Assembly (NCBI RefSeq): GCF_014174215.1
Contig: NZ_JABEQL010000001.1
Span: 186,001 to 250,000 of the forward strand
Length of the DNA: 64,000 nucleotides
Reading direction: 5' to 3'
Source of the DNA: Gluconacetobacter tumulicola
GTDB lineage: Bacteria; Pseudomonadota; Alphaproteobacteria; Acetobacterales; Acetobacteraceae
Shown here one piece after another: positions 1-64,000 of this stretch. The notes beneath the pieces are model-generated. The model ran no database searches and was not told the DNA's origin. It saw only the letters and a list, made by a program, of their open reading frames with translations. Positions within the stretch are counted from its first letter, which is position 1; the number at the start of each line of letters is the position of its first letter. The position numbers and the translations under genes were made by a program.

Positions 1-2
1 GT

Positions 3-143
3 TGCGGGGATGAATGTACCCGGCAGGAACGCGACCGTCCGGGCTACCGCATGGGCCTTGCGAGCGAATCCAGTTGGTGTATCGCAAATGGAAAGCAGGG
101 GGTTCACTGCACGGTCGCCATCGTTGTCGGGTTGGCCGAATGA
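3..143 (+). CDS. Possible 3' end of an upstream gene (partial)
   Basis: A reading frame open at the left window edge runs about 46 codons and stops at a TGA that overlaps the ATG of the next cytochrome gene in an ATGA arrangement. The same arrangement joins the two cytochrome genes that follow, so this may be the C-terminus of the first gene of a translationally coupled operon, for example the dehydrogenase the cytochromes serve. I do not recognise the peptide, and another frame is also open across the same stretch, so this rests only on the overlap geometry. Confidence 0.25.
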   Translation, partial: CGDECTRQERDRPGYRMGLASESSWCIANGKQGVHCTVAIVVGLAE

Positions 144-583
144 AATCGCGTTTGTGCAGCGTCATGGTATTGATCGCATCGTCATCGCCGGCTTTTGCCG
201 GTAACGACGGGAAAGCACTCTATCTTGAGACGTGCTCCGGTTGTCACCAGCCATCGGGAGAGGGGCAACCCGGCCTCGCTCCACCGCTGTCCAATGCAGT
301 ATTGTGGGGCGGACTGGGCGATGCAAAGGCGCGATATATTGCCGCGGTAATGTTGATCGGCCTGAATGGAACGATCAACTCGCAGGGCAATACATACGCG
401 GGCCTCGCCATGCCGCCGCAATCGCAACTAAGCGACGCACAGTTGGCGTCCATCGCGACCTATGTACTCAACGGTCTGAATGGCGTTGACGCGCATGTGA
501 CGCCCGATCTGTTTGCAACCCTTCGTCGGACGCCACCCTCGCATCCGGAGATCAAGGCTATGCGCGCGGTTGCAGTCAAATGA
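140..583 (+). CDS. Small periplasmic monoheme cytochrome c
   Basis: A 147-residue protein. Residues 1-20 form a Sec signal peptide ending AFA. A CSGCH heme-binding motif lies at residues 32-36, and Met91 in an AMPPQ context is the likely distal heme ligand. The fold matches the class I cytochrome c subunits that serve periplasmic dehydrogenases. The ATG at 140 was chosen over an upstream in-frame start because it places the signal peptide at the N-terminus. Its stop overlaps the start of the next cytochrome gene (ATGA), so the two are translationally coupled. Its redox partner is not visible and may lie to the left of the window. Confidence 0.85.
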   Translation: MKSRLCSVMVLIASSSPAFAGNDGKALYLETCSGCHQPSGEGQPGLAPPLSNAVLWGGLGDAKARYIAAVMLIGLNGTINSQGNTYAGLAMPPQSQLSDAQLASIATYVLNGLNGVDAHVTPDLFATLRRTPPSHPEIKAMRAVAVK

Positions 584-1023
584 GATACGATATTCTCTTC
601 ATTGCCTCAGCCCTGCTTTTCTCCTCCAGTGCGCTGGCAGAGCCATCGGCCCGCACGCGCTATCTACTGAAATGTTCCGGCTGCCATCTTCCCGATGGAT
701 CAGGAGAGATATCAGGTGGAATTCCGAATTTCGTTGGCAGTGTCGGCGTATTCGCAGACCTTCCCGAGGGGCGCGCCTACCTGATGCACGTTCCCGGCGT
801 CATTGGATCGAGTATGGATGACAAGGGCATCTCGGACGTCATGAATTATATTATGGAAACGTTTGCCGGCACCTCCCTGAGTTCGGACTACAGATCGTTT
901 TCTCCGCGGGAGGTTTCCGAACTACGCAAGAAAAATATCGGAAACCTCGTAGAATATCGCCGAAAAGTAGCGGCACTATTGAACAAACGCGGTGTAACTC
1001 TTCCCCCTTATCCCTGGCCGTAA
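580..1023 (+). CDS. Second small cytochrome c, coupled to the first
   Basis: A 147-residue secreted protein with a signal peptide (residues 1-20, ending SALA) and one CSGCH heme motif at residues 32-36. It has the same length and heme spacing as the preceding cytochrome but is clearly diverged, with a different C-terminal half. The 4-bp ATGA overlap with the upstream gene implies co-translation. The likely role is electron transfer in the periplasm, passing electrons from an unseen dehydrogenase toward the terminal oxidase. Both cytochromes precede a TonB-dependent receptor in the same direction, so oxidation may be tied to uptake of a substrate or cofactor. Confidence 0.82.
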   Translation: MRYDILFIASALLFSSSALAEPSARTRYLLKCSGCHLPDGSGEISGGIPNFVGSVGVFADLPEGRAYLMHVPGVIGSSMDDKGISDVMNYIMETFAGTSLSSDYRSFSPREVSELRKKNIGNLVEYRRKVAALLNKRGVTLPPYPWP

Positions 1024-1224
1024 AACACATTCCGCAAAAAACAGTATTTTCCGGATCTGTTTAGGAAACATCCCTCGGGATGAAGCAGGTTGCGCGCGAG
1101 AACACTAAGGCAGGCAGATGACAATACGCCGCAGCCTGCCCAACAGCTCACCTCGTTACAAGATGAGGCTGTGGACGATTGCAAAGGCATCACGCCCGAG
1201 CCAGATCACGCATTTAGGAAAACA

Positions 1225-3702
1225 ATGATGAGTAAATCTCTTTTTCTTATCTTTGATGAGCCGTCCGATCGATATCCCCGAAAGGACGAACATGGAGTTG
1301 GCACGCACCATCGTTGCGACGATATCCGATATTGGATACCCCGCCAACCAACACTGTTCGGCTTTACGTTTCTCCTCACCGCGTCCGTCAGCCTGTCTGC
1401 CTTTGCCGCCGATCACGAGGGTGCAAAACCGTATCATCGTCACAGTCAGGCGAATGCCCATCTCAGCCGGCATGTCGCGCCGCCGCCCGTCGCGAAGGGT
1501 ATCCCACTAAAAGACGAGACTATCCAGGTCAGTGCATCACGTTTCCGGTCGCATGGATCGGAAGCAATGGTCACGCGCCGTGTCATGGACCAGTTTGTGT
1601 CGGGCACCAGCCCGCTGAAGATCCTCTCGGCCACAACCCCAGGGGTGACTTTCGCGTCTGACGATGCTTTCGGCCTCGATACCGCGGCCAACACGCTTTA
1701 CATTCGTGGCTTCAACCAGAGCCAGATTGCGGGAACACTTGATGGAATCCCTATGGGTGATCAAGGATTTCTTCAATACAATGGACTCGGTGTGGATCAG
1801 GCCGCCATTCAGGATAATATCGTGGCCATGAGCGTGTCGCAGGGTGGTGGGGCGGTCGATATTCCATCCGCGCAAAATCTGGGCGGAGCAATCCAATTCC
1901 ATACCTCCGATCCGGATGATCGAATGGGGGGACGAGTCTCGCAGATGTTTGGAAGCAATAATGCTGTCCGGACCTTTGTCCGCCTTGACAGTGGGAAGCT
2001 TAACTCAAGCGGCACGAAGTTTTTCGTTTCCATGGCTCGAACGGATAACGACAAGTGGAAGGGTTACGGTAGCCAGCTGGAGCAGCAGGTCAATGCAAAA
2101 TTGGAACAGCCTGTAGGCAATGCAGGAAAAATCACTGCCGTATTCGACTGGTCATCATTCCGCCAATTTAATTATCTCAATATGAGCATGAATATGTTCC
2201 AGACCTTCGGAACAAGCTTGGATTACTTATATCCTAACTATGAAGTCGCATACAACGCGGCTCAAGGGATCTATCCTCCTGCATATCAGGCTCTCGGAAA
2301 TGCGTCCGATGAAGCGAATGCGACCTATCTGGACGGTGCGCAGACCCAGGAAAATGCCCTCATGGGTCTCATCGGCGATTTTCATCTGACATCTCATCTC
2401 AGTTCAAAAACTATTCTATATAGCCAGTTATCAAATGGTGATTACGAAGCGACCCAACCCTTTCCTTCTCCGAATGGCGCACCATTCGCGCAGGTCGATG
2501 GAAAGCCCACCATGAGGCGAGTCGGCTTTACCCAATCCTTGACCTACGAGACCGGTCGGAATACCGCAAAAACCGGTATTTGGTATGAAAACAATTCCTT
2601 TTCCTTTCCAAACTATCTCTATGAGCAACCTTTGCTTGGGGAGGGGCCACCACGCAATCCGTTCGGTCCGTTTAACAACGCCTTCGCTAAAGAATTGGAT
2701 GACCAGTTCAATTCGAATACGTTTCAGTACTATTTGCAGGATACCTACGAAATACGTCGGGATCTGCACGTTGGTGCAGGATTTCGATCTGTTATCCAGA
2801 CGACATACGGCGGCGCCAAGCAGAACGATCCCGACCTGACCGGCGAGACCGCACTTCCTGATGGTTCCCTCACGGCTTCCAACGCATTTCTTCCGCATTT
2901 TTCTATCAATTACAGAATCAATCCACACAGCGAACTCTATCTCGACGTCGCTGAAAACATGCGCGCATATACCTACAACCCATGGTTTCTTGGCAATGGC
3001 GGAGCCTGGTCCGTGGGGAATCAGCAGCAATTCCTAGAAAACAAGAACAAAATTCGACCGGAAAGAACTTGGAACTACGTCATTGGCTACCGATATGGAA
3101 GTCAAATCATCGACATTACGGCTGATATCTATCATGTGGATTATTATAATCGACTATTGAACACCGAGACCGGTTCGCCCCTCCAACCAATTAGCACATT
3201 TGTCAATGCGGGACGTGAGGAAGTAAATGGTGGAGACGCCTCGGTAACTATTCGTCCATTCTCGGGTTGGGAGATTCTCAACAGCGTCAGTTACGCCGAC
3301 GCTGAGTACCGAAGTGGCATCAATTATGAAGGTACATATGTCAGTCTGAAGGGAAAGAGTCAGGTCGCATATCCCCGCATTATTTACAAATCCAATGCGT
3401 CCTACACTTACAGGAAATTTCGGGTGAATTTTAATGCTACTTATACCGGCAGACGCCCGCTTTCGTATGTTAACGATGTTTATGTGCCGTCTTACTGGTT
3501 AGTCGGCCTTTCCAGCAGCTATGATTTTGGACATATCGGTTTTGCCCAGCACGTTCAGGTCAGTTTTGGCATCACCAACCTGTTCAATTCCGCGTACATC
3601 AGCGGATTGGGCATCTCCGGTTTCCCGGTTTCCGGTGATTATCCTACGCTGTTCGTTGGGGCACCAAGGCAATATTTTGGGACGCTTTCTGCTCAGTTCT
3701 AA
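1225..3702 (+). CDS. TonB-dependent outer membrane receptor
   Basis: About 825 residues. The ATG at 1225 follows an AGGAA ribosome binding site; a TTG 135 bases upstream in frame is less likely. After an unusually long polar N-terminus a hydrophobic stretch ending LSAFAA is probably the signal peptide. The plug domain contains the TPGVTF and IRGFNQSQ segments typical of the family, followed by a long beta-barrel that ends in the C-terminal aromatic residue required for barrel insertion (LSAQF). It imports a large or scarce ligand using TonB energy. The ligand cannot be told from the sequence; the neighbouring cytochromes c suggest a respiratory cofactor or oxidisable substrate. Codon use is less GC-rich than in neighbouring genes. 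Confidence 0.88.
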   Translation: MMSKSLFLIFDEPSDRYPRKDEHGVGTHHRCDDIRYWIPRQPTLFGFTFLLTASVSLSAFAADHEGAKPYHRHSQANAHLSRHVAPPPVAKGIPLKDETIQVSASRFRSHGSEAMVTRRVMDQFVSGTSPLKILSATTPGVTFASDDAFGLDTAANTLYIRGFNQSQIAGTLDGIPMGDQGFLQYNGLGVDQAAIQDNIVAMSVSQGGGAVDIPSAQNLGGAIQFHTSDPDDRMGGRVSQMFGSNNAVRTFVRLDSGKLNSSGTKFFVSMARTDNDKWKGYGSQLEQQVNAKLEQPVGNAGKITAVFDWSSFRQFNYLNMSMNMFQTFGTSLDYLYPNYEVAYNAAQGIYPPAYQALGNASDEANATYLDGAQTQENALMGLIGDFHLTSHLSSKTILYSQLSNGDYEATQPFPSPNGAPFAQVDGKPTMRRVGFTQSLTYETGRNTAKTGIWYENNSFSFPNYLYEQPLLGEGPPRNPFGPFNNAFAKELDDQFNSNTFQYYLQDTYEIRRDLHVGAGFRSVIQTTYGGAKQNDPDLTGETALPDGSLTASNAFLPHFSINYRINPHSELYLDVAENMRAYTYNPWFLGNGGAWSVGNQQQFLENKNKIRPERTWNYVIGYRYGSQIIDITADIYHVDYYNRLLNTETGSPLQPISTFVNAGREEVNGGDASVTIRPFSGWEILNSVSYADAEYRSGINYEGTYVSLKGKSQVAYPRIIYKSNASYTYRKFRVNFNATYTGRRPLSYVNDVYVPSYWLVGLSSSYDFGHIGFAQHVQVSFGITNLFNSAYISGLGISGFPVSGDYPTLFVGAPRQYFGTLSAQF

Positions 3703-3784
3703 CCCGCATATCCCACACATGTCGGTGTATCAGACTCTGATATGGGCGACAGTTCTTGGTCTGGAAAGAAGAAAGAGGATCTGA

Positions 3785-3964
3785 TCGATCACGACCGGCT
3801 ACGGCACTATCCGCCTAAAACTGCTGAAGATCGGCGCCCGGATCATCCGTAGCGTCCGGCGCGTCCGTCTCGCCATGGCGTCCGCTCACTCAATGCGCGC
3901 TATGATCGACCCGGATGCCGATCCGGATGTTCGCGCGCTACCGGCGAAGGTCACAATATCCTGA
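3785..3964 (+). pseudogene. C-terminal remnant of an IS1380-type transposase
   Basis: Immediately after a stop at 3784, the same frame encodes GYGTIRLKLLKIGARIIRSV and then RRVRLAMASAH before stopping at 3962. This matches the C-terminal signature of IS1380-family DDE transposases as I know it (TIRLKLLKIGARV followed by RI/RLAMASA). No catalytic domain and no intact inverted repeat are present, and the tail overlaps the 3' end of the convergent dehydrogenase gene by 14 bases. It is a fossil of an insertion between the TonB receptor and the next block. Confidence 0.6.
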
Positions 3965-4904
3965 CAGAACATCCATCGAGCCAGGCATGGATATCCTCAA
4001 CCGCTTGCCGGAAATAGGTATCGTAATTGTCACGGGTCACATAACCCAGATGCGGTGTCGCCAGCACATTGGACAATGTGCGATAGGGATGCTGCGGCGG
4101 CAACGGCTCATGCTCGAATACATCCAGGCCCGCGCCTCCGATACGGCCGCTTTCCAGCACCTCGATCAGGGCCGCCTCGTCCACAATGGCGGCACGGGAT
4201 GTATTAATCAGAAGCGCATCCCGCTTCATCAGGGCCAGATCGCTCGCCCCGACAAGACGGCGCGTTGCGTCGCCAAGCACGAGGTGGATGCTGACGATAT
4301 CGCTTTCGGCCAGGAGCAGCTCCTTGGAGGCGACAAATTCCACCCCGGCCGATGCCGCACGTTCCGGCGTAAAATGGGGACTCCATCCGCTGACCCTCAT
4401 GCCAAAGGCCTGCCCGACACGCGCGACCGCGCCGCCGATCCGGCCCACCCCCAGCAGCCCCAGCCGATGTCCCGCAAGGTCCCTGCCGAGACTCCGCTGC
4501 CATGGACCACCCTGCTGCATCGCGCGATTTTCCGGGACGATATGCCGCGCCAGCCCGAGGATAAGAGCCCAGGTCATCTCCACGGGGGGCATCAGACTGC
4601 TGGCCGTACCGCATACCGTCACGCCGTGGGCGCGCGCGGCCTCCAGATCGATCGACGCATTGCGCATGCCGCTGGTCACGAGCAGGCGCAGACACGGCAG
4701 GGCCGCGAACAATCCTGCCGGAAAAGGCGTTCTCTCGCGCATGACAACCACGATGTCGGCCGACGCCAGTGCCGCAACCAGCGCCGCTTCGTCATCGATA
4801 TGGGTCGTGAGCACCTGCACATCGACCCGGTCATGCAACGACGCCCAGTCGGCGCTTCGCAACGCGACGTTCTGATAATCGTCGAGGATGATGCATTTCA
4901 TCAT
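3951..4904 (-). CDS. D-isomer-specific 2-hydroxyacid dehydrogenase family protein
   Basis: A 317-residue NAD(P)-dependent dehydrogenase of the phosphoglycerate/glyoxylate reductase family. The Rossmann motif LGVGRIGGAVA lies near residues 152-162. The catalytic set is visible: Arg in INTSRA, Glu in DVFEHEPL and His in TPHLGYVT. It would reduce a 2-oxo acid to the D-hydroxy acid, or the reverse, in the cytoplasm. It lies on the same strand as the amine oxidase/cytochrome/RidA operon upstream but is separated from it by 235 bases and a strong hairpin, so it is probably transcribed separately. The substrate is unknown. Confidence 0.87.
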   Translation of the reverse strand: MMKCIILDDYQNVALRSADWASLHDRVDVQVLTTHIDDEAALVAALASADIVVVMRERTPFPAGLFAALPCLRLLVTSGMRNASIDLEAARAHGVTVCGTASSLMPPVEMTWALILGLARHIVPENRAMQQGGPWQRSLGRDLAGHRLGLLGVGRIGGAVARVGQAFGMRVSGWSPHFTPERAASAGVEFVASKELLLAESDIVSIHLVLGDATRRLVGASDLALMKRDALLINTSRAAIVDEAALIEVLESGRIGGAGLDVFEHEPLPPQHPYRTLSNVLATPHLGYVTRDNYDTYFRQAVEDIHAWLDGCSVRIL

Positions 4905-5104
4905 GAACGCCGTCCCAGCTTCGATACACCTGCCTTATAGGCGAAGAGCACCGAAGCACAGGCATGGTGCGCCGCATGGCCGACACACCGGCTGCGCAAA
5001 CCGTTGTTCCGTCGATCGCCACCACGGCTTCTCGGTCAGCACATCTCCCAGGCTTGACGCCCGGACATATAATCGGGTGCCCGACACAGGCCGATCACCA
5101 ACCA

Positions 5105-5128
5105 TCCCGGAGGGCACGCCCTCCGGGA
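5105..5128 (-). terminator. Hairpin after the secreted RidA gene
   Basis: An 11-bp perfect inverted repeat, TCCCGGAGGGC / GCCCTCCGGGA, with a 2-nt loop, 12 bases beyond the RidA stop. There is no clear U-tract on the minus strand. It is the probable 3' end of the amine oxidase operon. Confidence 0.6.
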
Positions 5129-5139
5129 ACCGGCCTCAG

Positions 5140-5649
5140 TCAGTGCGCGCGAACCGCGACGACTTCGATTTCCACCAGCCAGCCGGGATTGGCCAGATGG
5201 GCAACTTCGAATGCCGAGCGGGTCGGCAGCTTCGGCTGGGCCGGCGTGCCGTAGAACTCGGTATAGGCCTTCATCATCCCCGGAAAGTCGATCTTGCCCA
5301 GCTTGGGGTCGGCGACCATGTAGATGTGCATGTTGACGACATCACCCATGGTCAGCTTCAGCTTGGCCAGTTCACCCTGGATGCGGGTCAGCGCGCCACG
5401 CACCTGGGTTTCTGTGTCGCCATAGGCGGCCAGCGTCTTCGGATCGGCCGCCTTGTCGACCGGCGGCGCGCCCATGCCGCTCAGATAGATCGTCGAGGCC
5501 CCAGGAGGCACCTCGATGGCGCTGGAAATCGGGAAATGGCTGCCCGGCTCACCATGCCGGACCACATCCGCCGCCCCGGCGGCAGAGACCGCTCCCGCAG
5601 CCAGAACGGACGCCAGCGCGGCGATGCGGCATGTCTTGAAAATCGTCAT
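5140..5649 (-). CDS. Secreted RidA-family enamine/imine deaminase
   Basis: A 169-residue protein. Residues 1-27 are a Sec signal peptide (MTIFKTCRIAALASVLAAGA, cleaved near AGAA). The rest is a RidA/YjgF/UK114 domain with YLSGMG near the start and the VNMHIYM and FEVAHLANPGWLVEIEVVAV segments at the end. Family members hydrolyse reactive enamines and imines to ketones and ammonia. Most bacterial RidA proteins are cytoplasmic, so export is unusual. The gene starts 7 bases after the cytochrome c stop and is the third gene of the amine oxidase operon. This suggests it clears the imine made by that enzyme in the periplasm. An upstream in-frame ATG at 5700 would bury the signal peptide and was rejected. 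Confidence 0.85.
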   Translation of the reverse strand: MTIFKTCRIAALASVLAAGAVSAAGAADVVRHGEPGSHFPISSAIEVPPGASTIYLSGMGAPPVDKAADPKTLAAYGDTETQVRGALTRIQGELAKLKLTMGDVVNMHIYMVADPKLGKIDFPGMMKAYTEFYGTPAQPKLPTRSAFEVAHLANPGWLVEIEVVAVRAH

Positions 5650-5656
5650 ATCCCTG

Positions 5657-6076
5657 TCAATCCTCTTCGGAGCTGATGGTCGGATGCTGAGCCGCGACAT
5701 CCGACGGCTTCACCATGTCGGTGTAATGATTGCCGAAATGGGTGCGAATATAATTCACTACGTCCGCGACCTGCTGGTCGGTCAGCATGCCGGAAAACCA
5801 CGGCATGCCGCCGAAACCGTTCATTACGACATAGACAGGGTAGTCCGCGCTGGCCAGCTTGGCATTCCCGGCCAGCGCCGGGAAACGGGCGCCGGCCCCT
5901 TCGGCGCCCTTGGCATCGGGCATGTGGCAGCTCTGGCAGACATGCTTGTAGACGTCAGCGCCGTCCTTCAACGGCTGCATCTTGCCCACGACGGCGCTGG
6001 CACTGTCGGCCCGCGCCTGCGGGGCAAGAAACGCGCCGGCCGCCAGGCCGGCCAGAAGCAGAAATACGGACCGCAT
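5657..6076 (-). CDS. Periplasmic cytochrome c, probable electron acceptor of the amine oxidase
   Basis: A 139-residue protein with a signal peptide (residues 1-23, ending ARA), a CQSCH heme motif at residues 47-51 and a likely axial Met in the GFGGMPWFSGML segment. Class I monoheme cytochrome c. Its ATG overlaps the stop of the flavin amine oxidase (TGATG), so translation is coupled and the two proteins are made together. The partnership resembles the known case of nicotine oxidase NicA2, a flavin amine oxidase family member that passes electrons to a cytochrome c. The longer upstream reading frame is antisense noise within the amine oxidase gene. Confidence 0.87.
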   Translation of the reverse strand: MRSVFLLLAGLAAGAFLAPQARADSASAVVGKMQPLKDGADVYKHVCQSCHMPDAKGAEGAGARFPALAGNAKLASADYPVYVVMNGFGGMPWFSGMLTDQQVADVVNYIRTHFGNHYTDMVKPSDVAAQHPTISSEED

Positions 6077-7677
6077 CAGGCAGCTCCCTGCGCGTGTTTG
6101 TGCAGACGGGTGATGGCATCCAGCGACGACAGGATGGCGCCTTCCTGCCAGCAGCCGACATGCGACGCATGCTCGCCGGCCAGTACGATCCGGTTGTCGA
6201 TGTCGCACAGTGCCTTGTAATGGGTCTTGCGCGCCTGTTCCGACCACATGGAACAGCAGCCGAGGGTCCAGGGCATGCGGCTCCAGGCCATCGACACGCC
6301 GGTACGGAACTCCTTGCGGTAGTTGGCATGAATGACCTGACCCTGCGCCAGGCCGTGCTCCAGCCGCTCGGCCGGGGTCATGCCGGCAAAATCATACGCC
6401 GCCGGCCCGAACATGTAGCCGCCCAGCAGAACCGCCGGCCCGTCCGAGAAATAGCCATGGCTGGGGTAGGAGATCTGGCTGATCGGCTGGTCGGTGAAGC
6501 TGATGCCACCATAGATCTGGTCGTCCTGCTCCCAGAACCGGCGCTTGAATTCCAGCCCCAGCTTGACCGACGACGCATAGGGCACCGCCGCAATCGCCGC
6601 CTTCATCGGGCCGCTGACCTGCACGTCCAGCTGCGACAGCACCGGCAGCGGAATCGTGCAGACGCAATAATCCGCCTCGGCCTGCCGCACCGCGCCGCCA
6701 TGGGACATGTCGTTGTAGGTGACCGTCACATGACGATCGTCCTGATGAATCGCCGTCACCTTGCAGTTCAGCGTGATCAGGTCGTGCACCTGGCGGTTGA
6801 AGCCCTTGCCGATCTGGTCCATGCCACCCACCGGCTGGAACATCGTCGTCTGCATGTCCAGCCGCTCGTGGAACGCCATCCACTGCCACAGGCCCGACCG
6901 CATGACGTCTTCCCGCGCGAACAGGTCGGACGGCACGGGCGCACCATCCAGCCCGCCACCCTGCGGCTTGGCGAAGCCACGGCGCAGCGAGCTGATGGCC
7001 CCCTTGCGATAGGCCCCATCGGCCGTCAGCCCACCCCAGCCGCGCATTGCCGAGACGACATGCGCGCGCTCGTCAGGTGAGATCACCTCATCCAGCTTGT
7101 GCTGGTTGATCGCCTTGGCCAGCAGCTCCGCGGTGAAGCCGGTGAAATCCGCCGCGTAATCGCGGTAGCGGACAGGCTTGCCGTCGAACACCTCGCTGGA
7201 ATGCAACCAGGAATTGTGATTCAGCTCGACAAACGGCTCCAGCTCGACGCCGAAGGTCTTGCAGTAATGCAGCAGGCCCTGATGATGATACGGAATCCGC
7301 CACGGGCCGGGATTGATATAGTTCCCCGACGCAAACTGCACCTTCTGCACGGCGCCGCCCAGTTCGGTCAGCGTGTCGCCGCCGCGCAGCGAGATGTTGC
7401 GGCCGCCGGCACGGTTCTGGAACTCCAGGATCTGGACCTGATACCCGGCCTTGCGCAGCTCATACGCGGCCAGCATGCCCGCCAGGCCGGCGCCCAGCAC
7501 CAGGACCTTCGTGCCGGGCTTGCCGCCCGTCAGCGCGGGCGGTCCCTTGAAATCCGTGCCCGCGGCATGCCCCAGGCTCGTCATGGCCTGGTACAGGGCA
7601 GCACTCCCCCCCAGGATACCGATTCGTGTCAGCATCTGGCGGCGGGTGGCCACCGGACGCCGAAAAGCATTTGTCAT
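6076..7677 (-). CDS. Tat-exported flavin monoamine oxidase family protein
   Basis: A 533-residue FAD enzyme. The ATG at 7677 follows a GGGGA ribosome binding site and gives a Tat-type N-terminus (ATRRQML then a hydrophobic GILGGSAAL segment), so the folded, FAD-loaded protein is exported. The dinucleotide-binding motif VLVLGAGLAGMLAAYELRKA lies near residues 58-77, followed by RAGGR, and the C-terminal FAD motif is RIVLAGEHASHVGCWQEGAI. The family oxidises amines or L-amino acids to imines. First gene of a three-gene operon with a cytochrome c and a secreted RidA, which argues that it works as a respiratory dehydrogenase. The substrate is not evident. Confidence 0.87.
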   Translation of the reverse strand: MTNAFRRPVATRRQMLTRIGILGGSAALYQAMTSLGHAAGTDFKGPPALTGGKPGTKVLVLGAGLAGMLAAYELRKAGYQVQILEFQNRAGGRNISLRGGDTLTELGGAVQKVQFASGNYINPGPWRIPYHHQGLLHYCKTFGVELEPFVELNHNSWLHSSEVFDGKPVRYRDYAADFTGFTAELLAKAINQHKLDEVISPDERAHVVSAMRGWGGLTADGAYRKGAISSLRRGFAKPQGGGLDGAPVPSDLFAREDVMRSGLWQWMAFHERLDMQTTMFQPVGGMDQIGKGFNRQVHDLITLNCKVTAIHQDDRHVTVTYNDMSHGGAVRQAEADYCVCTIPLPVLSQLDVQVSGPMKAAIAAVPYASSVKLGLEFKRRFWEQDDQIYGGISFTDQPISQISYPSHGYFSDGPAVLLGGYMFGPAAYDFAGMTPAERLEHGLAQGQVIHANYRKEFRTGVSMAWSRMPWTLGCCSMWSEQARKTHYKALCDIDNRIVLAGEHASHVGCWQEGAILSSLDAITRLHKHAQGAA

Positions 7678-7990
7678 CAAGTTTCCCCAGCAGACAGGAC
7701 AGAAGCAGACAGGACAGAAAACCTTACCATTCAAGAACGTTCCCCGGGCGGCCCGACCGTCCGGGGGGCAGAAACACCAAGCCCGTTATAGGGGTCTGCC
7801 CCATATGGGCAATGACATGATCCCCCTGTCGTAACGATTTGTTAAGCACCCTCCATACCCTTGCGGCGAAAAATCATTTGTTTCCCAGACCCTTCCGGCC
7901 TCGAAAAAAAATCGTCCGCGGCAGGGCGCGATTTGAATACAACTTTGAAACAAAAAAAATCGTTACAATATGTCCATGAAACCAGATGGG
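7678..7990. other. Intergenic region upstream of the amine oxidase operon
   Basis: 313 bases between two minus-strand genes. It must hold the amine oxidase promoter and the end of the M20 amidohydrolase transcript. It contains the 15-bp tandem repeat listed separately and, at 7940-7975, an AT-rich stretch with an eight-base A/T run. No convincing coding sequence or promoter hexamer pair was found. Confidence 0.5.
7691..7720. repeat. 15-bp tandem duplication just upstream of the amine oxidase start
   Basis: CAGACAGGACAGAAG is followed directly by CAGACAGGACAGAAA, so 14 of 15 bases match. The repeat lies 14-43 bases before the start codon of the Tat-exported amine oxidase, in its presumed leader or promoter region. 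It could be a slipped-strand duplication or a pair of direct-repeat binding sites. Confidence 0.85.
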
Positions 7991-9433
7991 TCAGGAATCC
8001 TGCCGCATAATCGGCGGCATGAGGTCCGGCGGCATCGGGCTGACATAGGGACGTTCGGCCAGCCGCACGGCATGGTCCCGCCGGGCCCGCGCCAGCAATT
8101 CGGGGTCGGACAGCACATCCACCGCCGTCGCCGCCATCACCTTGGCAACATGGACCATGCCCTTGTGGGCGACCGACGATTTGCCCTGCGCCGTCATCTG
8201 CCACGAATGCAGCGCCGTGCCGATGGCACAGGTCGCACCGAACGCCTGGACGGTCGGCACCGTCCAACTGACATCCCCCACATCGGTCGACCCCAGCAGA
8301 ATCGGCCCGACCGGCGACGGATAGGGCAGGACGACATCGCATAGCGGCCTGTCGGCCGCGGGCGGCAGCCCCACCTGGCGGAATGCCGTCACAATGTCCT
8401 CCTGCGTGAAGGTCTTCTGCATCTCCCGGCCGAAGGCACGATCCGCCGCGTCGAAGGGCGGCGGCCCCAGCCGTTCCAGATTCGCCTGCATCGCCGCTTC
8501 CAGCGGCGGATTGGGCAGCAGATTCGCCATGCCGCTGACCACCTCGCATTCGACCCGGGTTTCGGTCATCATCGCGGCCCCCTCGGCCACGCGGCGCACA
8601 CGCTCGGCCAGGGCCAGCATGTCGTCCAGCTCCGCCGCGCGGACGGTATAGCGGATGACCACCCGCGACTGGACCACATTGGGCGCGGCACCCCCTGCGT
8701 CCTGATAGGCGTAATGGATGCGCGAACTCGGCAGCATATGCTCGCGCAGGTAGTTCACCCCGATATTCATCAATTCCGCCGCGTCCAGCGCCGAGCGGCC
8801 CAGATGGGGCGCCGCCGCCGCATGGGCGGAGCGCCCGATGAAGGTGAAATCCAGGCGCATGTTGGCCAGCGCCGCCGGCGGAAAGACCGTGGCGAAGGCA
8901 AAGGGATGCCATGAAATCGCGACATCCACGTCGTCGAACACGCCAGCCCGCACCATGAAGCCCTTGCCGGCACCGCCCTCCTCGGCCGGGCAGCCATAAT
9001 AGCGCACCCGCCCCGGCATCCCGGTCTCGGCCAGCCAGTCCTTCAGCGCCGCCGCCGCCAGAAGCGACGCCGAACCCAGCAGATTATGCCCGCAGGCATG
9101 CCCGTTGCCGTCACCCGCCAGGGGCTCGTGCTCCATCGCCCCCGCCTGCTGGCTCAGGCCCGGCAGCGCGTCATATTCGCCCAGGAAGGCAATCACCGGC
9201 CCGCCTTCCCCGGCCTCGCCCATGATCGCGGTCGGCAACCCCGCCACATCACGGGTCACGCGAAAGCCTTCCTGCTCCAGGGCCGCGTCATGCAGCGCGA
9301 CCGAGCGGAATTCACCGAAATTCAGCTCCGGCACCGCCCATACCGCATCGCTCAACGCGATCAGCGGCGCCTTGCGCGCCTCGACACATTCCCAGATCCG
9401 CGCGCTGTTTCGCATCGCCCGTTCCCAACCCAT
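7991..9433 (-). CDS. M20-family amidohydrolase (AbgB-like)
   Basis: A 480-residue zinc peptidase of the M20/aminobenzoyl-glutamate utilisation type. Metal-binding signatures include GHACGHNLLG at residues 111-120, the catalytic PAEEGGAGK segment and a later ISWHPF. A dimerisation domain follows with FIGRSAHAAAAPHLGRSALDA. The length fits AbgB-like hydrolases (about 480), which cleave amide bonds of N-acyl or p-aminobenzoyl amino acids. There is no signal peptide, so it is cytoplasmic. A start at the internal ATG 18 bases downstream (9415) is also possible because it has the better purine-rich leader. It stands alone on the minus strand, with no AbgA or AbgT neighbour. Confidence 0.83.
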   Translation of the reverse strand: MGWERAMRNSARIWECVEARKAPLIALSDAVWAVPELNFGEFRSVALHDAALEQEGFRVTRDVAGLPTAIMGEAGEGGPVIAFLGEYDALPGLSQQAGAMEHEPLAGDGNGHACGHNLLGSASLLAAAALKDWLAETGMPGRVRYYGCPAEEGGAGKGFMVRAGVFDDVDVAISWHPFAFATVFPPAALANMRLDFTFIGRSAHAAAAPHLGRSALDAAELMNIGVNYLREHMLPSSRIHYAYQDAGGAAPNVVQSRVVIRYTVRAAELDDMLALAERVRRVAEGAAMMTETRVECEVVSGMANLLPNPPLEAAMQANLERLGPPPFDAADRAFGREMQKTFTQEDIVTAFRQVGLPPAADRPLCDVVLPYPSPVGPILLGSTDVGDVSWTVPTVQAFGATCAIGTALHSWQMTAQGKSSVAHKGMVHVAKVMAATAVDVLSDPELLARARRDHAVRLAERPYVSPMPPDLMPPIMRQDS

Positions 9434-9504
9434 CCATCCGTGATGGAGGAGTCATAACCCATAACGACACCACCCCACCATGGTCCCGTCAGGGGGCGGC
9501 GCGC

Positions 9505-10533
9505 TCAATCCCGCAGATCGAGCACCTTGCGTCCATGCACGTTACCGGTCTCGAGATCGGCGAAGATCTGGTTGATATTCTCCAGCCGGTCGGGCTCGAT
9601 GACCGTCTTGACCTTGCCGTCGGCGAAGAAGGACAAGGCTTCGATCATGTCCAGCCGCGTGCCGACGATCGAACCGCGTACCGTGGTCCCGGCCATCACC
9701 ATGTCGAAGATGGAAATCGGGAATTCCCCCGGCGGCAGGCCATTCAGCACGATCGTCCCACCCCGCCGGGCAAATCCCATCGCCTGCGCGAAGGCGGAGC
9801 GCGAGACCGCCGTGACCAGCGTGCCATGCGCGCCGCCCACCTGCGACTGGATATAGGGCGCGGGATCGACCGAGCGCGCATTCACGGTCAGCGCCGCCCC
9901 CAACACCTTGGCCGTCTGCAGCTTCTCGTCGTCGATATCGATGGCAATGACGTTCAGGCCCATGGCAACGCCATACTGCACCGCCATCTGTCCCAGCCCG
10001 CCAACCCCCGACACCGCGACCCACTGGCCGGCCCTCGTGTCGGTCATCTTCAGGCCCTTGTAGACCGTCAGCCCGGCGCACAGCACCGGCGCGACCTGCA
10101 ACGGGTCGATGGTCTTCGGCAGGTGGGCCACGTAATTGGGGTCGGCCACCACATATTCGGCGAAGCACCCGTTGACGGTATAACCCGTATCGTCCTGCGT
10201 CGGGCACAGCGTCTCCCACCCGCCCAGGCAGTGCTCGCAATGGCCGCAGGCCGAATACAGCCACGGCACGCCGACCACGTCGCCTTTCTTCACCCATTTG
10301 ACGGCATCGCCCACGGCCACCACATGCCCGACGCCCTCATGCCCCGGCACGAAGGGCGGCTTCGGCTTCACGGGCCAGTCGCCACGGGCAGCATGCAGGT
10401 CGGTGTGACACACACCGCACGCATCCAGCCGGACCAGGATCTGGTCCGGGCGGATGGTCGGAATATCCAGTTCCTCGATCGTCAGCGGTTTGCCGAATTC
10501 ACGGACGACGGCAGCCTTCATCTTTCCGGTCAT
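9505..10533 (-). CDS. adhP: Zinc-dependent alcohol dehydrogenase AdhP
   Basis: A 342-residue medium-chain dehydrogenase. The catalytic zinc ligands are in CGVCHTDLHAARGDW and PGHEGVGHVV, the structural zinc is held by the four Cys of CGHCEHCLGGWETLC, and the NAD-binding motif is VSGVGGLGQMAVQYG. This is the pattern of AdhP-type propanol/ethanol-preferring enzymes, which interconvert primary alcohols and aldehydes with NADH in the cytoplasm. The ATG at 10533 was chosen because the family begins at MKAAVV. A FNR-type palindrome lies 78 bases upstream, suggesting control by oxygen. The gene is divergent from the secreted phosphoesterase. Confidence 0.9.
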   Translation of the reverse strand: MTGKMKAAVVREFGKPLTIEELDIPTIRPDQILVRLDACGVCHTDLHAARGDWPVKPKPPFVPGHEGVGHVVAVGDAVKWVKKGDVVGVPWLYSACGHCEHCLGGWETLCPTQDDTGYTVNGCFAEYVVADPNYVAHLPKTIDPLQVAPVLCAGLTVYKGLKMTDTRAGQWVAVSGVGGLGQMAVQYGVAMGLNVIAIDIDDEKLQTAKVLGAALTVNARSVDPAPYIQSQVGGAHGTLVTAVSRSAFAQAMGFARRGGTIVLNGLPPGEFPISIFDMVMAGTTVRGSIVGTRLDMIEALSFFADGKVKTVIEPDRLENINQIFADLETGNVHGRKVLDLRD

Positions 10534-10841
10534 GCTCGTTCCTCGCATTGCATGGGGCGGCGCGCGAGGCGCCTTGTCCGCCATGCTAACCCACCCACGG
10601 CCGGAGGAACGTGATCTACGTCAACACCAATGCTTCGGCCTGGGCCCGCACCTATCATCAGGAATTCACGCTCTTCCGCTTCCGTTCCATTCTGGCCAAC
10701 GACCGGACGACGCCTTATAGAACGAAGGCCGACCGCCGGGGCCGCCGCCGGACGGCAATGGCCCGGGGAAAATCGTCCCGCACGATCGGTTCGCCCCATG
10801 CTCCGGCCACCAAACCGACATCAGCAGGATACGCGCCCGGT
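10534..10841. other. Divergent promoter region between adhP and the phosphoesterase gene
   Basis: 308 bases separating two divergent genes. Apart from the FNR-type box at 10611-10624 I see no conserved structure and no credible small gene. Reading frames here lack codon bias and are extensions of the phosphoesterase frame. Confidence 0.6.
10611..10624. promoter_or_regulatory. Candidate FNR/CRP-family binding site
   Basis: GTGATCTACGTCAA matches the FNR/FixK consensus TTGAT-N4-ATCAA at 8 of 10 defined positions. It lies 78 bases before the adhP start codon and 218 bases before the phosphoesterase start. It could couple adhP to oxygen limitation. One site in one genome is only suggestive. Confidence 0.4.
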
Positions 10842-12491
10842 ATGATTCACCCCCATCCTGTCCGCCTCGCCAGCGCCATGGTGGCCCTGCTGGCCACCAT
10901 GCCCGCCATGGCCGCCCCAAGGCAGAGCGCACCGGCGACAGAGACAGCGACACCGATCAGGCACCTGATCGTGGTGTATGACGAGAACGTCTCGTTCGAC
11001 CATTACTTCGCCACCTATCCGCAGGCCGCCAACCCGCCCGGCGAGCCCGCCTTCACGGCACGGCCCGACACGCCGGCGGCCAACACGCTGATCACGGCGG
11101 GGCTGCTGACCAGCAACCCCAATGCCGGCCCCGCCAACGGCCCCGACGCCAGCCTGCCCTTCCGCCTGGACCGCACCCAGGCCGCCACCGCCGACCAGAA
11201 CCACGCCTACACCGCCGAACAGATGGCCTATCATGGCGGCAAGGCCGACCTGTTCCCCCTCCATACCGGGCGCGGCACCCCCGGCGGCGTCGGCGCCTTC
11301 GCCACGCGCGGCCAGGTGATGGGCTATTTCGACGGCAACACCGTCACCGCGCTGTGGCAATATGCCCAGCATTTCGCGATGAGCGACGCCACCTATACCG
11401 ACACGTACGGCCCCTCCACCCCCGGCGCGCTGGAAGCGGTCTCCGGCCAGACCGGCGGCATGCAGATCGTCAGGACCTCGCAGAAACCGGCCACCAGGCA
11501 CGCCGCCACCCCTTATATCGCCGACGGCCAGGGCGGCTGGACGATGATCAACGATATCGATCCCGCCTATGATGTCTGCTCGGTGCCAGGCAACCAGGTC
11601 ACGATGCGTGGACGCAATGTCGGCGACCTGCTGAACCAGGCCGGCATCACCTGGGGCGGCTTCATGGGCGGCTTCGACCTGGGCACGCGCAACCCGAACG
11701 GCACGACCGAATGCGCCCGCTCCACCCCCTCCCCCGTGGTGGGCGAGACGATCACCGACTACATCCCCCACCACAACTGGTTCCAGTACTATCCCAGCAC
11801 CGCCAACCCGACCCACGCCCGCCCCGGTTCGGTCGCCGCCATCGGCCACACCTTCGCGGCCGACGGCGTCACGCGTGATCCGGCCAATCATGAATATGAC
11901 CTGCGCGACTTCACCGCCGCCCTGCGCGCCGACAACCTGCCTGCCGTCTCGTTCCTCAAGCTTCCAGCCTACCAGGATGGCCATGCCGGCTATTCCGACC
12001 CGCTGGACGAACAGCAGGGCCTGGTCCAGATCGTCAACATGGTGCAGCAGCGGCCGGAATGGCGCGACACCGCCATCATCATCGCCTGGGACGATTCCGA
12101 TGGCTGGTACGACCATGCCTTCGTCCCCCCCACCCATTCCTCAAGCGACCCGGAGACCGACCAACTGGACGGCCCGGGCCGCTGCGGCAGCGCTCCCCGC
12201 CCGATGGGCGTCGATGGCCGCCCCGTCAACGGCCGCTGCGGCCCCGGCACCCGCATCCCGCTGCTGGTCGTCTCGCCCTGGGCAAAGACCAACCATGTCA
12301 GCCACGTCCTGCTGACCCAAAGCTCGGTCGCCCGCTTCATCGAGGATAACTGGCTGCACGGCGCGCGTCTGGGCGGCGGCTCCTTCGACGCCGACGCCGC
12401 CGACCTGCGCGACCTGTTCGATTTCACCCAGCCGCCCCGGACCGGCCGCCTGCTGCTGAATCCTCAGACCGGCGAGCCGGTTGCGCATTAG
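10842..12491 (+). CDS. Secreted phosphoesterase (phospholipase C / acid phosphatase family)
   Basis: A 549-residue protein. Residues 1-25 form a signal peptide ending PAMAA. The N-terminal motif HLIVVYDENVSFDHYFATYP is the metal-binding and nucleophile region of the bacterial phosphoesterase family (PF04185), which includes phospholipase C and AcpA acid phosphatases. Further family signatures are SDATYTDTYGPSTPG and the IIIAWDDSDGWYDHAF segment near residues 409-424, which supplies metal ligands. It probably releases phosphate from phospholipid head groups or phosphomonoesters in the periplasm. The ATG at 10842 was chosen for the signal peptide; the reading frame extends upstream without family similarity. 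Confidence 0.85.
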   Translation: MIHPHPVRLASAMVALLATMPAMAAPRQSAPATETATPIRHLIVVYDENVSFDHYFATYPQAANPPGEPAFTARPDTPAANTLITAGLLTSNPNAGPANGPDASLPFRLDRTQAATADQNHAYTAEQMAYHGGKADLFPLHTGRGTPGGVGAFATRGQVMGYFDGNTVTALWQYAQHFAMSDATYTDTYGPSTPGALEAVSGQTGGMQIVRTSQKPATRHAATPYIADGQGGWTMINDIDPAYDVCSVPGNQVTMRGRNVGDLLNQAGITWGGFMGGFDLGTRNPNGTTECARSTPSPVVGETITDYIPHHNWFQYYPSTANPTHARPGSVAAIGHTFAADGVTRDPANHEYDLRDFTAALRADNLPAVSFLKLPAYQDGHAGYSDPLDEQQGLVQIVNMVQQRPEWRDTAIIIAWDDSDGWYDHAFVPPTHSSSDPETDQLDGPGRCGSAPRPMGVDGRPVNGRCGPGTRIPLLVVSPWAKTNHVSHVLLTQSSVARFIEDNWLHGARLGGGSFDADAADLRDLFDFTQPPRTGRLLLNPQTGEPVAH

Positions 12492-12503
12492 GAACATGGG
12501 TTA

Positions 12504-12548
12504 TGCAGGGCTCTGCCCTGCACCCGGAAGGGGACAGTCGTCCCCTTC
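12504..12548. terminator. Double GC palindrome after the phosphoesterase gene
   Basis: Two adjacent hairpins: an 8-bp stem TGCAGGGC/GCCCTGCA with a 3-nt loop (12504-12522) and a 9-bp stem GAAGGGGAC/GTCCCCTTC with a 4-nt loop (12527-12548). The arrangement resembles the double palindrome at 14361-14410, so this may be a dispersed repeat as well as a transcript end. Confidence 0.55.
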
Positions 12549-12602
12549 ACCCCTTGGGGTTATGGACATCGCCGATTTCGAGAAATCTCTCGATATTCAC
12601 CA

Positions 12603-13919
12603 ATGATTTTTAAGATATTCGCATTCCTGTCGCTTCTGGCAACACCGGCTCTCGCCGCCAAAGCGCCATCGGCCGCCTGCCTGCCGGCGCCCAACGGCAG
12701 CAACCCCTGCCCCGTCACGCTGCATCGCCCGTCCGTCGCCCCGCTCTCGGCAATGGCGCAACTGGGGCGCGACCTGTTCCACGATCCCGCCCTGTCCGGA
12801 TCGGGGCGACAATCCTGCGCCTCCTGCCACGACCCTGCCCACCATTACGCGCCCGCCGGCTCCGCCGCCGTGGCGCTGGGCGGCACCAGCCTGACACGCG
12901 ACGGGCTGCGCGCGGTCCCGACCCTGACCTATCTGGAAACCCGCCCCGGCTTCAGCATCGGCCCCGATGATGCCGAAACCGAATCCGCCGTCACACCGTC
13001 GACCACCGCCATCGGCCCCCACGGCGCCAAGACCGCGCAGAACACCACCGCCTCCGCCACCAATCTGGTCCCCCAGGGCGGCCTGTTCTGGGACGGCCGC
13101 GCCGACACCCTGCAACAGCAGGCCGACGGCCCCCTCTTCAATCCCGACGAAATGGCCTCCAGCCGCGCCATCGTCCTGGCCCGCCTGACGCACGGCCCCT
13201 ACGCCCCCATGCTCCGCCGCCTGGGCGGCCCCGCCGTCGCCGGTTCGGACAATCTGCTGCTCTCCGAAGCCCTGTTCGCCATCGCGCGCTATCAGATCGA
13301 AGACCCGTCCTTCCACCCTTATGCCAGCCCGTTCGACGACTGGCTGGAAGGCCGCCGCCGCATGACGCCCGCCCAGCGCCGGGGCTACCTGCTGTTCAAC
13401 GACCCGGCAAAGGGCAATTGCGCGGCCTGCCACCCCGACCGTCCAGGCCCGGACGGCACGCCCCCGCTCCTGACCGACCATCAGTTCGAGGCCCTGGGCG
13501 TGCCGCGCAACCGCGCCCTGTCCGCCAACCGCGACCCTTCATTCCACGATCTGGGCCTCTGCGGGCCCGTCCGCACCGACATGGCAACCCGCGCCGATCT
13601 GTGCGGCCTGTTCATCACACCGACCTTGCGCAACAGCGCCACCAGACACGCTTTTTTCCATAATGGCGTCTATCGTACGCTGGACCAGGTTCTGGATTTC
13701 TACATGCTGCGCGACATCACCCCCGACCGGATCTACCCCAAGGATACCGACGGCCAGATCCTGCGATATGACGACCTGCCGCCCCCCTACCACCCCAATC
13801 TCGACGTCACGGATGCACCCTTCGACCGCCACCCGGGCGACCCACCGGCCCTGACCCCGCGCGAACGGCAGGACATCATCGCCTTCCTGCACATGCTGAC
13901 CGATCGGCCGGCACGCTGA
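12603..13919 (+). CDS. Diheme cytochrome c peroxidase / MauG family protein
   Basis: A 438-residue secreted protein with a signal peptide (residues 1-19, ending ALAA). Two heme motifs are visible: CASCHDPAHHYAP near residue 73 and CAACHPD near residue 275. The TLRNSATRHAFFHNGVYRTLDQVLDFY segment is the conserved C-terminal heme region of the CCP/MauG family. Members reduce H2O2 or catalyse oxidative protein modification with electrons from small cytochromes. It follows the phosphoesterase in the same direction 111 bases downstream, but two hairpins separate them. No ribosome binding site is obvious. The number of residues between hemes is normal for the family. Confidence 0.87.
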   Translation: MIFKIFAFLSLLATPALAAKAPSAACLPAPNGSNPCPVTLHRPSVAPLSAMAQLGRDLFHDPALSGSGRQSCASCHDPAHHYAPAGSAAVALGGTSLTRDGLRAVPTLTYLETRPGFSIGPDDAETESAVTPSTTAIGPHGAKTAQNTTASATNLVPQGGLFWDGRADTLQQQADGPLFNPDEMASSRAIVLARLTHGPYAPMLRRLGGPAVAGSDNLLLSEALFAIARYQIEDPSFHPYASPFDDWLEGRRRMTPAQRRGYLLFNDPAKGNCAACHPDRPGPDGTPPLLTDHQFEALGVPRNRALSANRDPSFHDLGLCGPVRTDMATRADLCGLFITPTLRNSATRHAFFHNGVYRTLDQVLDFYMLRDITPDRIYPKDTDGQILRYDDLPPPYHPNLDVTDAPFDRHPGDPPALTPRERQDIIAFLHMLTDRPAR

Positions 13920-13993
13920 GGGGCCAGCCCTGTCACGGGCGCGTGGGTTATTCTATCGTCCGTTCCATCGACCCACGAACAGAGAGACCGGCC

Positions 13994-14347
13994 ATGAGTC
14001 CGATTACCCGCCTGCAACCCGAAACCCGCCTGTGCGGCGCAACGATCCATAGCGGGCTGGTCTATCTGGCCGGACAGGTCGCCGATGATCCGTCGCAGGA
14101 TGTTGCAGGGCAGATGACCGATATCCTGCACCAGGTCGATGCCCTGCTGGCCGAAGCCGGCACGGACAAGAGCCGCCTGCTGTCGGTCCAGATCTTCCTG
14201 GCCGACATGGACGATCTGGCGGACATGAACCGCGCCTGGGACAAATGGCTGGACCACGGCAACAAACCGGCCCGCGCGACCGTCGAGGCCCGTCTGGCCG
14301 ACCCGGCCTGGCGCGTCGAGTTGACCGGTATCGCGGCATTGCCCTGA
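13994..14347 (+). CDS. RidA-family protein (cytoplasmic)
   Basis: A 117-residue RidA/YjgF-like protein beginning MSPITRLQPETRLCGATIHS, with YLAGQVADD and the characteristic SVQIFLADMDDLADMNRAWDKW and PARATVEARLADPAWRVELTGIA segments. The family hydrolyses 2-aminoacrylate and related enamines/imines, protecting PLP enzymes. It has no signal peptide, unlike the secreted paralogue at 5140-5649. It is convergent with ilvE, the branched-chain aminotransferase; IlvE is a known target of 2-aminoacrylate damage, although convergent genes are not co-transcribed. The ATG at 13994 was chosen over the ATG at 13943, which adds an unrelated 17-residue extension. Confidence 0.88.
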   Translation: MSPITRLQPETRLCGATIHSGLVYLAGQVADDPSQDVAGQMTDILHQVDALLAEAGTDKSRLLSVQIFLADMDDLADMNRAWDKWLDHGNKPARATVEARLADPAWRVELTGIAALP

Positions 14348-14360
14348 GCCGGGCGGGCTC

Positions 14361-14410
14361 CAAGGGGCTTTGCCCCTTGACCCCGACAAGGCGGGGTTGA
14401 AGGCCCCGCC
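14361..14410. terminator. Double GC palindrome between the RidA gene and ilvE
   Basis: An 8-bp stem CAAGGGGC/GCCCCTTG with a TTT loop (14361-14379) is followed by a 7-bp stem GGCGGGG/CCCCGCC (14390-14410). It sits between convergent genes, so it is a likely bidirectional terminator. Its architecture resembles the pair at 12504-12548. Confidence 0.6.
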
Positions 14411-14421
14411 CTTGGCGTCAA

Positions 14422-15516
14422 TCAGTCGACGCGCTGAACCCAGCCATAGGGATCCGGACGCTGACCGCGCTGAATGCCGATCAGCGCGTCGCGCAGCCCT
14501 TCGGTCACTGGATCGGCCCCATTGCCGGCACCGATCACGATCTCCCCGCGCTGCCCGCGGAAACGGCCGATCGAAGTCACCACCGCCGCCGTGCCGCAGG
14601 CAAAGGCCTCCACCAGGCGTCCGCTGGCCGCGTCCTCATAGCATTGCTCGATGCTGTAGCGTTCCTCGCGCACCGTCAGGCCCTTGTCGCGCGCCAGCGT
14701 CAGCAGCGCATCGCGGGTGATGCCGGGCAGGATCGTACCGCCCAGCGGCGGCGTGACCAGCGTGCCGTCCTTCATGACGAAGAAGATGTTCATGCCGCCC
14801 ATCTCCTCGATCCACCGATGCTCGGCGGCATCCAGGAACAGCACCTGGTCGCAGTTCTGCGCCTTCGCCTCGCGCTGGGCCAGCAGGCTGGCGGCATAAT
14901 TGCCGCCGCACTTGGCCGCCCCCGTGCCACCGGGGGCCGCGCGCGTATAATCCTCGGACACCCACACCGACACCGCACCGCCGCTGAAATACGCGCCAAC
15001 GGGCGAGGCGATGACGATGAACAGATATTCCGCCGAGGGCTTCACGCCCAGAAAGGCCTCGTTCGCGATCATGAAGGGGCGCAGATACAGGCTGGCGCTC
15101 TCCCCCGACGGAATCCAGTCGCGATCGACCTTCACCAGTTCGCGCACCGCCTCCAGGAACAGTGCGTCGGGCAGCGGCGCCATAGCCATCCGCTCGGCCG
15201 ACTGGTGGAAGCGACGGGCATTGGCATCGGGGCGGAACATCACCACGCCGCCATCGGCGGCGCGATAGGCCTTCATGCCCTCGAAGATCTCCTGCGCGTA
15301 ATGCAGCACCGCAGCGGCAGGATCGAGCGCGATCGGAGCCCGCGCCTCGATCGTCGGATTATGCCAGCCCTGCCCTTCCTTGTAGCGGATCACCGCCATG
15401 TGGTCGGTAAAGACGCGGCCGAACCCCGGATTGGCCAGCAGTTCCGCACGCTGCGCGACCGATACCGGCGCGGGGTGCGGAATATGCGTGAAACGGAATT
15501 GATCGGCGCTATCCAT
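14422..15516 (-). CDS. ilvE: Branched-chain amino acid aminotransferase
   Basis: A 364-residue PLP enzyme of fold type IV. The PLP-binding lysine is K202 in GGTGAAKCGGNYAAS, and the family signatures FEGMKAYRAADG, LYLRPFMIANEAFLGV and EMGGMNIFFV are all present. It transfers the amino group between glutamate and the 2-oxo acids of leucine, isoleucine and valine, the last step of their synthesis. The length is the usual 360 or so of the long (IlvE2/BCAT) type. It is monocistronic or the last gene of the minus-strand block, 143 bases after the beta-lactamase gene. Confidence 0.93.
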   Translation of the reverse strand: MDSADQFRFTHIPHPAPVSVAQRAELLANPGFGRVFTDHMAVIRYKEGQGWHNPTIEARAPIALDPAAAVLHYAQEIFEGMKAYRAADGGVVMFRPDANARRFHQSAERMAMAPLPDALFLEAVRELVKVDRDWIPSGESASLYLRPFMIANEAFLGVKPSAEYLFIVIASPVGAYFSGGAVSVWVSEDYTRAAPGGTGAAKCGGNYAASLLAQREAKAQNCDQVLFLDAAEHRWIEEMGGMNIFFVMKDGTLVTPPLGGTILPGITRDALLTLARDKGLTVREERYSIEQCYEDAASGRLVEAFACGTAAVVTSIGRFRGQRGEIVIGAGNGADPVTEGLRDALIGIQRGQRPDPYGWVQRVD

Positions 15517-15659
15517 GATCCTGCTCTCTCACGACGAAATGCTCCGTGCCGCATGCACGACGCAACAGGCACGCGCCCCACGGCACGTCCTGACCGGCCA
15601 CAGTCCCCAGATCACGCGGCGCGTCAAGTCCGCGCCCCACGCATCAGGCCCGCGAGCGG

Positions 15660-16526
15660 TTACGACAGGGTCGCCGCCACATGCCGGCCAATCTCGGCAA
15701 AGACGGTGGCGAACTGCGCGTCGGTCGGAGAACCGCCGCGCGTATAGACGACCATGATCACCGGCCCGCCCGTCCCGGGCCACCCGATGGCGATATCGCC
15801 GGCAATATCCCTGCCGTTATTCCCCGTCTTGTCCCCCACGACCCAATTGCCGGGCAGGCCCGCGCGCAGCCGGTTCTTTCCGGTCTGGCAATCGACCAGC
15901 CAGTTCTTCAGCGTGGCGCGCGACCCGTCCGACAGCACATCGCCCAGGACAAGCCGCCGCGCGATCCCGGCCATCGCCAGGGGTGTCGTCGTGTTGCGCA
16001 CACCCCCCAGCGGTGTGCGGTTGAGATAGGGCTCGATATCGTCAAGGCGCGTCACATCGTCGCCGATCGCCCGCCAGAAACGCGTCAACGCAGCCGGGCC
16101 GCCAACACGCGCCAGCAGCTTGTTGGCGCAGACATTGTCGCTGAATTCGACCGCCCCGGCGCACATCTCGCGCACCGACAGGGCCCCCCGGCCCAGATTC
16201 GCCTTCGCGACCGGGGCATACATCGTCCCCATGTCCGCGGCCGTAAAGGCGATGACCTCATCCAGATCCGCCTTGCCCTGGTCGGCACGCGCCAGCACGC
16301 ACGCAGCCAGCGACGCCTTGAACGTGCTGCACATGACGAACCGCTCGCTCTGCCGCCAGCCAAATGTCTTTCCGCTGGAGACATTTTCGGCAAAAACGCC
16401 AACCCGGCCGCCCGTCGCCTGCTCGTACTCGGCAATTGGACCGGGCGCCGGCGTCCCCGCGGACGCCGGAGAGATGAACAGGGCCGGAGCGGATTGAAGA
16501 AAAGCGCGGCGTTGCATACGTGTCAC
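15660..16526 (-). CDS. Class A beta-lactamase
   Basis: A 288-residue serine hydrolase with a full set of class A motifs: S67-T-F-K70 (the SxxK motif), S129-D-N131, E165 in DDIEPYLN (the omega-loop general base) and K233-T-G235. The N-terminus has MQRRAFLQSAP followed by a hydrophobic stretch, consistent with Tat or Sec export to the periplasm. It should hydrolyse penicillins or cephalosporins; its spectrum cannot be told. It lies on the minus strand between a nitroreductase and ilvE, with no LysR-type AmpR regulator nearby. It therefore looks like a resident chromosomal enzyme rather than a mobile one: base composition matches its neighbours and no IS flanks it. Confidence 0.92.
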   Translation of the reverse strand: MTRMQRRAFLQSAPALFISPASAGTPAPGPIAEYEQATGGRVGVFAENVSSGKTFGWRQSERFVMCSTFKASLAACVLARADQGKADLDEVIAFTAADMGTMYAPVAKANLGRGALSVREMCAGAVEFSDNVCANKLLARVGGPAALTRFWRAIGDDVTRLDDIEPYLNRTPLGGVRNTTTPLAMAGIARRLVLGDVLSDGSRATLKNWLVDCQTGKNRLRAGLPGNWVVGDKTGNNGRDIAGDIAIGWPGTGGPVIMVVYTRGGSPTDAQFATVFAEIGRHVAATLS

Positions 16527-16549
16527 CCTATCAGGTCCAGCCGGACCCT

Positions 16550-17401
16550 CTATCGCAGCGCAAATCCCAGCGCATCCAGCGCCTCACGCAGCCGGTCGCG
16601 TCCGCTCAGCGATTGCGGGCCGGCCACGCGGCGCAACATGACGTCCGACCACGCACGGGACGCCAGCCCCTGCTCGCGCTGAAAGGCCTCGTCAGCCCCG
16701 TCATACCGGCCGATCGCCTCACCCTCACCTGCGCAATCATAGCGTTCGCGATGCAGCACGACCGATTGCGGCAGGCGCGGCTTGATCGCAGCGGGCCGGT
16801 CCGGGTCCGGATGGCCGACGCACATGCCAAAGACCGCCATGCAGCGATCCGGCAGCCCCAATTCGCGCGCCACCTGTTCGGGATGGTTGCGCAGCCCCCC
16901 GATATAGACGATCCCCAGCCCCTGGGCTTCCAGGAAGGCGGCTGCATTCTGCGCCGCCAGCGTCGCATCGACGACGCCCACAAGGAAGGTTTCCAGATAA
17001 TCCAGCCCCTCGGTGGCATGGGCCCGGACCTCACCCATCCGCGCCAGCCGCGACAGGTCGACCAGCCACGCCAGAAACAGCGGGGCCTGCCGAATATGCG
17101 CCTGCCCACCCGCCAGGTCCGCCAGCCGCCCGCGCCGCTCGGCATCCTCGACCGCCACCACGCTCCATACCTGGAGGTTCGATGAGGTCGAAGCCGACTG
17201 GGCAGCCGCCACCGCCCCATCCAGCACACTCTCCGGAACCGGATCGGGCCGATAGGCCCGCACCGAACGATGCGCCATCAGGTGGCGGAGCATCGCTTCG
17301 TCCGGCAGGCCACCGGGCGCCGTTCCCGCACGGTAGCGCGCCGCCCACAGCGCCGCGAGACCGGCGGCGCCAGACCCGGCAGCATCAGACAGCATAGTCA
17401 C
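16550..17401 (-). CDS. NfsA-like nitroreductase family flavoprotein
   Basis: A 283-residue FMN-dependent oxidoreductase. The [38 protein letters not shown] segment binds FMN, and [31 protein letters not shown] is the typical mid-domain of oxygen-insensitive NADPH nitroreductases (NfsA/FRP group). It reduces nitroaromatics, quinones or flavins in the cytoplasm. Its start overlaps the end of the aldehyde dehydrogenase gene by 17 bases, so the two are probably co-transcribed and translationally coupled. Confidence 0.88.
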
Positions 17402-18830
17402 GGATCGTCACGAAGCGGGTGTCCAGATAGGCATCCAGCGCCTCGCTGCCGCCTTCCGAACCATAGCCGGAATCGCCGATTCCGCCGAACGGCACTTCCG
17501 GCAGCGCCAGCCCCAGATGATTGACCGTCAGCATCCCGGCCCGCACCTCGTCGCGCAGGCGGGCAGCCGTGGGGGCCGCGCCGGTAAAGGCATAGGCCGC
17601 CAGCCCGTATGGCAGGCGATTGGCCTCGGCCAGCGCCTCGTCCAGCGTATCGAACGGGTTCATCAGCGCCACCGGGCCGAACGGCTCCTCGTTCATGATG
17701 CGCATGTCGGTGCTCAGCTCGGTCAATACCGTCGGCGCGAAGAAATAGCCGGCATTGCCGATCCGCTGCCCGCCGGTCACGATCTTCGCCCCCTTGGCCG
17801 TCGCATCGCCGATCAGGCTTTCCATCGCATCCACCCGCCGGACATTGGCCAGCGGACCCATTTTGGTGTCGGGCTGCAACCCGTCGCCCACCCGAATCTC
17901 CCCGGCCACGGCCGCGAACCGCTCCACGAACCGCCCGAAGACCGGCCGTTCCACCAGAAAACGGGTGGGCGAGACGCAGACCTGCCCCGCATTGCGGAAC
18001 TTCGCCGCCGCCAGCGTCGCCGCCGCATGATCGATATCGGCATCGGCGCAGATAATGGCCGGCCCATGGCCACCCAGTTCCATCGTCGCGCGTTTCATGT
18101 GCGACCCCGCCAGCGCGGCCAGCATCTTGCCCACGACGGTCGAACCCGTGAACGTCACCTTGCGGATCGCCGGATGGGCAATCAGCGTCTCCGAGATCTC
18201 CGACGGCGTGCCATAGACCAGCCCGATCACCCCCGCCGGCACCCCGGCATCGGCAAAGGCCCGGATCAGCGCGGCCGGCGAGGCCGGCGTTTCCTCGGCA
18301 GCCTTGACGATGATCGAACAGCCGGTCGCCAGCGCCGCGCCGACCTTGCGCACCACCTGATTGACCGGGAAATTCCAGGGCGAGAACGCCGCCACCGGCC
18401 CGACCGGGCTGCGGATCACCGCCTGGCTCACACCCACGGCGCGCGACGGGATCAGCCGTCCATAAGCCCGGCGCCCTTCCTCGGCCAGCCAGTCGATCGT
18501 ATCCGCGGCCCCCAGCAATTCCGTCCGCGCCTCGGCCAGCGGCTTGCCCTGTTCCTGGGTCAGGACCGGCGCGATCTCGTCGACGCGCCCCCGCAGTAGC
18601 GTCGCCGCCTGACGCATGATCCGATAGCGCTCGAACACCGACATGCGGCTCCAGAGCGCGAAGCCGCGCTCGGCAGCCGCCACGGCGGCAGCCAGGTCGG
18701 GCTGGCCGGCATGGGCCACGCGCCCGATGACCTGCTCGGTCGCGGGATTGACGACGTCGATAAACCGCCCGTCCCGCGCCGCGGTCCACTGACCGTCGAT
18801 AAACAGCAAGGTATCCGGATAAGACGACAT
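17385..18830 (-). CDS. Succinate-semialdehyde dehydrogenase-type aldehyde dehydrogenase
   Basis: A 481-residue NAD(P)-dependent aldehyde dehydrogenase. The catalytic Glu is in [12 protein letters not shown] and the catalytic Cys in [20 protein letters not shown] and FTGSTVVGK contact the cofactor. It resembles the GabD/AldH group that oxidises semialdehydes to acids. The ATG at 18830 begins [15 protein letters not shown], the normal family start. It follows the kinase gene by 97 bases and overlaps the nitroreductase. A second, more typical GabD lies at 51465-52916. With a kinase and an SDR upstream, the substrate may be a semialdehyde from an amino alcohol or hydroxy-amino acid. Confidence 0.88.
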
Positions 18831-18927
18831 GTCAGGGGTCCTCCAACAACTGGACGCATTGGAGCGGGAGCTTGCAGCATCCACCCCTGCCGGTCAAAGA
18901 GCCTGCACCGGACACCCCGCCGGCAAC

Positions 18928-20016
18928 CTACCGTCCGGCCCACGCCTCGCGGAGGGCAGCCTGCCCCCGCCCCGGCGACAGGGCCAGCGCCCAGTCCAGC
19001 GCCTGTCCCGCCTGCATGCTGTTGCGGCGGATATAATCGCGATTGTGGGGAAACAGCACGCTGCGCCATTCGGTCAGCAATACGCGCAGGGCCAGCCGCG
19101 CCACGACCAGATCGAACAGCAAGTCGATTTCCGCCGCCTCCGGCACCATCACCGTCGCAAACCCCGCCAGCATCGCCGTCACTCCGGCCAGCGGGTCATG
19201 ACCGCTCCCCATCTGGTACGATGCGGCAACCGCCAGATCATTGATGCGCGGGGCGAACACCGCATCGCCGAAATCGACAATTCCCGCCACCCGCTCGGCA
19301 TCGTCGGCGGCCACCAGCAGGTTCGATCCGTTCAGATCATTATGGATCGGCTGCCGGGGCAACGCATCCACCAGCGGACGCACCCGCCCCCGAAACATGT
19401 CGAGAAACCCCGCCATCGCCCGCCGGCGCGCCGGCTGCGGCACATGGGCCAGCAATCCGCCCAGAGCATCCACCTGAAGCGAATCCCACAGGACGGCCCG
19501 CGCCTGCTGGGGCGGGGCCATGCCCTGCAACGCCCGCGCCATCAGCCCGACCGCCCGCCCCGTACCATGCGCCAGACGGAGCGAGCCGGCACGCCCGCCC
19601 ATCGGCACACCGTCCACCCACCCGACCATACGCGCCATCAACCCTTCCGCGCCCGGCATCGTCAGGACGGCGATGCCATCCCCGCCCAGGGCAGGGACGA
19701 TCCCGGCCAGTCCGATCTCGGTCACCGCTCCGGCCAGACGCTCCATGACGCGCGAGACGAACGCCGCATCCTCTTCCGTCTCGCTCGCGTTCATGATTTT
19801 CAGCATCGTCCGGCGGCCATTCCCGTCGCACAGCAGGAAATTGGCATCGCGCTCCCCCGGCAGGGCCGTCGCGGACACCTCCATGCCATAGACGCTCCGC
19901 GCGATATCGCGCGCCTGCTCCACGCCGACGTCAGGGCGGGCACGGCAGAACTGGGCAAAAGCCCCCTCCAGACCAGGCGGCACCTCATCCGTCCTTGCCG
20001 CCAGGCTTTCAGACAT
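18928..20016 (-). CDS. APH-fold kinase, hydroxylysine-kinase (AGPHD1)-like
   Basis: A 362-residue aminoglycoside-phosphotransferase-fold protein. The ATP-binding half has GERDANFLLCDGNGRRTMLKIMN, and the catalytic loop is IHNDLNGSNLLV followed by GIVDFGDAVFAPRINDLAVA. This GERDxNF / HxDLNxxN / DFGD pattern is the one I know from bacterial relatives of hydroxylysine kinase, not from drug-resistance kinases. It probably phosphorylates the hydroxyl group of a small amino compound. The start overlaps the SDR stop by 8 bases. In the canonical pathway a phospho-lyase would follow, but none is present here. Confidence 0.75.
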   Translation of the reverse strand: MSESLAARTDEVPPGLEGAFAQFCRARPDVGVEQARDIARSVYGMEVSATALPGERDANFLLCDGNGRRTMLKIMNASETEEDAAFVSRVMERLAGAVTEIGLAGIVPALGGDGIAVLTMPGAEGLMARMVGWVDGVPMGGRAGSLRLAHGTGRAVGLMARALQGMAPPQQARAVLWDSLQVDALGGLLAHVPQPARRRAMAGFLDMFRGRVRPLVDALPRQPIHNDLNGSNLLVAADDAERVAGIVDFGDAVFAPRINDLAVAASYQMGSGHDPLAGVTAMLAGFATVMVPEAAEIDLLFDLVVARLALRVLLTEWRSVLFPHNRDYIRRNSMQAGQALDWALALSPGRGQAALREAWAGR

Positions 20017-20749
20017 GCTGGCCGCCATTGATGTGTATCTCGGCCCCGTTGATGTAGGACGAGGCCGAGGAACACAGGAAATAGATCGTCTCGGCAACCT
20101 CGCGCGGCGCCCCCAGCCGTTTCATCGGCACGTCCGACGCCACAAGCTGGTCCGTCCCCGGCGACAGGATCGCGGTCGAGATCTCGCCGGGCGCAATCGC
20201 GTTCACCCGTACGTTCCGCTGCCCCAGCTCATGCGCCATTTCCCGGGTCAGCGCCGCCAGTCCCGCCTTGGACACCGCATAGGCCGCGCCGGCAAAAGGA
20301 TGAACGCGCGATCCCACGATCGAGGTCACATTGACGACCGATCCGGCAGCGGCCTCCAGCTCCGGCGCCAGCGCCCGCACCAGCAGCGCGATCGAGACCA
20401 GGTTGACATTCAGCACGCTGGTCCACACCGACAGGTCGCTGTCCAGCACGCCCAGCCGCCCCCCATCCGGTCCCTTGGGCGAAATGCCGGCATTGTTGAC
20501 CAGCGCATGCAGCCGGCCGTCCGGCAGGCGGGCCCGCACATCCTCCGCCAGCCGCTCGATGCCCGACAGGTCGCTCAGGTCGGCGGTAATATGGCTCATG
20601 CGCGCGGCAGGCCATGCGCAGGCCGGGTCGAATGGCTGCCGGGATACGGTCAGGATGCGCCATCCCCGTTCCTGGAACAGCTTGACCGTCGCATGACCGA
20701 TCCCCCGGCTGGCACCGGTCAAAAGCATGATCGGCTGATGATCCGCCAC
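20009..20749 (-). CDS. Short-chain dehydrogenase/reductase (SDR)
   Basis: A 246-residue classical SDR. The cofactor motif TGASRGIG lies at residues 11-18, NNAGISPKG follows, the catalytic Ser is in NVTSIVGS, and YAVSKAGLAAL carries the catalytic Tyr and Lys. The C-terminal INGAEIHINGGQHV is typical of FabG-like members. It oxidises a hydroxyl group or reduces a ketone with NAD(P)(H). First gene of the minus-strand cluster SDR, kinase, aldehyde dehydrogenase, nitroreductase; its end overlaps the kinase start. Confidence 0.9.
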   Translation of the reverse strand: MADHQPIMLLTGASRGIGHATVKLFQERGWRILTVSRQPFDPACAWPAARMSHITADLSDLSGIERLAEDVRARLPDGRLHALVNNAGISPKGPDGGRLGVLDSDLSVWTSVLNVNLVSIALLVRALAPELEAAAGSVVNVTSIVGSRVHPFAGAAYAVSKAGLAALTREMAHELGQRNVRVNAIAPGEISTAILSPGTDQLVASDVPMKRLGAPREVAETIYFLCSSASSYINGAEIHINGGQHV

Positions 20750-20862
20750 CTTCGTTCCCTCCGCTGATCGCAGAAGCGATCATGAGCCGTCTCCATCCCT
20801 CCGGACAAGGGCCATGGCATGCGGATCGGCACAGGCGTGACCGGGGAGCCGGTCAGCCCCTC

Positions 20863-21873
20863 TCAGGAGGCAGCGATTTCCAGCGCCCGACGGGCCATGG
20901 CCAGCGCCCCCTCACGGCTGGCCGCACCGCAGATAAAGCGTGCCGGATGGGCAAAGACCGTGTCGGCAATCCCCGAGACCTCGGCCAGCGCCCGGCCTTC
21001 CAGCCCGCCCCAGGCCTCCGGCAGCGGCACGCGCTGCCCGAACTCACCGCGCGCCGGCGGCACGGCCTTGACGTTCCACTGCCCCCCACCGGCCGGCGAG
21101 ACGACATAGACGACCGGCAGATCACGCTCGAAAATCACCTTCTCGGCCGGCATGCCGGTCTCCAGCACCAGAATGCGCTTGTCTTCGGCCTGCTCGTATG
21201 CACCCAGCACGCGATCCGTGGCCTTCAGGCTGGCCCGCGCCCGATCGACGACGCCGACCAGATACCGGCCGACGATCGCAGCCGCGTCCGCGAAGGCCGA
21301 CATCTCGCGCTTTCCGGCCTCTTCAACGCCATAACGCTCGGCGGTGTCCCACGGCGCGCCGCAGGTCGACACGATTTCCGCCAGCGACAGCCGGCCCATC
21401 TTCGCCACGCCATTATCGTCCTGATCGACGGGGATGATCAGTGCCTTGTCGACGGCCTGCCAGATGGCGACTTCCATCACCTCCTCCACGGGCTCATCCA
21501 GGATGTTGCGGATCGCCGCCAGGCCGTAATCCTTCCACAGCAGCCCCGCCGCGCTGTACGGCGTGCCGTCCTCACGCTGCGGCTTCTTCTTCATGTGGTG
21601 ATCGTACCGCCCCGCGGCCGGATCGTACACGCCACCGACATCGAACACGATATCCGCGGCCTGGATCTGCCCCGGCACGCGCGAGCGCACGAATGTCAGC
21701 CGGTCGTCCGGCTGCGCGCCCAGAACCCGCACCCGCAGGTCGCCCCGCGGCGCAAGCGCATAATGAAGGATGACGTAACCCAGCGTCTCGTCAGCATGAA
21801 AATTGCCCGAATGGGTCAGCGCCCTGACGGGCGCCGCCTCATGACCGAGACCGATGGGTGTATGTTCCGTCAT
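20863..21873 (-). CDS. MYG1 family protein (DHH-type 3'-5' exonuclease)
   Basis: A 336-residue protein of the MYG1/UPF0160 family. The N-terminal THSGNFHADETLGYVIL and YDHHMKKKPQR motifs are the metal-coordinating DHH-superfamily signatures; later segments AAGLLWKDYG, VDKALIIPVDQDDNG and FAHPARFICGA are conserved family blocks. The eukaryotic homologue is a 3'-5' RNA exonuclease; the bacterial role is not established. The length is normal (about 300-340) and there is no signal peptide. It stands alone, 113 bases from the SDR cluster. Confidence 0.87.
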   Translation of the reverse strand: MTEHTPIGLGHEAAPVRALTHSGNFHADETLGYVILHYALAPRGDLRVRVLGAQPDDRLTFVRSRVPGQIQAADIVFDVGGVYDPAAGRYDHHMKKKPQREDGTPYSAAGLLWKDYGLAAIRNILDEPVEEVMEVAIWQAVDKALIIPVDQDDNGVAKMGRLSLAEIVSTCGAPWDTAERYGVEEAGKREMSAFADAAAIVGRYLVGVVDRARASLKATDRVLGAYEQAEDKRILVLETGMPAEKVIFERDLPVVYVVSPAGGGQWNVKAVPPARGEFGQRVPLPEAWGGLEGRALAEVSGIADTVFAHPARFICGAASREGALAMARRALEIAAS

Positions 21874-22026
21874 ATTCTTAAGGACCTGCCGACATTCAGG
21901 GGGATCGTTTCAAGCGCCCCTCATGCCGTACCGGCCGACGCGACACAACACGCCTTCACCGCGCCACAGGGCTGAACGGGCGGGGTGGATTGACACATAT
22001 ACCCGCCAGACACCTATGCTGGCAGA

Positions 22027-24027
22027 ATGCAGGAAACCAACGAGGATATTCAGCCTGACTATGGCAATGCCGTATCAGGCTGCCCATCCCCGGGCGCGCC
22101 CCCCGCCGAGGCAGGCATACCGGCAACAGACGCGATGATGGCTACCGCCATCGCCAATGCCATCCAGTACGCCACCACGTGCCTCACCCGGGCTCCGGAT
22201 CATCCGGAAGCCTTGCTGCTCATGGGCACGATCCATATGTGGCAGGGAGAGTTCGCACAGGCCGTTCCCTACCTGCAACGCGCCACGACCCTGATGCCCG
22301 GCAATGCAGAAGCCTTCAACACGCTCGGCCTGGCATTGCACAAATCGGGAAGAATAGAGGAAGCGATCCGCAGCTTCTGCAAGGCGATCGACCTGCGGCC
22401 CGACTTCCCCAGCGCGCTGACACGATTGAAACAGGCCCTGGCAGCCCGCAGCCATGACAAGAACGCGATCGAACAATATCGCGCAACACTGGCAGCCGAA
22501 GCCAGCGCCGAGGAGATTGCCCGCCATCGCGCAGCCCTGGTGGCCGATACAACGGATGTGTCCGCCCTCAACGGCCTGGGCAAGGCCTTATGGGCGATCG
22601 GACAGCGCGAGGAGGCCGTCGAACAGTTCCGGACCGCACTGACATACACGCCAGCCTGTGCGGAGACGGCCCGCAATCTGGTCCAGGTTCTGGTCGAACT
22701 CGACCGCATCGAGGACGCGATCACCTGCTATCGCTCCGTTCTCGAACAGGACCCGAGCCTTTATGCCATCCATGCCGGAACAGGAACGCTGCTGCGGAAA
22801 GCCGGACGCCATGCCGAGGCACGGCACCATCTGGAACAGGCCTGCGCGCTGCAGCCGGACGAAGCGCCGGTCCATGCCGCCCTGGCCCTGGTCCTTCAGG
22901 AGCTCGGGCGGATCGATGCCGCGCGCGCTCACCTGCGCCAGGCAATCGCCCTGGCACCGGATGAACCGAATTATTATCTGGGCCTGACACGCCTGACGAA
23001 GCTGACGCCCGATGACCCCGTCCTGCCGGCCATGCTGACGCTTGTCGAGCGTGAAGCCTCATTCGACGAGACCAGGAGAACGAGCCTTCATTTCGCGCTC
23101 GGCAAGGCCCTAGCCGATATCGGTCAACATCGTGCGTCGTTCGACCATCTTCTGAAGGCAAACGCCATCCGGCGCCGCGCCGTTCCCTATGACGAAAGAC
23201 GTGTCGCCACGGCCGCAAAGGCAGTGCGCGCATGCTTTACGTCCGAAGCCCTGCAGGCGACCGCCGGGACCGGGCATCCCTCCTCCCGCCCGGTCTTCAT
23301 CGTCGGCATGCCGAGATCGGGATCGACACTGGTCGAACAGATACTGGCGAGCCATCCGGACGTTTATGGTGCCGGCGAGGTCAGCACATTGGCCGACACG
23401 CTGCAGAACGCGGCCAGACGCTTTCCGGCCTGGGCGCTGGGAACCTCCCTGGCCTGCCTGAGCGAACAGGACCGACACGCCATCGCCGAGGACTATCTGC
23501 ATCGGCTGGACCGGCTGGCGACCGACTGGACGGGCGCCCGTCTCCCCGCCCGCATTTCGAACAAGATGCTGGATAATTTCTTCCATATCGGGGTCATTCG
23601 GCAATTGTGGCCCAATGCGCGCATCATCCACACATTTCGCGATCCGATCGATACGTGCCTGTCCTGTTTCTCGATTGCCTTCGACAATCTGGATTTCACG
23701 TTCGATCTGGGCGAACTCGGCCGCTATCACCGTCAATATCAGGAACAGATGGCGCACTGGCGGCAGGTCCTGCCGGCCGGCGCGATACTGGACGTCCGCT
23801 ACGAAGATATCGTCGCGGATTTCGCGGCCAACGCACGCCGTATCATCGCCTATTGCGGCCTGCCATGGAACGATGCCTGCCTGCGCTTTCACGAAACCCA
23901 ACGCCTGGTAAAGACATCGAGCGCAGCACAGGTCCGCAAACCGCTCTATCGCAATGCCGTGGGGCGTTGGCGCCCCGATGACGAAACATTGCGGCCCCTT
24001 CTGGACGGTCTTGAAGGTCGCCAATGA
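22027..24027 (+). CDS. TPR-repeat sulfotransferase
   Basis: A 666-residue fusion. The N-terminal half (about residues 40-330) is a series of tetratricopeptide repeats, such as ALLLMGTIHMWQGEFAQAVP, AFNTLGLALHKSGRIEEAIR and ALNGLGKALWAIGQREEAVE. From about residue 420 a sulfotransferase domain begins with FIVGMPRSGSTLVEQILASH, the PAPS 5'-phosphosulfate loop, and continues with HTFRDPIDTCLSCF, the 3'-phosphate site. It would transfer sulfate from PAPS to a protein, lipid or glycan held by the repeats. Such fusions are common in Acetobacteraceae and rhizobia, but the targets are mostly unknown. No sulfation genes are adjacent. Confidence 0.85.
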   Translation: MQETNEDIQPDYGNAVSGCPSPGAPPAEAGIPATDAMMATAIANAIQYATTCLTRAPDHPEALLLMGTIHMWQGEFAQAVPYLQRATTLMPGNAEAFNTLGLALHKSGRIEEAIRSFCKAIDLRPDFPSALTRLKQALAARSHDKNAIEQYRATLAAEASAEEIARHRAALVADTTDVSALNGLGKALWAIGQREEAVEQFRTALTYTPACAETARNLVQVLVELDRIEDAITCYRSVLEQDPSLYAIHAGTGTLLRKAGRHAEARHHLEQACALQPDEAPVHAALALVLQELGRIDAARAHLRQAIALAPDEPNYYLGLTRLTKLTPDDPVLPAMLTLVEREASFDETRRTSLHFALGKALADIGQHRASFDHLLKANAIRRRAVPYDERRVATAAKAVRACFTSEALQATAGTGHPSSRPVFIVGMPRSGSTLVEQILASHPDVYGAGEVSTLADTLQNAARRFPAWALGTSLACLSEQDRHAIAEDYLHRLDRLATDWTGARLPARISNKMLDNFFHIGVIRQLWPNARIIHTFRDPIDTCLSCFSIAFDNLDFTFDLGELGRYHRQYQEQMAHWRQVLPAGAILDVRYEDIVADFAANARRIIAYCGLPWNDACLRFHETQRLVKTSSAAQVRKPLYRNAVGRWRPDDETLRPLLDGLEGRQ

Positions 24028-24074
24028 AAGGCCGGCGGGAACCGGAACGCGCCTCCCGACAGACCATGAAAAAA

Positions 24075-24713
24075 TCAGTGAAATTCCTGGCCTGAGAAAA
24101 GCCCGCCTCCCCCTTCGCGCTCCACGACGGCAATATGCCCGTCCGCACGGCACAGAAGCGGTCCAAGGTCGAAACGCGAAAAATCCTGGATGGCAAGCTC
24201 GATTGTCGAACGGTGGCCGTGGCAGATCGCGATAAGCGCAATCATCGCCACGGCCACGCCGCGAACCGCCTGCATGGGGATGGCAGACGGCGGCCCGACA
24301 AGGCGGCGAAACAGGCAGACCATCGCCACACCCAACCCGCCGCCCAGCAGCACCTCGGTGATTGTATGGACCCCGAGCGCAACGCGCGACCAGCCCAGCA
24401 CGCAGGCGATCACGACAGCCGCCCCGACCACGATCGGTGTCCGGACCCGCAGCATGGCCAGTAGGCAGCCATAGACCATCGTGCCCGCCATCGTGTGCCC
24501 GCTGGGACTGTACAGCATCCGGTCCGGTGCCGGGCCGCAGGCTTCCAGCCCCAGTTTCAGGACCAGGGTCAACGCCGCCCCGCCGCACATCACCACCGCC
24601 CAGACCCACGCCAGGCGCCAGAGACGCAGCGACAGAAGGGCGACGAACACCAGCGCCTCGACCGGAAGAAGGACATCCTGATCGGCGAGGTCGGTCAGGA
24701 AACGCGTCAGCAC
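24075..24713 (-). CDS. PAP2-superfamily membrane phosphatase (degenerate motifs)
   Basis: A 212-residue protein with several membrane segments. The PAP2 core is visible: SPSGHTMAGT (motif 2) and SRVALGVHTITEV (motif 3). Two ligands differ from the consensus. Motif 1 reads K-x6-GP instead of K-x6-RP, and motif 3 ends in Glu instead of Asp. It would act on lipid phosphates or pyrophosphates such as undecaprenyl pyrophosphate. It starts with GTG at 24713 and overlaps the end of the NUDIX gene by 7 bases, so the two are coupled. Confidence 0.72.
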   Translation of the reverse strand: MLTRFLTDLADQDVLLPVEALVFVALLSLRLWRLAWVWAVVMCGGAALTLVLKLGLEACGPAPDRMLYSPSGHTMAGTMVYGCLLAMLRVRTPIVVGAAVVIACVLGWSRVALGVHTITEVLLGGGLGVAMVCLFRRLVGPPSAIPMQAVRGVAVAMIALIAICHGHRSTIELAIQDFSRFDLGPLLCRADGHIAVVEREGGGGLFSGQEFH

Positions 24714-25423
24714 TGCGTCGCCACGCCCCTGCGCGCGTCTCGGGCCCGATAGAGATGATAAGACAGCAGCGTCTTGGCATCGCTATGCCCGATGCGCGGA
24801 ATGTCATCCAGTTCGACCACATGCAGCCGGATCGATTCGTGCTCGGCCGCATTTCCGGTCCGCCGTCCGTCCAGCGCCCGCATCGCCGCCTCGCCGATCT
24901 CCAGGTCCACGGCATAGAGCGTGATCGCTTCGTCACAGCCACCGGGTGACAGCCATACCGTCGTCAGCTCCACCATCTGGTCGGCGGATACGGCCAGGTC
25001 GGTACCGACTTCCTCGGCCAGTTCGCGCAGGGCGGTGCTGACCAGCCTCCCGCCCTCCAGCATCCCGGCCGGCAGCGCCAGCAGGTCGGGACAGGCCACG
25101 GGCAGGCGCGGCTCGCGGGTCAGGATGGTCCGCGCCGCATGGCCGAGGCAATGCAGCACCACCAGGACCGAGACCGAATCCCCACGCAACAGCGCGGCGC
25201 CCGGCACCTTCCGCCCGTCATGCCACGCATCGGCATCGACCAGGATGAACCCCACCCGCGCCCCGAAAAAGACCACATCCCGCACCACGACGCGGCGCAG
25301 GTCGAAGCGCGCGGCGGCCTGCTCCAGCCAGCGGCGGAAATGCGGCGCCGCCCGTACGTCGGACCACCGATCCTCCGGCACACCGGCCGAGAATACGATC
25401 GGGATGTGATCGACCGGCACCAT
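24707..25423 (-). CDS. NUDIX hydrolase domain protein with a degenerate Nudix box
   Basis: A 238-residue protein. The ADP-ribose-pyrophosphatase-like segment PDLLALPAGMLEGGRLVSTALRELAEEVG lies at residues 112-140. The REL-AEEVG half of the Nudix box is intact, but the expected Glu after G-x5 is Arg126 and the spacer is one residue short, so metal binding may be altered. Upstream residues hold a long N-terminal domain (VVVRDVVFFGARVGFILVDADAW). It would hydrolyse a nucleoside diphosphate-linked compound if active. It is coupled to the PAP2 gene downstream. The ATG at 25423 was chosen; the longer frame upstream is antisense noise. Confidence 0.72.
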   Translation of the reverse strand: MVPVDHIPIVFSAGVPEDRWSDVRAAPHFRRWLEQAAARFDLRRVVVRDVVFFGARVGFILVDADAWHDGRKVPGAALLRGDSVSVLVVLHCLGHAARTILTREPRLPVACPDLLALPAGMLEGGRLVSTALRELAEEVGTDLAVSADQMVELTTVWLSPGGCDEAITLYAVDLEIGEAAMRALDGRRTGNAAEHESIRLHVVELDDIPRIGHSDAKTLLSYHLYRARDARRGVATQC

Positions 25424-25566
25424 GCGGCTGCCTCCTCCGGAACGGGTCGCGACGTTGCGTGCGCCTGCCTGCCGGAAACCGATTCGTCCGACCGTCTTCC
25501 CCGACTTCGCCCACAGGATTGTCCCCATTTCTGTGGATAAATCCAGAGGGCGGTCCGGATCGCGGG

Positions 25567-25899
25567 CTACTCGCACTCCAGCCGATGTTCGACCTCGCGC
25601 CAGAGATGCACGTAGCGCTGCGTATCGAACCGGGGCTTGATGAACATGCGCCGGACCGCGTCGATGCCGGTGGGCGTGAAATAGGCGCGCGGCGGCGCCT
25701 CGCCGGCAGCCACCCGCAACAGGCCGCGCGCGACCAGATCGCGGATCGACGCGGGAATACGCGGCTGGCCCACCTGCGGCCCGCTTTTCCATGTCGGCAG
25801 GATGATGCCCTCCGACAGCGAGGGATTGCTGCCGGAATAGGTCCCGAAAGACCAGCGAATGAACCGCTCCTCGGAACGGGTCAGGCCTGTATCGACCAT
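25567..25899 (-). CDS. Small winged-helix-like protein of unknown function
   Basis: A 110-residue protein starting MVDTGLTRSEERFIRWSFGT. The middle, IPASIRDLVARGLLRVAAGE followed by PPRAYFTPTGIDAVRRMF, looks like the recognition helix, wing and final helix of a winged helix domain in which a TPTG turn precedes the last helix. It may be a small DNA-binding protein, but I do not recognise the family. It lies upstream of the NUDIX gene on the same strand with a 143-base gap. The coding frame ends here; its apparent 400-residue extension upstream is antisense to the MFS gene. Confidence 0.55.
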   Translation of the reverse strand: MVDTGLTRSEERFIRWSFGTYSGSNPSLSEGIILPTWKSGPQVGQPRIPASIRDLVARGLLRVAAGEAPPRAYFTPTGIDAVRRMFIKPRFDTQRYVHLWREVEHRLECE

Positions 25900-26100
25900 T
25901 GGGATGCACTCGCGTTCTTGTTTTTTTATATGCTTGCACCGGCCGCCTTTTTGACAGGCCGGACCCCAGTTTCGAGGTCTATATGACCCAAACGCAAGAC
26001 ATTCTTTTCCAAATGATGCGCAAACCCTGCTCTTGACAAAGCATATGGAACGCAGGCCGTCTGCCCGCCCCATCAACGCCCCAGCGAACCAAGCCCCGTC

Positions 26101-27441
26101 ATGCCCGTATCCCCCGCCCCGTCCCACGCCGCCAGCCTGACATGGAAGGACCTGCGCACGCTCGCACTTGCCGCGCTGGGCGGGGCACTGGAATTCTATG
26201 ATTTCGTCATCTTCGCCTATTTCGCGAAGATCATCGCCCAGCATTTCTTCCCCGCCAGCCAGCCCGACTGGCTGCGCCAGACCGAGACCTTCGGCCTGTT
26301 CGGGGCCGGCTATCTGGCCCGGCCGCTGGGCGGGGTGATCATGGCCCATTTCGGCGACCTGCATGGGCGCAAGAAAATGTTCGCCTTCAGCGTGCTGCTG
26401 ATGGCCGCCCCCACCCTGCTGATGGGCCTGCTGCCCGGTTTCGACATGCTCGGGGTCGGCGCGCCGCTGGCGCTGCTGCTGCTGCGCATGGCCCAGGGCG
26501 CCGCCATCGGCGGTGAGGCCCCCGGCGGCTGGGTCTTCGTCGCGGAACATGCCAGCGCCCGGCATACCGGCCTGGCCTGCGGCCTGCTGACCGGCGGGCT
26601 GACGGCCGGCATGCTGATCGGTTCGCTGGTCGCATTGGGGCTGAATGCGGCCCTTTCCCCCGCCGAGATCGCGGATTGGGGGTGGCGGCTGCCGTTCATC
26701 CTGGGCGGCGTGTTCGGGCTGATCGCCATGCGCCTGCGCCGCTGGCTGCACGAAACCCCGGTCTTCGCCGAAATGCAGGCCAGCGACGCGCTGGCGCGGC
26801 AGGCCCCGCTGCTGACCGTGCTGCGCGCCAGCCGCCGCGCCATCATCCTGTCGGTGATCGGCACCTGGACGCTGACCGCCGCCATCGTCGTCCTGCTGCT
26901 GATGATGCCCGCCCTGCTGCAAAGCCTGCACGGATTTTCCGCCACCAGCACCATGCAGGCCAGCCTGATCGCCACGCTGACCATCACCATCGCCGCGGTG
27001 GCGATCGGGGCGGCGACCGACCGCTGGGGCCTGCGCGGTGTCATCCCGCCGGTCATCGCCCTGCTGATCGCCGGCGCCTGGGGGCTGTACGCGGTGGCCC
27101 CGGCTCATCCGTCATGGTTCCCGGCACTGGCCGCCCTGGCCGGGATCGGCGCCGGCTATGTCAGCCTGGTGCCGATCGCGATGGTGCGGGCCTTCCCCCC
27201 GGCAATCCGCTTCTCCGGCCTCTCCTTCTCCTACAACCTCTCCTACGCGGTCTTCGGCGGCCTGACGCCGGCCTGCGTCTCGGCCCTGGTGGGGCATGAT
27301 CCGCGCGCCCCCGCCCTGTATGTGATCGGCACGGCCCTGGCGGGCGGCGCCGCATTATGGGCCATGCCCGACGTCACGACCCCGCGCCCGTCACCCGCCC
27401 CCGCCCTTCCGCTCGCCGGGCAGGACGCCACACGGATATAA
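26101..27441 (+). CDS. MFS transporter, metabolite:H+ symporter type
   Basis: A 446-residue protein with 12 predicted membrane segments. [19 protein letters not shown] and [24 protein letters not shown] are the N-terminal family signatures of the ProP/ShiA (MHS) group, including the D-x-x-GR/K loop motif. It is a cytoplasmic-membrane proton symporter for a small organic acid, betaine or similar substrate. It precedes the adenine deaminase gene by 34 bases on the same strand, so co-transcription is plausible, and a role in importing a purine or a related compound is possible but unproven. Confidence 0.87.
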
Positions 27442-27475
27442 TGGACGACCTCGCCTGTCCGTGCTTAAGAACGAC

Positions 27476-29185
27476 ATGGCAAGCATCTCTCCCGACCTGA
27501 TCGCCCGCCGCATTCGCCAGGGCAGCGGCCAGGAACCGCCGGATCTGGTCGTCCGCGACGTCCGGCTGTTCGATCTGGTGACCGGCGCGCTGATCGACAC
27601 CGACATCGCTCTCTGCGGCGACACCATCGTCGGCACGCTGGACCGGTACGACGGCCCCAATGTGCTCGACGGGCGCGGCCGCATCGTCGTCCCCGGCTTC
27701 ATCGACACCCATCTGCATGTCGAATCCTCGCTGGTCACACCCTTCGAATTCGAACGCTGCGTGCTCCCGCACGGCGTCACGACCGCGATCTGCGATCCGC
27801 ACGAAATGGCAAACGTACTGGGCGTCCCGGCACTGCGCTATTTCCTCGACGCCGCCAGCCGCATGGTGATGGACCTGCGGGTCAATCTGTCCAGCTGCGT
27901 CCCCTCCTCGCCGGTCGAAACCTCGGGCGCCGTCCTGATGGCGGACGACCTGACGCCATTGATGAACCACCCCAAGGTCATCGGCCTGGCGGAATTCATG
28001 AACATGCCCGGCGTACTGTCCGGCGCGCCCGACTGCATGGACAAGCTGGCCGCCTTCGCCGGCCGCCATATCGACGGACACGCGCCGCTGATGCGCGGCA
28101 AGAAGCTGAACGGCTACCTGTCGGGCGGCATCTCGACCGATCACGAGGCCACCCGCGCCGACGAGGCCCTGGAGAAGATCCGCAAGGGCATGACGGTGCT
28201 GATCCGCGAAGGCTCGGTCTGCAAGGACCTGGCGGCGCTCGCCCCGCTGCTGACGGTCGAAACCTCGCCGTTCCTCGCCTTCTGCACCGACGACCGCAAT
28301 CCGCTGGAAATCGCGCATGAAGGCCATATCGACTTCCTGATCCGCAGCGCCATCGCGCGCGGCGTGCCCCCATTGGCCGCCTACCGCGCCGCCAGCCTGA
28401 CGGCGGCACGCGCCTTCGGGCTGACCGATCGCGGCATGCTGGCACCGGGCAAACGTGCCGACATCGTCTTCCTCGACGATCTGGAACACTGCACGGTCTC
28501 CGACGTGCTGGCCGGCGGCCGGCCGATCGGGCCGGCGCTAGACCAGCGCCAGCCCATCGCCGCCCCCGGGCGCAACAGCGTCATCCTGCACCGGCCGGCA
28601 ACGGCCGAGGATTTCGCGGTGCCCGGCAGCGGCACCGCCCGCCCGGTGATGGGCATCATCCCCGGCCAGATCATCACCGAGTTCCTGACCCTCGACCTGC
28701 CAGAGGCCAACGGCCAGACCCTCCCCGACATCCCCCGCGACATCGCCAAGGTCGCGGTCGTGGCGCGGCACGGGCTGAACGGCAATATCGGCCGGGGCTT
28801 CGTACGCGGCTTCGGGCTGCGCGGCGGGGCACTGGCATCCTCGGTCGGGCATGACGCGCATAATATCTGCGTCGTCGGCGTCAACGATGCGGACATGGCA
28901 AGGGCGGTCAACCGCCTGGCCGAAATCGGCGGCGGCTTCGTGATCGTCGAGAACCGAGCAATCCGCGCCGAATTGCCCCTGCCGATCGCCGGCCTGATGA
29001 GCGACGCACCTTTCGAGACCGTGCGCGCGCAACTGGAAATCCTGCGCGCCGCAACGCGAGACATGGGCGTGACGCTGGCAGAACCGTTCCTGCAACTGGC
29101 CTTCCTGCCCCTGCCGGTGGTGCCGCACCTGAAAATCACCGATCACGGGCTGGTCGATGTCGGCCGGATGACAGTCATCGGCTGA
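27476..29185 (+). CDS. ade: Adenine deaminase
   Basis: A 569-residue amidohydrolase. The metal ligands are in [12 protein letters not shown] and [11 protein letters not shown], the central [12 protein letters not shown] and [25 protein letters not shown] segments are diagnostic of AdeC/Ade, and the C-terminal domain has [20 protein letters not shown] and [13 protein letters not shown]. It converts adenine to hypoxanthine and ammonia, feeding purine salvage or purine use as a nitrogen source. The ATG at 27476 is preferred to a GTG 15 bases upstream. It is followed by a strong hairpin. Confidence 0.93.
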
Positions 29186-29240
29186 ATCCAAAGCAGGCCC
29201 GGCTACCCCACCATCGGCGGCTCGCGCGAAGTTGACGCCG

Positions 29241-29273
29241 CCCGGCAGTCCCTGTTTTCGGGGGACTGCCGGG
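29241..29273 (+). terminator. Hairpin downstream of adenine deaminase
   Basis: A perfect 12-bp stem, CCCGGCAGTCCC / GGGACTGCCGGG, with a 9-nt loop, 56 bases after the ade stop. There is no T-run, so this may be a Rho-assisted or stabilising structure. Confidence 0.65.
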
Positions 29274-29391
29274 ACCTGCCGCGCCGTCCGGCCATCCCCT
29301 GCCCCGAAAAACGCGCACAGGGCTTGCCAGCACCGCCATTTTTCAAACAGCCTCCGACGACCATGTTCTGACCCCTCGATCGGACGCCCTC

Positions 29392-30603
29392 ATGCCCTTT
29401 GCTCCGGCGGATGCCGGCACGTTCATCACCCGCGCCAGCCCGGCCTATCGACGCGCCGGACTGGCCCTGTTCCTGGCGGGTTTCGCCACCTTCTCGCTGC
29501 TCTATTGCGTGCAGCCGCTGCTGCCGGCCTTCTCCAGCCAGTTCGCCATCGGTGCTGCCAGCAGTTCGCTCTCCCTCTCGCTCTCCACCAGCGCGCTCGC
29601 CATCGCCATCCTGCTCGCCGCCGCCCTGTCCGAGCGCATCGGCCGGCGCGAGATCATGACCCTGTCCATGATCCTGTCGGCGCTGCTGAACATCGTCGCC
29701 GCCTGCGCACCGGTCTGGCCGGCCCTGCTGGCGGCCCGCATGGCCGAGGGCTTCGTGCTGGGCGGTGTGCCGGCAGTGGCGATGACCTACCTGGCCGAGG
29801 AGATCCATCCCGGCGAGCTGGGCCTGGCCATGGGCCTGTATGTCGCCGGCACCGCCTTCGGCGGCATGATCGGCCGGGTCGGCACCGGCATCCTGACCGA
29901 CGCACTGTCCTGGCGCGCCGCCATGACCATCATCGGCGTGGCCGGACTGCTCGCCGCACTCGGCTTCCTGGCGCTGCTGCCGCCCTCGCGCAATTTCGTC
30001 CCCCGGCCGGGGCTGAGCGCCCGCCACCATGCCGAGGCCTGGACACGTCACCTGCGGGACCCGGCGCTGCCGGCACTCTACGCCATCGGCTTCACGGTGA
30101 TGGGCACGTTCGTCACCATCTTCAACTATGCCGGCTACCGGCTGATGGCCCCGCCCTACAATCTGGACCAGACCAGGCTGGGCCTGATCTTTTCGGTCTA
30201 TGTGTTCGGCATCGTGTCCTCGTCGGTCGCGGGCGCGCTGTCCGACCGCATGGGCCGCGGGCACGTGCTCACGGCCGGCATCCTCATCATGGCCGTCGGC
30301 ATCGTGCTGACCCTGGCGCATGCCCTGCCAATCATCTTCCTCGGCATCGTATTCCTCACGATCGGCTTCTTCACCGCCCACGCCATCGCCAGCGGCTGGG
30401 TGGGGCGCCTGGCGCGCACCGACCGCGGGCATGCGACCTCGCTCTATCTGCTGGCCTATTATCTGGGCTCCAGCATCGCCGGGTCGGTCGGCGGCTGGTG
30501 GTGGTCCGGCCTGGGATGGAACGGGGTCGCCAGCTTCACGCTCCTGCTGCTGGGCGCGGCACTGGCCGCCGCCGCATGGCTGCGCCGGCTAGCCCGGTCC
30601 TGA
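29392..30603 (+). CDS. MFS transporter (YnfM-like)
   Basis: A 403-residue, 12-segment transporter. The first helix GLALFLAGFATFSLLYCVQPLLPAFSSQF is the signature of the YnfM group, SERIGRREIM is the loop 2-3 motif, and LSDRMGRGHVL is its repeat in the C-half. Substrates in this group are usually drugs or small metabolites exported by proton antiport. It ends 13 bases before the DUF1697 gene, so the two may be co-transcribed. Confidence 0.87.
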   Translation: MPFAPADAGTFITRASPAYRRAGLALFLAGFATFSLLYCVQPLLPAFSSQFAIGAASSSLSLSLSTSALAIAILLAAALSERIGRREIMTLSMILSALLNIVAACAPVWPALLAARMAEGFVLGGVPAVAMTYLAEEIHPGELGLAMGLYVAGTAFGGMIGRVGTGILTDALSWRAAMTIIGVAGLLAALGFLALLPPSRNFVPRPGLSARHHAEAWTRHLRDPALPALYAIGFTVMGTFVTIFNYAGYRLMAPPYNLDQTRLGLIFSVYVFGIVSSSVAGALSDRMGRGHVLTAGILIMAVGIVLTLAHALPIIFLGIVFLTIGFFTAHAIASGWVGRLARTDRGHATSLYLLAYYLGSSIAGSVGGWWWSGLGWNGVASFTLLLLGAALAAAAWLRRLARS

Positions 30604-30616
30604 CGAGGAGAAACCA

Positions 30617-31132
30617 ATGACAGCCTATGTTGCCCTGCTGCGGGCGGTAAATGTCGGCGGCACCGGAAAACTGCCGATGACCACCCTGGCCGAACTCTGC
30701 ACGGCGGCCGGGCTCGCACGCGTGCAAACCTATATCGCCAGCGGCAACGTCGTCTTCCACAGCGACAGGCCCGAAGAACATGTGCGGACAGCACTCGAGG
30801 ACCGGCTACAGGATTATTGCGGCAAGCGCGTGGGCGTAATCGTCCGAACCGCGTCCGAGATCGCGGATATCGTGGCACGCAACCCGTTCCGCGACATGCC
30901 GGGCAATCGCGTCATGGCCCTGTTCGTCGACACCCCCCTGCCGGCCGATCCCATGGAGGGTGTCACGGGCATGAAAGACGAACAGATCCGCCTGGGACCA
31001 CGCGCATTGTTCGTCTTCTACCCCAACGGCATGGCGACAACCCGCCTGCGCATCCCCAGCGAAAAGACCGGAACCGCACGCAACATGAACACGGTCGCCA
31101 GACTGGCGGAGATGGCGGCCGCCCTCGGATAA
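30617..31132 (+). CDS. DUF1697 domain protein
   Basis: A 171-residue protein with the DUF1697 hallmarks: TAYVALLRAVNVGGTGKLPM at the start, VQTYIASGNVVFHS near residues 36-49 and TARNMNTVARLAEM at the end. No catalytic function is established for this family. It starts 13 bases after the MFS stop and has a GAGGAG-like ribosome binding site. Confidence 0.9.
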   Translation: MTAYVALLRAVNVGGTGKLPMTTLAELCTAAGLARVQTYIASGNVVFHSDRPEEHVRTALEDRLQDYCGKRVGVIVRTASEIADIVARNPFRDMPGNRVMALFVDTPLPADPMEGVTGMKDEQIRLGPRALFVFYPNGMATTRLRIPSEKTGTARNMNTVARLAEMAAALG

Positions 31133-31149
31133 AGGCCGCGCGCCAGTCC

Positions 31150-32370
31150 TTACGCGGACTCGGCGTTCCGCACTCTCAGAGCAAACAACGCCACCAGATA
31201 GACCAGAAGCCCGCCCACCGACAGCAGGGCCCCACCCATGCCAAGCGCGCCATAGCCGAATTGATGGGCCAGCAGCACGCTGCCCAGCACGGCGCCGAGC
31301 GCGTTCGCGATATTGAACGCGGAATGGTTGAGCGACGCGGCCAGGGTCTGCGCGTTGCCGGCAAAATCCATCAATCGCGTCTGCAATGCCGGCCCCAGCG
31401 CATTGAAGAAGGTCGGCACCAGAAAGACATCGGCCATCAGGCCGATGCGGCTGTGCAGGACAAACGGCAGGACCAGCATGGTGGCAATACTGCCGACCAG
31501 CGCAACGAGCACGGCCGCATTCAGGTTGCGGTCGACAATCCAGGCCCCGACATTCGCACCCGCCAGCATGCCCGCGCCCCAGACCACCATATAGACCATG
31601 ACCATCCATTCCGGGACCTGCGTCACATTATGCAGGATGCTGGTCAGGAAGGTGTAGAGCGTGAACATGCCGCCAAAGCCGATGGCCGCCGTCAGCAGCG
31701 TCAGCAGCACCTGCGCATTGGCCAGCCCCTGCAATTCCCCCAGCGGCGTCACGGCACGATCGGGCTTGTCCGCCGGAATATACCGCAACACGCCCAGCAG
31801 GGTCACGGCACCGGCCAGCCCGATCACGGCATAGGCCACCCGCCAGCCAAGATGATCGGCGGCAAAGGTCGAGAACGGCGCGCCGATCAGCGTGGCGATC
31901 GCAATGCCCGACAGCACCCGGCCAACCGCCCAGCCCCGCCGCGAGCGATCGACCATCGAGGCACCGATCAGCGCGGAAATCCCGAACAACGCGCCATGCG
32001 GCAAGCCGGCGATAAAGCGTGCGCCATCGACCAGCAGCGGGGTCGGCATCAGGATGCACAGAAAATTCCCGCAGCAGAAAAAGGCAAACAGCGCCAGCAG
32101 AAGCTCCCGGCGTGACAGGCGGGCACCGAGAATGGTGAAGAGCGGCGCGCCGACCACCACCCCCAGCGCATAGGCCGTAATGGCATAGCCGGCCTGGGAT
32201 TCCGACACATGGAGCGACGAGGCGAACTGGGGCAGCATCCCCATGATCGCAAACTCGCCGGTCCCGACAACGAATGTGCCGAATGTCAGCGTCAGGAAGG
32301 CCAGGGCCGTTCCATGCGGCGGCGGGATGCGGGCAATACCGTGCCCGTCCGGAATCATCTCTGTCGACAT
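31150..32370 (-). CDS. MFS transporter, DHA1 sugar/drug efflux type
   Basis: A 406-residue transporter with 12 membrane segments. FGTFVVGTGEFAIMGMLPQFA and GYAITAYALGVVVGAPLFTILGARLSRRELLL match the AraJ/YdhP/PbuE-type efflux group. The C-half GPALQTRLMDFAGNAQTLAASLNHSAFNIANALGA is also characteristic. It exports sugars, arabinose-like compounds or purine nucleosides in studied members; the substrate here is unknown. It is convergent with the DUF1697 gene. Confidence 0.88.
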   Translation of the reverse strand: MSTEMIPDGHGIARIPPPHGTALAFLTLTFGTFVVGTGEFAIMGMLPQFASSLHVSESQAGYAITAYALGVVVGAPLFTILGARLSRRELLLALFAFFCCGNFLCILMPTPLLVDGARFIAGLPHGALFGISALIGASMVDRSRRGWAVGRVLSGIAIATLIGAPFSTFAADHLGWRVAYAVIGLAGAVTLLGVLRYIPADKPDRAVTPLGELQGLANAQVLLTLLTAAIGFGGMFTLYTFLTSILHNVTQVPEWMVMVYMVVWGAGMLAGANVGAWIVDRNLNAAVLVALVGSIATMLVLPFVLHSRIGLMADVFLVPTFFNALGPALQTRLMDFAGNAQTLAASLNHSAFNIANALGAVLGSVLLAHQFGYGALGMGGALLSVGGLLVYLVALFALRVRNAESA

Positions 32371-32397
32371 CGGATCAGTCCAGGATTCTGGTCTATT

Positions 32398-32571
32398 TTA
32401 CGAAACGGCAGCCAGGGCGAAATCCGCGCTGTCCATATGGAACAGCGCGGCGGTCCTGGCCTTCTTGTTGCACACGTCGATGCAGCCGGGCGCGAGTCCA
32501 TCCATGCGCAGGAAGGCAACCGGGTACGCCGCCGCGTCCACAATGGACACGCACACAACGACGCCCAGCAC
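32398..32571 (-). pseudogene. Truncated GlcG/HbpS-family (DUF336) fragment
   Basis: About 57 codons immediately downstream of the APC permease read RVLGVVVCVSIVDAA-YPVAFLRMDGLAPG followed by DVCNKKARTAALF and then stop. This is the N-terminal core of a GlcG/HbpS-like heme-binding protein (VSIAVVDAGGHLVAFARMDG ... KKARTAALF), ending before the C-terminal half that includes the GG(Y/F)PI-type segment. The normal start helix is also missing. It is a decayed gene; an intact homologue is at 37231-37770. Confidence 0.6.
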
Positions 32572-32575
32572 CCGT

Positions 32576-34168
32576 TCAGTGCCCGATATCCGGCAGCCCG
32601 TCATCCGCTTCATCCATCAGCGACAGGTCCGGCGCAGCCACGGCGCTGCGCACCCCCCATGCGCAGAACAGCAGCGAGACCCCCGCCACCACGATCAGGT
32701 CCCACCCATAGGGAATCCACCCATGCCCGCCGAATTGCGGGCTGCCGGCATAGGACAGCGCCGCGATCGTCGGCAGATAGACCATGAACCAGATGGCATG
32801 CCGCGCCGCCGCGCGATGCTGCGCCCAGCTATCCTGGCGGCGGCACCACAGATAGAGCGGCAGAAGCAGCAGCATCAGCAGGATGATATCCCCGCTCAGC
32901 GGCCAGCGCGCCCAGTACAGCAGCAGCGACGAGAACATGAAGGCCAGCGCCCCGGTCACCCGCATCACCGGCACCCGCACCGGACGCGGCCGATCGGCCA
33001 GCGTGCCCCGCAGCGCCAGCGCCGAAATCGGCAGCATCAGGTACGAAATCACGGTGCAGACCGAAATCACCGCCGCCAGGATGCCCCAGCCGCGAAAGCA
33101 GAACAGGAAGATATAGGCCGCCCCCAGATTGAACCACAGCGCCGGGCGCGGCACCCCATATTCCGGATGGATCGCCCCCAGCAGGTCGGGCAGCGTGCCG
33201 TTGCGCTGCATGCCCAGCGTCATGCGCGTGCTGGACGCCAGATGCGTCGCCCCGGCCCCGCTGGGTGCCAGGAACGCATCGAAATACAGCAGCACCGCCA
33301 CCCAGTTCAGGTTGAAGGCAATGGCCAGTTGCGCAAAGGGCGAGGAAAAGGACAGGGTCGCCCATCCCCCCGCACCCGGCCGCACCGCCCCCAGATAGGC
33401 GCATTGCAGCAGCAGATAGATCACGGTCGCCGTCGCCACCGACCCGATCACGGCAAACGGAATGCTGCGGCCCGGATTGCGGGCCTCCCCCGCCAGGTTC
33501 AGCGGGCTCTGGAACCCGTTGAAGGCGAAGACGATGCCCGAGGTCGCCACCGCCGTCAGCACGCCGGACAGGCCATAGGGCATGAAGCCCCCCGTCTCCG
33601 CACCGGTCAGGTTGCCGCCATGGAAGCTGCTGGCCATCAGCAGCACCGCCGTCGTCGCCGGCACGATCAGCTTGAAGACCGTGATGGCGGAATTGAACCG
33701 GGCAAAGAACCGCACGCCCCAGAAATTGAGCAGGAAATAGACCACCACAAGCACGGCGGCAGCCGCCAGTCCGCCCGGCGACAGCACCCCGTCATGATAC
33801 ATCCCCCGCGCCCAGGAGAACGGCCAGGAACTCATATACTGCACCGACGCCTCGGCCTCGACCGGCACGACGCTGACGATCGACAGCCAGTTCGCCCCGG
33901 CGGCCATGAAGCCGACCAGCGGCCCGTGCGTCAGGTTGGCGTAACGGACCATGCCGCCCGCCACCGGAAACATGCCGCCCAGTTCGGTCGCCATGGCGGC
34001 GATGACCAGCGCAATGAACGCCCCCAGCAGCCAGGCCAGGATGGCGGCCGGGCCGGCGGTGGAAGCCGCCCGCTCGGCCCCGAACAGCCACCCCGACCCG
34101 ATCATGGCGCTCAGCCCGGTGAACATCAGTTGCCAGGGTCCAAGGGCACGATTCAGGCGGGACGACAC
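32576..34168 (-). CDS. APC-family amino acid permease
   Basis: A 530-residue permease with about 12 membrane segments. LMFTGLSAMIGSGWLFGAE is the first helix with the family GSGW substrate loop, FAFNGFQSPLNLAGEARNPGRSIPFAV is helix 6 and the following loop, and a polar C-tail ends the protein. It would import amino acids or amines with protons. A GTG start at 34168, with a GGAG 10 bases before it, is preferred to the TTG at 34252 because it begins at the conserved N-terminal helix. It is 94 bases downstream of metE on the same strand, so it may be read from the metE promoter and carry methionine or a relative. Confidence 0.85.
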   Translation of the reverse strand: MSSRLNRALGPWQLMFTGLSAMIGSGWLFGAERAASTAGPAAILAWLLGAFIALVIAAMATELGGMFPVAGGMVRYANLTHGPLVGFMAAGANWLSIVSVVPVEAEASVQYMSSWPFSWARGMYHDGVLSPGGLAAAAVLVVVYFLLNFWGVRFFARFNSAITVFKLIVPATTAVLLMASSFHGGNLTGAETGGFMPYGLSGVLTAVATSGIVFAFNGFQSPLNLAGEARNPGRSIPFAVIGSVATATVIYLLLQCAYLGAVRPGAGGWATLSFSSPFAQLAIAFNLNWVAVLLYFDAFLAPSGAGATHLASSTRMTLGMQRNGTLPDLLGAIHPEYGVPRPALWFNLGAAYIFLFCFRGWGILAAVISVCTVISYLMLPISALALRGTLADRPRPVRVPVMRVTGALAFMFSSLLLYWARWPLSGDIILLMLLLLPLYLWCRRQDSWAQHRAAARHAIWFMVYLPTIAALSYAGSPQFGGHGWIPYGWDLIVVAGVSLLFCAWGVRSAVAAPDLSLMDEADDGLPDIGH

Positions 34169-34262
34169 GTTGGGCAAACTCCGGAACGAAGGGATGGGCG
34201 AGCGAATCGCGCGCGAAGCGCCCAACCAACCTCGTTCCGTGCCCGGATGCAACAGGCTCCGT

Positions 34263-36575
34263 TCAACCCGCGCGCATCGCCCGCGCCGCCGCGACCATGC
34301 TGGCGATCGCCGGCCAGACCTCGGGCCATTTGCGGGTCTTCAGCCCGCAATCCGGATTCACCCAGATCTGCCGCGCGTCCAGCCGCCGGGCTGCGGCCTT
34401 CAGCAGCGCCACCATCTCGTCCACCGAGGGTTCCCGCGGCGAATGGATGTCATACACACCCGGCCCGATCTCCGCCGGATAGCGATGGCCGACAAAGGCA
34501 TCCAGCAGTTCCATCTTCGACCGCGCGGTCTCGATCGAAATCACATCGGCATCCATCGCCGCAATGGCGGCGATGATGTCATTGAATTCCGAATAGCACA
34601 TGTGGGTATGGATCTGCGTCACATCGGCCACGCCGGACGAGGCGATGCGGAAACTCGCGACCGCCCAGTCCAGATAGGCCTGCCAGTCGCGCCGCCGCAG
34701 CGGCAGCCCCTCGCGCAGCGCGGCCTCGTCGATCTGGATGATCGCAGCCCCCGCCCGCTCCAGATCCACCACCTCGTCACGGATGGCATAGGCGATCTGG
34801 CGGCAGGTGGTCTCGCGCGGCTGGTCGTCGCGCACGAACGACCAGTTCAGGATCGTCACCGGTCCGGTCAGCATGCCCTTCATCGGCCGCGCCGTCAGCG
34901 ACTGGGCATAGTCCCACCATCCAACGGTCATCGGCTCGGGCCGCGCGACGTCGCCATAGATGATCGGCGGCCGCACGCAGCGCGAACCATAGGACTGGAC
35001 CCACCCATGCCTGGTGAACACGAAGCCCGACAGATGCTCACCGAAATACTGCACCATGTCGTTGCGTTCGAACTCGCCATGCACCAGCACGTCCAGCCCC
35101 ATCTCTTCCTGCCAGCGGACGGCAGCGGCAATCTCCTCCTTCAGGAAGGCCTCATACGCGTCGCCGGCCAGCGCGCCCCTTGCCTGCGCGGCGCGCGCCT
35201 GACGCACTTCCGGCGTCTGCGGGAACGAGCCGATCGTCGTGGTCGGGAAAGGCGGCAGGTCCAGCATCGCACGCTGCGCGGCCTGCCGCACAGGGAACGG
35301 CGTGGCGCGGCCCGCCTGCCCGCTTCCGCCAGCGACGCGCGCCTGGACAGCCGGGCTGTTGATACGCGGCGAGGTCCGGCGCGACGCAACGGCGGCCGAG
35401 GCGGCATCCAGTTCCCCGCGCACCGACTCCACACCCGTGTTCAACGCCCGGGCCAGAATCGCCAGTTCCCCGATCTTCTGCACCGCAAAGGCCAGCCAGG
35501 AGCGCACGTCTTCGTCCAGCGCGGTCTCGCGGTCCAGATCCAGCGGGCTGTGCAGCAGCGAGCAGGACGGCGCAAGCTGGAGCGTCCGGCCCGAGCGCAC
35601 AGCCGGCGCAATCCTCTCCAGGATCGCATGCAGGTCGGCCCGCCACACATTCCGCCCATCGATCACGCCCAGCGACAGCACCAGGTCGGGCCGCGCCCCA
35701 TCCAGCACGGGCTGCAACTGCCCGGGCGCCCGCACCAGGTCGATATGCAGCCCGTCGACCGGCAGCGCCAGCGCGGTCGCCAGATTGTCGCCCAGATCGC
35801 CGAAATAGGTCGTCAGCATCAGGCGCGTACCGTCCAGCGCCGCATGAAGCTGGGCGTAGGCCTGCGCATAGGCGGCACGCGCCGCATCGTTCAGGTCCAG
35901 CACCAGACAGGGCTCGTCGATCTGCACCCAGCCGGCGCCGGCATCGGCCAGGGCGCGCAGCACGGCGACATAGACCGGCAGCAGGCGCGGCAGCAGCGTC
36001 AGCGGATCGAAATCGCCACCACGCGCCTTGCCCAGCAACAGGTAGCTGACCGGCCCCAGCAGCACCGGCCGCGTCTCGATCCCCTGGGCGCGGGCCTCGT
36101 TATACTCATCGACCGGCTTGGTCGAGGACAGGCGGAACACCTGATCGGCAGAAAATTCGGGCACCAGATAATGGTAGTTGGTGTCGAACCATTTTGTCAT
36201 TTCCGCCGCCGGCACACCACCCGCCGCATGCGCGGCATGGCCATGGGCACAGGCGGCCTCGCCCTGCGTGCCGCGCGCCATGGCGAAATAGGTCGCGCTG
36301 TCGATCGGCCCGCCGGCCCAGCCATAGACCGGCGGAATCGCCCCCACCATCGCGCTGGTATCCAGCACATGGTCGTAGAGCGAGAAATCGTTGGACGGAA
36401 TCACATCCGCCCCCCGGTCGCGCTGCCAGGCCCAGTTGCCGGCGCGCAGCCGGGCCGCTGCGGCCAGCAGCGACGCGGCATCGCTCCGCCCGGCCCAATG
36501 CTGCTCCAGTTCGGTCTTCAGTTCGCGGCGGGGGCCGATGCGGGGGAACCCCAGGGTAGCGACGGTAACGCTCAT
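34263..36575 (-). CDS. metE: Cobalamin-independent methionine synthase
   Basis: A 770-residue 5-methyltetrahydropteroyltriglutamate-homocysteine methyltransferase. It starts MSVTVATLGFPRIGPRRELK, the usual family start. The C-terminal catalytic half contains FPTTTIGSFPQTPEV, VLVHGEFERNDMVQYFGE, the zinc ligands in THMCYSEFNDI and NPDCGLKTRKWPE, and IDEAALREGLPLR. It makes methionine without vitamin B12. A cobalamin riboswitch and a promoter with an adjacent ArsR-type operator lie upstream (36690-36939), so it should be off when B12 is present. The GAGG ribosome binding site is 8 bases before the ATG. Confidence 0.96.
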   Translation of the reverse strand: MSVTVATLGFPRIGPRRELKTELEQHWAGRSDAASLLAAAARLRAGNWAWQRDRGADVIPSNDFSLYDHVLDTSAMVGAIPPVYGWAGGPIDSATYFAMARGTQGEAACAHGHAAHAAGGVPAAEMTKWFDTNYHYLVPEFSADQVFRLSSTKPVDEYNEARAQGIETRPVLLGPVSYLLLGKARGGDFDPLTLLPRLLPVYVAVLRALADAGAGWVQIDEPCLVLDLNDAARAAYAQAYAQLHAALDGTRLMLTTYFGDLGDNLATALALPVDGLHIDLVRAPGQLQPVLDGARPDLVLSLGVIDGRNVWRADLHAILERIAPAVRSGRTLQLAPSCSLLHSPLDLDRETALDEDVRSWLAFAVQKIGELAILARALNTGVESVRGELDAASAAVASRRTSPRINSPAVQARVAGGSGQAGRATPFPVRQAAQRAMLDLPPFPTTTIGSFPQTPEVRQARAAQARGALAGDAYEAFLKEEIAAAVRWQEEMGLDVLVHGEFERNDMVQYFGEHLSGFVFTRHGWVQSYGSRCVRPPIIYGDVARPEPMTVGWWDYAQSLTARPMKGMLTGPVTILNWSFVRDDQPRETTCRQIAYAIRDEVVDLERAGAAIIQIDEAALREGLPLRRRDWQAYLDWAVASFRIASSGVADVTQIHTHMCYSEFNDIIAAIAAMDADVISIETARSKMELLDAFVGHRYPAEIGPGVYDIHSPREPSVDEMVALLKAAARRLDARQIWVNPDCGLKTRKWPEVWPAIASMVAAARAMRAG

Positions 36576-36629
36576 GACTGCCTCGTCTGGTTGGGCGGTG
36601 CCGTCGGGACAGGTGCGCACGCGCGCTCA

Positions 36630-36649
36630 CGCCGGCCCAGGGGCCGGCG
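36630..36649 (-). promoter_or_regulatory. Hairpin between the riboswitch and metE (possible expression platform)
   Basis: A 9-bp perfect stem CGCCGGCCC/GGGCCGGCG with a 2-nt loop lies between the B12 box and the metE start. It has no U-tract, so it could mask or release a translation signal, or it may be a Rho-linked element. This role is inferred from position only. Confidence 0.4.
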
Positions 36650-36689
36650 CGGCATCATCCACGCCCCATCCGGACACCCCGCCGGAGGA

Positions 36690-36870
36690 TCTTTGTGGCC
36701 ATGGCAGGTCTCCTGGCTCGCGAGTCCGCGCATCGCCGGTCCGGCCTTCCCGGGGCGCAAACCCCAGTGACGCGAATGGACCGATGCTCGCCGCTTACAG
36801 TTGCGGGGGCAGCGCCGGCATCACACCGGCTTCCCTCTTCGCCGCGCCCCAACGGGACGCGGAACCATGA
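36690..36870 (-). promoter_or_regulatory. Cobalamin (adenosylcobalamin) riboswitch of metE
   Basis: Read on the minus strand, the leader contains GCCGGTGTGATGCCGGCGCT, the CCCCGCAACTGTAAGCGG core, a GGGAAGGCC segment and the B12 box GAGCCAGGAGACCTGCC (36703-36719). These are the ordered conserved elements of the cobalamin riboswitch. Cobalamin binding would lower expression of the downstream B12-independent enzyme, so that the cell uses MetH when B12 is available. Confidence 0.93.
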
Positions 36871-36878
36871 CGTGCCGG

Positions 36879-36907
36879 ATTAAGGCACCCGCTCGCACAA
36901 CAGTCAA
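36879..36907 (-). promoter_or_regulatory. Predicted metE promoter
   Basis: On the minus strand TTGACT (36907-36902) and CTTAAT (36884-36879) are separated by exactly 17 bases. The start site would fall near 36872, at the beginning of the riboswitch. The -35 box touches the operator-like 33-mer at 36907-36939. Confidence 0.6.
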
Positions 36908-36939
36908 TATAATTTGCACATATAAGGATATCATTATAT
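36907..36939. promoter_or_regulatory. SahR-like operator, copy 1 (upstream of metE)
   Basis: A 33-bp AT-rich sequence matches the one at 44018-44050 at 31 of 33 positions. Its right part ATATAAGGATATCATTATAT (36920-36939) is an 18/20 palindrome centred on GATATC. It abuts the metE -35 box. It fits a site bound by the ArsR-methyltransferase protein encoded at 44060-44998. Confidence 0.7.
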
Positions 36940-36940
36940 G

Positions 36941-37230
36941 CTCTCGCCGCGCCGATGCATGACCAGGACCGTACAAAATGTCAGGGAAATGGTCCCGCCG
37001 TCGGCGCGGGTCGCGATGAGGTAGCGCACTCAATCGCGTGAAGACGCTCTTCAAAGCAGGACGGGAGAGCATGCCGCGCCTCGTCGGGCGCGTCACACCA
37101 TCTTCTCTTGCTCTGCAAATCTCCAAAAGGCGCCAGCGGATTTCGGATCCGGAATATCAGCCTGGAGTCGAGGCTGATATCCCCATCGCGGGGCAAAACG
37201 CCCCGCTGCGAACAATAAGCCGGAGAAAAC
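36941..37230. other. Intergenic region between glcG-like gene and metE promoter
   Basis: About 290 bases of leader-distal sequence without a supported gene. It contains two hairpins, listed as a terminator of the GlcG/HbpS gene. Reading frames at 37038-37238 and 36981-37283 were considered and not accepted. Confidence 0.5.
37154..37206 (-). terminator. Two hairpins after the GlcG/HbpS-family gene
   Basis: A 7-bp stem GCGGGGC/GCCCCGC with a 5-nt loop (37188-37206), then a 10-bp perfect stem ATATCAGCCT/AGGCTGATAT with a 7-nt loop (37154-37180). They lie 25-77 bases beyond the stop codon of the minus-strand gene. Confidence 0.6.
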
Positions 37231-37770
37231 TTATTTGAGGGCCTGCAGAGCCGTCGTGACAGCTTCCTTGGCCAGATTGGCATCGGTCTCGCCCTCGCCG
37301 CCGCTCAGGCCCAGCGCACCGATCATCTTGTTGCCGATGGTGATCGGATATCCGCCGCCGGCAGGCAGCGTATCCGGCAGGGTGCCGATCATGTAATTGC
37401 CGCCATTCAGGGCATGCTCCATGTCCGCCGACGGACGTGCATAGTTCACGGAGGTCTTGGCCTTCATGATCGCCAGCTTCATGCTGCCGAGCTGCGTGCC
37501 GTCCATTTTCTCGAGTGCGACCAGATTGCCGCCCTCATCGACGATCGCAATGGCGACATGCGCATGGATCGCATCGGCGGCCTGCTTCGCACGCTCGATG
37601 AAGGCAAGCGAGGTCTTGAGATCCATGGTGCGCTCATGCGCCAGCGCCGCACGCGGAAACACCGCCCCGGCCACCAGCAGGCAGGACGCGGCCACCGCGC
37701 AGCGCATCGCCGCACGCCGCACGCGCCCCCCTTCGGTCGAGGAGAAGGACAGGCCGGAGAATAGAATCAT
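37231..37770 (-). CDS. Secreted GlcG/HbpS-family heme-binding protein
   Basis: A 179-residue protein of the DUF336 (GlcG/HbpS) family. An N-terminal signal sequence (RRAAMRCAVAASCLLVAGA, cleaved near ALA) precedes a domain with VAIAIVDEGGNLVALEKMDG, KAKTSVNYARPSADME and the C-terminal GGYPITIGNKMIGALGLSGG. Relatives bind heme or sit beside glycolate and other oxidoreductase genes; no enzyme activity is clear. It is separated from the OprB gene upstream by a strong hairpin. An AAAGGTG ribosome binding site supports the ATG at 37770. Confidence 0.85.
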   Translation of the reverse strand: MILFSGLSFSSTEGGRVRRAAMRCAVAASCLLVAGAVFPRAALAHERTMDLKTSLAFIERAKQAADAIHAHVAIAIVDEGGNLVALEKMDGTQLGSMKLAIMKAKTSVNYARPSADMEHALNGGNYMIGTLPDTLPAGGGYPITIGNKMIGALGLSGGEGETDANLAKEAVTTALQALK

Positions 37771-37839
37771 GATGTCGTCACCTTTGCATGGATCGTCTCG
37801 GAACGATCAAGGAAGGACCACCTGTTTTCCATAACGGTT

Positions 37840-37868
37840 CAGGCGTGGCCCATTGTGGGCCACGCCTG
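37840..37868 (-). terminator. Terminator of the OprB gene
   Basis: A 13-bp perfect stem, CAGGCGTGGCCCA / TGGGCCACGCCTG, with a TTG loop, 19 bases after the OprB stop on the minus strand. No long U-tract follows. Confidence 0.75.
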
Positions 37869-37886
37869 CGGAGCGTCAAGAGACGA

Positions 37887-39401
37887 TCAGAAATTCGTCG
37901 TGAACTGACCACCCAGGATGGCAATATCCTTGAACGTCGTCGTGGCGCCCGGATGCTGCATATACTGGAAATCGGCCATCAGGTTGGTCGCCGGCGCCAG
38001 ATTGATGCTGTAGAAAGCCTCGTAGGCATTTTCCCAGTTCTGAATACCGTAGACCGGGCCCCACTGGTTCGACATAAACGGAAGACCGAGCGCCAGGGAC
38101 GATTCCTGCTGGAGGCTGACGGTACGGCTCATGTCGTAATGCTGGAACATGATGCCCATCGCATCGTTCGGACGATGCCACGGCGTGCCGCTTTCCACGA
38201 AACCGACCCATTCGCGATCGCGCATCGCAACCAGGTTGCCCTGCGCATAGCCCGCACCGCCTTCGATGATCAGGCCGTTGGTCAGGCCCTCTCCGTTACG
38301 GACCAGCATCTGGTTGAACATGAACCATGCGACGCTCATGCCGGCTTCATAGCGGCGCGGCTGACCGGTCGCCTGGAAGGAATTGCCGTGAATATCCTCA
38401 TACAGGTTCGGATAGCGCGAATTGTCGTACCAATAGCCGATCTTGTAGTTGCCGCGCAGCTTGTGCTTGCCGAACTCGGGCATCCAGCCGATTTCGACCT
38501 GCGAGGTGACCTTGTCCATGCCGTCCTGCGCAATCGCCCATCCCGAAATACCGCCGTTATAGGCATGCGGGCTGACAAGGAAGATACCACCCTCGATATA
38601 AGTCTGCTGCGTCGGCCGGATCTTCAGCACGCCGCCCACATTCCCCGACGGCCAGTCACGACCACCCGGATTGTATTTTCCCGGCGCCCAGTTGCTGCAC
38701 ACCGAGACGTTCATGAAAAAGCACGCCGTATAATCATACGAGAAGAAGCTGCCGGTCGGAATGTCGCCCACCGACACGATGACGCGCTTGTTGAAAAAGC
38801 TCTTGTCCGCATACATCTCGACAAGATGGGCCACGACGTTGCCGCGCGCGCCGTAGATCTGTTCCGGATTCGTCACCGAATCGCCGGAATTGAGGCTGAA
38901 GCTGCGGCCATGCCCGTTGATGACGAGCATATGGGTCCAGAGCCCCTCCACGCCGGCCAGGCGCTGCCAGTCGATATCCAGCTCTCCCGCGACCTGACCC
39001 GCCAGCACGTTCGACCGGGTCTTGCCGCCGGTGATATTGCCGACATATTCCTCGTTCAGGGCCAGGTTCAGGAAAACGCCGTGCTTGAGCAGCCACGGCT
39101 GAATGCCGTACCAGTCACCAAACAGATGCGGCGCTCCCGCAAGGGTCGGAATGACGGGGCCGATCGTGAATCCGCCCACATCATCCAGCGGATACGCCGT
39201 CGGCTGGTAAGCCTTGGACGAGACCGCGCCGTATTCGACCGCCTCGCCCTTGCTGGTTGCCGACGGGGGATTATTGCTGCTTGACGATTGGGCATGACCG
39301 TCGCCGGCATGAAGGCTGCATACCAAAATAAAAAACGCTACAAACCGTCCAACACTTTTCACAAAGTGGCGCGACCGGTGACATTCACAGTGTCCGATCA
39401 T
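37887..39401 (-). CDS. OprB-family carbohydrate-selective outer membrane porin
   Basis: A 504-residue protein with a signal peptide (hydrophobic FVAFFILVCSLHAGDGHA) and a beta-barrel of the OprB family: LFGDWYGIQPWLLKHGVFLNLALNEEYVGN at the start and the terminal FKDIAILGGQFTTNF with the C-terminal aromatic residue. It forms a sugar-selective channel in the outer membrane. It is divergent from fdhSCL, so it probably feeds fructose or related sugars to the periplasmic dehydrogenase. An AGGA ribosome binding site lies 9 bases before the ATG at 39401. Confidence 0.9.
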   Translation of the reverse strand: MIGHCECHRSRHFVKSVGRFVAFFILVCSLHAGDGHAQSSSSNNPPSATSKGEAVEYGAVSSKAYQPTAYPLDDVGGFTIGPVIPTLAGAPHLFGDWYGIQPWLLKHGVFLNLALNEEYVGNITGGKTRSNVLAGQVAGELDIDWQRLAGVEGLWTHMLVINGHGRSFSLNSGDSVTNPEQIYGARGNVVAHLVEMYADKSFFNKRVIVSVGDIPTGSFFSYDYTACFFMNVSVCSNWAPGKYNPGGRDWPSGNVGGVLKIRPTQQTYIEGGIFLVSPHAYNGGISGWAIAQDGMDKVTSQVEIGWMPEFGKHKLRGNYKIGYWYDNSRYPNLYEDIHGNSFQATGQPRRYEAGMSVAWFMFNQMLVRNGEGLTNGLIIEGGAGYAQGNLVAMRDREWVGFVESGTPWHRPNDAMGIMFQHYDMSRTVSLQQESSLALGLPFMSNQWGPVYGIQNWENAYEAFYSINLAPATNLMADFQYMQHPGATTTFKDIAILGGQFTTNF

Positions 39402-40209
39402 CGGAGTCCTATTGGGAATATGGCGAAACTTTTTCTCTATGAAACGCTTCGTCTCGTTTATGGCCGGGAAAGGGGCATCAGGTCATCTTTCATTTTTGAA
39501 AAGGCATATGATTATAAAGAAATAAAACGCAATCGGCCATGATTGCTCTTTAATCATCATATGCCCGCGCGGGCCCTGCGATGGCCGTCATGGGTCCAGG
39601 CCGAACCTGCCCCAAACCCACACAGATCCATATTTCCAAAACAGCCTTGCGTAAAGTTTTTTTCACAAAGCGGCGCGCGAATGCCATCCGTGAATACAAA
39701 TTAGAAAACGTTTTCCCATTAAAAAAAATTTTAGTTTCCGGATAAAATCGCGACTCAAGCCATCCCACCGTCTATTTTTTGATCAATTTTTCAAATTTTG
39801 CAGTAATTCTGTATAAAAACTATATACATATACTGATATTAAGAAATTTCTTACGGATTTTTATAACATTATTCTAATAATATGCGCCAAAATCAAAGAA
39901 TGGAGCCATCTATTATTTATAATCATACCCACATCAACTCATTCCCATCATGTTATAACATTTTTATTTTCGTCTTTGATTATTAATTTTCTGAAAGTCA
40001 GGAATCTGTTGGAAATTACTCTCGTGTTCAAAAAAACGTTATCTCTTCTTGCTCCTCCGCTCACCATATCAATCCATTGCGTTCCGATATTTCGGCGATT
40101 ATGGATTGCCATCCGTCAATGATGCTTCAGATCTCAAGGACATCGGAAACATAGTTCGTACGCCTTGATATTTGCACAATCCATACCTTTGAACTCGTCT
40201 GGGAAAAAC
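39402..40209. other. Long AT-rich divergent intergenic region between oprB and fdhSCL
   Basis: About 808 bases with no supported gene. The stretch from about 39640 to 40080 is far richer in A and T than the surrounding GC-rich genome. It carries three perfect palindromes: GAAAACGTTTTC (39704-39715), AAGAAATTTCTT (39841-39852) and TGTTATAACA (39951-39960). It must hold both divergent promoters. Such AT-rich tracts in GC-rich genomes are often bound by nucleoid silencers. Confidence 0.6.
39704..39715. promoter_or_regulatory. Candidate LacI-family operator
   Basis: GAAAACGTTTTC is a perfect 12-bp palindrome with the central CG and flanking A/T tracts typical of LacI-type sugar regulators. It lies 303 bases before the oprB start and 495 before fdhS. 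No LacI gene is present in the window. Confidence 0.45.
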
Positions 40210-40767
40210 ATGGGAAATTCCGATAAAGCGCGGGGGGAGCCTGTGCGCGGCCATATGTCCCGCCGCCATATGCTGATGGTCTCCGCCGCGTCGGCATTTG
40301 GCCTGCTCCTGCCGTCCTTCCAGCCCGGCACGGCCGAGGCAGCAACCGGTGCCACCGTAGACGAAGCCGCTGATTTCATCAGCTTTTCCCGTTTCGCGAC
40401 CGGACACAGCGCGCTGGACCCGCTGGTCGGCCAATCGCTGCTGGGCGCCCTGGGTGCACAGAGCGCGCTCTTTCCGGCTCAACTCGCGGCACTGGTCAAG
40501 ACGGTCGCCGACAACAAGCCGGCCGATGTCGAGGCGCTTGAGGAATCCCTGCGTGGCACACCGCTGCACGACACGCTGCTGCACATCATCCGGGCCTGGT
40601 ATTCCGGCGTGATCGAGGACGGCACCAACGCCCGCGTCTATGCTTTTGAAAATGCCCTGATGTATCAGCCTGCGCGCGATGTCGTGGTCATCCCGACCTA
40701 TGCGCATAACGGACCGAACTACTGGGTCGCCGAACCTGCTCCCGTTGAGCAAATGCCGCAATTCTGA
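40210..40767 (+). CDS. fdhS: Fructose dehydrogenase small subunit (Tat signal)
   Basis: A 185-residue protein. SRRHMLMVSAASAFGLLLPS is a Tat signal that carries the folded complex to the periplasm. The C-terminal block PLHDTLLHIIRAWYSGVIED followed by NARVYAFENALMYQPARDVV and IPTYAHNGPNYWVAEPAP matches what I know of FdhS from Gluconobacter. It is an accessory subunit needed for export and stability of the flavoprotein. The ATG at 40210 has a GGGA leader; a start at 40255 is also possible. First gene of the S-C-L operon. Confidence 0.9.
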   Translation: MGNSDKARGEPVRGHMSRRHMLMVSAASAFGLLLPSFQPGTAEAATGATVDEAADFISFSRFATGHSALDPLVGQSLLGALGAQSALFPAQLAALVKTVADNKPADVEALEESLRGTPLHDTLLHIIRAWYSGVIEDGTNARVYAFENALMYQPARDVVVIPTYAHNGPNYWVAEPAPVEQMPQF

Positions 40768-40779
40768 CCGGGGCGTATC

Positions 40780-42219
40780 ATGAAAAATTCCGTATCGAAC
40801 TCCCGGAGACTCCTCCGCAGCCTCTGGCTGGCCGCCCCGCTGGTCCTGACGGGGCATGCGATCGCGCATGCCGACACGTCCATGAGCCGTGGCCATTATC
40901 TTGCCGTCGCCGCCGACTGCGCCGCCTGCCACACCAACGGCCATGAGGGCGCGGAACTGGCCGGCGGCTATGCCATCGCCTCGCCGATGGGCGCGATCTA
41001 TTCGACGAACATCACGCCGTCCAAGACCTATGGCATCGGCAATTACACGCTCGAGCAATTCTCGCGCGCGATCCGCCACGGCGTGCGCGCCGATGGCGCC
41101 GAACTCTATCCGGCCATGCCCTATGGATCGTACAGCCAGCTGACGGACGAAGACGTCGCGGCGCTATATGATTACCTGATGCACGAGGTCAAGCCGGTCG
41201 ACCAGCCAGCGCCGAAGACCAACCTTCCCTTCCCCTTCTCGATCCGTGCCTCGCTGTGGGGCTGGAAGCTGCTGAGCGGCGTCGAGGGCAAGCCCTTCGT
41301 GCCCGACGCCACGCACGATGCGGCATGGAACCGCGGCAAATATCTGGTGGATACGCTGGCCCATTGCGGCGAATGCCACACACCGCGCAACATCATGATG
41401 GCGCCGAAATCCTCGGCCTATCTCGCCGGCGGCGATCTCGGCTCCTGGCGGGCGCCCAACGTCACCAGCGACAAGGTTGCGGGTATCGGCGGCTGGTCCG
41501 ATCAGGAACTGCAGGACTATCTGCGGACGGGCAAATCCGCGCATGCGCGCGCCGCGGGCCCGATGGCCGAAGCGGTGGAACATAGCTTCCAGTACCTGAC
41601 GCCGACCGACCTGGCCGCGATGGTCGCCTATCTCAAGACCGTACCGGCGATTGCCGAGCCCGGCCAGAACACCGCGAACTTCGCCCATGACGGCAAGGCG
41701 GCGCTCTTCGACTACGCCGCCGCCAATGCGCGCCGCAATGACAGCACCCTCAAAGGCATGACCGAAGGAAACGTGCTGTACGAGGAAGTCTGCGCAAGCT
41801 GCCACCAGTCGAACGGCAAGGGATCGGCCGACGGATATTACCCCTCCCTGATCGGCAACACGACGACGGGCCAGCTCAACCCGGCCGACCTGGTCGCCAG
41901 CATCCTGTTCGGTGTCGACCGCACGGTCGACGGCCATCAGACCCTGATGCCGAACTTCGGTCCCCAATCGCTGGTACAGCGCCTGGACGACCAGCAGGTC
42001 GCGGCAATCGCCAATTACGTGACGGGTCATTTCGGCAGCGGGCAGGCGACCGTCACCGCCGAAAGCGTCGCCACCATTCGCGCCGGCGGCCCCAAGCCCG
42101 CCATCGCGCAGCTTTCCGAACCGCGCGTTCTCGCGGTCCTCGGCATTGTCGGCCTGATCATTCTGGGCGCTCTCGCCCTGGCGCTTCGTTTTATCCTCAA
42201 GTCCAGACGCGCCGCGTAA
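40780..42219 (+). CDS. fdhC: Fructose dehydrogenase triheme cytochrome c subunit
   Basis: A 479-residue protein with a signal peptide, three heme motifs (CAACH at 47-51, CGECH near 197, CASCH near 338) and a C-terminal membrane anchor (VLAVLGIVGLIILGALALALRFIL). It takes electrons from the FAD subunit and passes them to ubiquinone in the cytoplasmic membrane. It lies between the small and large subunit genes, an order known for fdhSCL and different from the S-L-C order of sorbitol, gluconate and 2-ketogluconate dehydrogenases. Confidence 0.93.
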   Translation: MKNSVSNSRRLLRSLWLAAPLVLTGHAIAHADTSMSRGHYLAVAADCAACHTNGHEGAELAGGYAIASPMGAIYSTNITPSKTYGIGNYTLEQFSRAIRHGVRADGAELYPAMPYGSYSQLTDEDVAALYDYLMHEVKPVDQPAPKTNLPFPFSIRASLWGWKLLSGVEGKPFVPDATHDAAWNRGKYLVDTLAHCGECHTPRNIMMAPKSSAYLAGGDLGSWRAPNVTSDKVAGIGGWSDQELQDYLRTGKSAHARAAGPMAEAVEHSFQYLTPTDLAAMVAYLKTVPAIAEPGQNTANFAHDGKAALFDYAAANARRNDSTLKGMTEGNVLYEEVCASCHQSNGKGSADGYYPSLIGNTTTGQLNPADLVASILFGVDRTVDGHQTLMPNFGPQSLVQRLDDQQVAAIANYVTGHFGSGQATVTAESVATIRAGGPKPAIAQLSEPRVLAVLGIVGLIILGALALALRFILKSRRAA

Positions 42220-42247
42220 GCCGCCGGAAAACAGGAGAGATTCACTC

Positions 42248-43882
42248 ATGGCTCAAGAAACGCTGACGGCGGACGTCGTCATCGCCGGTGCCGGCATCTG
42301 CGGCTCCATGCTGGCGCACAAGCTCGCGCGCAACGGCGTGTCCGTCATCCTGCTCGATGCCGGCCCCTATCGCGACCGCGACCAGATCGTCGAGAACTGG
42401 CGGAACATGCCGCCGAACAACAAGTCGGAATATGATTACGCGACGCCCTACCCGTCGGTTCCGTGGGCGCCGCACACCAATTATTTCCCCGATAACGGCT
42501 ACCTGATCGTCAAGGGCCCCGATGCCAGCGCCTATCGCCAGGGCATCATCAAGGGTGTCGGCGGCACCACCTGGCACTGGGCGGCGTCCAGCTGGCGCTA
42601 CCTGCCCAACGATTTCCGCCTGAAATCGGCCTACGGCGTCGGCCGCGACTATGCGCTCAGCTATGATGAGCTCGAAGCCTATTACTACGCCGCGGAATGC
42701 GAAATGGGCGTCAAGGGCCCCAACGGGCAGGAGATCATCCCCTCCGCGCCGCGGAAGAATCCGTGGCCGATGGACTCCATGCCGTACGGGCCGGGCGACC
42801 GCGTCTTCACGGACATCGTCAAGCCGCTCGGCTATGACAACACGCCGGTGCCCCAGGCACGCAACAGCCGTCCCTATGACGACCGTCCCCAGTGCTGCGG
42901 CAACAATAACTGCATGCCCATCTGCCCGATCGGCGCCATGTATAATGGCATCTATTCGGCACTGAAGGCCGAACGGGCCGGCGCGCGGATCATCCCCAAC
43001 GCCGTCGTCTATTCGATCGAGACCGACGCGAAGAACAAGATCGTCGCGATGAACTACTACGATCCGGACAAGGGATCGCATCGCGTCGTTGCCAAGACCT
43101 TCGTCATCGCGGCCAATGGTATCGAGACGCCGAAACTGCTGCTGCTCGCCGCCAACGATCGCAACCCGAACGGCATCGCCAACTCGTCCGACCAGGTCGG
43201 CCGCAACATGATGGACCATCCGGGCATCGGCATGAGCTTCCAGGCGGCCGAGCCCGTCTGGGCCGGCGGCGGCTCGGTACAGATGAGCTCGATCACCAAT
43301 TTCCGCGACGGTCCGTTCCGTTCGGACTATGCCGCCATCCAGATCGGCTACAACAACACCGCCCAGAATTCCCGCGCCGGGATGAAGGCGCTGTCCATGG
43401 GCCTGGTCGGCCGGAAACTGGACGAGGAAATCCGTCGCCGCACGGCGCATGGCGTGGATATCTATGCCAACCACGAAGTCCTGCCGAACCCGGACAATCG
43501 CCTGGTCCTGTCCAAGGACCGTCGTGACGCGCTGGGCATTCCGCATCCGGAAGTCACCTACGATGTCGGCGAATATGTCCGCAAATCCGCCGTCCTCTCG
43601 CGCCAGCACCTGACCAGGATCGCCCAGGCGATGGGCGGCACGGAAATCGAGATGTCGTCGTTCTTCACGCCGAACAACCACATCACCGGCGGGACGATCA
43701 TGGGGCATGATCCCAAGGATTCCGTCGTCGACAGCTGGCTGCGCACCCACGACCATCCCAACCTGTTCCTGGCAACAGGTGCGACGATGGCGGCTTCCGG
43801 CACGGTCAACTCCACCCTGACCATGGCCGCGCTGTCGCTGCGTGCCGGCGACGCGATCCTCGCCGATCTCAAGCACGGCTGA
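42248..43882 (+). CDS. fdhL: Fructose dehydrogenase large (FAD) subunit
   Basis: A 544-residue GMC oxidoreductase. The FAD motif VVIAGAGICGSMLAHKLARN starts near residue 10. The Cys-rich QCCGNNNCMPICPIGAMYN segment matches the iron-sulfur cluster site described for FDH. The C-terminal HITGGTIMGHDP and LATGATMAASGTVNSTLTMA complete the active site. The sequence is nearly that of the Gluconobacter FdhL I recall in length and motifs, supporting oxidation of D-fructose to 5-keto-D-fructose in the periplasm. An AGGAGAG ribosome binding site precedes the ATG. Last gene of the operon. Confidence 0.93.
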   Translation: MAQETLTADVVIAGAGICGSMLAHKLARNGVSVILLDAGPYRDRDQIVENWRNMPPNNKSEYDYATPYPSVPWAPHTNYFPDNGYLIVKGPDASAYRQGIIKGVGGTTWHWAASSWRYLPNDFRLKSAYGVGRDYALSYDELEAYYYAAECEMGVKGPNGQEIIPSAPRKNPWPMDSMPYGPGDRVFTDIVKPLGYDNTPVPQARNSRPYDDRPQCCGNNNCMPICPIGAMYNGIYSALKAERAGARIIPNAVVYSIETDAKNKIVAMNYYDPDKGSHRVVAKTFVIAANGIETPKLLLLAANDRNPNGIANSSDQVGRNMMDHPGIGMSFQAAEPVWAGGGSVQMSSITNFRDGPFRSDYAAIQIGYNNTAQNSRAGMKALSMGLVGRKLDEEIRRRTAHGVDIYANHEVLPNPDNRLVLSKDRRDALGIPHPEVTYDVGEYVRKSAVLSRQHLTRIAQAMGGTEIEMSSFFTPNNHITGGTIMGHDPKDSVVDSWLRTHDHPNLFLATGATMAASGTVNSTLTMAALSLRAGDAILADLKHG

Positions 43883-43900
43883 GTCTGTTCAACATCCTGA

Positions 43901-43928
43901 CATGATGAGGTGCCCTCACCTCATCATG
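43901..43928 (+). terminator. Terminator after fdhL
   Basis: A perfect 12-bp stem, CATGATGAGGTG / CACCTCATCATG, with a 4-nt loop, 18 bases after the fdhL stop. Confidence 0.75.
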
Positions 43929-43944
43929 CACCACGACTCCAGAC

Positions 43945-43979
43945 ACGCGGCCGCCGGACATACCGTCCGGCGGCCGCGT
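43945..43979 (+). terminator. Second strong hairpin after fdhL
   Basis: A 15-bp perfect stem from ACGCGGCCGCCGGAC to its complement with a 5-nt loop (ATACC). Together with the preceding hairpin it insulates the fdh operon from the regulator gene at 44060. Confidence 0.7.
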
Positions 43980-44017
43980 CGCTATTGGAGATCACGAACG
44001 ACCATGTTCATGAAGCG

Positions 44018-44050
44018 ATATAATTTGCATATATAAAGATATCATTATAT
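44018..44050. promoter_or_regulatory. SahR-like operator, copy 2 (upstream of its own regulator gene)
   Basis: The 33-mer matches 36907-36939 at 31 of 33 positions. ATATAAAGATATCATTATAT (44031-44050) is an 18/20 palindrome around GATATC, ending 9 bases before the ATG of the ArsR-methyltransferase gene. A TTGCAT (44025-44030) could act as a -35 box inside it, so binding would block the promoter and give autoregulation. Confidence 0.7.
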
Positions 44051-44059
44051 TTGGTCTTC

Positions 44060-44998
44060 ATGACCAGCCCCCTCACCCTGTTCCAGGCCCTGGCCGACCC
44101 GACGCGCCTGCGCATCCTGGCACTGCTGCGCGCCATGGAACTCTCGATCGGCGAAATCGCGCAGGTGCTGGGCCAGAGCCAACCCCGCGTCTCGCGCCAT
44201 GTGAAGATCCTGGTCAGCGCCGGGCTGGCAGACCGCCGCAAGGAAGGGAGCTGGGTCTTCCTGACCCTCGGCGCGCCCGGCATCGTGGCCCCGGCGCTGA
44301 AGGCGATCGATTGCTGGTGCCCCCAGGGTGACGGCGAACAGCAGGCCGACCTCGCCCGGCTGAAGGCGGTGCGCGCCGTCCGCGCCACGGCCGCCGAGGA
44401 TTATTTCGAAACCCACGCCGCCAACTGGGACGCGCTGCGCTCGCTCCACGTGGCCGAACGCGATGTCGAGGCCGCGATCGAACGCCTGCTGGCGCCCGAA
44501 CCGATCGGGCGCATGGTCGATATCGGCACCGGCACCGGCCGGATGATGGAATTGCTGGGCCGGCAGGCCGCCAGCGCCATCGGCTTCGACCGCAGTCCGG
44601 CCATGCTGCGCCTGGCACGCACCAAGCTGGCACAACCGGGATCGGACCACGCCGAATTGCGGCAGGGCGACATGTATGCCCTGCCCCTACCCGATGGCGC
44701 GGCCGATTTCGCGATCATGCACCAGGTCCTGCATTACGCGCAGCATCCCGCCGCCGCGATTGCCGAGGCCGCGCGCGTGCTGGCACCGGACGGCCGCCTG
44801 CTGATCGTGGATTTCGCACCGCACGATCGTGAGGATCTGCGCGAGCGCGACGCCCATGTCCGCCTCGGCTTCACGGACCAGCAGATGGCGGACTGGTTCG
44901 CCGCCGCCGGCCTGGCCAGCGCACCCCCGATCCATCTGGATGGCGAACTCACCGTCAAATTGTGGCTGGGCCGCCGCATGGCCACCTCGGCCGCCTGA
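44060..44998 (+). CDS. ArsR-family regulator fused to a SAM-dependent methyltransferase domain (SahR-like)
   Basis: A 312-residue protein. The N-terminal ArsR winged helix (about residues 5-80) contains ALADPTRLRILALLRAMELS and QSQPRVSRHVKILVSAGLAD. The C-terminal domain (about 140-300) has the SAM motif MVDIGTGTGRMMELLG and a methyltransferase core. This architecture beside metF is that of SahR, the SAH-responsive repressor of methionine genes in Proteobacteria. The likely ligand is S-adenosylhomocysteine or SAM rather than catalysis. No ribosome binding site is visible, so a leaderless transcript is possible. It is followed 40 bases later by metF. Confidence 0.82.
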   Translation: MTSPLTLFQALADPTRLRILALLRAMELSIGEIAQVLGQSQPRVSRHVKILVSAGLADRRKEGSWVFLTLGAPGIVAPALKAIDCWCPQGDGEQQADLARLKAVRAVRATAAEDYFETHAANWDALRSLHVAERDVEAAIERLLAPEPIGRMVDIGTGTGRMMELLGRQAASAIGFDRSPAMLRLARTKLAQPGSDHAELRQGDMYALPLPDGAADFAIMHQVLHYAQHPAAAIAEAARVLAPDGRLLIVDFAPHDREDLRERDAHVRLGFTDQQMADWFAAAGLASAPPIHLDGELTVKLWLGRRMATSAA

Positions 44999-45038
44999 TC
45001 CGCCTCTTTCCTTTTTCCGCTTCCAAGGAACCGGCCTC

Positions 45039-45905
45039 ATGTCCCTGCCCCAGCCCCCCGGCCCCGGGCTCTCGTTCGAATTCTTCCCGCCCAAGACGCC
45101 GAAGATGGCCGAGGCGCTGCGGCAGACCGCATCGGTCCTGGCCCCGCTCGGCCCGCGCTTCATCTCCGTCACCTACGGCGCCGGCGGCTCGACCCGCGAC
45201 CGCACGCTGCAGACGGTCGCCGAACTGGTGCGCGAGACCAACGTGCCGGTCGCGGGCCACCTGACCTGCGTCGACGCCACCCGCGCCGAGGTCGACGCCG
45301 TCGCCCGCGCCTATTGGGACGCAGGCGTGCGCCATATCGTGGCCCTGCGGGGCGACCCGTCCGAACCCGGCGCCCCCTTCGTCGCCCATCCCGACGGCTA
45401 TGCCGGGGCGGTGGAACTGGTCGCGGGCCTGCGTCGCATCGCGCCGTTCGAAATCTCGGTCGCCGCCTATCCGGAAACCCACCCCGCCGCCATCAGCCCG
45501 GCCGCCGATCTGGACCATCTCAAGGCCAAGATCGACGCCGGCGCCACCCGCGCCCTCACCCAGTTCTTCTTCGAGGCCGAAACCTTCCTGCGCTTCCGCG
45601 ACCGTGCCACGGCCGCCGGCATCACGACCGAGATCGTGCCGGGCATCCTGCCGGTCGCCAACATCGCCCAGGCCTATCGCTTCGCCGAGATGTGCGGCGC
45701 CCACGTGCCCGACTGGATGCGCCGCCTGTTCGACGGGCTGGACGACCATCCCGGCGCGCGCGCCATGGTCACCACCGCCGTCACGGCGGAACTGTGCCGC
45801 CAATTGCGCGATCACGGCGTGACCGACCTGCATGTCTACACGCTGAACCGCCCCGACGCCGCACTGGCCCTGCATCGCCTGCTGCATTCCGGCGGCACGT
45901 CCTGA
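45039..45905 (+). CDS. metF: 5,10-methylenetetrahydrofolate reductase
   Basis: A 288-residue flavoprotein starting MSLPQPPGPGLSFEFFPPKT. The catalytic and FAD segments are SFEFFPPKTPKM, FISVTYGAGGSTRDRTL, HLTCVDATRAEVD, IVALRGDPSEPG, AAYPETHP and QFFFEAETFLRF. It makes 5-methyl-THF, the methyl donor for MetE and MetH. It has an AAGGAA ribosome binding site and follows the SahR-like gene by 40 bases, giving a regulator-target operon. Confidence 0.95.
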   Translation: MSLPQPPGPGLSFEFFPPKTPKMAEALRQTASVLAPLGPRFISVTYGAGGSTRDRTLQTVAELVRETNVPVAGHLTCVDATRAEVDAVARAYWDAGVRHIVALRGDPSEPGAPFVAHPDGYAGAVELVAGLRRIAPFEISVAAYPETHPAAISPAADLDHLKAKIDAGATRALTQFFFEAETFLRFRDRATAAGITTEIVPGILPVANIAQAYRFAEMCGAHVPDWMRRLFDGLDDHPGARAMVTTAVTAELCRQLRDHGVTDLHVYTLNRPDAALALHRLLHSGGTS

Positions 45906-45934
45906 CAGGCGGCGCGCACCTTCTCCTTGCTTGT

Positions 45935-45950
45935 TTTATGATATCATAAA
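45935..45950. promoter_or_regulatory. GATATC-centred palindrome upstream of the SPFH gene
   Basis: TTTATGATATCATAAA is a perfect 16-bp palindrome, 32 bases before the SPFH start and 30 after the metF stop. It shares the GATATCAT core with the two methionine operators but its outer arms differ, so it may be the site of the ribbon-helix-helix protein encoded downstream or a diverged SahR-like site. Confidence 0.55.
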
Positions 45951-45981
45951 TATATAAGATAAGAAGCAGGGAGCAGCGCGC

Positions 45982-46917
45982 ATGGGAACGCAGGAAATCA
46001 AGGCACGGGCCATTTCGGGTTTCGCAGGGATCGGCATCGTCATGCTGCTGGTCCTGGCAGGATTGTTCAGCGCACTGTCCGCCGGATTCGTCCCCGGCGA
46101 CATGGCGAAAGCTTCGTGCGGGGTCGCCGCAGTCCTGTGCGGCATCGCGGCCATGGTCCTGCTGCGGGGTCTCCTCACCCTGCAACCCAACGAATCCGTG
46201 GTGCTGACCTTCCTCGGAAAATATTCGGGCACGTTGAGCCAGGACGGCTTCTGGCTCGTGAATCCCTTCGCCGCCCGCAAGCGGCTCACCCGCAGGCTGG
46301 TCACGCAGGAAATCGGCCCGCTGAAGGTCAATGACGCAGCCGGCAACCCGGTCGAGATCGGCATGGTCCTGACATGGCGCGTGGCAGAAGCCGCACGCGC
46401 GGTCTTCGACGTGGAGAATTATCAGGCCTATGTCACCGCCCAGGGCGAAACCGCCCTGCGCAGCCTGGCCAGCCGCCACCCCTATGACGAAGAGGAATAT
46501 CGGCAGGCGCTGGCCACACAGCAGGCCGGGGAGACGATCCGCCAGGATGGCGGCGTGCTGTCCCTGCGCGACGGCGGAGACCGGCTGACGGCCACCCTGG
46601 CCGCCGACCTTCGGGAACGGATGGAACTGGCCGGCCTGGTGGTGAAGGAGGCCCGCCTTTCGCACCTGGCCTATGCACCCGAAATCGCGGCGACCATGCT
46701 GCGCAAACAGGCGGCCAGCGCCGTCATCGCCGCCCGGCGCACCATCACCTCCGGCGCCGTTTCCATCGTCGAACAGGCCCTGAACGAACTCGAAGACCGC
46801 CTGGGCGGCGTCCTGGACGCCGAGCGCAAGGCCGCGATGATTTCCAACCTGCTGGTCGTCCTGGTCGGCGATCGCGACGTGACGCCGGTGGTCAACACGG
46901 GCACGCTCTATTCGTGA
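45982..46917 (+). CDS. SPFH (stomatin/prohibitin-like) domain membrane protein
   Basis: A 311-residue protein. Two membrane segments (GFAGIGIVMLLVLAGLFSAL and ASCGVAAVLCGIAAMVLLRG) precede an SPFH domain (NESVVLTFLGKYSGTLSQDG, then VNDAAGNPVEIGMVLTWRV) and a helical tail ending TPVVNTGTLYS. SPFH proteins form membrane rings or organise microdomains and often support proteases. The stop overlaps the start of a 69-residue ribbon-helix-helix protein by 4 bases, a pairing suggestive of a conserved two-gene unit of unknown role. Confidence 0.88.
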   Translation: MGTQEIKARAISGFAGIGIVMLLVLAGLFSALSAGFVPGDMAKASCGVAAVLCGIAAMVLLRGLLTLQPNESVVLTFLGKYSGTLSQDGFWLVNPFAARKRLTRRLVTQEIGPLKVNDAAGNPVEIGMVLTWRVAEAARAVFDVENYQAYVTAQGETALRSLASRHPYDEEEYRQALATQQAGETIRQDGGVLSLRDGGDRLTATLAADLRERMELAGLVVKEARLSHLAYAPEIAATMLRKQAASAVIAARRTITSGAVSIVEQALNELEDRLGGVLDAERKAAMISNLLVVLVGDRDVTPVVNTGTLYS

Positions 46918-47123
46918 CCCACGAGAGAAGCAGGGGAAGGCCGCGCGGACCGGACAAGGCGGCCTTCGCCCTGCGTCTCGACCCGGCCCTGCTGGCGGCC
47001 ATCAGACGCTGCGCGGACGCCGAACTGCGCAGCGCAAACGCACAGATCGAGATCCTCCTGCGCGAGGCCCTGACCAGGCGCGGCATCCGTGTGAATGAAG
47101 ACCGGCAGGACGACGCGACCTGA
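46914..47123 (+). CDS. Small ribbon-helix-helix (Arc-like) protein
   Basis: A 69-residue protein from a GTG start that overlaps the SPFH stop (GTGA). RGPDKAAFALRLDPALLAAI followed by RRCADAELRSANAQIEILLREAL is the beta-strand, helix, helix layout of Arc/CopG/HicB-antitoxin proteins. It may bind the palindrome at 45935-45950 as an autoregulator of the pair. No toxin-like protein is adjacent; the SPFH protein takes that position. Confidence 0.75.
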   Translation: MTHERSRGRPRGPDKAAFALRLDPALLAAIRRCADAELRSANAQIEILLREALTRRGIRVNEDRQDDAT

Positions 47124-47251
47124 CCTGAAATTGCGTCTCGGGCCGCGTAACCGCCGAACATCAGGGGAAAAATTACGGCCGACCGGCAACCGGACCGAAA
47201 GCCGCGCGATTGGGTACCTCGCCACCTCGTTCCTCCTGCAAGGCGTCTTCC

Positions 47252-47446
47252 ATGACCGACGTTCCATTGCCGCGCCACCCGCTCCGTCTTTCCGCCGCCC
47301 TGTGCCTGATCCTTCTCCCGCTGGCCGCATGCAGTTCAGCCAGCGGCGACGGCGACGACCACCCGCCCCGCGACCACAAGGTCATCGTCGTACCGCGCGG
47401 CACGGACGTGGTCTGCCCCGACGGCAACCACCCACCCTGCCCCTGA
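47252..47446 (+). CDS. Small predicted lipoprotein
   Basis: A 64-residue protein. SAALCLILLPLAACSSASGD carries a lipobox (LAAC), followed by a short acidic and His-rich tail ending with two cysteines. It is probably anchored in the outer membrane and has no recognised domain. The stop codon lies inside the left inverted repeat of the MITE-like element at 47443-47614. The start at 47252 was chosen because it places the lipobox correctly. Confidence 0.6.
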   Translation: MTDVPLPRHPLRLSAALCLILLPLAACSSASGDGDDHPPRDHKVIVVPRGTDVVCPDGNHPPCP

Positions 47447-47614
47447 GAGCCTGACCAAAAATGCACGCTGGCGGCGATCCGACGCGCGTTTCCTGCGCTT
47501 CGGTGCTCATGGCCATCAAGGCCACCCCGCTCCGATGCTCGGAAACACACGCCGGGCGCGGCCCGTCCCGGGCCGCTCTCGCTCACCAGCCCGCATTTTC
47601 GGTCAGGCTCTGAG
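47443..47614. mobile_element. MITE-like element with 22-bp inverted repeats
   Basis: 172 bases bounded by near-perfect 22-bp terminal inverted repeats (20 of 22 match): CTGAGAGCCTGACCAAAAAT at the left end and the complement of CTCAGAGCCTGACCGAAAAT at the right. It encodes no protein. A decayed partial copy is visible at 57884-57946. It sits between the lipoprotein and the DUF2459 gene. Confidence 0.75.
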
Positions 47615-47619
47615 ATCCC

Positions 47620-48333
47620 TCACGGCGCTGCCTTGCGACACAACATCGCCGCCGCACGCGCGCCGCGCGCCATGACCTGGCCGGCGAACACCACACCGTC
47701 GGCCGAGACCGGCAGCCCCGCCTGCCGCAGCGCCTGCACCACCCATCCGTTGCAGGTATGGAACAGCGTGTAACGGCTGCGCGCCGCATAGAACAGGCTT
47801 TCCGGCCCATGACCGGCCGCAACGAGCCGTGGCCGGCCATCACGGCCCGTCTCCAGGTCACCCCCGATAAAGTACGACAGACGACCCATCCCCTCACGGC
47901 TCACCGGCAGTACCACCACGGCACCCGGGTCATAGGCCAGGTCAGGCGTGGTGGTCATGGCAAAGACCTGCACCACCGCCGGACCGGGAAAAGGCCCGAT
48001 CAGATACTCTTCCAGACTGCTCGCCGGGGCGGTGAAGAACGTCTTCTTGCCATAGCCGAACAGAATGGTCCGCGCGCCGGGGAAGATCTCCCGATAAACC
48101 GCCAGTTTCCCCGACAGCGCCGCCACCGGCACCCCGATTTCAGTATGCCACCCCCGATCGACCAGATAGACCGAATTCAGCTCCCCGGGCCGGCAGGCCG
48201 ACGGCCCGCTCCCGCCGGCACAGCAGGCCAGCAGACCCCCCATGGCGGCCAGCAGCAGAAATCGCGACAGTCCCTCCAGCACATTCCCTGCGCGGCAGCA
48301 CATGCAGAACCTCGTCACAACCGCCACGAACAT
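47620..48333 (-). CDS. DUF2459 (TIGR02117-like) lipoprotein
   Basis: A 237-residue protein with a hydrophobic N-terminus (FLLLAAMGGLLACCAGG) whose LACC forms a lipobox. The body has VYLVDRGWHTEIGVP and LFGYGKKTFFTAPASSLEEY, then LFHTCNGWVVQALRQAGLPV, which match the DUF2459 family. Its role is unknown; in some genera it lies beside PHB/urease-type genes. Start 48333 or 48303; the first was used. Its 3' end lies 6 bases from the MITE-like element. Confidence 0.75.
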   Translation of the reverse strand: MFVAVVTRFCMCCRAGNVLEGLSRFLLLAAMGGLLACCAGGSGPSACRPGELNSVYLVDRGWHTEIGVPVAALSGKLAVYREIFPGARTILFGYGKKTFFTAPASSLEEYLIGPFPGPAVVQVFAMTTTPDLAYDPGAVVVLPVSREGMGRLSYFIGGDLETGRDGRPRLVAAGHGPESLFYAARSRYTLFHTCNGWVVQALRQAGLPVSADGVVFAGQVMARGARAAAMLCRKAAP

Positions 48334-48394
48334 CGGGCATGTCAGACGATAGGGAAGCTGCCAGCCATCTTCCAGTCGATCGACGCCCCGGTCG

Positions 48395-49582
48395 TCAGGG
48401 CAGCTCCACCGCGATCGCAATCGCCTCGCCACCGCCGATGCAGGCAGCCGCCACCCCGCGCCGCAATCCCCGCGCGCGCAATGCATGCAGCAGGGTCGTC
48501 ACCAGCCGCGCCCCCGTCGCCCCGATCGGATGCCCCAGCGCGCAGGCACCCCCATTCACGTTCAATCTGTCCGACGGAATGTCCAGATCGCGTTGCGCCA
48601 CCATGGCCGTGACCGCGAAAGCCTCGTTGATCTCGAACAGATCGACATCGCCCACGCGCCACCCCGCCCGATCCAGCAGCTTGCGGATGGCGGGCACCGG
48701 CGCCTGCGTGAAATCGCGCGGCGCCTGCGAATGAACCGCCAGCGCCCGGATGGCGGCAAATACCGGCAATCCCTGCCGTTCGGCCCAGGACCGGCGCGCC
48801 AGGACCACCGCCGCCGCACCATCGGCAATGCCCGACGAACTGGCCGCCGTGATCGTGCCATCCCTGCCAAAGGCCGGACGCAGCGTCGGGATCTTGTCCG
48901 GCTGCGCCTTGAGGGGATTCTCGTCCTGCGTGACCTCCACCGCTCCCTTGCGGGTCCTGACGGAAACGGGCGAAATCTCGGCCGCGAAGGCCCCGCCTTC
49001 CACCGCGACACGGGCACGCGCCAGCGTCATCGCGGCATACTCATCCTGCTCCAACCGGCTGAAATCATAATCGCGCGCGGTCTGTTCCGCGAAATGCCCC
49101 ATCAATTGCCCGGGTTCGTACGCATCCTCCAGCCCGTCGTGGAACATATGGTCGATCATCTGGCCGTGCCCCAGACGATAGCCCTGCCGCGCCCTGGTCA
49201 GCAGGTAGGGCGCGTTCGACATCGACTCCAGGCCGCCGGCCACGACCGCCTGGGCCGATCCCGCCTTCAGCGCATCGTGCCCCATCGCGATCGCCATCAT
49301 CCCCGATCCGCACAGCTTGTTGACGGTCGCCGTCGCGGCGCCAAACGGCAGGCCCGCGCCATGCGCGGCCTGCCGCGCGGGGTTCTGCCCCAGCCCGGCA
49401 CTCAACACGCACCCCATCAGCACCGTATCGACGGAATCAGGCGCCAGACCGCTCCGCTCCAGCGCCCCCCGGATCGCCACGGCCCCCAGTTCGGTCGCCG
49501 GCACATCCGACAGCACGCCCTGGAACCAGCCGACCGGCGTACGGGCCGCCGAAACAATGACGACAGGATCATCCATGTTCAT
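48395..49582 (-). CDS. Acetyl-CoA acetyltransferase (thiolase)
   Basis: A 395-residue thiolase. The active-site Cys is in VNKLCGSGMMAIAMG (near residue 89), the catalytic His in NGGACALGHPIGATGARL and the second Cys in AACIGGGEAIAI. It condenses two acetyl-CoA to acetoacetyl-CoA, or runs in the degradative direction. An AAGGG ribosome binding site is 9 bases before the ATG at 49582. A TetR-type gene is divergent and a palindrome lies between them. Confidence 0.92.
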   Translation of the reverse strand: MNMDDPVVIVSAARTPVGWFQGVLSDVPATELGAVAIRGALERSGLAPDSVDTVLMGCVLSAGLGQNPARQAAHGAGLPFGAATATVNKLCGSGMMAIAMGHDALKAGSAQAVVAGGLESMSNAPYLLTRARQGYRLGHGQMIDHMFHDGLEDAYEPGQLMGHFAEQTARDYDFSRLEQDEYAAMTLARARVAVEGGAFAAEISPVSVRTRKGAVEVTQDENPLKAQPDKIPTLRPAFGRDGTITAASSSGIADGAAAVVLARRSWAERQGLPVFAAIRALAVHSQAPRDFTQAPVPAIRKLLDRAGWRVGDVDLFEINEAFAVTAMVAQRDLDIPSDRLNVNGGACALGHPIGATGARLVTTLLHALRARGLRRGVAAACIGGGEAIAIAVELP

Positions 49583-49621
49583 GATGTCGCACCCTTCATT
49601 CGCACGACGGCCCAAATATGC

Positions 49622-49635
49622 CTAACATTTGTTAG
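49622..49635. promoter_or_regulatory. Palindrome upstream of the thiolase gene
   Basis: CTAACATTTGTTAG is an inverted repeat with 6-bp arms (CTAACA/TGTTAG) and a 2-bp centre, 40 bases before the thiolase ATG. It is placed where a TetR repressor would block the promoter. The divergent TetR gene begins 186 bases away. Confidence 0.5.
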
Positions 49636-49821
49636 TTAACTTTCTATGGCGCGCGCCCACCCCTGTCGAGGCCGAAAACAGCCCCGCCTCATCACACATG
49701 ATTGAGCGCCGCCCCGCCGCCCGCACGCATTTCCGGGACAGACCGCGCATCAGGCCATGGAACATGAACCGGCCATGCATTAAGAATTATCTGGAATCAG
49801 GTAGCAGGAGCACAGGACGGC

Positions 49822-50574
49822 GTGAGCGCGAGGCAAAGACAGAAGACCACCGGTCCCGGCAGGACGCATGATGAGCCCCCGGCCCGCCCGGTCAGGCGTG
49901 GCCGCGCACAGGCAGTCTCAGCGGCCGAAGCCGCCCCCAACCTGGAACGCCGCCAGGAAATTCTGGAAATCGCGGCCAAGCTGTTCGCCGAATATGGCTA
50001 CAAGGCGACCTCGATCCGCGAGATCGCCGAGCGGGCGGGCATGATGGGCGGGTCCCTGTACTACCATATCCGCTCGAAAGAGGCGCTGTTCATCGAAATC
50101 CACGACCGGGCGCTGGACGCGGCGGCGCGGCGCATACGCGCCGCCATGGCACCGCATACCGCACCATGGGCACGGCTCGAGGCCGCGTGTACCGAGATGC
50201 TGGAAATCCAGCTCAATCCCGAATCCCTCACGCTGCCGATCATGAACAATTTCCGCTCGGTGCCCGAGGAGGTGAAAGCCATCCTCGTCAGGAAGCGCGA
50301 CGAGTTCGAGACCATCTTCCGCACGATCGTCGACGCCCTCCCCCTGCCGCCCGGGCTGGACCGCCAGATCTATCGCATCCTGCTGCTGCGCCTGCTCAAC
50401 ACGGCGGATACCTGGTATCACGAGGGCCGCCTCTCCCCCGCCGAGATCGCAGCCCAGATCCTCACGATCTTCCGCCACGAAGCCTCCGCCACCCGTGCGA
50501 AGAGCGAAAAGAAAAGCGGAACGAAGGCCGCCCCAAAGACACAAGCGCCCCGCAAGCGCCGCGTGGCGGCATAA
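49822..50574 (+). CDS. TetR-family regulator
   Basis: A 250-residue protein starting with GTG. The helix-turn-helix lies around residues 45-85 (ILEIAAKLFAEYGYKATSIR then EIAERAGMMGGSLYYHIRSK). The C-terminal domain (about 95-215) is the ligand-binding region of AcrR/FabR-like regulators. A basic tail (KRRVAA) ends the protein. It is divergent from the thiolase gene, so it may control fatty acid or CoA metabolism, but the ligand is unknown. Confidence 0.88.
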   Translation: MSARQRQKTTGPGRTHDEPPARPVRRGRAQAVSAAEAAPNLERRQEILEIAAKLFAEYGYKATSIREIAERAGMMGGSLYYHIRSKEALFIEIHDRALDAAARRIRAAMAPHTAPWARLEAACTEMLEIQLNPESLTLPIMNNFRSVPEEVKAILVRKRDEFETIFRTIVDALPLPPGLDRQIYRILLLRLLNTADTWYHEGRLSPAEIAAQILTIFRHEASATRAKSEKKSGTKAAPKTQAPRKRRVAA

Positions 50575-50588
50575 GCCGAGCCCTCTGG

Positions 50589-51371
50589 TCAGCCGCCCCC
50601 CAGCCGGCACGACAGGTCGGCGGCGGCCTCGACCAGGGCGTCCCCCAGCGTGGCGATCATATCCGGCGTCGCCTCGCTGCGCGTCAGCGACAGCGCCAGA
50701 GCGGCCACGGCCTGGCCGGTATGGTCGCCCACCGTCGCCCCCAGGCAGAACAACCCCTCGCGGATCTGCCCGTCATCAATCGAAAAACCCCGCTGCCGCG
50801 TCTCCACAAGCTCCCGCCGAAGATCGGACAGTGAGGCGACGCTGTAGCGCGTCAGCGGCGCCGGAAATCCCTGCCCGAACAGCGCCTCCAGCGCCCCATC
50901 GGGCCGGGCGGCCAGCAGCGCCTTGCCCGTGGCGGTAAAGGGGGCGGGCAGTCGCATGCCGATACGAAAGGCCACATCCAGCGGCCGATTGGCATCCGAA
51001 CAGGCGATATAAACGACCTCGCCCCCGTCCAGCACCGTCATCGTCACGGTAAACCGTTCGAAGCGCCGCGCCTCGGCGATGGACTGCCGGAAGACCGAAA
51101 CCAGATCGGTCCGGGCCAGGAAATCCCCCGCCCAGCGCAACGGATGCGGCCCCGTCCGCAGCGTGCCGTCGGCCGCACGCACCAGCAGCCCCAGTTCCTC
51201 CATCGCCTGCACCAGCCCATGTGCCGTGCTCTTGGGCAATCCCAGCGCGCGCGCCAGTCCGGAGAGCGTCGGCGCGTCACAGGAGGCCGAAATATGATCG
51301 AGAATCGCCACCGCCCGCCGCAGCGCCGGCACATGCGCCCCGCCAGACCTGATCTCATCGTGAGCCCGCAT
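50589..51371 (-). CDS. IclR-family regulator
   Basis: A 260-residue protein from an ATG preceded by GGGAGAGGGGA. The N-terminal winged helix (about 14-80) has ALRRAVAILDHISASCDAPT and LPKSTAHGLVQAMEELGLLV. The C-terminal effector domain (about 90-255) contains RLPAPFTATGKALLAA and RGFSIDDGQIREGLFCLGA, typical of IclR. It is divergent from gabD and shares a 93-base intergenic region with an IclR-type palindrome. It probably represses or activates gabD in response to a metabolite. The longer frame upstream is antisense to gabD. Confidence 0.9.
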   Translation of the reverse strand: MRAHDEIRSGGAHVPALRRAVAILDHISASCDAPTLSGLARALGLPKSTAHGLVQAMEELGLLVRAADGTLRTGPHPLRWAGDFLARTDLVSVFRQSIAEARRFERFTVTMTVLDGGEVVYIACSDANRPLDVAFRIGMRLPAPFTATGKALLAARPDGALEALFGQGFPAPLTRYSVASLSDLRRELVETRQRGFSIDDGQIREGLFCLGATVGDHTGQAVAALALSLTRSEATPDMIATLGDALVEAAADLSCRLGGG

Positions 51372-51432
51372 TCCCCTCTCCCGCCTTGACCGAAGGAGAT
51401 CAATGCCCCCACAGTTCATTATGATGACCACG

Positions 51433-51450
51433 CGTTCAATATACTGAACG
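51433..51450. promoter_or_regulatory. Putative IclR operator
   Basis: CGTTCAATATACTGAACG has 6-bp inverted arms (CGTTCA/TGAACG) around a 6-bp centre. It lies 14 bases before the gabD start and 61 bases before the iclR start, inside the 93-base divergent region. IclR proteins bind TTC/GAA-type palindromes of this size. Confidence 0.6.
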
Positions 51451-51464
51451 ATATGGAGGTAGCA

Positions 51465-52916
51465 ATGGTGACGCTGAAAGACCCGACCCTGTTGCGATCG
51501 GACTGCCTGATCGACGGAAAATGGGTGACCGCGCCCGAGCGGACATCCCCCGTGACCGACCCCGCGACCGGGCGCGTCGTCGGCCTGGTGCCCGACCTGG
51601 GCGCGGCCGAAGCCGAAGCCGCCATCGCCGCGGCCGCCCGCGCGCTGCCCGCCTGGTCGGCCCGCACCGCCAGGGATCGCGGCGCCATCCTGCGCCGCTG
51701 GTTCGACCTGGTGGTCGCCAACGCCGACGACCTGGCGGCGCTGATGACGGCCGAACAGGGCAAGCCCCTGGCCGAGGCGAAGGGCGAGGCCCTCTATGCC
51801 GCCTCGTTCCTCGAATGGTTCGCCGAGGAAGCCAAGCGCATCTACGGCGAGACGATCCCCGCCCCCACCACCGACAAGCGGCTGCTGGTCATCAGGCAGC
51901 CGGTCGGCGTGTGCGCCGCGATCACGCCATGGAACTTCCCTGCCGCCATGATCACCCGCAAGGCCGCCCCCGCGCTGGCCGCCGGCTGCACCATGATCGT
52001 CAAACCCGCCGAACAGACGCCGCTGACCGCACTGGCCCTGGCCGTGCTGGCCGAGCGGGCGGGCGTGCCCGCCGGCGTGTTCCAGGTCATCACCGGCGAC
52101 GCCCGCGCCATCGGCGGCGTGCTGACGGGGTCGGACGTGGTGCGCAAACTGTCCTTCACCGGCTCGACCGAGGTCGGACGCATCCTGATGAGCCAGTGCG
52201 CGCCCACCATCAAGAAACTCAGCCTGGAACTGGGCGGCAACGCACCGTTCATCGTTTTCGACGACGCGGATCTGGACGCGGCGATCGAAGGCGCCCTGGC
52301 CTCGAAATACCGCAATGCGGGCCAGACCTGCGTCTGCGCCAACCGGCTCTATATCCAGTCCGGCATCTATGACGCCTTCGCGGCCCGCCTGGCCGAGGCG
52401 GTGCGGGCCATGAAACTGGGCCAGGGCACCGAACCCGGCGTGACCATCGGCCCGCTGATCGATTCCGCGGCGGTCGAAAAGGTCGAATCCCACGTCGCCG
52501 ACGCGCTGGCCCACGGCGCCACCCTGCTCATCGGCGGCAGGCAGCCCCCGGCCGGCGGCAATTTCTACGAACCGACGATCCTGACCGGCGTAACCCGGAA
52601 GATGAAGGTGGCACGCGAGGAAACATTCGGCCCCGTCGCCCCCCTGTTCCGCTTCGAGACGGAGGAAGAGGTCATCGCCATGGCCAACGATACCGAGTTC
52701 GGCCTGGCAGCCTATTTCTACACCGAGAACGTCCGCCGGGTCTGGCGCGTCGCCGAGGCCCTGGAATACGGCATGGTCGGCCACAATACCGGCCTGATCT
52801 CCAACGAGGTCGCCCCCTTCGGCGGCATCAAGCAATCGGGCCTGGGCCGCGAGGGTTCACGCCACGGCATCGAGGAATATCTGGAAATCAAATATCTCTG
52901 CTCGTCCATCGGCTGA
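51465..52916 (+). CDS. gabD: NAD(P)-dependent succinate-semialdehyde dehydrogenase
   Basis: A 483-residue aldehyde dehydrogenase. ITPWNFPAAMITRKAAPALA, LSFTGSTEVGRILMSQCAPT, LSLELGGNAPFIVFDDADLD and NAGQTCVCANRLYIQ (catalytic Cys) are classic GabD blocks, and the C-terminal APFGGIKQSGLGREGSRHGI confirms it. It oxidises succinate semialdehyde to succinate. The start at 51465 follows GGAGGT; an ATG at 51453 is less well placed. A paralogue lies at 17385-18830. Adjacent to, and probably controlled by, the divergent IclR protein. Confidence 0.93.
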   Translation: MVTLKDPTLLRSDCLIDGKWVTAPERTSPVTDPATGRVVGLVPDLGAAEAEAAIAAAARALPAWSARTARDRGAILRRWFDLVVANADDLAALMTAEQGKPLAEAKGEALYAASFLEWFAEEAKRIYGETIPAPTTDKRLLVIRQPVGVCAAITPWNFPAAMITRKAAPALAAGCTMIVKPAEQTPLTALALAVLAERAGVPAGVFQVITGDARAIGGVLTGSDVVRKLSFTGSTEVGRILMSQCAPTIKKLSLELGGNAPFIVFDDADLDAAIEGALASKYRNAGQTCVCANRLYIQSGIYDAFAARLAEAVRAMKLGQGTEPGVTIGPLIDSAAVEKVESHVADALAHGATLLIGGRQPPAGGNFYEPTILTGVTRKMKVAREETFGPVAPLFRFETEEEVIAMANDTEFGLAAYFYTENVRRVWRVAEALEYGMVGHNTGLISNEVAPFGGIKQSGLGREGSRHGIEEYLEIKYLCSSIG

Positions 52917-52951
52917 CCGAACCGGCACGCGCCCGAATATCGCAGCGCAAT

Positions 52952-52974
52952 CGGGCCGGCGTCAGGCCGGCCCG
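52952..52974. terminator. Terminator between gabD and the substrate-binding protein gene
   Basis: A 9-bp stem CGGGCCGGC/GCCGGCCCG with a 5-nt loop lies between two convergent genes and overlaps the stop codon of the minus-strand gene. Confidence 0.65.
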
Positions 52975-54038
52975 CTCTCCGGAATCGACAGCGCACCGGA
53001 TTCGTCCGCGTCCAGCACGTTGACGCACAGCCGCCGTGCATAAGCCGCCGAGCCGACCGTATCGGACACCCGTCCCAGCAGCTTCATCTCGTCCACATAT
53101 TGCGACACCTGTACCCGCAGGTCGGCGCCCACAGGGCTGATGCCCAGGCTCTCATGCCGCAGCATGGCCAGGATCTGACCGGTATCCATGCCCCCTGCCG
53201 CTTCGGCCATCAGGCCCGCCGCCTGGTCCGGATGCGCGCGAATCCAGTCCGACGCGGCACGCAGCGCCATCACCAGCGTTGCCGCCGCCACCGGGTCGGA
53301 CCGCAACAGGGCGTCGGACAGGCCCAGAGCCAGGTTGGTCCGCTCCCTGTAATGGCCGGTCGTGCTGTTCTCCAACTCGAAGAAGAGCGGGTCCGGCAAG
53401 TGCAGCCACTGCCACGCCTGCGGATCATGGGCCGCCACGGCATCGATCTCGCCCGCCCGCGCGGCCTGCTCCACCTGTGTCGGCGCCAGCGTCACCCAAT
53501 GCACCGCGCTTTCCGGGTCAATGCCCTTGCGCCGCATCATGACCGAGAAGAACAGCCGGTCGGCCATGTCCTGGTCCGTCACCGCGATTCTCATCCCGGC
53601 GACATTATCCAGCCGCGAGCCCTTGACCCCGCGCCGCACCAGCAGGCGGAAACTCCCCGATTGCAGGCCGCTGACCAGATGGGCCGGAATCGGCCCAAGA
53701 CGAAAACGGTCCAGCCAGGTCAGAATCGGCGCCGCCGCTCCGACGGCCCGCCCCTCCGCCACATCGGCAATGGTCGTGCGGCCGGTGCGCGACCCATCCA
53801 CCAATGTCACGTCCAGATTGTAGGTGCCGAAAAACCGGGCCCGCGCGACGGTGAACAACAGACGATTCGACGACGGCCAGGACAGGACCAGCCGCCGAGC
53901 CCGGCCATCGGGCACAATCTTGTGCCGCACCACCGGATGGGGCCTCCGATTGCGCGTCACAACGGCCCCCACGACCGCCGCCCCACCTGCCACTCCACCG
54001 GCGGCAACCAGCAGGCGCCGCCGCGTCAGGTCACGCAT
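52962..54038 (-). CDS. Tat-exported ABC-type substrate-binding protein (NrtA/SsuA-like), orphan
   Basis: A 358-residue protein. RRRLLVAAGGVAGGAAVVGA is a Tat signal with an RRR motif. The body is a periplasmic-binding domain of the nitrate/sulfonate/taurine-type family (FFGTYNLDVTLVDGSRTG, MRIAVTDQDMADRL, EIDAVAAHDPQAWQWL). No ABC permease or ATPase gene is near, so it may share a transporter elsewhere or act as a sensor. It is convergent with gabD. Confidence 0.75.
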   Translation of the reverse strand: MRDLTRRRLLVAAGGVAGGAAVVGAVVTRNRRPHPVVRHKIVPDGRARRLVLSWPSSNRLLFTVARARFFGTYNLDVTLVDGSRTGRTTIADVAEGRAVGAAAPILTWLDRFRLGPIPAHLVSGLQSGSFRLLVRRGVKGSRLDNVAGMRIAVTDQDMADRLFFSVMMRRKGIDPESAVHWVTLAPTQVEQAARAGEIDAVAAHDPQAWQWLHLPDPLFFELENSTTGHYRERTNLALGLSDALLRSDPVAAATLVMALRAASDWIRAHPDQAAGLMAEAAGGMDTGQILAMLRHESLGISPVGADLRVQVSQYVDEMKLLGRVSDTVGSAAYARRLCVNVLDADESGALSIPESGPA

Positions 54039-54224
54039 GGATGACCGGCCTTCTGATCCATCCGTGTCTTAGGCCCCCTTCAGCCCTTATCCGGCGCGAT
54101 TCAGCCCGTCGCGCATGAGACGTCTTCGCATGGTTGGAGCCTCCTCTCCTAGCCGTCAAAAAAAAACGTATCGAGGGGGTTTACCTCCGTCCCGAACCTC
54201 CGCTATACGGTGCCCCGGCGCTGA

Positions 54225-54300
54225 TCCCGAATAGCTCAGTTGGTAGAGCAAGCGACTGTTAATCGCTGGGTCGTAGGTTCGAGTCCTACTTCGGGAGCCA
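54225..54300 (+). tRNA. tRNA-Asn (GTT)
   Basis: A 76-nt cloverleaf. The acceptor stem TCCCGAA/TTCGGGA ends with an encoded CCA, the D-arm is AGCTCAGTTGGTAGAGC, the anticodon stem is AGCGA/TCGCT with GTT at 54258-54260, and the T-arm is GTAGGTTCGAGTCCTAC. The anticodon GTT reads Asn codons. No direct repeat of its 3' end was seen downstream, so there is no sign of an integrated element. Confidence 0.97.
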
Positions 54301-54869
54301 AATCTTCCTTACTTCTTCAAAGACTAAAGAAAGACCGCCCTGCGCCCGGTCCGGGCAATGCAGGCGCACATGGCGCACACAGAGCGGTTAAAGCCGCGCG
54401 CAATACCCGGCACCACACGCCCCAGCGGGTCGAAGCCCCTGCCTTCTCCGCCCCCGCTTCCCCGATCCGACACATGGCCGAGGCCCGGCAGCACACAGAC
54501 CGCCCCGGCCTGCACGGGCGTTTCTCGTCCGAACACGGATGCCCGGGGAAATAAAAACAAATTCCATCAAACGCTTATGCGGTTTTTATCTCAACGGGTC
54601 ACGAAAAACGCGCTATCGCGTTGTTTTGACAGGCGCCTCACCCAAGCAAAGAACTCCATCCGGCCGAAATCCATCCTGGAACCAATACAATCACCCTATT
54701 CCAACGCAGGGCCAGAAAATTATTGAACTCCACGATCTTTATAAATGAATACTATAAAAAACACAAAACAAGACATAGCGGCGGATATATTCATTATTGA
54801 GTCGCATAATATCATTGAACGATCCATCTTTACTGAAAGACAGACTTCGCTTGTGTGGAAGAAACGAAG
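54301..54869. other. Region between tRNA-Asn and the chemoreceptor gene
   Basis: About 570 bases without a supported gene. The first part is GC-rich with no codon bias in any frame; from about 54540 it becomes AT-rich and probably holds the chemoreceptor promoter. Short frames at 54324-54560 and 54745-54939 were considered and not accepted. Confidence 0.5.
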
Positions 54870-57146
54870 ATGTCAGAGTATCCGCAACTGGTTTTACCTC
54901 ATGACTTTGCTTCACCTTTCTCCCGGAGTATCCCTTTGATGGTCGCATCGTCGCATGCGCGCCCCCGCGCATATCTATCCACAAAGATCATAATGATATG
55001 CGGGCTGTCCTTCATCATCATCCAGCTTGTCGCCGTGGCCCTGTCCAGCAGGCAGATGAAGGCCCAGGTCGAAAAGAACATCTATTCCGAGGCGATTTCG
55101 AACAGCCAGATCCTGGCACAGAAGATCACCCTGGCCCTGACCGCGCAGAACACCGTCGTCCGCGGCATTCAAAGCACGATTGAAACCGCCCACCGGTCCG
55201 GCGTGCTGACCAAGCAGTTCATCGTCGACCTCCTGTATGAAGACATGCAGCGTTTTCCCGACATTTACGGCATGGACTTCAAGGAAGTTCCGCGCGGATT
55301 TGACGGCACCCAGGTTCCCGGCGGCCCGGGCACCAACAGTCACGGCATCTTCTTTCCGTATGTCCTGCGCGGCGCCGACGGCAAGGTCACGATCAACACA
55401 CCACCCGAACATTACAGCGACGTTTACAAGAACATCATCAAGACCGGCGACCTCGATGGGCTGGAACCCTATATCGACGCGGATACGAAGGTTCCGATGG
55501 TGTCCCCCACCTATCCCATCACCTTCGACGGCAAGAGAATCGCCGTCATCGGGGCCGATGTCCCGCTCGGCTGGCTGGCGCCGCTGCTGAAGAACGTCAG
55601 GATCGCCGAAGGGTCGACCATCTCCCTGCTGTCCAGCCAGGGGTTCTGGATCGTCAATCCCGATCCCGCCCTGGTGATGAAGCACTATAACGACGCACTC
55701 GACACGCTCGTCGAAAAATCCATTGCGGAACACAAGCTTTCCATCATTCGCAATTTCAATAACGGCACGGTGGACCGCATCGTCGTTCCGCTCAAGATCG
55801 ACAATTTCAATGTGTACTGGACCCTGATCGTCGATGTGCCGTCCGAGGCCATCACCAAGCCGGTCTGGGACAACATCTTCTCCCTCGTCATTCCCGGCGT
55901 GACGCTGATCATCCTGTCGGTCGCGCTGATGTGGTTCATCTTCAACAAGCTGCTGAGCACACCGCTGCGCAACCTGCTGCAGTCCGTCTCGGCGCTGGAA
56001 CATGGCGATTACGACGTCACCGTCTACGGCGTGCAGCGATCCGACGAACTCGGCGCCACGGCCCGCGGGCTGGAGAATTTCCGCGGCTCCCTTCTCCGGG
56101 CCCGACAGGCCGACGCCGAAGCCGAGCAGGAGCGCCGCCAGAACGAGGCGCAGCAGGCCAGGCGCCGCCAGGAGGACGAGCAGCGGCTCAAGGACGTCAA
56201 CAGGGTCATCGACACGATCGGCACGGCCCTCAACGCCCTGTCGACCGGCGACCTCTCGTCGCAGATCCAGCAGCCCCTGCCGCAGGAATTCGAACCGCTG
56301 CGGACCAATTTCAACCGTTCCATCCAGCAGCTCGCCACAGCCATCACAGGCATTTCCAACGCGGTCGATACGATCAGGAAAGGCAGCCAGACCGTCTCCA
56401 CCGGCGCCGAGGAACTCGCCGACCGAACGGAACAGCAGGCCGCCGCCCTCGAGGAAACGACAGCCGCGATCAATCAGTTCACCCGAAACGTCTCGCATGC
56501 CGAGGATGTCATCAACAACACGCAGGCCATCGGCGTGCAGGCCTGCGATTCAGCCGAATCGTCTTCCGAAATCATGAGCCGCACCCGCCAGGCCATGCAG
56601 CGCATCGAAACCAGCTCGGCGCAGGTCGTCGCCATCGTCGAAGTCATCGACGGTGTCGCGTTCCAGACCAACGTGCTGGCCCTGAATGCCAGCATCGAGG
56701 CCGCACGCGCCGGCGACGCCGGAAAAGGCTTCGCCGTCGTGGCCAACGAAGTCCGCGTCCTTGCCCAGCGCTGCACCGACGCCGCCCGCGATATCGGCGA
56801 CCTCGTGCGCAAGACGGTCGAGGAAATCCACACCGGCGCCACCTGCGTGCGCGATACCGAAAAGGCTTTGCAGACCATTTCCGGGCTGGTCTCGACAATG
56901 GGGGAAAAGCTGAACGCGATCGTTCACAGCGCGCGCGACCAGGCCACCAGCCTCAAGGAAGTCAGCGCCGCGGTGACCGTCATGGACCAGAGCACCCAGA
57001 AGAACGCATCCATCGCCGACACGTCCCGCTCTTCGGCCCGCAGCCTGGCCGGAGAAACGCAGAAGCTCACGCAACTCGTCACGCATTTCAGGCTTCCCGG
57101 CTCCCGGAACGCCGCCAGCCGGGAACTGGCACGGCACGGCAGCTAG
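54870..57146 (+). CDS. Methyl-accepting chemotaxis protein with a periplasmic dCache-like sensor
   Basis: About 758 residues. A first membrane segment ([19 protein letters not shown]) precedes a large periplasmic domain (about residues 55-320) of the double-Cache type, with [32 protein letters not shown] and [21 protein letters not shown] second membrane segment ([22 protein letters not shown]), a HAMP region ([15 protein letters not shown]) and a coiled-coil signalling domain follow. The tip is [20 protein letters not shown] followed by [15 protein letters not shown], where CheA and CheW bind. It senses small molecules to steer motility. Start 54870 follows GGAAG; 54939 is an alternative. 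Confidence 0.92.
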
Positions 57147-57206
57147 CCGCGCCTTCCGGCACACGCCCCCGATCAGACCATCCGTCTGATCGGGGATGCG
57201 CCTCCC

Positions 57207-57842
57207 TCAGGCCCCCCGCTGCTCGGTCAGCATCCGCGCTGCCAGACCGCCGAGCACCGTTGCCATCACCCAGCGCTGGGCCATGGCAAAACGGGGGTTG
57301 GATTCAAGGAATTTCGCCATATTGCCGGCGGAAAGCGCAATGACGGCATTCACCAGCACGCTGATGACGATCTGCATGGTTCCCAGGATCAGGATCTGCG
57401 CCAGCATCGACGTGCCCGGCACGGCAAACTGGGGCAGAAGCGACAGATACATCACGGCGATCTTGGGATTCAGCAGATTGGTCATGAAACCCATGAGAAA
57501 CAGCCGGCGATTGCCATCCGCCGCCAGCTTGCGCACCTGGAACGGCGACCGCCCGCCGGGCCGGATCGCCTGCCATGCGAGATAAAGCAGGTACACCGCC
57601 CCACCCAGCCGCAGCGCGTCATAGGCATAGGGCACCGCCATCACCAGCGCGGTAATCCCGAACGCGGCGCACAGCATGTAAAAGACAAATCCAAGCGCCA
57701 CACCGCCAAGCGAGACCAGCCCCGCACGCGGCCCCTGACAGATGGAACGGGAAATCAGGTAGATCATGTTCGGGCCGGGCGTCAGCGCCATGCCCAGCGC
57801 GACCAACGCAAACGCGGCAAGATGGGTAACGGGCAAGATCAT
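57207..57842 (-). CDS. LysE-family amino acid exporter
   Basis: A 211-residue membrane protein with about six segments. LVALGMALTPGPNMIYLISR is the family N-terminal signature and FLMGFMTNLLNPKIAVMYLSLLPQF the central one. It exports amino acids, homoserine lactones or related compounds. The ATG at 57842 has a GGAGA ribosome binding site. Upstream lies a decayed copy of the MITE-like element and then a TetR gene on the same strand. Confidence 0.9.
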   Translation of the reverse strand: MILPVTHLAAFALVALGMALTPGPNMIYLISRSICQGPRAGLVSLGGVALGFVFYMLCAAFGITALVMAVPYAYDALRLGGAVYLLYLAWQAIRPGGRSPFQVRKLAADGNRRLFLMGFMTNLLNPKIAVMYLSLLPQFAVPGTSMLAQILILGTMQIVISVLVNAVIALSAGNMAKFLESNPRFAMAQRWVMATVLGGLAARMLTEQRGA

Positions 57843-57883
57843 TGTCTGTCTCCTGTGGCCCGACCGGGCACACGCGCCGACGA

Positions 57884-57946
57884 CGATCCGACGCGCTTCC
57901 CCGCGCGCCACCGCTCGCCAGTCACATTTCCGGCCAGGCTTTCATG
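57884..57946. mobile_element. Decayed partial copy of the MITE-like element
   Basis: GATCCGACGCGC near 57884 and the stretch from 57912 (CGCTCGCCAG, then CCGGCCAGGCTTTCATG) resemble the interior and right end of the element at 47443-47614. The left inverted repeat is absent. It overlaps the end of the TetR gene by a few bases. Confidence 0.5.
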
Positions 57947-58577
57947 TCATACCACGTTCCGAACGATCCGCAGTCCCGTCCTGCCCCTCTTCCGGCCGCG
58001 CGACCAGCGAGCCCAGAAGCGCCGCCACGACTCCGTTCAGCACCGCCCGTTCCGGGCGGATACGCGCCAGCACCCGCACCCCCATCAGCACCGCCAGGCA
58101 GTGCAGGGCCAGATCCTCGGCCGCCATCGCACGCGTGACGCTGCCATCGCCCTGCCCCCGCCGGACGCAGTCGAGGAAAAATGCCTCGATCCGGCCGAAC
58201 GTCCCGACGATCAGCGGCCGGAACTCCGCGTCCTGCGCCGCGAATTCCAGCGCGGCATTCACCAGCATGCAGCCCTTGCTGGCCGGATCATCCAGCGAAC
58301 GCGCCACCACATCGTCCAGATAGCCCCGCACACCATCCAGCGGCGGCACGGCCTCATACCGCGCGAGGCGCGGGCCGATCCCCCCCGCGATATACCGTTC
58401 GAGCGCCAGCCGGAACAGCGACCTCTTGTCGCCGAAGGCGTTGTACAGGCTCGCGGCCGTCAACCCGGTCTGCCCGACCAGATCCCTGATGGACGTCGCA
58501 TCGAACCCGTGTCGCCAGAAACACGCAACCGCCGCATCCAGCACAGCATCTTCGTCAAATTCTCGCGGCCGGGCCAT
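57942..58577 (-). CDS. TetR-family regulator
   Basis: A 211-residue protein starting MARPREFDEDAVLDAA. The DNA-binding helices lie around residues 10-55 (CFWRHGFDATSIRDLVGQTG then LTAASLYNAFGDKRSLF). The C-terminal domain resembles the LmrA/YxaF group (TetR_C). It is divergent from two glutathione transferase genes and probably controls them in response to an electrophile. The ATG at 58577 is preferred to one 39 bases upstream. Confidence 0.88.
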   Translation of the reverse strand: MARPREFDEDAVLDAAVACFWRHGFDATSIRDLVGQTGLTAASLYNAFGDKRSLFRLALERYIAGGIGPRLARYEAVPPLDGVRGYLDDVVARSLDDPASKGCMLVNAALEFAAQDAEFRPLIVGTFGRIEAFFLDCVRRGQGDGSVTRAMAAEDLALHCLAVLMGVRVLARIRPERAVLNGVVAALLGSLVARPEEGQDGTADRSERGMT

Positions 58578-58637
58578 TCCCTCATCCATGCAGGCGTTAC
58601 GATCCCATCTTGCCACATGAGATACGACGCGTCATTC

Positions 58638-58653
58638 TAGAACGATCATACTA
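58638..58653. promoter_or_regulatory. Weak palindrome between TetR and the glutathione transferase gene
   Basis: TAGAACGATCATACTA matches its own complement at 10 of 16 positions (TAG...GATC...CTA). It is midway in the 115-base divergent region, where a TetR operator would be expected. It resembles, only loosely, LmrA-type sites. Confidence 0.3.
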
Positions 58654-58692
58654 AAACGCACCGCGCCATGCGCCGGAACGAACGGAGGCACC

Positions 58693-59397
58693 ATGATCCG
58701 CTTCTACTTCCACCCCACCCCCAATCCCGCGAAGGTGGCCCTCTTCCTCGAGGAAAGCGGCCTGGACTACACGGTCATTCCCGTCGACACCCGCAAGGGC
58801 GAGCAGCATGACCCGGCATTCCGCGCCATCAACCCCAACGGCAAGGTCCCGGCGATCATCGACCCGGACGGGCCAGGCGGCGCGCCGGCGCGCGTTTTCG
58901 ATTCCACCGCCATCCTGCTCTACCTTGCCGAAAAGACCGGCCGCTTTCTCGGCACCCCGGCCGACCGGCCGGAATTGCTGTCCTGGCTGATGTTCATCGC
59001 CACAGGTCTCGGTCCCTATTCGGGCCAGGCGGTCCATTTCCAGTATTTCGCGCCCGAAGATCAGGCCTATGCCATCAACCGCTACCGGCGCGAGGCCGAG
59101 CGGCATTACCAGGTGCTGAACGATCACCTGGCTGGCCGGGAGTATATCGCCGGCGACAGCTACACGATCGCCGACATGTCGGCCTGGGGCTGGATCGATC
59201 GCGCGGCCCGGGTGATGAAGGGCGCGGAAGATCCGCTGGCCCCCTGGCCGCATCTGAAACGCTTCTTCCACACCATCGACAGCCGCCCCGCCGTGGCGCG
59301 CGCGCGCGCCGTCGGGCAGGATCATGCCTTCAAGACCACCACCGACGAACAAGCCCTCCGCGCGTTGTTCCCCTCGAATTATCCGCCCGCATCCTGA
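58693..59397 (+). CDS. Glutathione S-transferase family protein
   Basis: A 234-residue protein with an N-terminal thioredoxin-fold domain (MIRFYFHPTPNPAKVALFLE, then FRAINPNGKVPAIID and DSTAILLYLAEKTG) and an alpha-helical C-domain (YIAGDSYTIADMSAWGWIDR). It resembles YfcG-like disulfide-bond oxidoreductases or GSTs that act on small electrophiles. It has a GGAGG ribosome binding site and is followed 15 bases later by the yghU gene, giving a two-gene operon divergent from TetR. Confidence 0.9.
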   Translation: MIRFYFHPTPNPAKVALFLEESGLDYTVIPVDTRKGEQHDPAFRAINPNGKVPAIIDPDGPGGAPARVFDSTAILLYLAEKTGRFLGTPADRPELLSWLMFIATGLGPYSGQAVHFQYFAPEDQAYAINRYRREAERHYQVLNDHLAGREYIAGDSYTIADMSAWGWIDRAARVMKGAEDPLAPWPHLKRFFHTIDSRPAVARARAVGQDHAFKTTTDEQALRALFPSNYPPAS

Positions 59398-59412
59398 TAT
59401 CGGAGATCCACG

Positions 59413-60288
59413 ATGGCCGAACCCACCGACTACACCCCACCCAAGGTCTGGACCTGGAACAAATCGGGCGGCGGCCAGTTCGCCAGCATCAACCGTCCGA
59501 TCGCAGGCCCGACGCATGACAGGCCCCTCCCCGTCGGCCGCCACCCGCTCCAGCTCTATTCGCTCGGCACGCCCAACGGCGTGAAGGTGACGATCTTGCT
59601 GGAAGAGCTGCTGGCGGCCGGTCACACCGGGGCCGAATATGATGCATGGCTGATCAATATCGGCGCGGGCGACCAGTTCGGCAGCGGCTTCGTCGCCGTC
59701 AACCCGAACTCCAAGATCCCCGCCCTGGTCGACCATGGCGGGCCCGACCCCATCCGGGTGTTCGAAACCGGCTCGATCCTGCTCTACCTGGCCGAGAAAT
59801 TCGGCGCCTTCCTGCCAAAGGACCTCGCCGGACGCACGGAATGCCTCAACTGGCTGTTCTGGCAGGTCGGCAGCGCCCCTTATCTGGGCGGCGGGTTCGG
59901 GCATTTCTATGCCTACGCACCGCACAAGATCGAATATGCGATCGACCGTTTCGCCATGGAGGTCAAGCGCCAGCTCGACGTGCTGGACCGCCGGCTGGCG
60001 GAAAGCCCCTATATCGCGGGCGACACCTACACCATCGCCGACATGGCGATCTTCCCCTGGTATGGCGGACTGGCCAAAGGCTGGCTCTATGGCGGCGCCG
60101 AGTTCCTGAGCGTGCAGGACTACAAGCATCTCCAGGCCTGGGCCGACCGCCTGCTGGAACGCCCGGCCGTCCAGCGCGGCCGCATGGTCAACCGCACGAG
60201 CGGCGAACCCTCAAGCCAGTTGCGCGAACGCCACGAGGCAAGTGATTTCGAGACGAAGACACAGGACAAGCTCGGTACCGCCGGGTAG
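59413..60288 (+). CDS. yghU: Glutathione-dependent disulfide-bond oxidoreductase YghU
   Basis: A 291-residue protein with the YghU hallmarks: KVWTWNKSGGGQFASINRPIAG at the start, LQLYSLGTPNGVKVTILLEELLA in the thioredoxin-like domain, and NPNSKIPALVDHG and FETGSILLYLAEKFGAFLP. The helical domain includes YIAGDTYTIADMAIFPWYGG. It uses glutathione to reduce disulfides in peroxide or disulfide stress. It lies 15 bases after the preceding GST gene. Confidence 0.92.
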   Translation: MAEPTDYTPPKVWTWNKSGGGQFASINRPIAGPTHDRPLPVGRHPLQLYSLGTPNGVKVTILLEELLAAGHTGAEYDAWLINIGAGDQFGSGFVAVNPNSKIPALVDHGGPDPIRVFETGSILLYLAEKFGAFLPKDLAGRTECLNWLFWQVGSAPYLGGGFGHFYAYAPHKIEYAIDRFAMEVKRQLDVLDRRLAESPYIAGDTYTIADMAIFPWYGGLAKGWLYGGAEFLSVQDYKHLQAWADRLLERPAVQRGRMVNRTSGEPSSQLRERHEASDFETKTQDKLGTAG

Positions 60289-60318
60289 GCGGCGTTGAAC
60301 AGATTCGTTCTGGTTACT

Positions 60319-60340
60319 ATTCTTTTTTTGAAAAAAGAAT
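60319..60340. terminator. Bidirectional terminator between yghU and the AraC gene
   Basis: ATTCTTTTTTTGAAAAAAGAAT forms a 10-bp A/T-rich stem with a 2-nt loop, and a run of A and T on both sides suits termination from both strands. It lies between convergent genes. Confidence 0.65.
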
Positions 60341-60369
60341 CAAAAAACAGGCCTCTCCTCCGCCATCAA

Positions 60370-61287
60370 TCAAACCGCCTCCAGCGTCCGCGCCTCCACG
60401 GCATTCTCCGCCCGAATCCGCTGCGCGTCCCGCGCCGGCGGATTCCCGAACATGCGCCGATATTCGCGGCTGAACTGCGACGGGCTGTCATACCCGACCG
60501 CGAAACCCACCTCCGCCGCATCGACCGCATTGCTCATCAATTGCCGCCGCGCCTCCTGCAAGCGCAGACGCGTGCGATATTGCAGCGGACTCATCATGGT
60601 CGCGGCCCGGAAATGCCGATGGAAGGATGACGGGCTCATCCCCGCCAGCCGGGCGACATCCGCGATGTCGAAGGCCTGGGCATAATGGTCCCTGATCCAG
60701 GCGATCGCCCGGTTCAGATGCGACAGGTTGCTGCCGGCAGTGGCGATCTGGCGCAGGACCCCACCCTGTGGCCCCTGCAACAGGCGATAGAGCAATTCCC
60801 TGACCGCCAGATGGCGCAGAAAGATGATATCCTCGGGTGTATCGAGCAGCCCCACCAGCCGCATCACCGGATCGAGGATATTTCGCGTCAGCGCGCTGAC
60901 CGTCAGGCAACGCGGGCACTGGTGGGAAAGATCCTCCGGCCGATCGCGCAGTTCGAGCAGCACATCCGCGATATCGGCCGGGTCCAGCGTCAGACACAGA
61001 GCCAGATAGGGCTCCTCAGGGCTGGCATGGGTAATATGGCCGCTCACCGGCAGATCCACCGCCGTCACCAGATATTTGCTGGCATCGTAATCGAAGACCT
61101 GGTCACACAGCATGACCTGCTTGCTGCCCTGCACGATCACGCAGAAACGCGGTTCGTACACCACATTCATCGGCGTGGTCGGCGCCTCGGCCCGAAACAG
61201 CAGCAGGCCCGGCAAGGCTGTTCGCGTGGTGGGCGCGACGCAGTGTCGTTCGATCGTATCGCGCAGGCGGTCGAGCAGATCGCGCAT
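60370..61287 (-). CDS. AraC-family regulator
   Basis: A 305-residue protein. The N-terminal region (about 30-180) is the AraC_N type (LLLFRAEAPTTPMNVVYEPR, then FCVIVQGSKQVMLCDQVFDY). The C-terminal double helix-turn-helix begins with IAWIRDHYAQAFDIADVARL and AGMSPSSFHRHFRAATMMSP and ends DSPSQFSREYRRMFGNPP. It may control the divergent RND pump. Start 61287 (MRDLLDRL) or 61314. Confidence 0.88.
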   Translation of the reverse strand: MRDLLDRLRDTIERHCVAPTTRTALPGLLLFRAEAPTTPMNVVYEPRFCVIVQGSKQVMLCDQVFDYDASKYLVTAVDLPVSGHITHASPEEPYLALCLTLDPADIADVLLELRDRPEDLSHQCPRCLTVSALTRNILDPVMRLVGLLDTPEDIIFLRHLAVRELLYRLLQGPQGGVLRQIATAGSNLSHLNRAIAWIRDHYAQAFDIADVARLAGMSPSSFHRHFRAATMMSPLQYRTRLRLQEARRQLMSNAVDAAEVGFAVGYDSPSQFSREYRRMFGNPPARDAQRIRAENAVEARTLEAV

Positions 61288-61314
61288 CCAACCCTCCGAA
61301 ACCACATATCCCAT

Positions 61315-61745
61315 CCCGTCCGGCCAGGATCATCCGGACGGGTAACGATGCTCCAGGTCCATGCGATCGTAGCGCATGTCCGATCCGATCACACCGTCCT
61401 TGCGGGCAGTTCAGGAGGATCGTGCAATCATTTGATCGGATCATGCCATCGCCCCCTCACGAGAAGAGAAAATTCGGAAAAAGTTCCATATTATACATAA
61501 TGATATGACGACACCCCTCGCCATCACGCCCCCCCGAAACCGACCGGCAGGCGCGAATCATGCAAGAACGAGAGCGGATCGCTCTACCGCTCCAACCGGC
61601 ACAGGTTGCATGATCCGACCACAAGGGCGCCTCAACGAAGCTGTTCGGTTTATCTCCGTCATGAACGGACATCTTCGGCAGGCCGCCCTCGCCATTGCCT
61701 CCGGAGCGCCAGGGCGCCCGGTCCATCCATCACATAGAGAGACCC
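61315..61745. other. Divergent region between the AraC gene and the RND pump gene
   Basis: About 430 bases with no supported gene; a 130-codon frame from 61505 runs out of frame into the pump gene and lacks codon bias. The AT-rich stretch at 61480-61510 probably contains a promoter. No palindrome of AraC or TetR type was convincing. Confidence 0.5.
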
Positions 61746-64000
61746 ATGGGTATCGTCGCATTCGCGCTCCGACGGCCATACACGTTCCTCGTCACGGGCG
61801 TCCTGATCCTGCTCATGGGGATCACGGCACTCTTTCGCACGCCCACAGATGTCTTTCCCGCCATCGATATCCCGGTGGTGACGATCGTCTGGTACTATGA
61901 CGGGCTGGACGCGGCCGAGACGGAAAAACGCCTCAGCACCTATACCGAGTTTTCCGAAAGCTTCTTCGTCAACAATCTGCGCACCATCGAAAGCCAGACC
62001 ACGCCCGGCCTGGTGCTGCAGAAGCTCTATTTCCAGCCCGGCGTGAATGTCGACCTGGCGGTGGCCCAGACCGTCTCGGCCACGAATTCGATCCGCGCCT
62101 TCCTGCCGCCAGGCGTGCAGCCGCCGATCATCATGCAGTACAGCGCCTCGTCCGTGCCGGTGCTGCAACTCTCCCTGTCGTCCGACAGGCTGACCGAGAG
62201 CGAGCTTTACGATTACGGCATCTATCGCGTGCGCCAGCAGCTGGCGCCCATCCCCGGCACCATGCTGCCGCCCCCCTATGGCGGCAAGATCCGACAGGTC
62301 ATGGTGGATATCGACAGCACGAGGCTGGCAGGCCTGGGATTGACGCCGCTGGACGTGTCCAACGCCATCAACGTGCAGAACCTGACCCTGCCCGCCGGCA
62401 CGACGAAGTTCGGCCCGACCCAATACGACCTGCGCATGAACGGCATGCCCGACATCGCGGCCCAGTTGAACCAGGTACCCCTGAAGCGCGACCCGAAGAC
62501 CGGCGCCATCGTGCGGATCGCCGACGTGGCCCAGGTGCGCGACGGCACGGCGGTCCAGCAGAATGTCGTGCGGCGCGAAGGGCGGCGCTCGGTCCTGCTG
62601 TCGATCATGAAGGCCGGCAATGCCTCGACGCTCGACGTAGTGAATGCCATCCGCGACCGGGTATTGCCGGTCACCCGCGCCGCCGCTCCGCCGGGCATGA
62701 AGATCGACGAATTGTTCGACCAGTCCGTCTTCGTCAAGGCCGCCATTTCCGGCGTGGCGTCGGAAGCCGTCATCGCCGGCCTGCTGACGGCGGCAATGAT
62801 CCTGGCCTTCCTGGCCAGCTGGCGCTCGACGCTCATCGTCGCGGCATCGATCCCGCTGGCCATCCTGTCCTCGATCGCCATCCTGTCGATGACGGGCCAG
62901 ACGCTGAACCTGATGACATTGGGCGGCCTGGCGCTGGCGGTCGGCATCCTGGTCGATGACGCCACGGTCACGATCGAGAACATCCACCGCCTCCGCCACG
63001 ACGGCGCCGACCTGCGGCTTGCCGTGCTGGACGGCGCCGCCGGCATCGCACTGCCGACCCTGGTCTCCACGCTGGCGATTTCCTGCGTGTTCGTCTCTGT
63101 GGAATTCCTGACCGGCCCGTCGCGCTTCCTGTTCACGCCGATGGCGCTGGCCGTGGTCTATGCCATGCTGGCCTCCTACGCCATCAGCCGGACCCTGGTG
63201 CCGATCCTGGCCGCCCTGCTGCTGGGCGCCGAGGAAGAGCAGGCCCGGCGACGCCGAGACGCCGGGCTGCCGCCAGGCCCCATCGCCCGCTTCGGGCAGC
63301 GTTTCGACCATCATTTCGAACGGCTGCGCGACCGCTATGTCGCCCTGCTGGGCCGGCTGATCGCCAGTGCGTGGAAAGTGCCCGCGCTGGCTGGCGCGAT
63401 GCTGGTCGTCGCCGGACTCGTGGCCACCCAGGTCGGCCAGGATTTCTTTCCCGCCATCGATGCCGGCGAATTCCGCCTGCATGTCCGCGCCCCCGCCGGC
63501 ACAAGGATCGAAAGCACGGAGAAAATCTTCGACCGCGTCGAGGACACGATCCGGCAGGTCGTGCCGGACAGCGAGCGCGACCTGGTGCTGGACAATATCG
63601 GCATCCCGTTCCGCTACTCCATGCCGTTCGACGACGGCACCACGATCGGTCCCAATGACGGACAGATCATGGTGGCGCTCAAGGAACATCACCACCCCAC
63701 CGCCGATTATATCCGCACGCTGCGTACCGAACTGGCCCGGCGCTTCCCCGACTGCGTGTTCTATTTCCAGCCGGCGGACATCGTCACCCAGATCCTGAAT
63801 TTCGGCATTCCCGCCCAGGTCGATATCCGCATCGCCGGCTACGACCAGGCCAACAACCGCAAGGTGATGCGCGACATCCTGCGCGAGGCCGCGCAGATTC
63901 CGGGCCTGGTGGACGTGCATCTGCACCAGCAGATCGCGGCCCCCGAACTGCTGATCGCCATCGACCGGGTCCGCGCCCAGGATCTGGGCCTGACGCTGAA
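61746..64000 (+). CDS. RND-family efflux permease (partial, runs off the window)
   Basis: At least 751 residues, continuing past the window end. The N-terminus (MGIVAFALRRPYTFLVTGVL then FPAIDIPVVTIVWYYDGLDA) is the start of AcrB/MexB-type pumps. LNLMTLGGLALAVGILVDDA, with the paired Asp of the proton relay, and GQDFFPAIDAGEFRLHVRAP in the porter repeat are also clear. It exports drugs, dyes or metabolites from the periplasm with proton-motive force, together with a membrane-fusion protein and outer membrane channel that are not in view. It is divergent from the AraC gene. Confidence 0.92.
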   Translation, partial: MGIVAFALRRPYTFLVTGVLILLMGITALFRTPTDVFPAIDIPVVTIVWYYDGLDAAETEKRLSTYTEFSESFFVNNLRTIESQTTPGLVLQKLYFQPGVNVDLAVAQTVSATNSIRAFLPPGVQPPIIMQYSASSVPVLQLSLSSDRLTESELYDYGIYRVRQQLAPIPGTMLPPPYGGKIRQVMVDIDSTRLAGLGLTPLDVSNAINVQNLTLPAGTTKFGPTQYDLRMNGMPDIAAQLNQVPLKRDPKTGAIVRIADVAQVRDGTAVQQNVVRREGRRSVLLSIMKAGNASTLDVVNAIRDRVLPVTRAAAPPGMKIDELFDQSVFVKAAISGVASEAVIAGLLTAAMILAFLASWRSTLIVAASIPLAILSSIAILSMTGQTLNLMTLGGLALAVGILVDDATVTIENIHRLRHDGADLRLAVLDGAAGIALPTLVSTLAISCVFVSVEFLTGPSRFLFTPMALAVVYAMLASYAISRTLVPILAALLLGAEEEQARRRRDAGLPPGPIARFGQRFDHHFERLRDRYVALLGRLIASAWKVPALAGAMLVVAGLVATQVGQDFFPAIDAGEFRLHVRAPAGTRIESTEKIFDRVEDTIRQVVPDSERDLVLDNIGIPFRYSMPFDDGTTIGPNDGQIMVALKEHHHPTADYIRTLRTELARRFPDCVFYFQPADIVTQILNFGIPAQVDIRIAGYDQANNRKVMRDILREAAQIPGLVDVHLHQQIAAPELLIAIDRVRAQDLGLTL

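Follow-up and report, generated by a model that had tools for sequence, protein, structure and literature searches.

The lao-cccA-ridA operon of Gluconacetobacter tumulicola, an orthologue of a known Gluconacetobacter diazotrophicus cluster, probably encodes a periplasmic L-amino acid dehydrogenase with a cytochrome c acceptor

The closest described system is the lao-cccA-ridA cluster of Gluconacetobacter diazotrophicus PAL5 (GDI2456-2454), for which Rodrigues et al. (2016, PMC5053998) reported a Tat signal and an operon, and proposed the cytochrome and RidA as helpers of the L-amino acid oxidase (LAAO). Tn5 insertion in lao of PAL5 abolished the formation of IAA from tryptophan and lowered the transcripts of lao, cccA and ridA (PMC5053998), and the cytochrome c maturation (ccm) mutants cited in the same paper made 5% of the wild-type IAA. 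The LAAO was described by the 2016 authors as H2O2-forming (PMC5053998). The available part of this paper makes no statement on export of RidA, and its two mentions of signal peptides concern other proteins. Among the matches listed, no literature closer than Rodrigues et al. (2016) was found. Additionally, lao has been grouped with nuoA-N as one putative operon in G. diazotrophicus (PMC9368920).

A second group of related systems consists of flavin amine oxidases (FAOs) paired with a cytochrome c (CytC), including NicA2-CycN-Pnao, which resemble the present locus in joining a Tat flavoprotein to an adjoining exported cytochrome c, with a dihaem variant in one clade (PMC12224317, PMC9396064). 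Stopped-flow measurements revealed that CytC is mostly the electron acceptor of Tat FAOs whose gene adjoins one for CytC, their reaction with O2 being slow, and that Tat FAOs without such a neighbour react fast with O2 (Akram et al., 2025, PMC12224317). There are weak cases: the Burkholderia anthina enzyme is about equally fast with O2 and with its own CytC, and the dihaem clade 1 enzymes are only modestly active with CytC (PMC12224317). The 2025 survey was seeded by NicA2 BLAST hits, whereas the enzyme studied here belongs to the LAAO branch and is accompanied by a third gene, ridA; the terms RidA, Gluconacetobacter and L-amino acid have no occurrence in the main text of PMC12224317. Among the matches listed in the literature searched, we found no assay of CytC versus O2 for the LAAO branch.

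The Rid3 subfamily of RidA-related proteins keeps the catalytic Arg and has Ile in place of Tyr (PMC4433059), and the Rid3 proteins PFL_1385 and PSPTO_3006 remove imines made by L-amino acid oxidase in vitro (PMC5619798). That RidA genes, and in some cases Rid3 genes, cluster with those of FAD amine oxidases has been on record since 2015 (PMC4433059). These papers differ from the present case in leaving export unmentioned in their available parts, with no match for 'periplasm', 'signal' or 'signal peptide' (PMC4433059, PMC5619798) and none for 'cytochrome' in that of PMC4433059. The Chlamydomonas LAO1 enzyme with its RidA partner (LAO2) is likewise a periplasmic LAAO, yielding indole-pyruvate and IAA from tryptophan, but it is eukaryotic and described as H2O2-forming, and the cluster given there comprises LAO1 and RidA, the available text mentioning no cytochrome in it (PMC10805672). 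PMC9537276 was rejected as a precedent, as the RidA-family protein there acts in a cytoplasmic pathway.

We analysed a stretch of 64,000 nucleotides from Gluconacetobacter tumulicola (the window), in which an initial annotation had pointed out a flavoprotein, a cytochrome c and a RidA gene with a TGATG overlap and a 7-base gap. All of these were confirmed on the minus strand (Table 1), the gap between cccA and ridA spanning 5656-5650 and the ridA ATG lying at 5649. The Pfam profiles are Amino_oxidase (PF01593, E=7.8e-50) for lao, Cytochrome_CBB3 and Cytochrom_C for cccA, and Ribonuc_L-PSP (PF01042) for ridA; among the matches listed (for the flavoprotein, 25 of 36), no NCBIfam model reached its cut-off for any of the three.

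Table 1. Positions of the operon and its parts within the window
Feature	Position	Strand	Details and basis
lao (flavoprotein, FAO)	6076..7677	-	533 residues; ATG at 7677, stop TGA 6078-6076
lao-cccA stop-start overlap TGATG	6074..6078	-	Sequence; the cccA ATG uses the final A of the lao TGA
cccA, predicted secreted monohaem class I cytochrome c, 139 aa	5657..6076	-	PF13442 E=1.2e-13, PF00034 E=3.8e-11
ridA, putative Rid3-type imine/enamine deaminase with signal peptide, 169 aa	5140..5649	-	PF01042 E=1.8e-14
Tat signal region of the flavoprotein, about 38 aa	7564..7677	-	Sequence; Arg conservation; 38-aa Tat signal in the orthologue (PMC5053998)
CccA haem-binding site CQSCH, residues 47-51	5924..5938	-	Sequence
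RidA signal peptide, about 27 aa	5569..5649	-	Sequence; end placed by eye

The operon is the orthologue of the G. diazotrophicus PAL5 cluster and is thus already known: the same three genes occur in the same order, with protein identities of 88% (lao), 82% (cccA) and 81% (ridA), measured against locus L083 of G. diazotrophicus PA1 5. The neighbours differ, L083 having a nuoK-like ORF upstream (named by eye) and the window an M20 hydrolase. The suggestion that such an arrangement is not a described system therefore fails, since PMC5053998 already contains the cluster, its joint transcription, a knock-out phenotype and the hypothesis on the cytochrome and RidA, in addition to the Rid3-FAO clustering of 2015 (PMC4433059) and the periplasmic LAAO with RidA of Chlamydomonas (PMC10805672). 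While its novelty is not supported, the proposed mechanism is plausible and was strengthened. What is added here is the fit of the substrate residues, counts of gene adjacency, the exchange for a dihaem cytochrome in the same slot and the question of the missing oxidase; the chief interest lies in the electron sink and in the exchange of cytochrome types.

The N-terminus of the flavoprotein is of the twin-arginine type (ATRRQMLTRIGILGG), so that the FAO would carry a Tat signal as the FAO-CytC dehydrogenases do. Its conservation was followed in an alignment and tree of 112 rows (110 of the 111 rows classed as FAO, the window protein and the LAAO of the PDB entry 2jae, roLAAO), from which the second copy of the own-genome C22 paralogue and other own copies, including a paralogue interrupted by TAG, were omitted. 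The second Tat Arg is present in 111/112 rows and the first in 108/112, with Lys in 3; the row with a gap at both positions is roLAAO, which is represented by its aligned stretch only. The closest PDB match of the flavoprotein is 2jae itself (E=4e-86), and monoamine oxidases are far weaker (3e-12 at best). At R127, which aligns with roLAAO Arg84, every one of the 112 rows has Arg, and Y421, aligned with roLAAO Tyr371, is Tyr in 106/112 and Phe in 6/112. In roLAAO, Arg84 and Tyr371 are, by the numbering and roles we assume, the residues that bind the substrate carboxylate. These two residues fit an L-amino acid as substrate and would place the protein in the L-amino acid oxidase branch. The 2jae enzyme is presumably from Rhodococcus opacus, in agreement with PMC5053998. 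A generic amine was rejected as substrate, since the protein retains the Arg and Tyr that bind the carboxylate in the LAAO prototype, and since use of tryptophan in vivo depends on the orthologue.

CccA has a single CQSCH site behind a hydrophobic leader, and C47, C50, H51, M52 and M91 showed no variation across 21 aligned rows. A gene for a predicted exported cytochrome c thus adjoins the FAO gene, which is the arrangement of the FAO-CytC dehydrogenases. The nearest PDB stretch of CccA is a domain of the cytochrome subunit of a quinone alcohol dehydrogenase (E=7e-11). Quinone alcohol dehydrogenases of this type are typical of acetic acid bacteria, and the similarity may reflect only the kinship of the hosts.

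The best PDB matches of the window RidA are PFL1385 (E=7.7e-31) and PSPTO3006 (E=1.3e-26), both of which are Rid3 proteins (PMC5619798). R144 and I41 are invariant in 15 aligned rows, and R144 aligns with the Arg of an own-genome RidA (L001) and of PFL1385. With the conserved Arg, Ile for Tyr and this kinship (PMC4433059, PMC5619798), the protein is best classed, by signature and closest relatives, as a predicted Rid3-type RidA. In the fetched loci, a simple hydropathy rule detected a leader in 72 of the 79 RidA matches. As to the matches that failed the rule, those in L017, L019 and L132 fell narrowly below the threshold and look leader-like by eye, those in L061, L133 and L135 had no usable start, and in L085 the picked start was without a leader. 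The G. tumulicola genome has five further Rid genes, and none of the three compared bears a leader by eye.

The initial annotation had named adjacency of the three genes in other genomes as a check. This check was run, and the proposal withstood it. A contig scan, limited to the best 80 of 148 candidates, gave 79 loci, many of them from close kin, in which there are 81 full FAO genes. Among these best 80 of 148 candidates, the cytochrome lies directly downstream of 76/81 FAO genes, the one-base stop-start overlap (TGATG or TAATG) occurs in 66 of the 76 FAO-cytochrome pairs, and RidA is present with 57/81 FAO genes. The five FAO genes without a downstream cytochrome (again among the best 80 of 148) comprise three with the cytochrome upstream (the first copies in L078 and L080, and L082), one at a contig end (L081) and one with none near (L072). 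The Tat arginines are retained in these five loci as well as in the phylum loci without an adjacent cytochrome (see below). Beyond Gluconacetobacter, the tested flanking genes are for the most part not conserved (79 loci, flanks up to 6 kb, some short). Chance adjacency was therefore rejected, because the trio is conserved while the flanking genes differ. A larger fixed operon was rejected too, both with the downstream hydroxyacid dehydrogenase, a relative of which was found in L009, L060 and L054 only, and with the upstream M20 hydrolase, with a relative in 9/79 loci, all of Gluconacetobacter; short loci among the 79 might conceal more in either case. The hydroxyacid dehydrogenase relative in L054 is weak, distant and on the opposite strand.

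Since many of the 79 loci are closely related, a second sample of 398 genomes was drawn evenly across the phylum. The FAO family is far from universal there, because a match at E<=1e-60 was found in only 27/398 genomes (33 matches, at most three candidates scored per genome). A locus was obtained for 30 of the 33 matches (G000:C17, G287:C45 and G287:C3 being without one), and exclusion of the two own loci left 28 non-own loci from 26 genomes. The two samples overlap, and they contain the identical pairs L110 = L062 and L039 = L040. A monohaem cytochrome is present in 19 of the 28 loci (18 downstream, 1 upstream); in 3/28 the slot between FAO and RidA holds a dihaem, non-orthologous cytochrome (open frame of 206-220 residues); and 6/28 have no adjacent cytochrome. 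RidA lies near the FAO in 20/28 loci, including four of these six. All 19 loci with an FAO score of at least 500 bits have the monohaem cytochrome, and the nine scoring below 430 bits are the three dihaem and the six cytochrome-less ones. In the tree the dihaem loci form one group and the cytochrome-less phylum loci another, with the deepest branches long and flagged by the program as unsure. As these deep branches are unsure, no sequence of gain and loss events is proposed.

Taken as a whole, the operon probably specifies a respiratory periplasmic L-amino acid dehydrogenase, in which Lao would deliver electrons to CccA rather than to O2 and RidA would hydrolyse the imine. The Tat-exported flavoprotein would oxidise L-amino acids, tryptophan included, to 2-imino acids, a step supported by homology and by the mutant of the orthologue. 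FADH2 would then, as NicA2, Pnao and other FAO-CytC pairs suggest, be re-oxidised by the co-encoded cytochrome c, one electron at a time, and not by O2. The secreted RidA, judging from the Rid3 family, would speed hydrolysis of the imine to 2-oxo acid and ammonium, giving indole-3-pyruvate from tryptophan; because of the tryptophan link, indole-3-pyruvate is the likely product of note. Finally, the cytochrome would be re-oxidised by cytochrome c oxidase where present, as here, and by another route in acetic acid bacteria without this oxidase. From the proposed 'amine or amino acid dehydrogenase' module, the amino acid variant is thus retained, with the cytochrome as acceptor and the Rid3 imine hydrolase as the best inference, and the generic amine is dropped. 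Such a system would explain an extracytoplasmic conversion of external tryptophan and other amino acids to oxo acids (and auxin) by these plant-associated and fermentation bacteria, and, if the inference is right, respiratory electrons would be gained without H2O2.

The role of the cytochrome as acceptor is favoured by its position beside 76/81 FAO genes (best 80 of 148 candidates) and in 19/28 phylum loci, with the dihaem type in a further 3/28, by the finding that dehydrogenase function is predicted by an adjacent CytC gene combined with a Tat signal (PMC12224317), and by the presence in the own genome of two oxidase subunits II that bear the CuA motif. Counted against it are the six cytochrome-less loci of the 28, the 11/23 genomes in which no cytochrome c oxidase was detected (see below), the kinetics of B. 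anthina and clade 1 (PMC12224317), the H2O2-forming description of the orthologue (PMC5053998) and the retention of K372, the Lys beside flavin N5, in 112/112 rows. This Lys occurs in oxidases and in dehydrogenases too, and sequence is in general an unreliable predictor of oxidase versus dehydrogenase (PMC12224317). It would be conceivable that Lao is a true periplasmic L-amino acid oxidase making H2O2 from O2, with RidA clearing the imines and the cytochrome serving another use, such as feeding a dihaem peroxidase that removes H2O2. The closest solved relative indeed bears the name of an oxidase, H2O2-forming chemistry was discussed for the orthologue (PMC5053998), and dihaem CCP_MauG-family genes are present in 21/23 genomes, one of them within the window. 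We nevertheless regard this as unlikely, given that CytC mostly outpaced O2 as acceptor in the assayed FAOs that have an adjacent CytC (with B. anthina and clade 1 as the weak cases, PMC12224317), that IAA is lost in the ccm mutants (cited in PMC5053998) and that the slot is filled by two unrelated cytochrome types.

The part assigned to RidA in the dehydrogenase reading also has a competitor, in which the protein would be no imine hydrolase for the FAO but a passenger or structural subunit. For 19 of the 76 cytochrome-bearing FAO genes (best 80 of 148 candidates) no downstream RidA was found, and a RidA protein is described as a non-catalytic subunit of the periplasmic LAAO complex of Chlamydomonas (PMC5053998). 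The catalytic-type R144 is kept, though, Rid3 proteins lower the imine of an LAAO in vitro (PMC5619798), and RidA is retained beside FAOs whose cytochrome is absent (4/28 non-own loci) or of the other type (3/28), all of which makes a passenger or subunit role improbable.

For the last step, terminal oxidases were surveyed in 23 genomes (the own genome and 22 picked from the 79 loci), most of which are drafts. CoxB was above the cut-off in 9/23; short CuA subunits, confirmed by their motif, add G427 and G440, and FixO of cbb3, found in 3/23, adds G443 (a partial match). In the remaining 11/23 genomes (by locus, five Komagataeibacter, five Acetobacter and one Ameyamaea) no cytochrome c oxidase was found in a search that covered CuA subunit II and FixO, and this absence is provisional because most genomes are drafts. 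The CuA motif is absent from all 12 subunit II candidates fetched from these 11 genomes. The bc1 Rieske protein is present in 23/23 genomes, and the 21/23 with a CCP_MauG gene include all 11 of these. Because 11/23 genomes are without a detected oxidase yet bc1 is found in 23/23, delivery of electrons 'to the periplasmic cytochrome pool', as first proposed, describes only half of the path. The comparison makes it testable where the electrons of the cytochrome go in species without cytochrome c oxidase. In a wider and rather speculative view, which we hold to be doubtful at present, the LAAO branch would be a further independent lineage of cytochrome-c-dependent amine dehydrogenases, exported in all relatives examined and often with its own imine hydrolase, and in acetic acid bacteria that have bc1 and lack the oxidase its electrons would have to leave the cytochrome by an unrecognised route, such as reverse bc1, a membrane dehydrogenase or a dihaem peroxidase. 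If this is true, a role would be found for the cytochrome c and bc1 of these bacteria, whose presence has been puzzling.

In acetic acid bacteria that lack cytochrome c oxidase, if not more widely, the cytochrome may instead pass electrons to the quinone pool (by reverse bc1 or through the cytochrome subunit of a membrane dehydrogenase) or to a dihaem peroxidase, an alternative that concerns the last step only, is compatible with the dehydrogenase reading and is put forward tentatively, as possible but not the more probable route. It would suit the 11/23 genomes without a detected CuA or cbb3 oxidase, with bc1 Rieske in 23/23 and CCP_MauG in all 11, and the nearest solved stretch of CccA points the same way, being part of a quinone alcohol dehydrogenase cytochrome subunit. 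However, likeness among small class I cytochromes is a poor guide to their partners, drafts may miss genes, the search of the 11 genomes covered subunit II and FixO only, and CuA oxidases exist in the window's own genome. Among the five COX1 matches of that genome, two clusters have a CyoA-type subunit II and a similar one, both without the CuA motif; another has a short subunit II with the CuA motif, and one has a subunit II with the CuA motif and a fused haem c, next to SCO-like and subunit III genes named by eye.

A cluster resembling those of methylamine or aromatic-amine dehydrogenases was detected upstream of the window (locus L103 of the same genome, 4237-7000, and locus L155), and it reaches into the window from position 1 to about 143. 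Its members and the other features of this region are listed in the table below. The presence of this mau-like cluster together with the lao-cccA-ridA operon therefore places two periplasmic amine-oxidising modules about 5 kb apart. Inside the window, the cluster is followed by two small CxxCH proteins and a TonB receptor. The search with the small CxxCH protein listed in the table gave no Pfam or NCBIfam match at E<=0.001. The dihaem CCP_MauG protein, whose score against the MauG model is far under the cut-off of that model, could be a MauG-like enzyme serving the mau cluster or a peroxidase.

Features of the mau-like cluster and of the window
Feature	Window position	Strand	Evidence or remark
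Heavy chain, mau-like cluster			PF06433 5.8e-27; under NCBIfam cut-off
MauE, mau-like cluster			
MauD, mau-like cluster			exceeds own NCBIfam cut-off
Small-chain-like protein, mau-like cluster			cysteine-rich; by eye
Small protein with leader and CxxCH site	580-1023	+	
Dihaem CCP_MauG protein with leader	12603-13919	+	PF03150 1.5e-33
Second Rid-family gene	~13994-14347	+	directly 3' of dihaem protein gene; no leader (by eye)

In Acetobacter locus L048, a strong relative of the TonB receptor (754 bits) lies directly after ridA, and a few other loci carry weaker relatives of the receptor or of the two small cytochromes; none of either kind was seen in loci L007-L009.

Two further paralogues of the flavin amine oxidase (FAO) were identified in the same genome (L104, 2357-4356, and L105, 2572-3666, on contigs C22 and C17). 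One (57% identity) has its own cytochrome c directly 3'; the other, 69% identical across the matched part, is broken by a TAG codon and has no cytochrome match nearby. Five loci from sister species (L054-L058) contain an intact FAO paralogue (74-75% identical) with a cytochrome and without RidA.

Other arrangements were also found. Three loci (L127, L128 and L132) show the order FAO, dihaem cytochrome, RidA, and thus share the plan of the lao-cccA-ridA operon but differ in cytochrome type; their dihaem cytochromes resemble the c4-type partners of clade 1 in the FAO-CytC dehydrogenase survey (PMC12224317). In Novosphingobium (L078 and L080), FAO genes form a tandem pair with cytochrome genes on the outer flanks, and in genome G183 (L113/L137) two FAO genes stand tail to tail, each with a cytochrome of its own.
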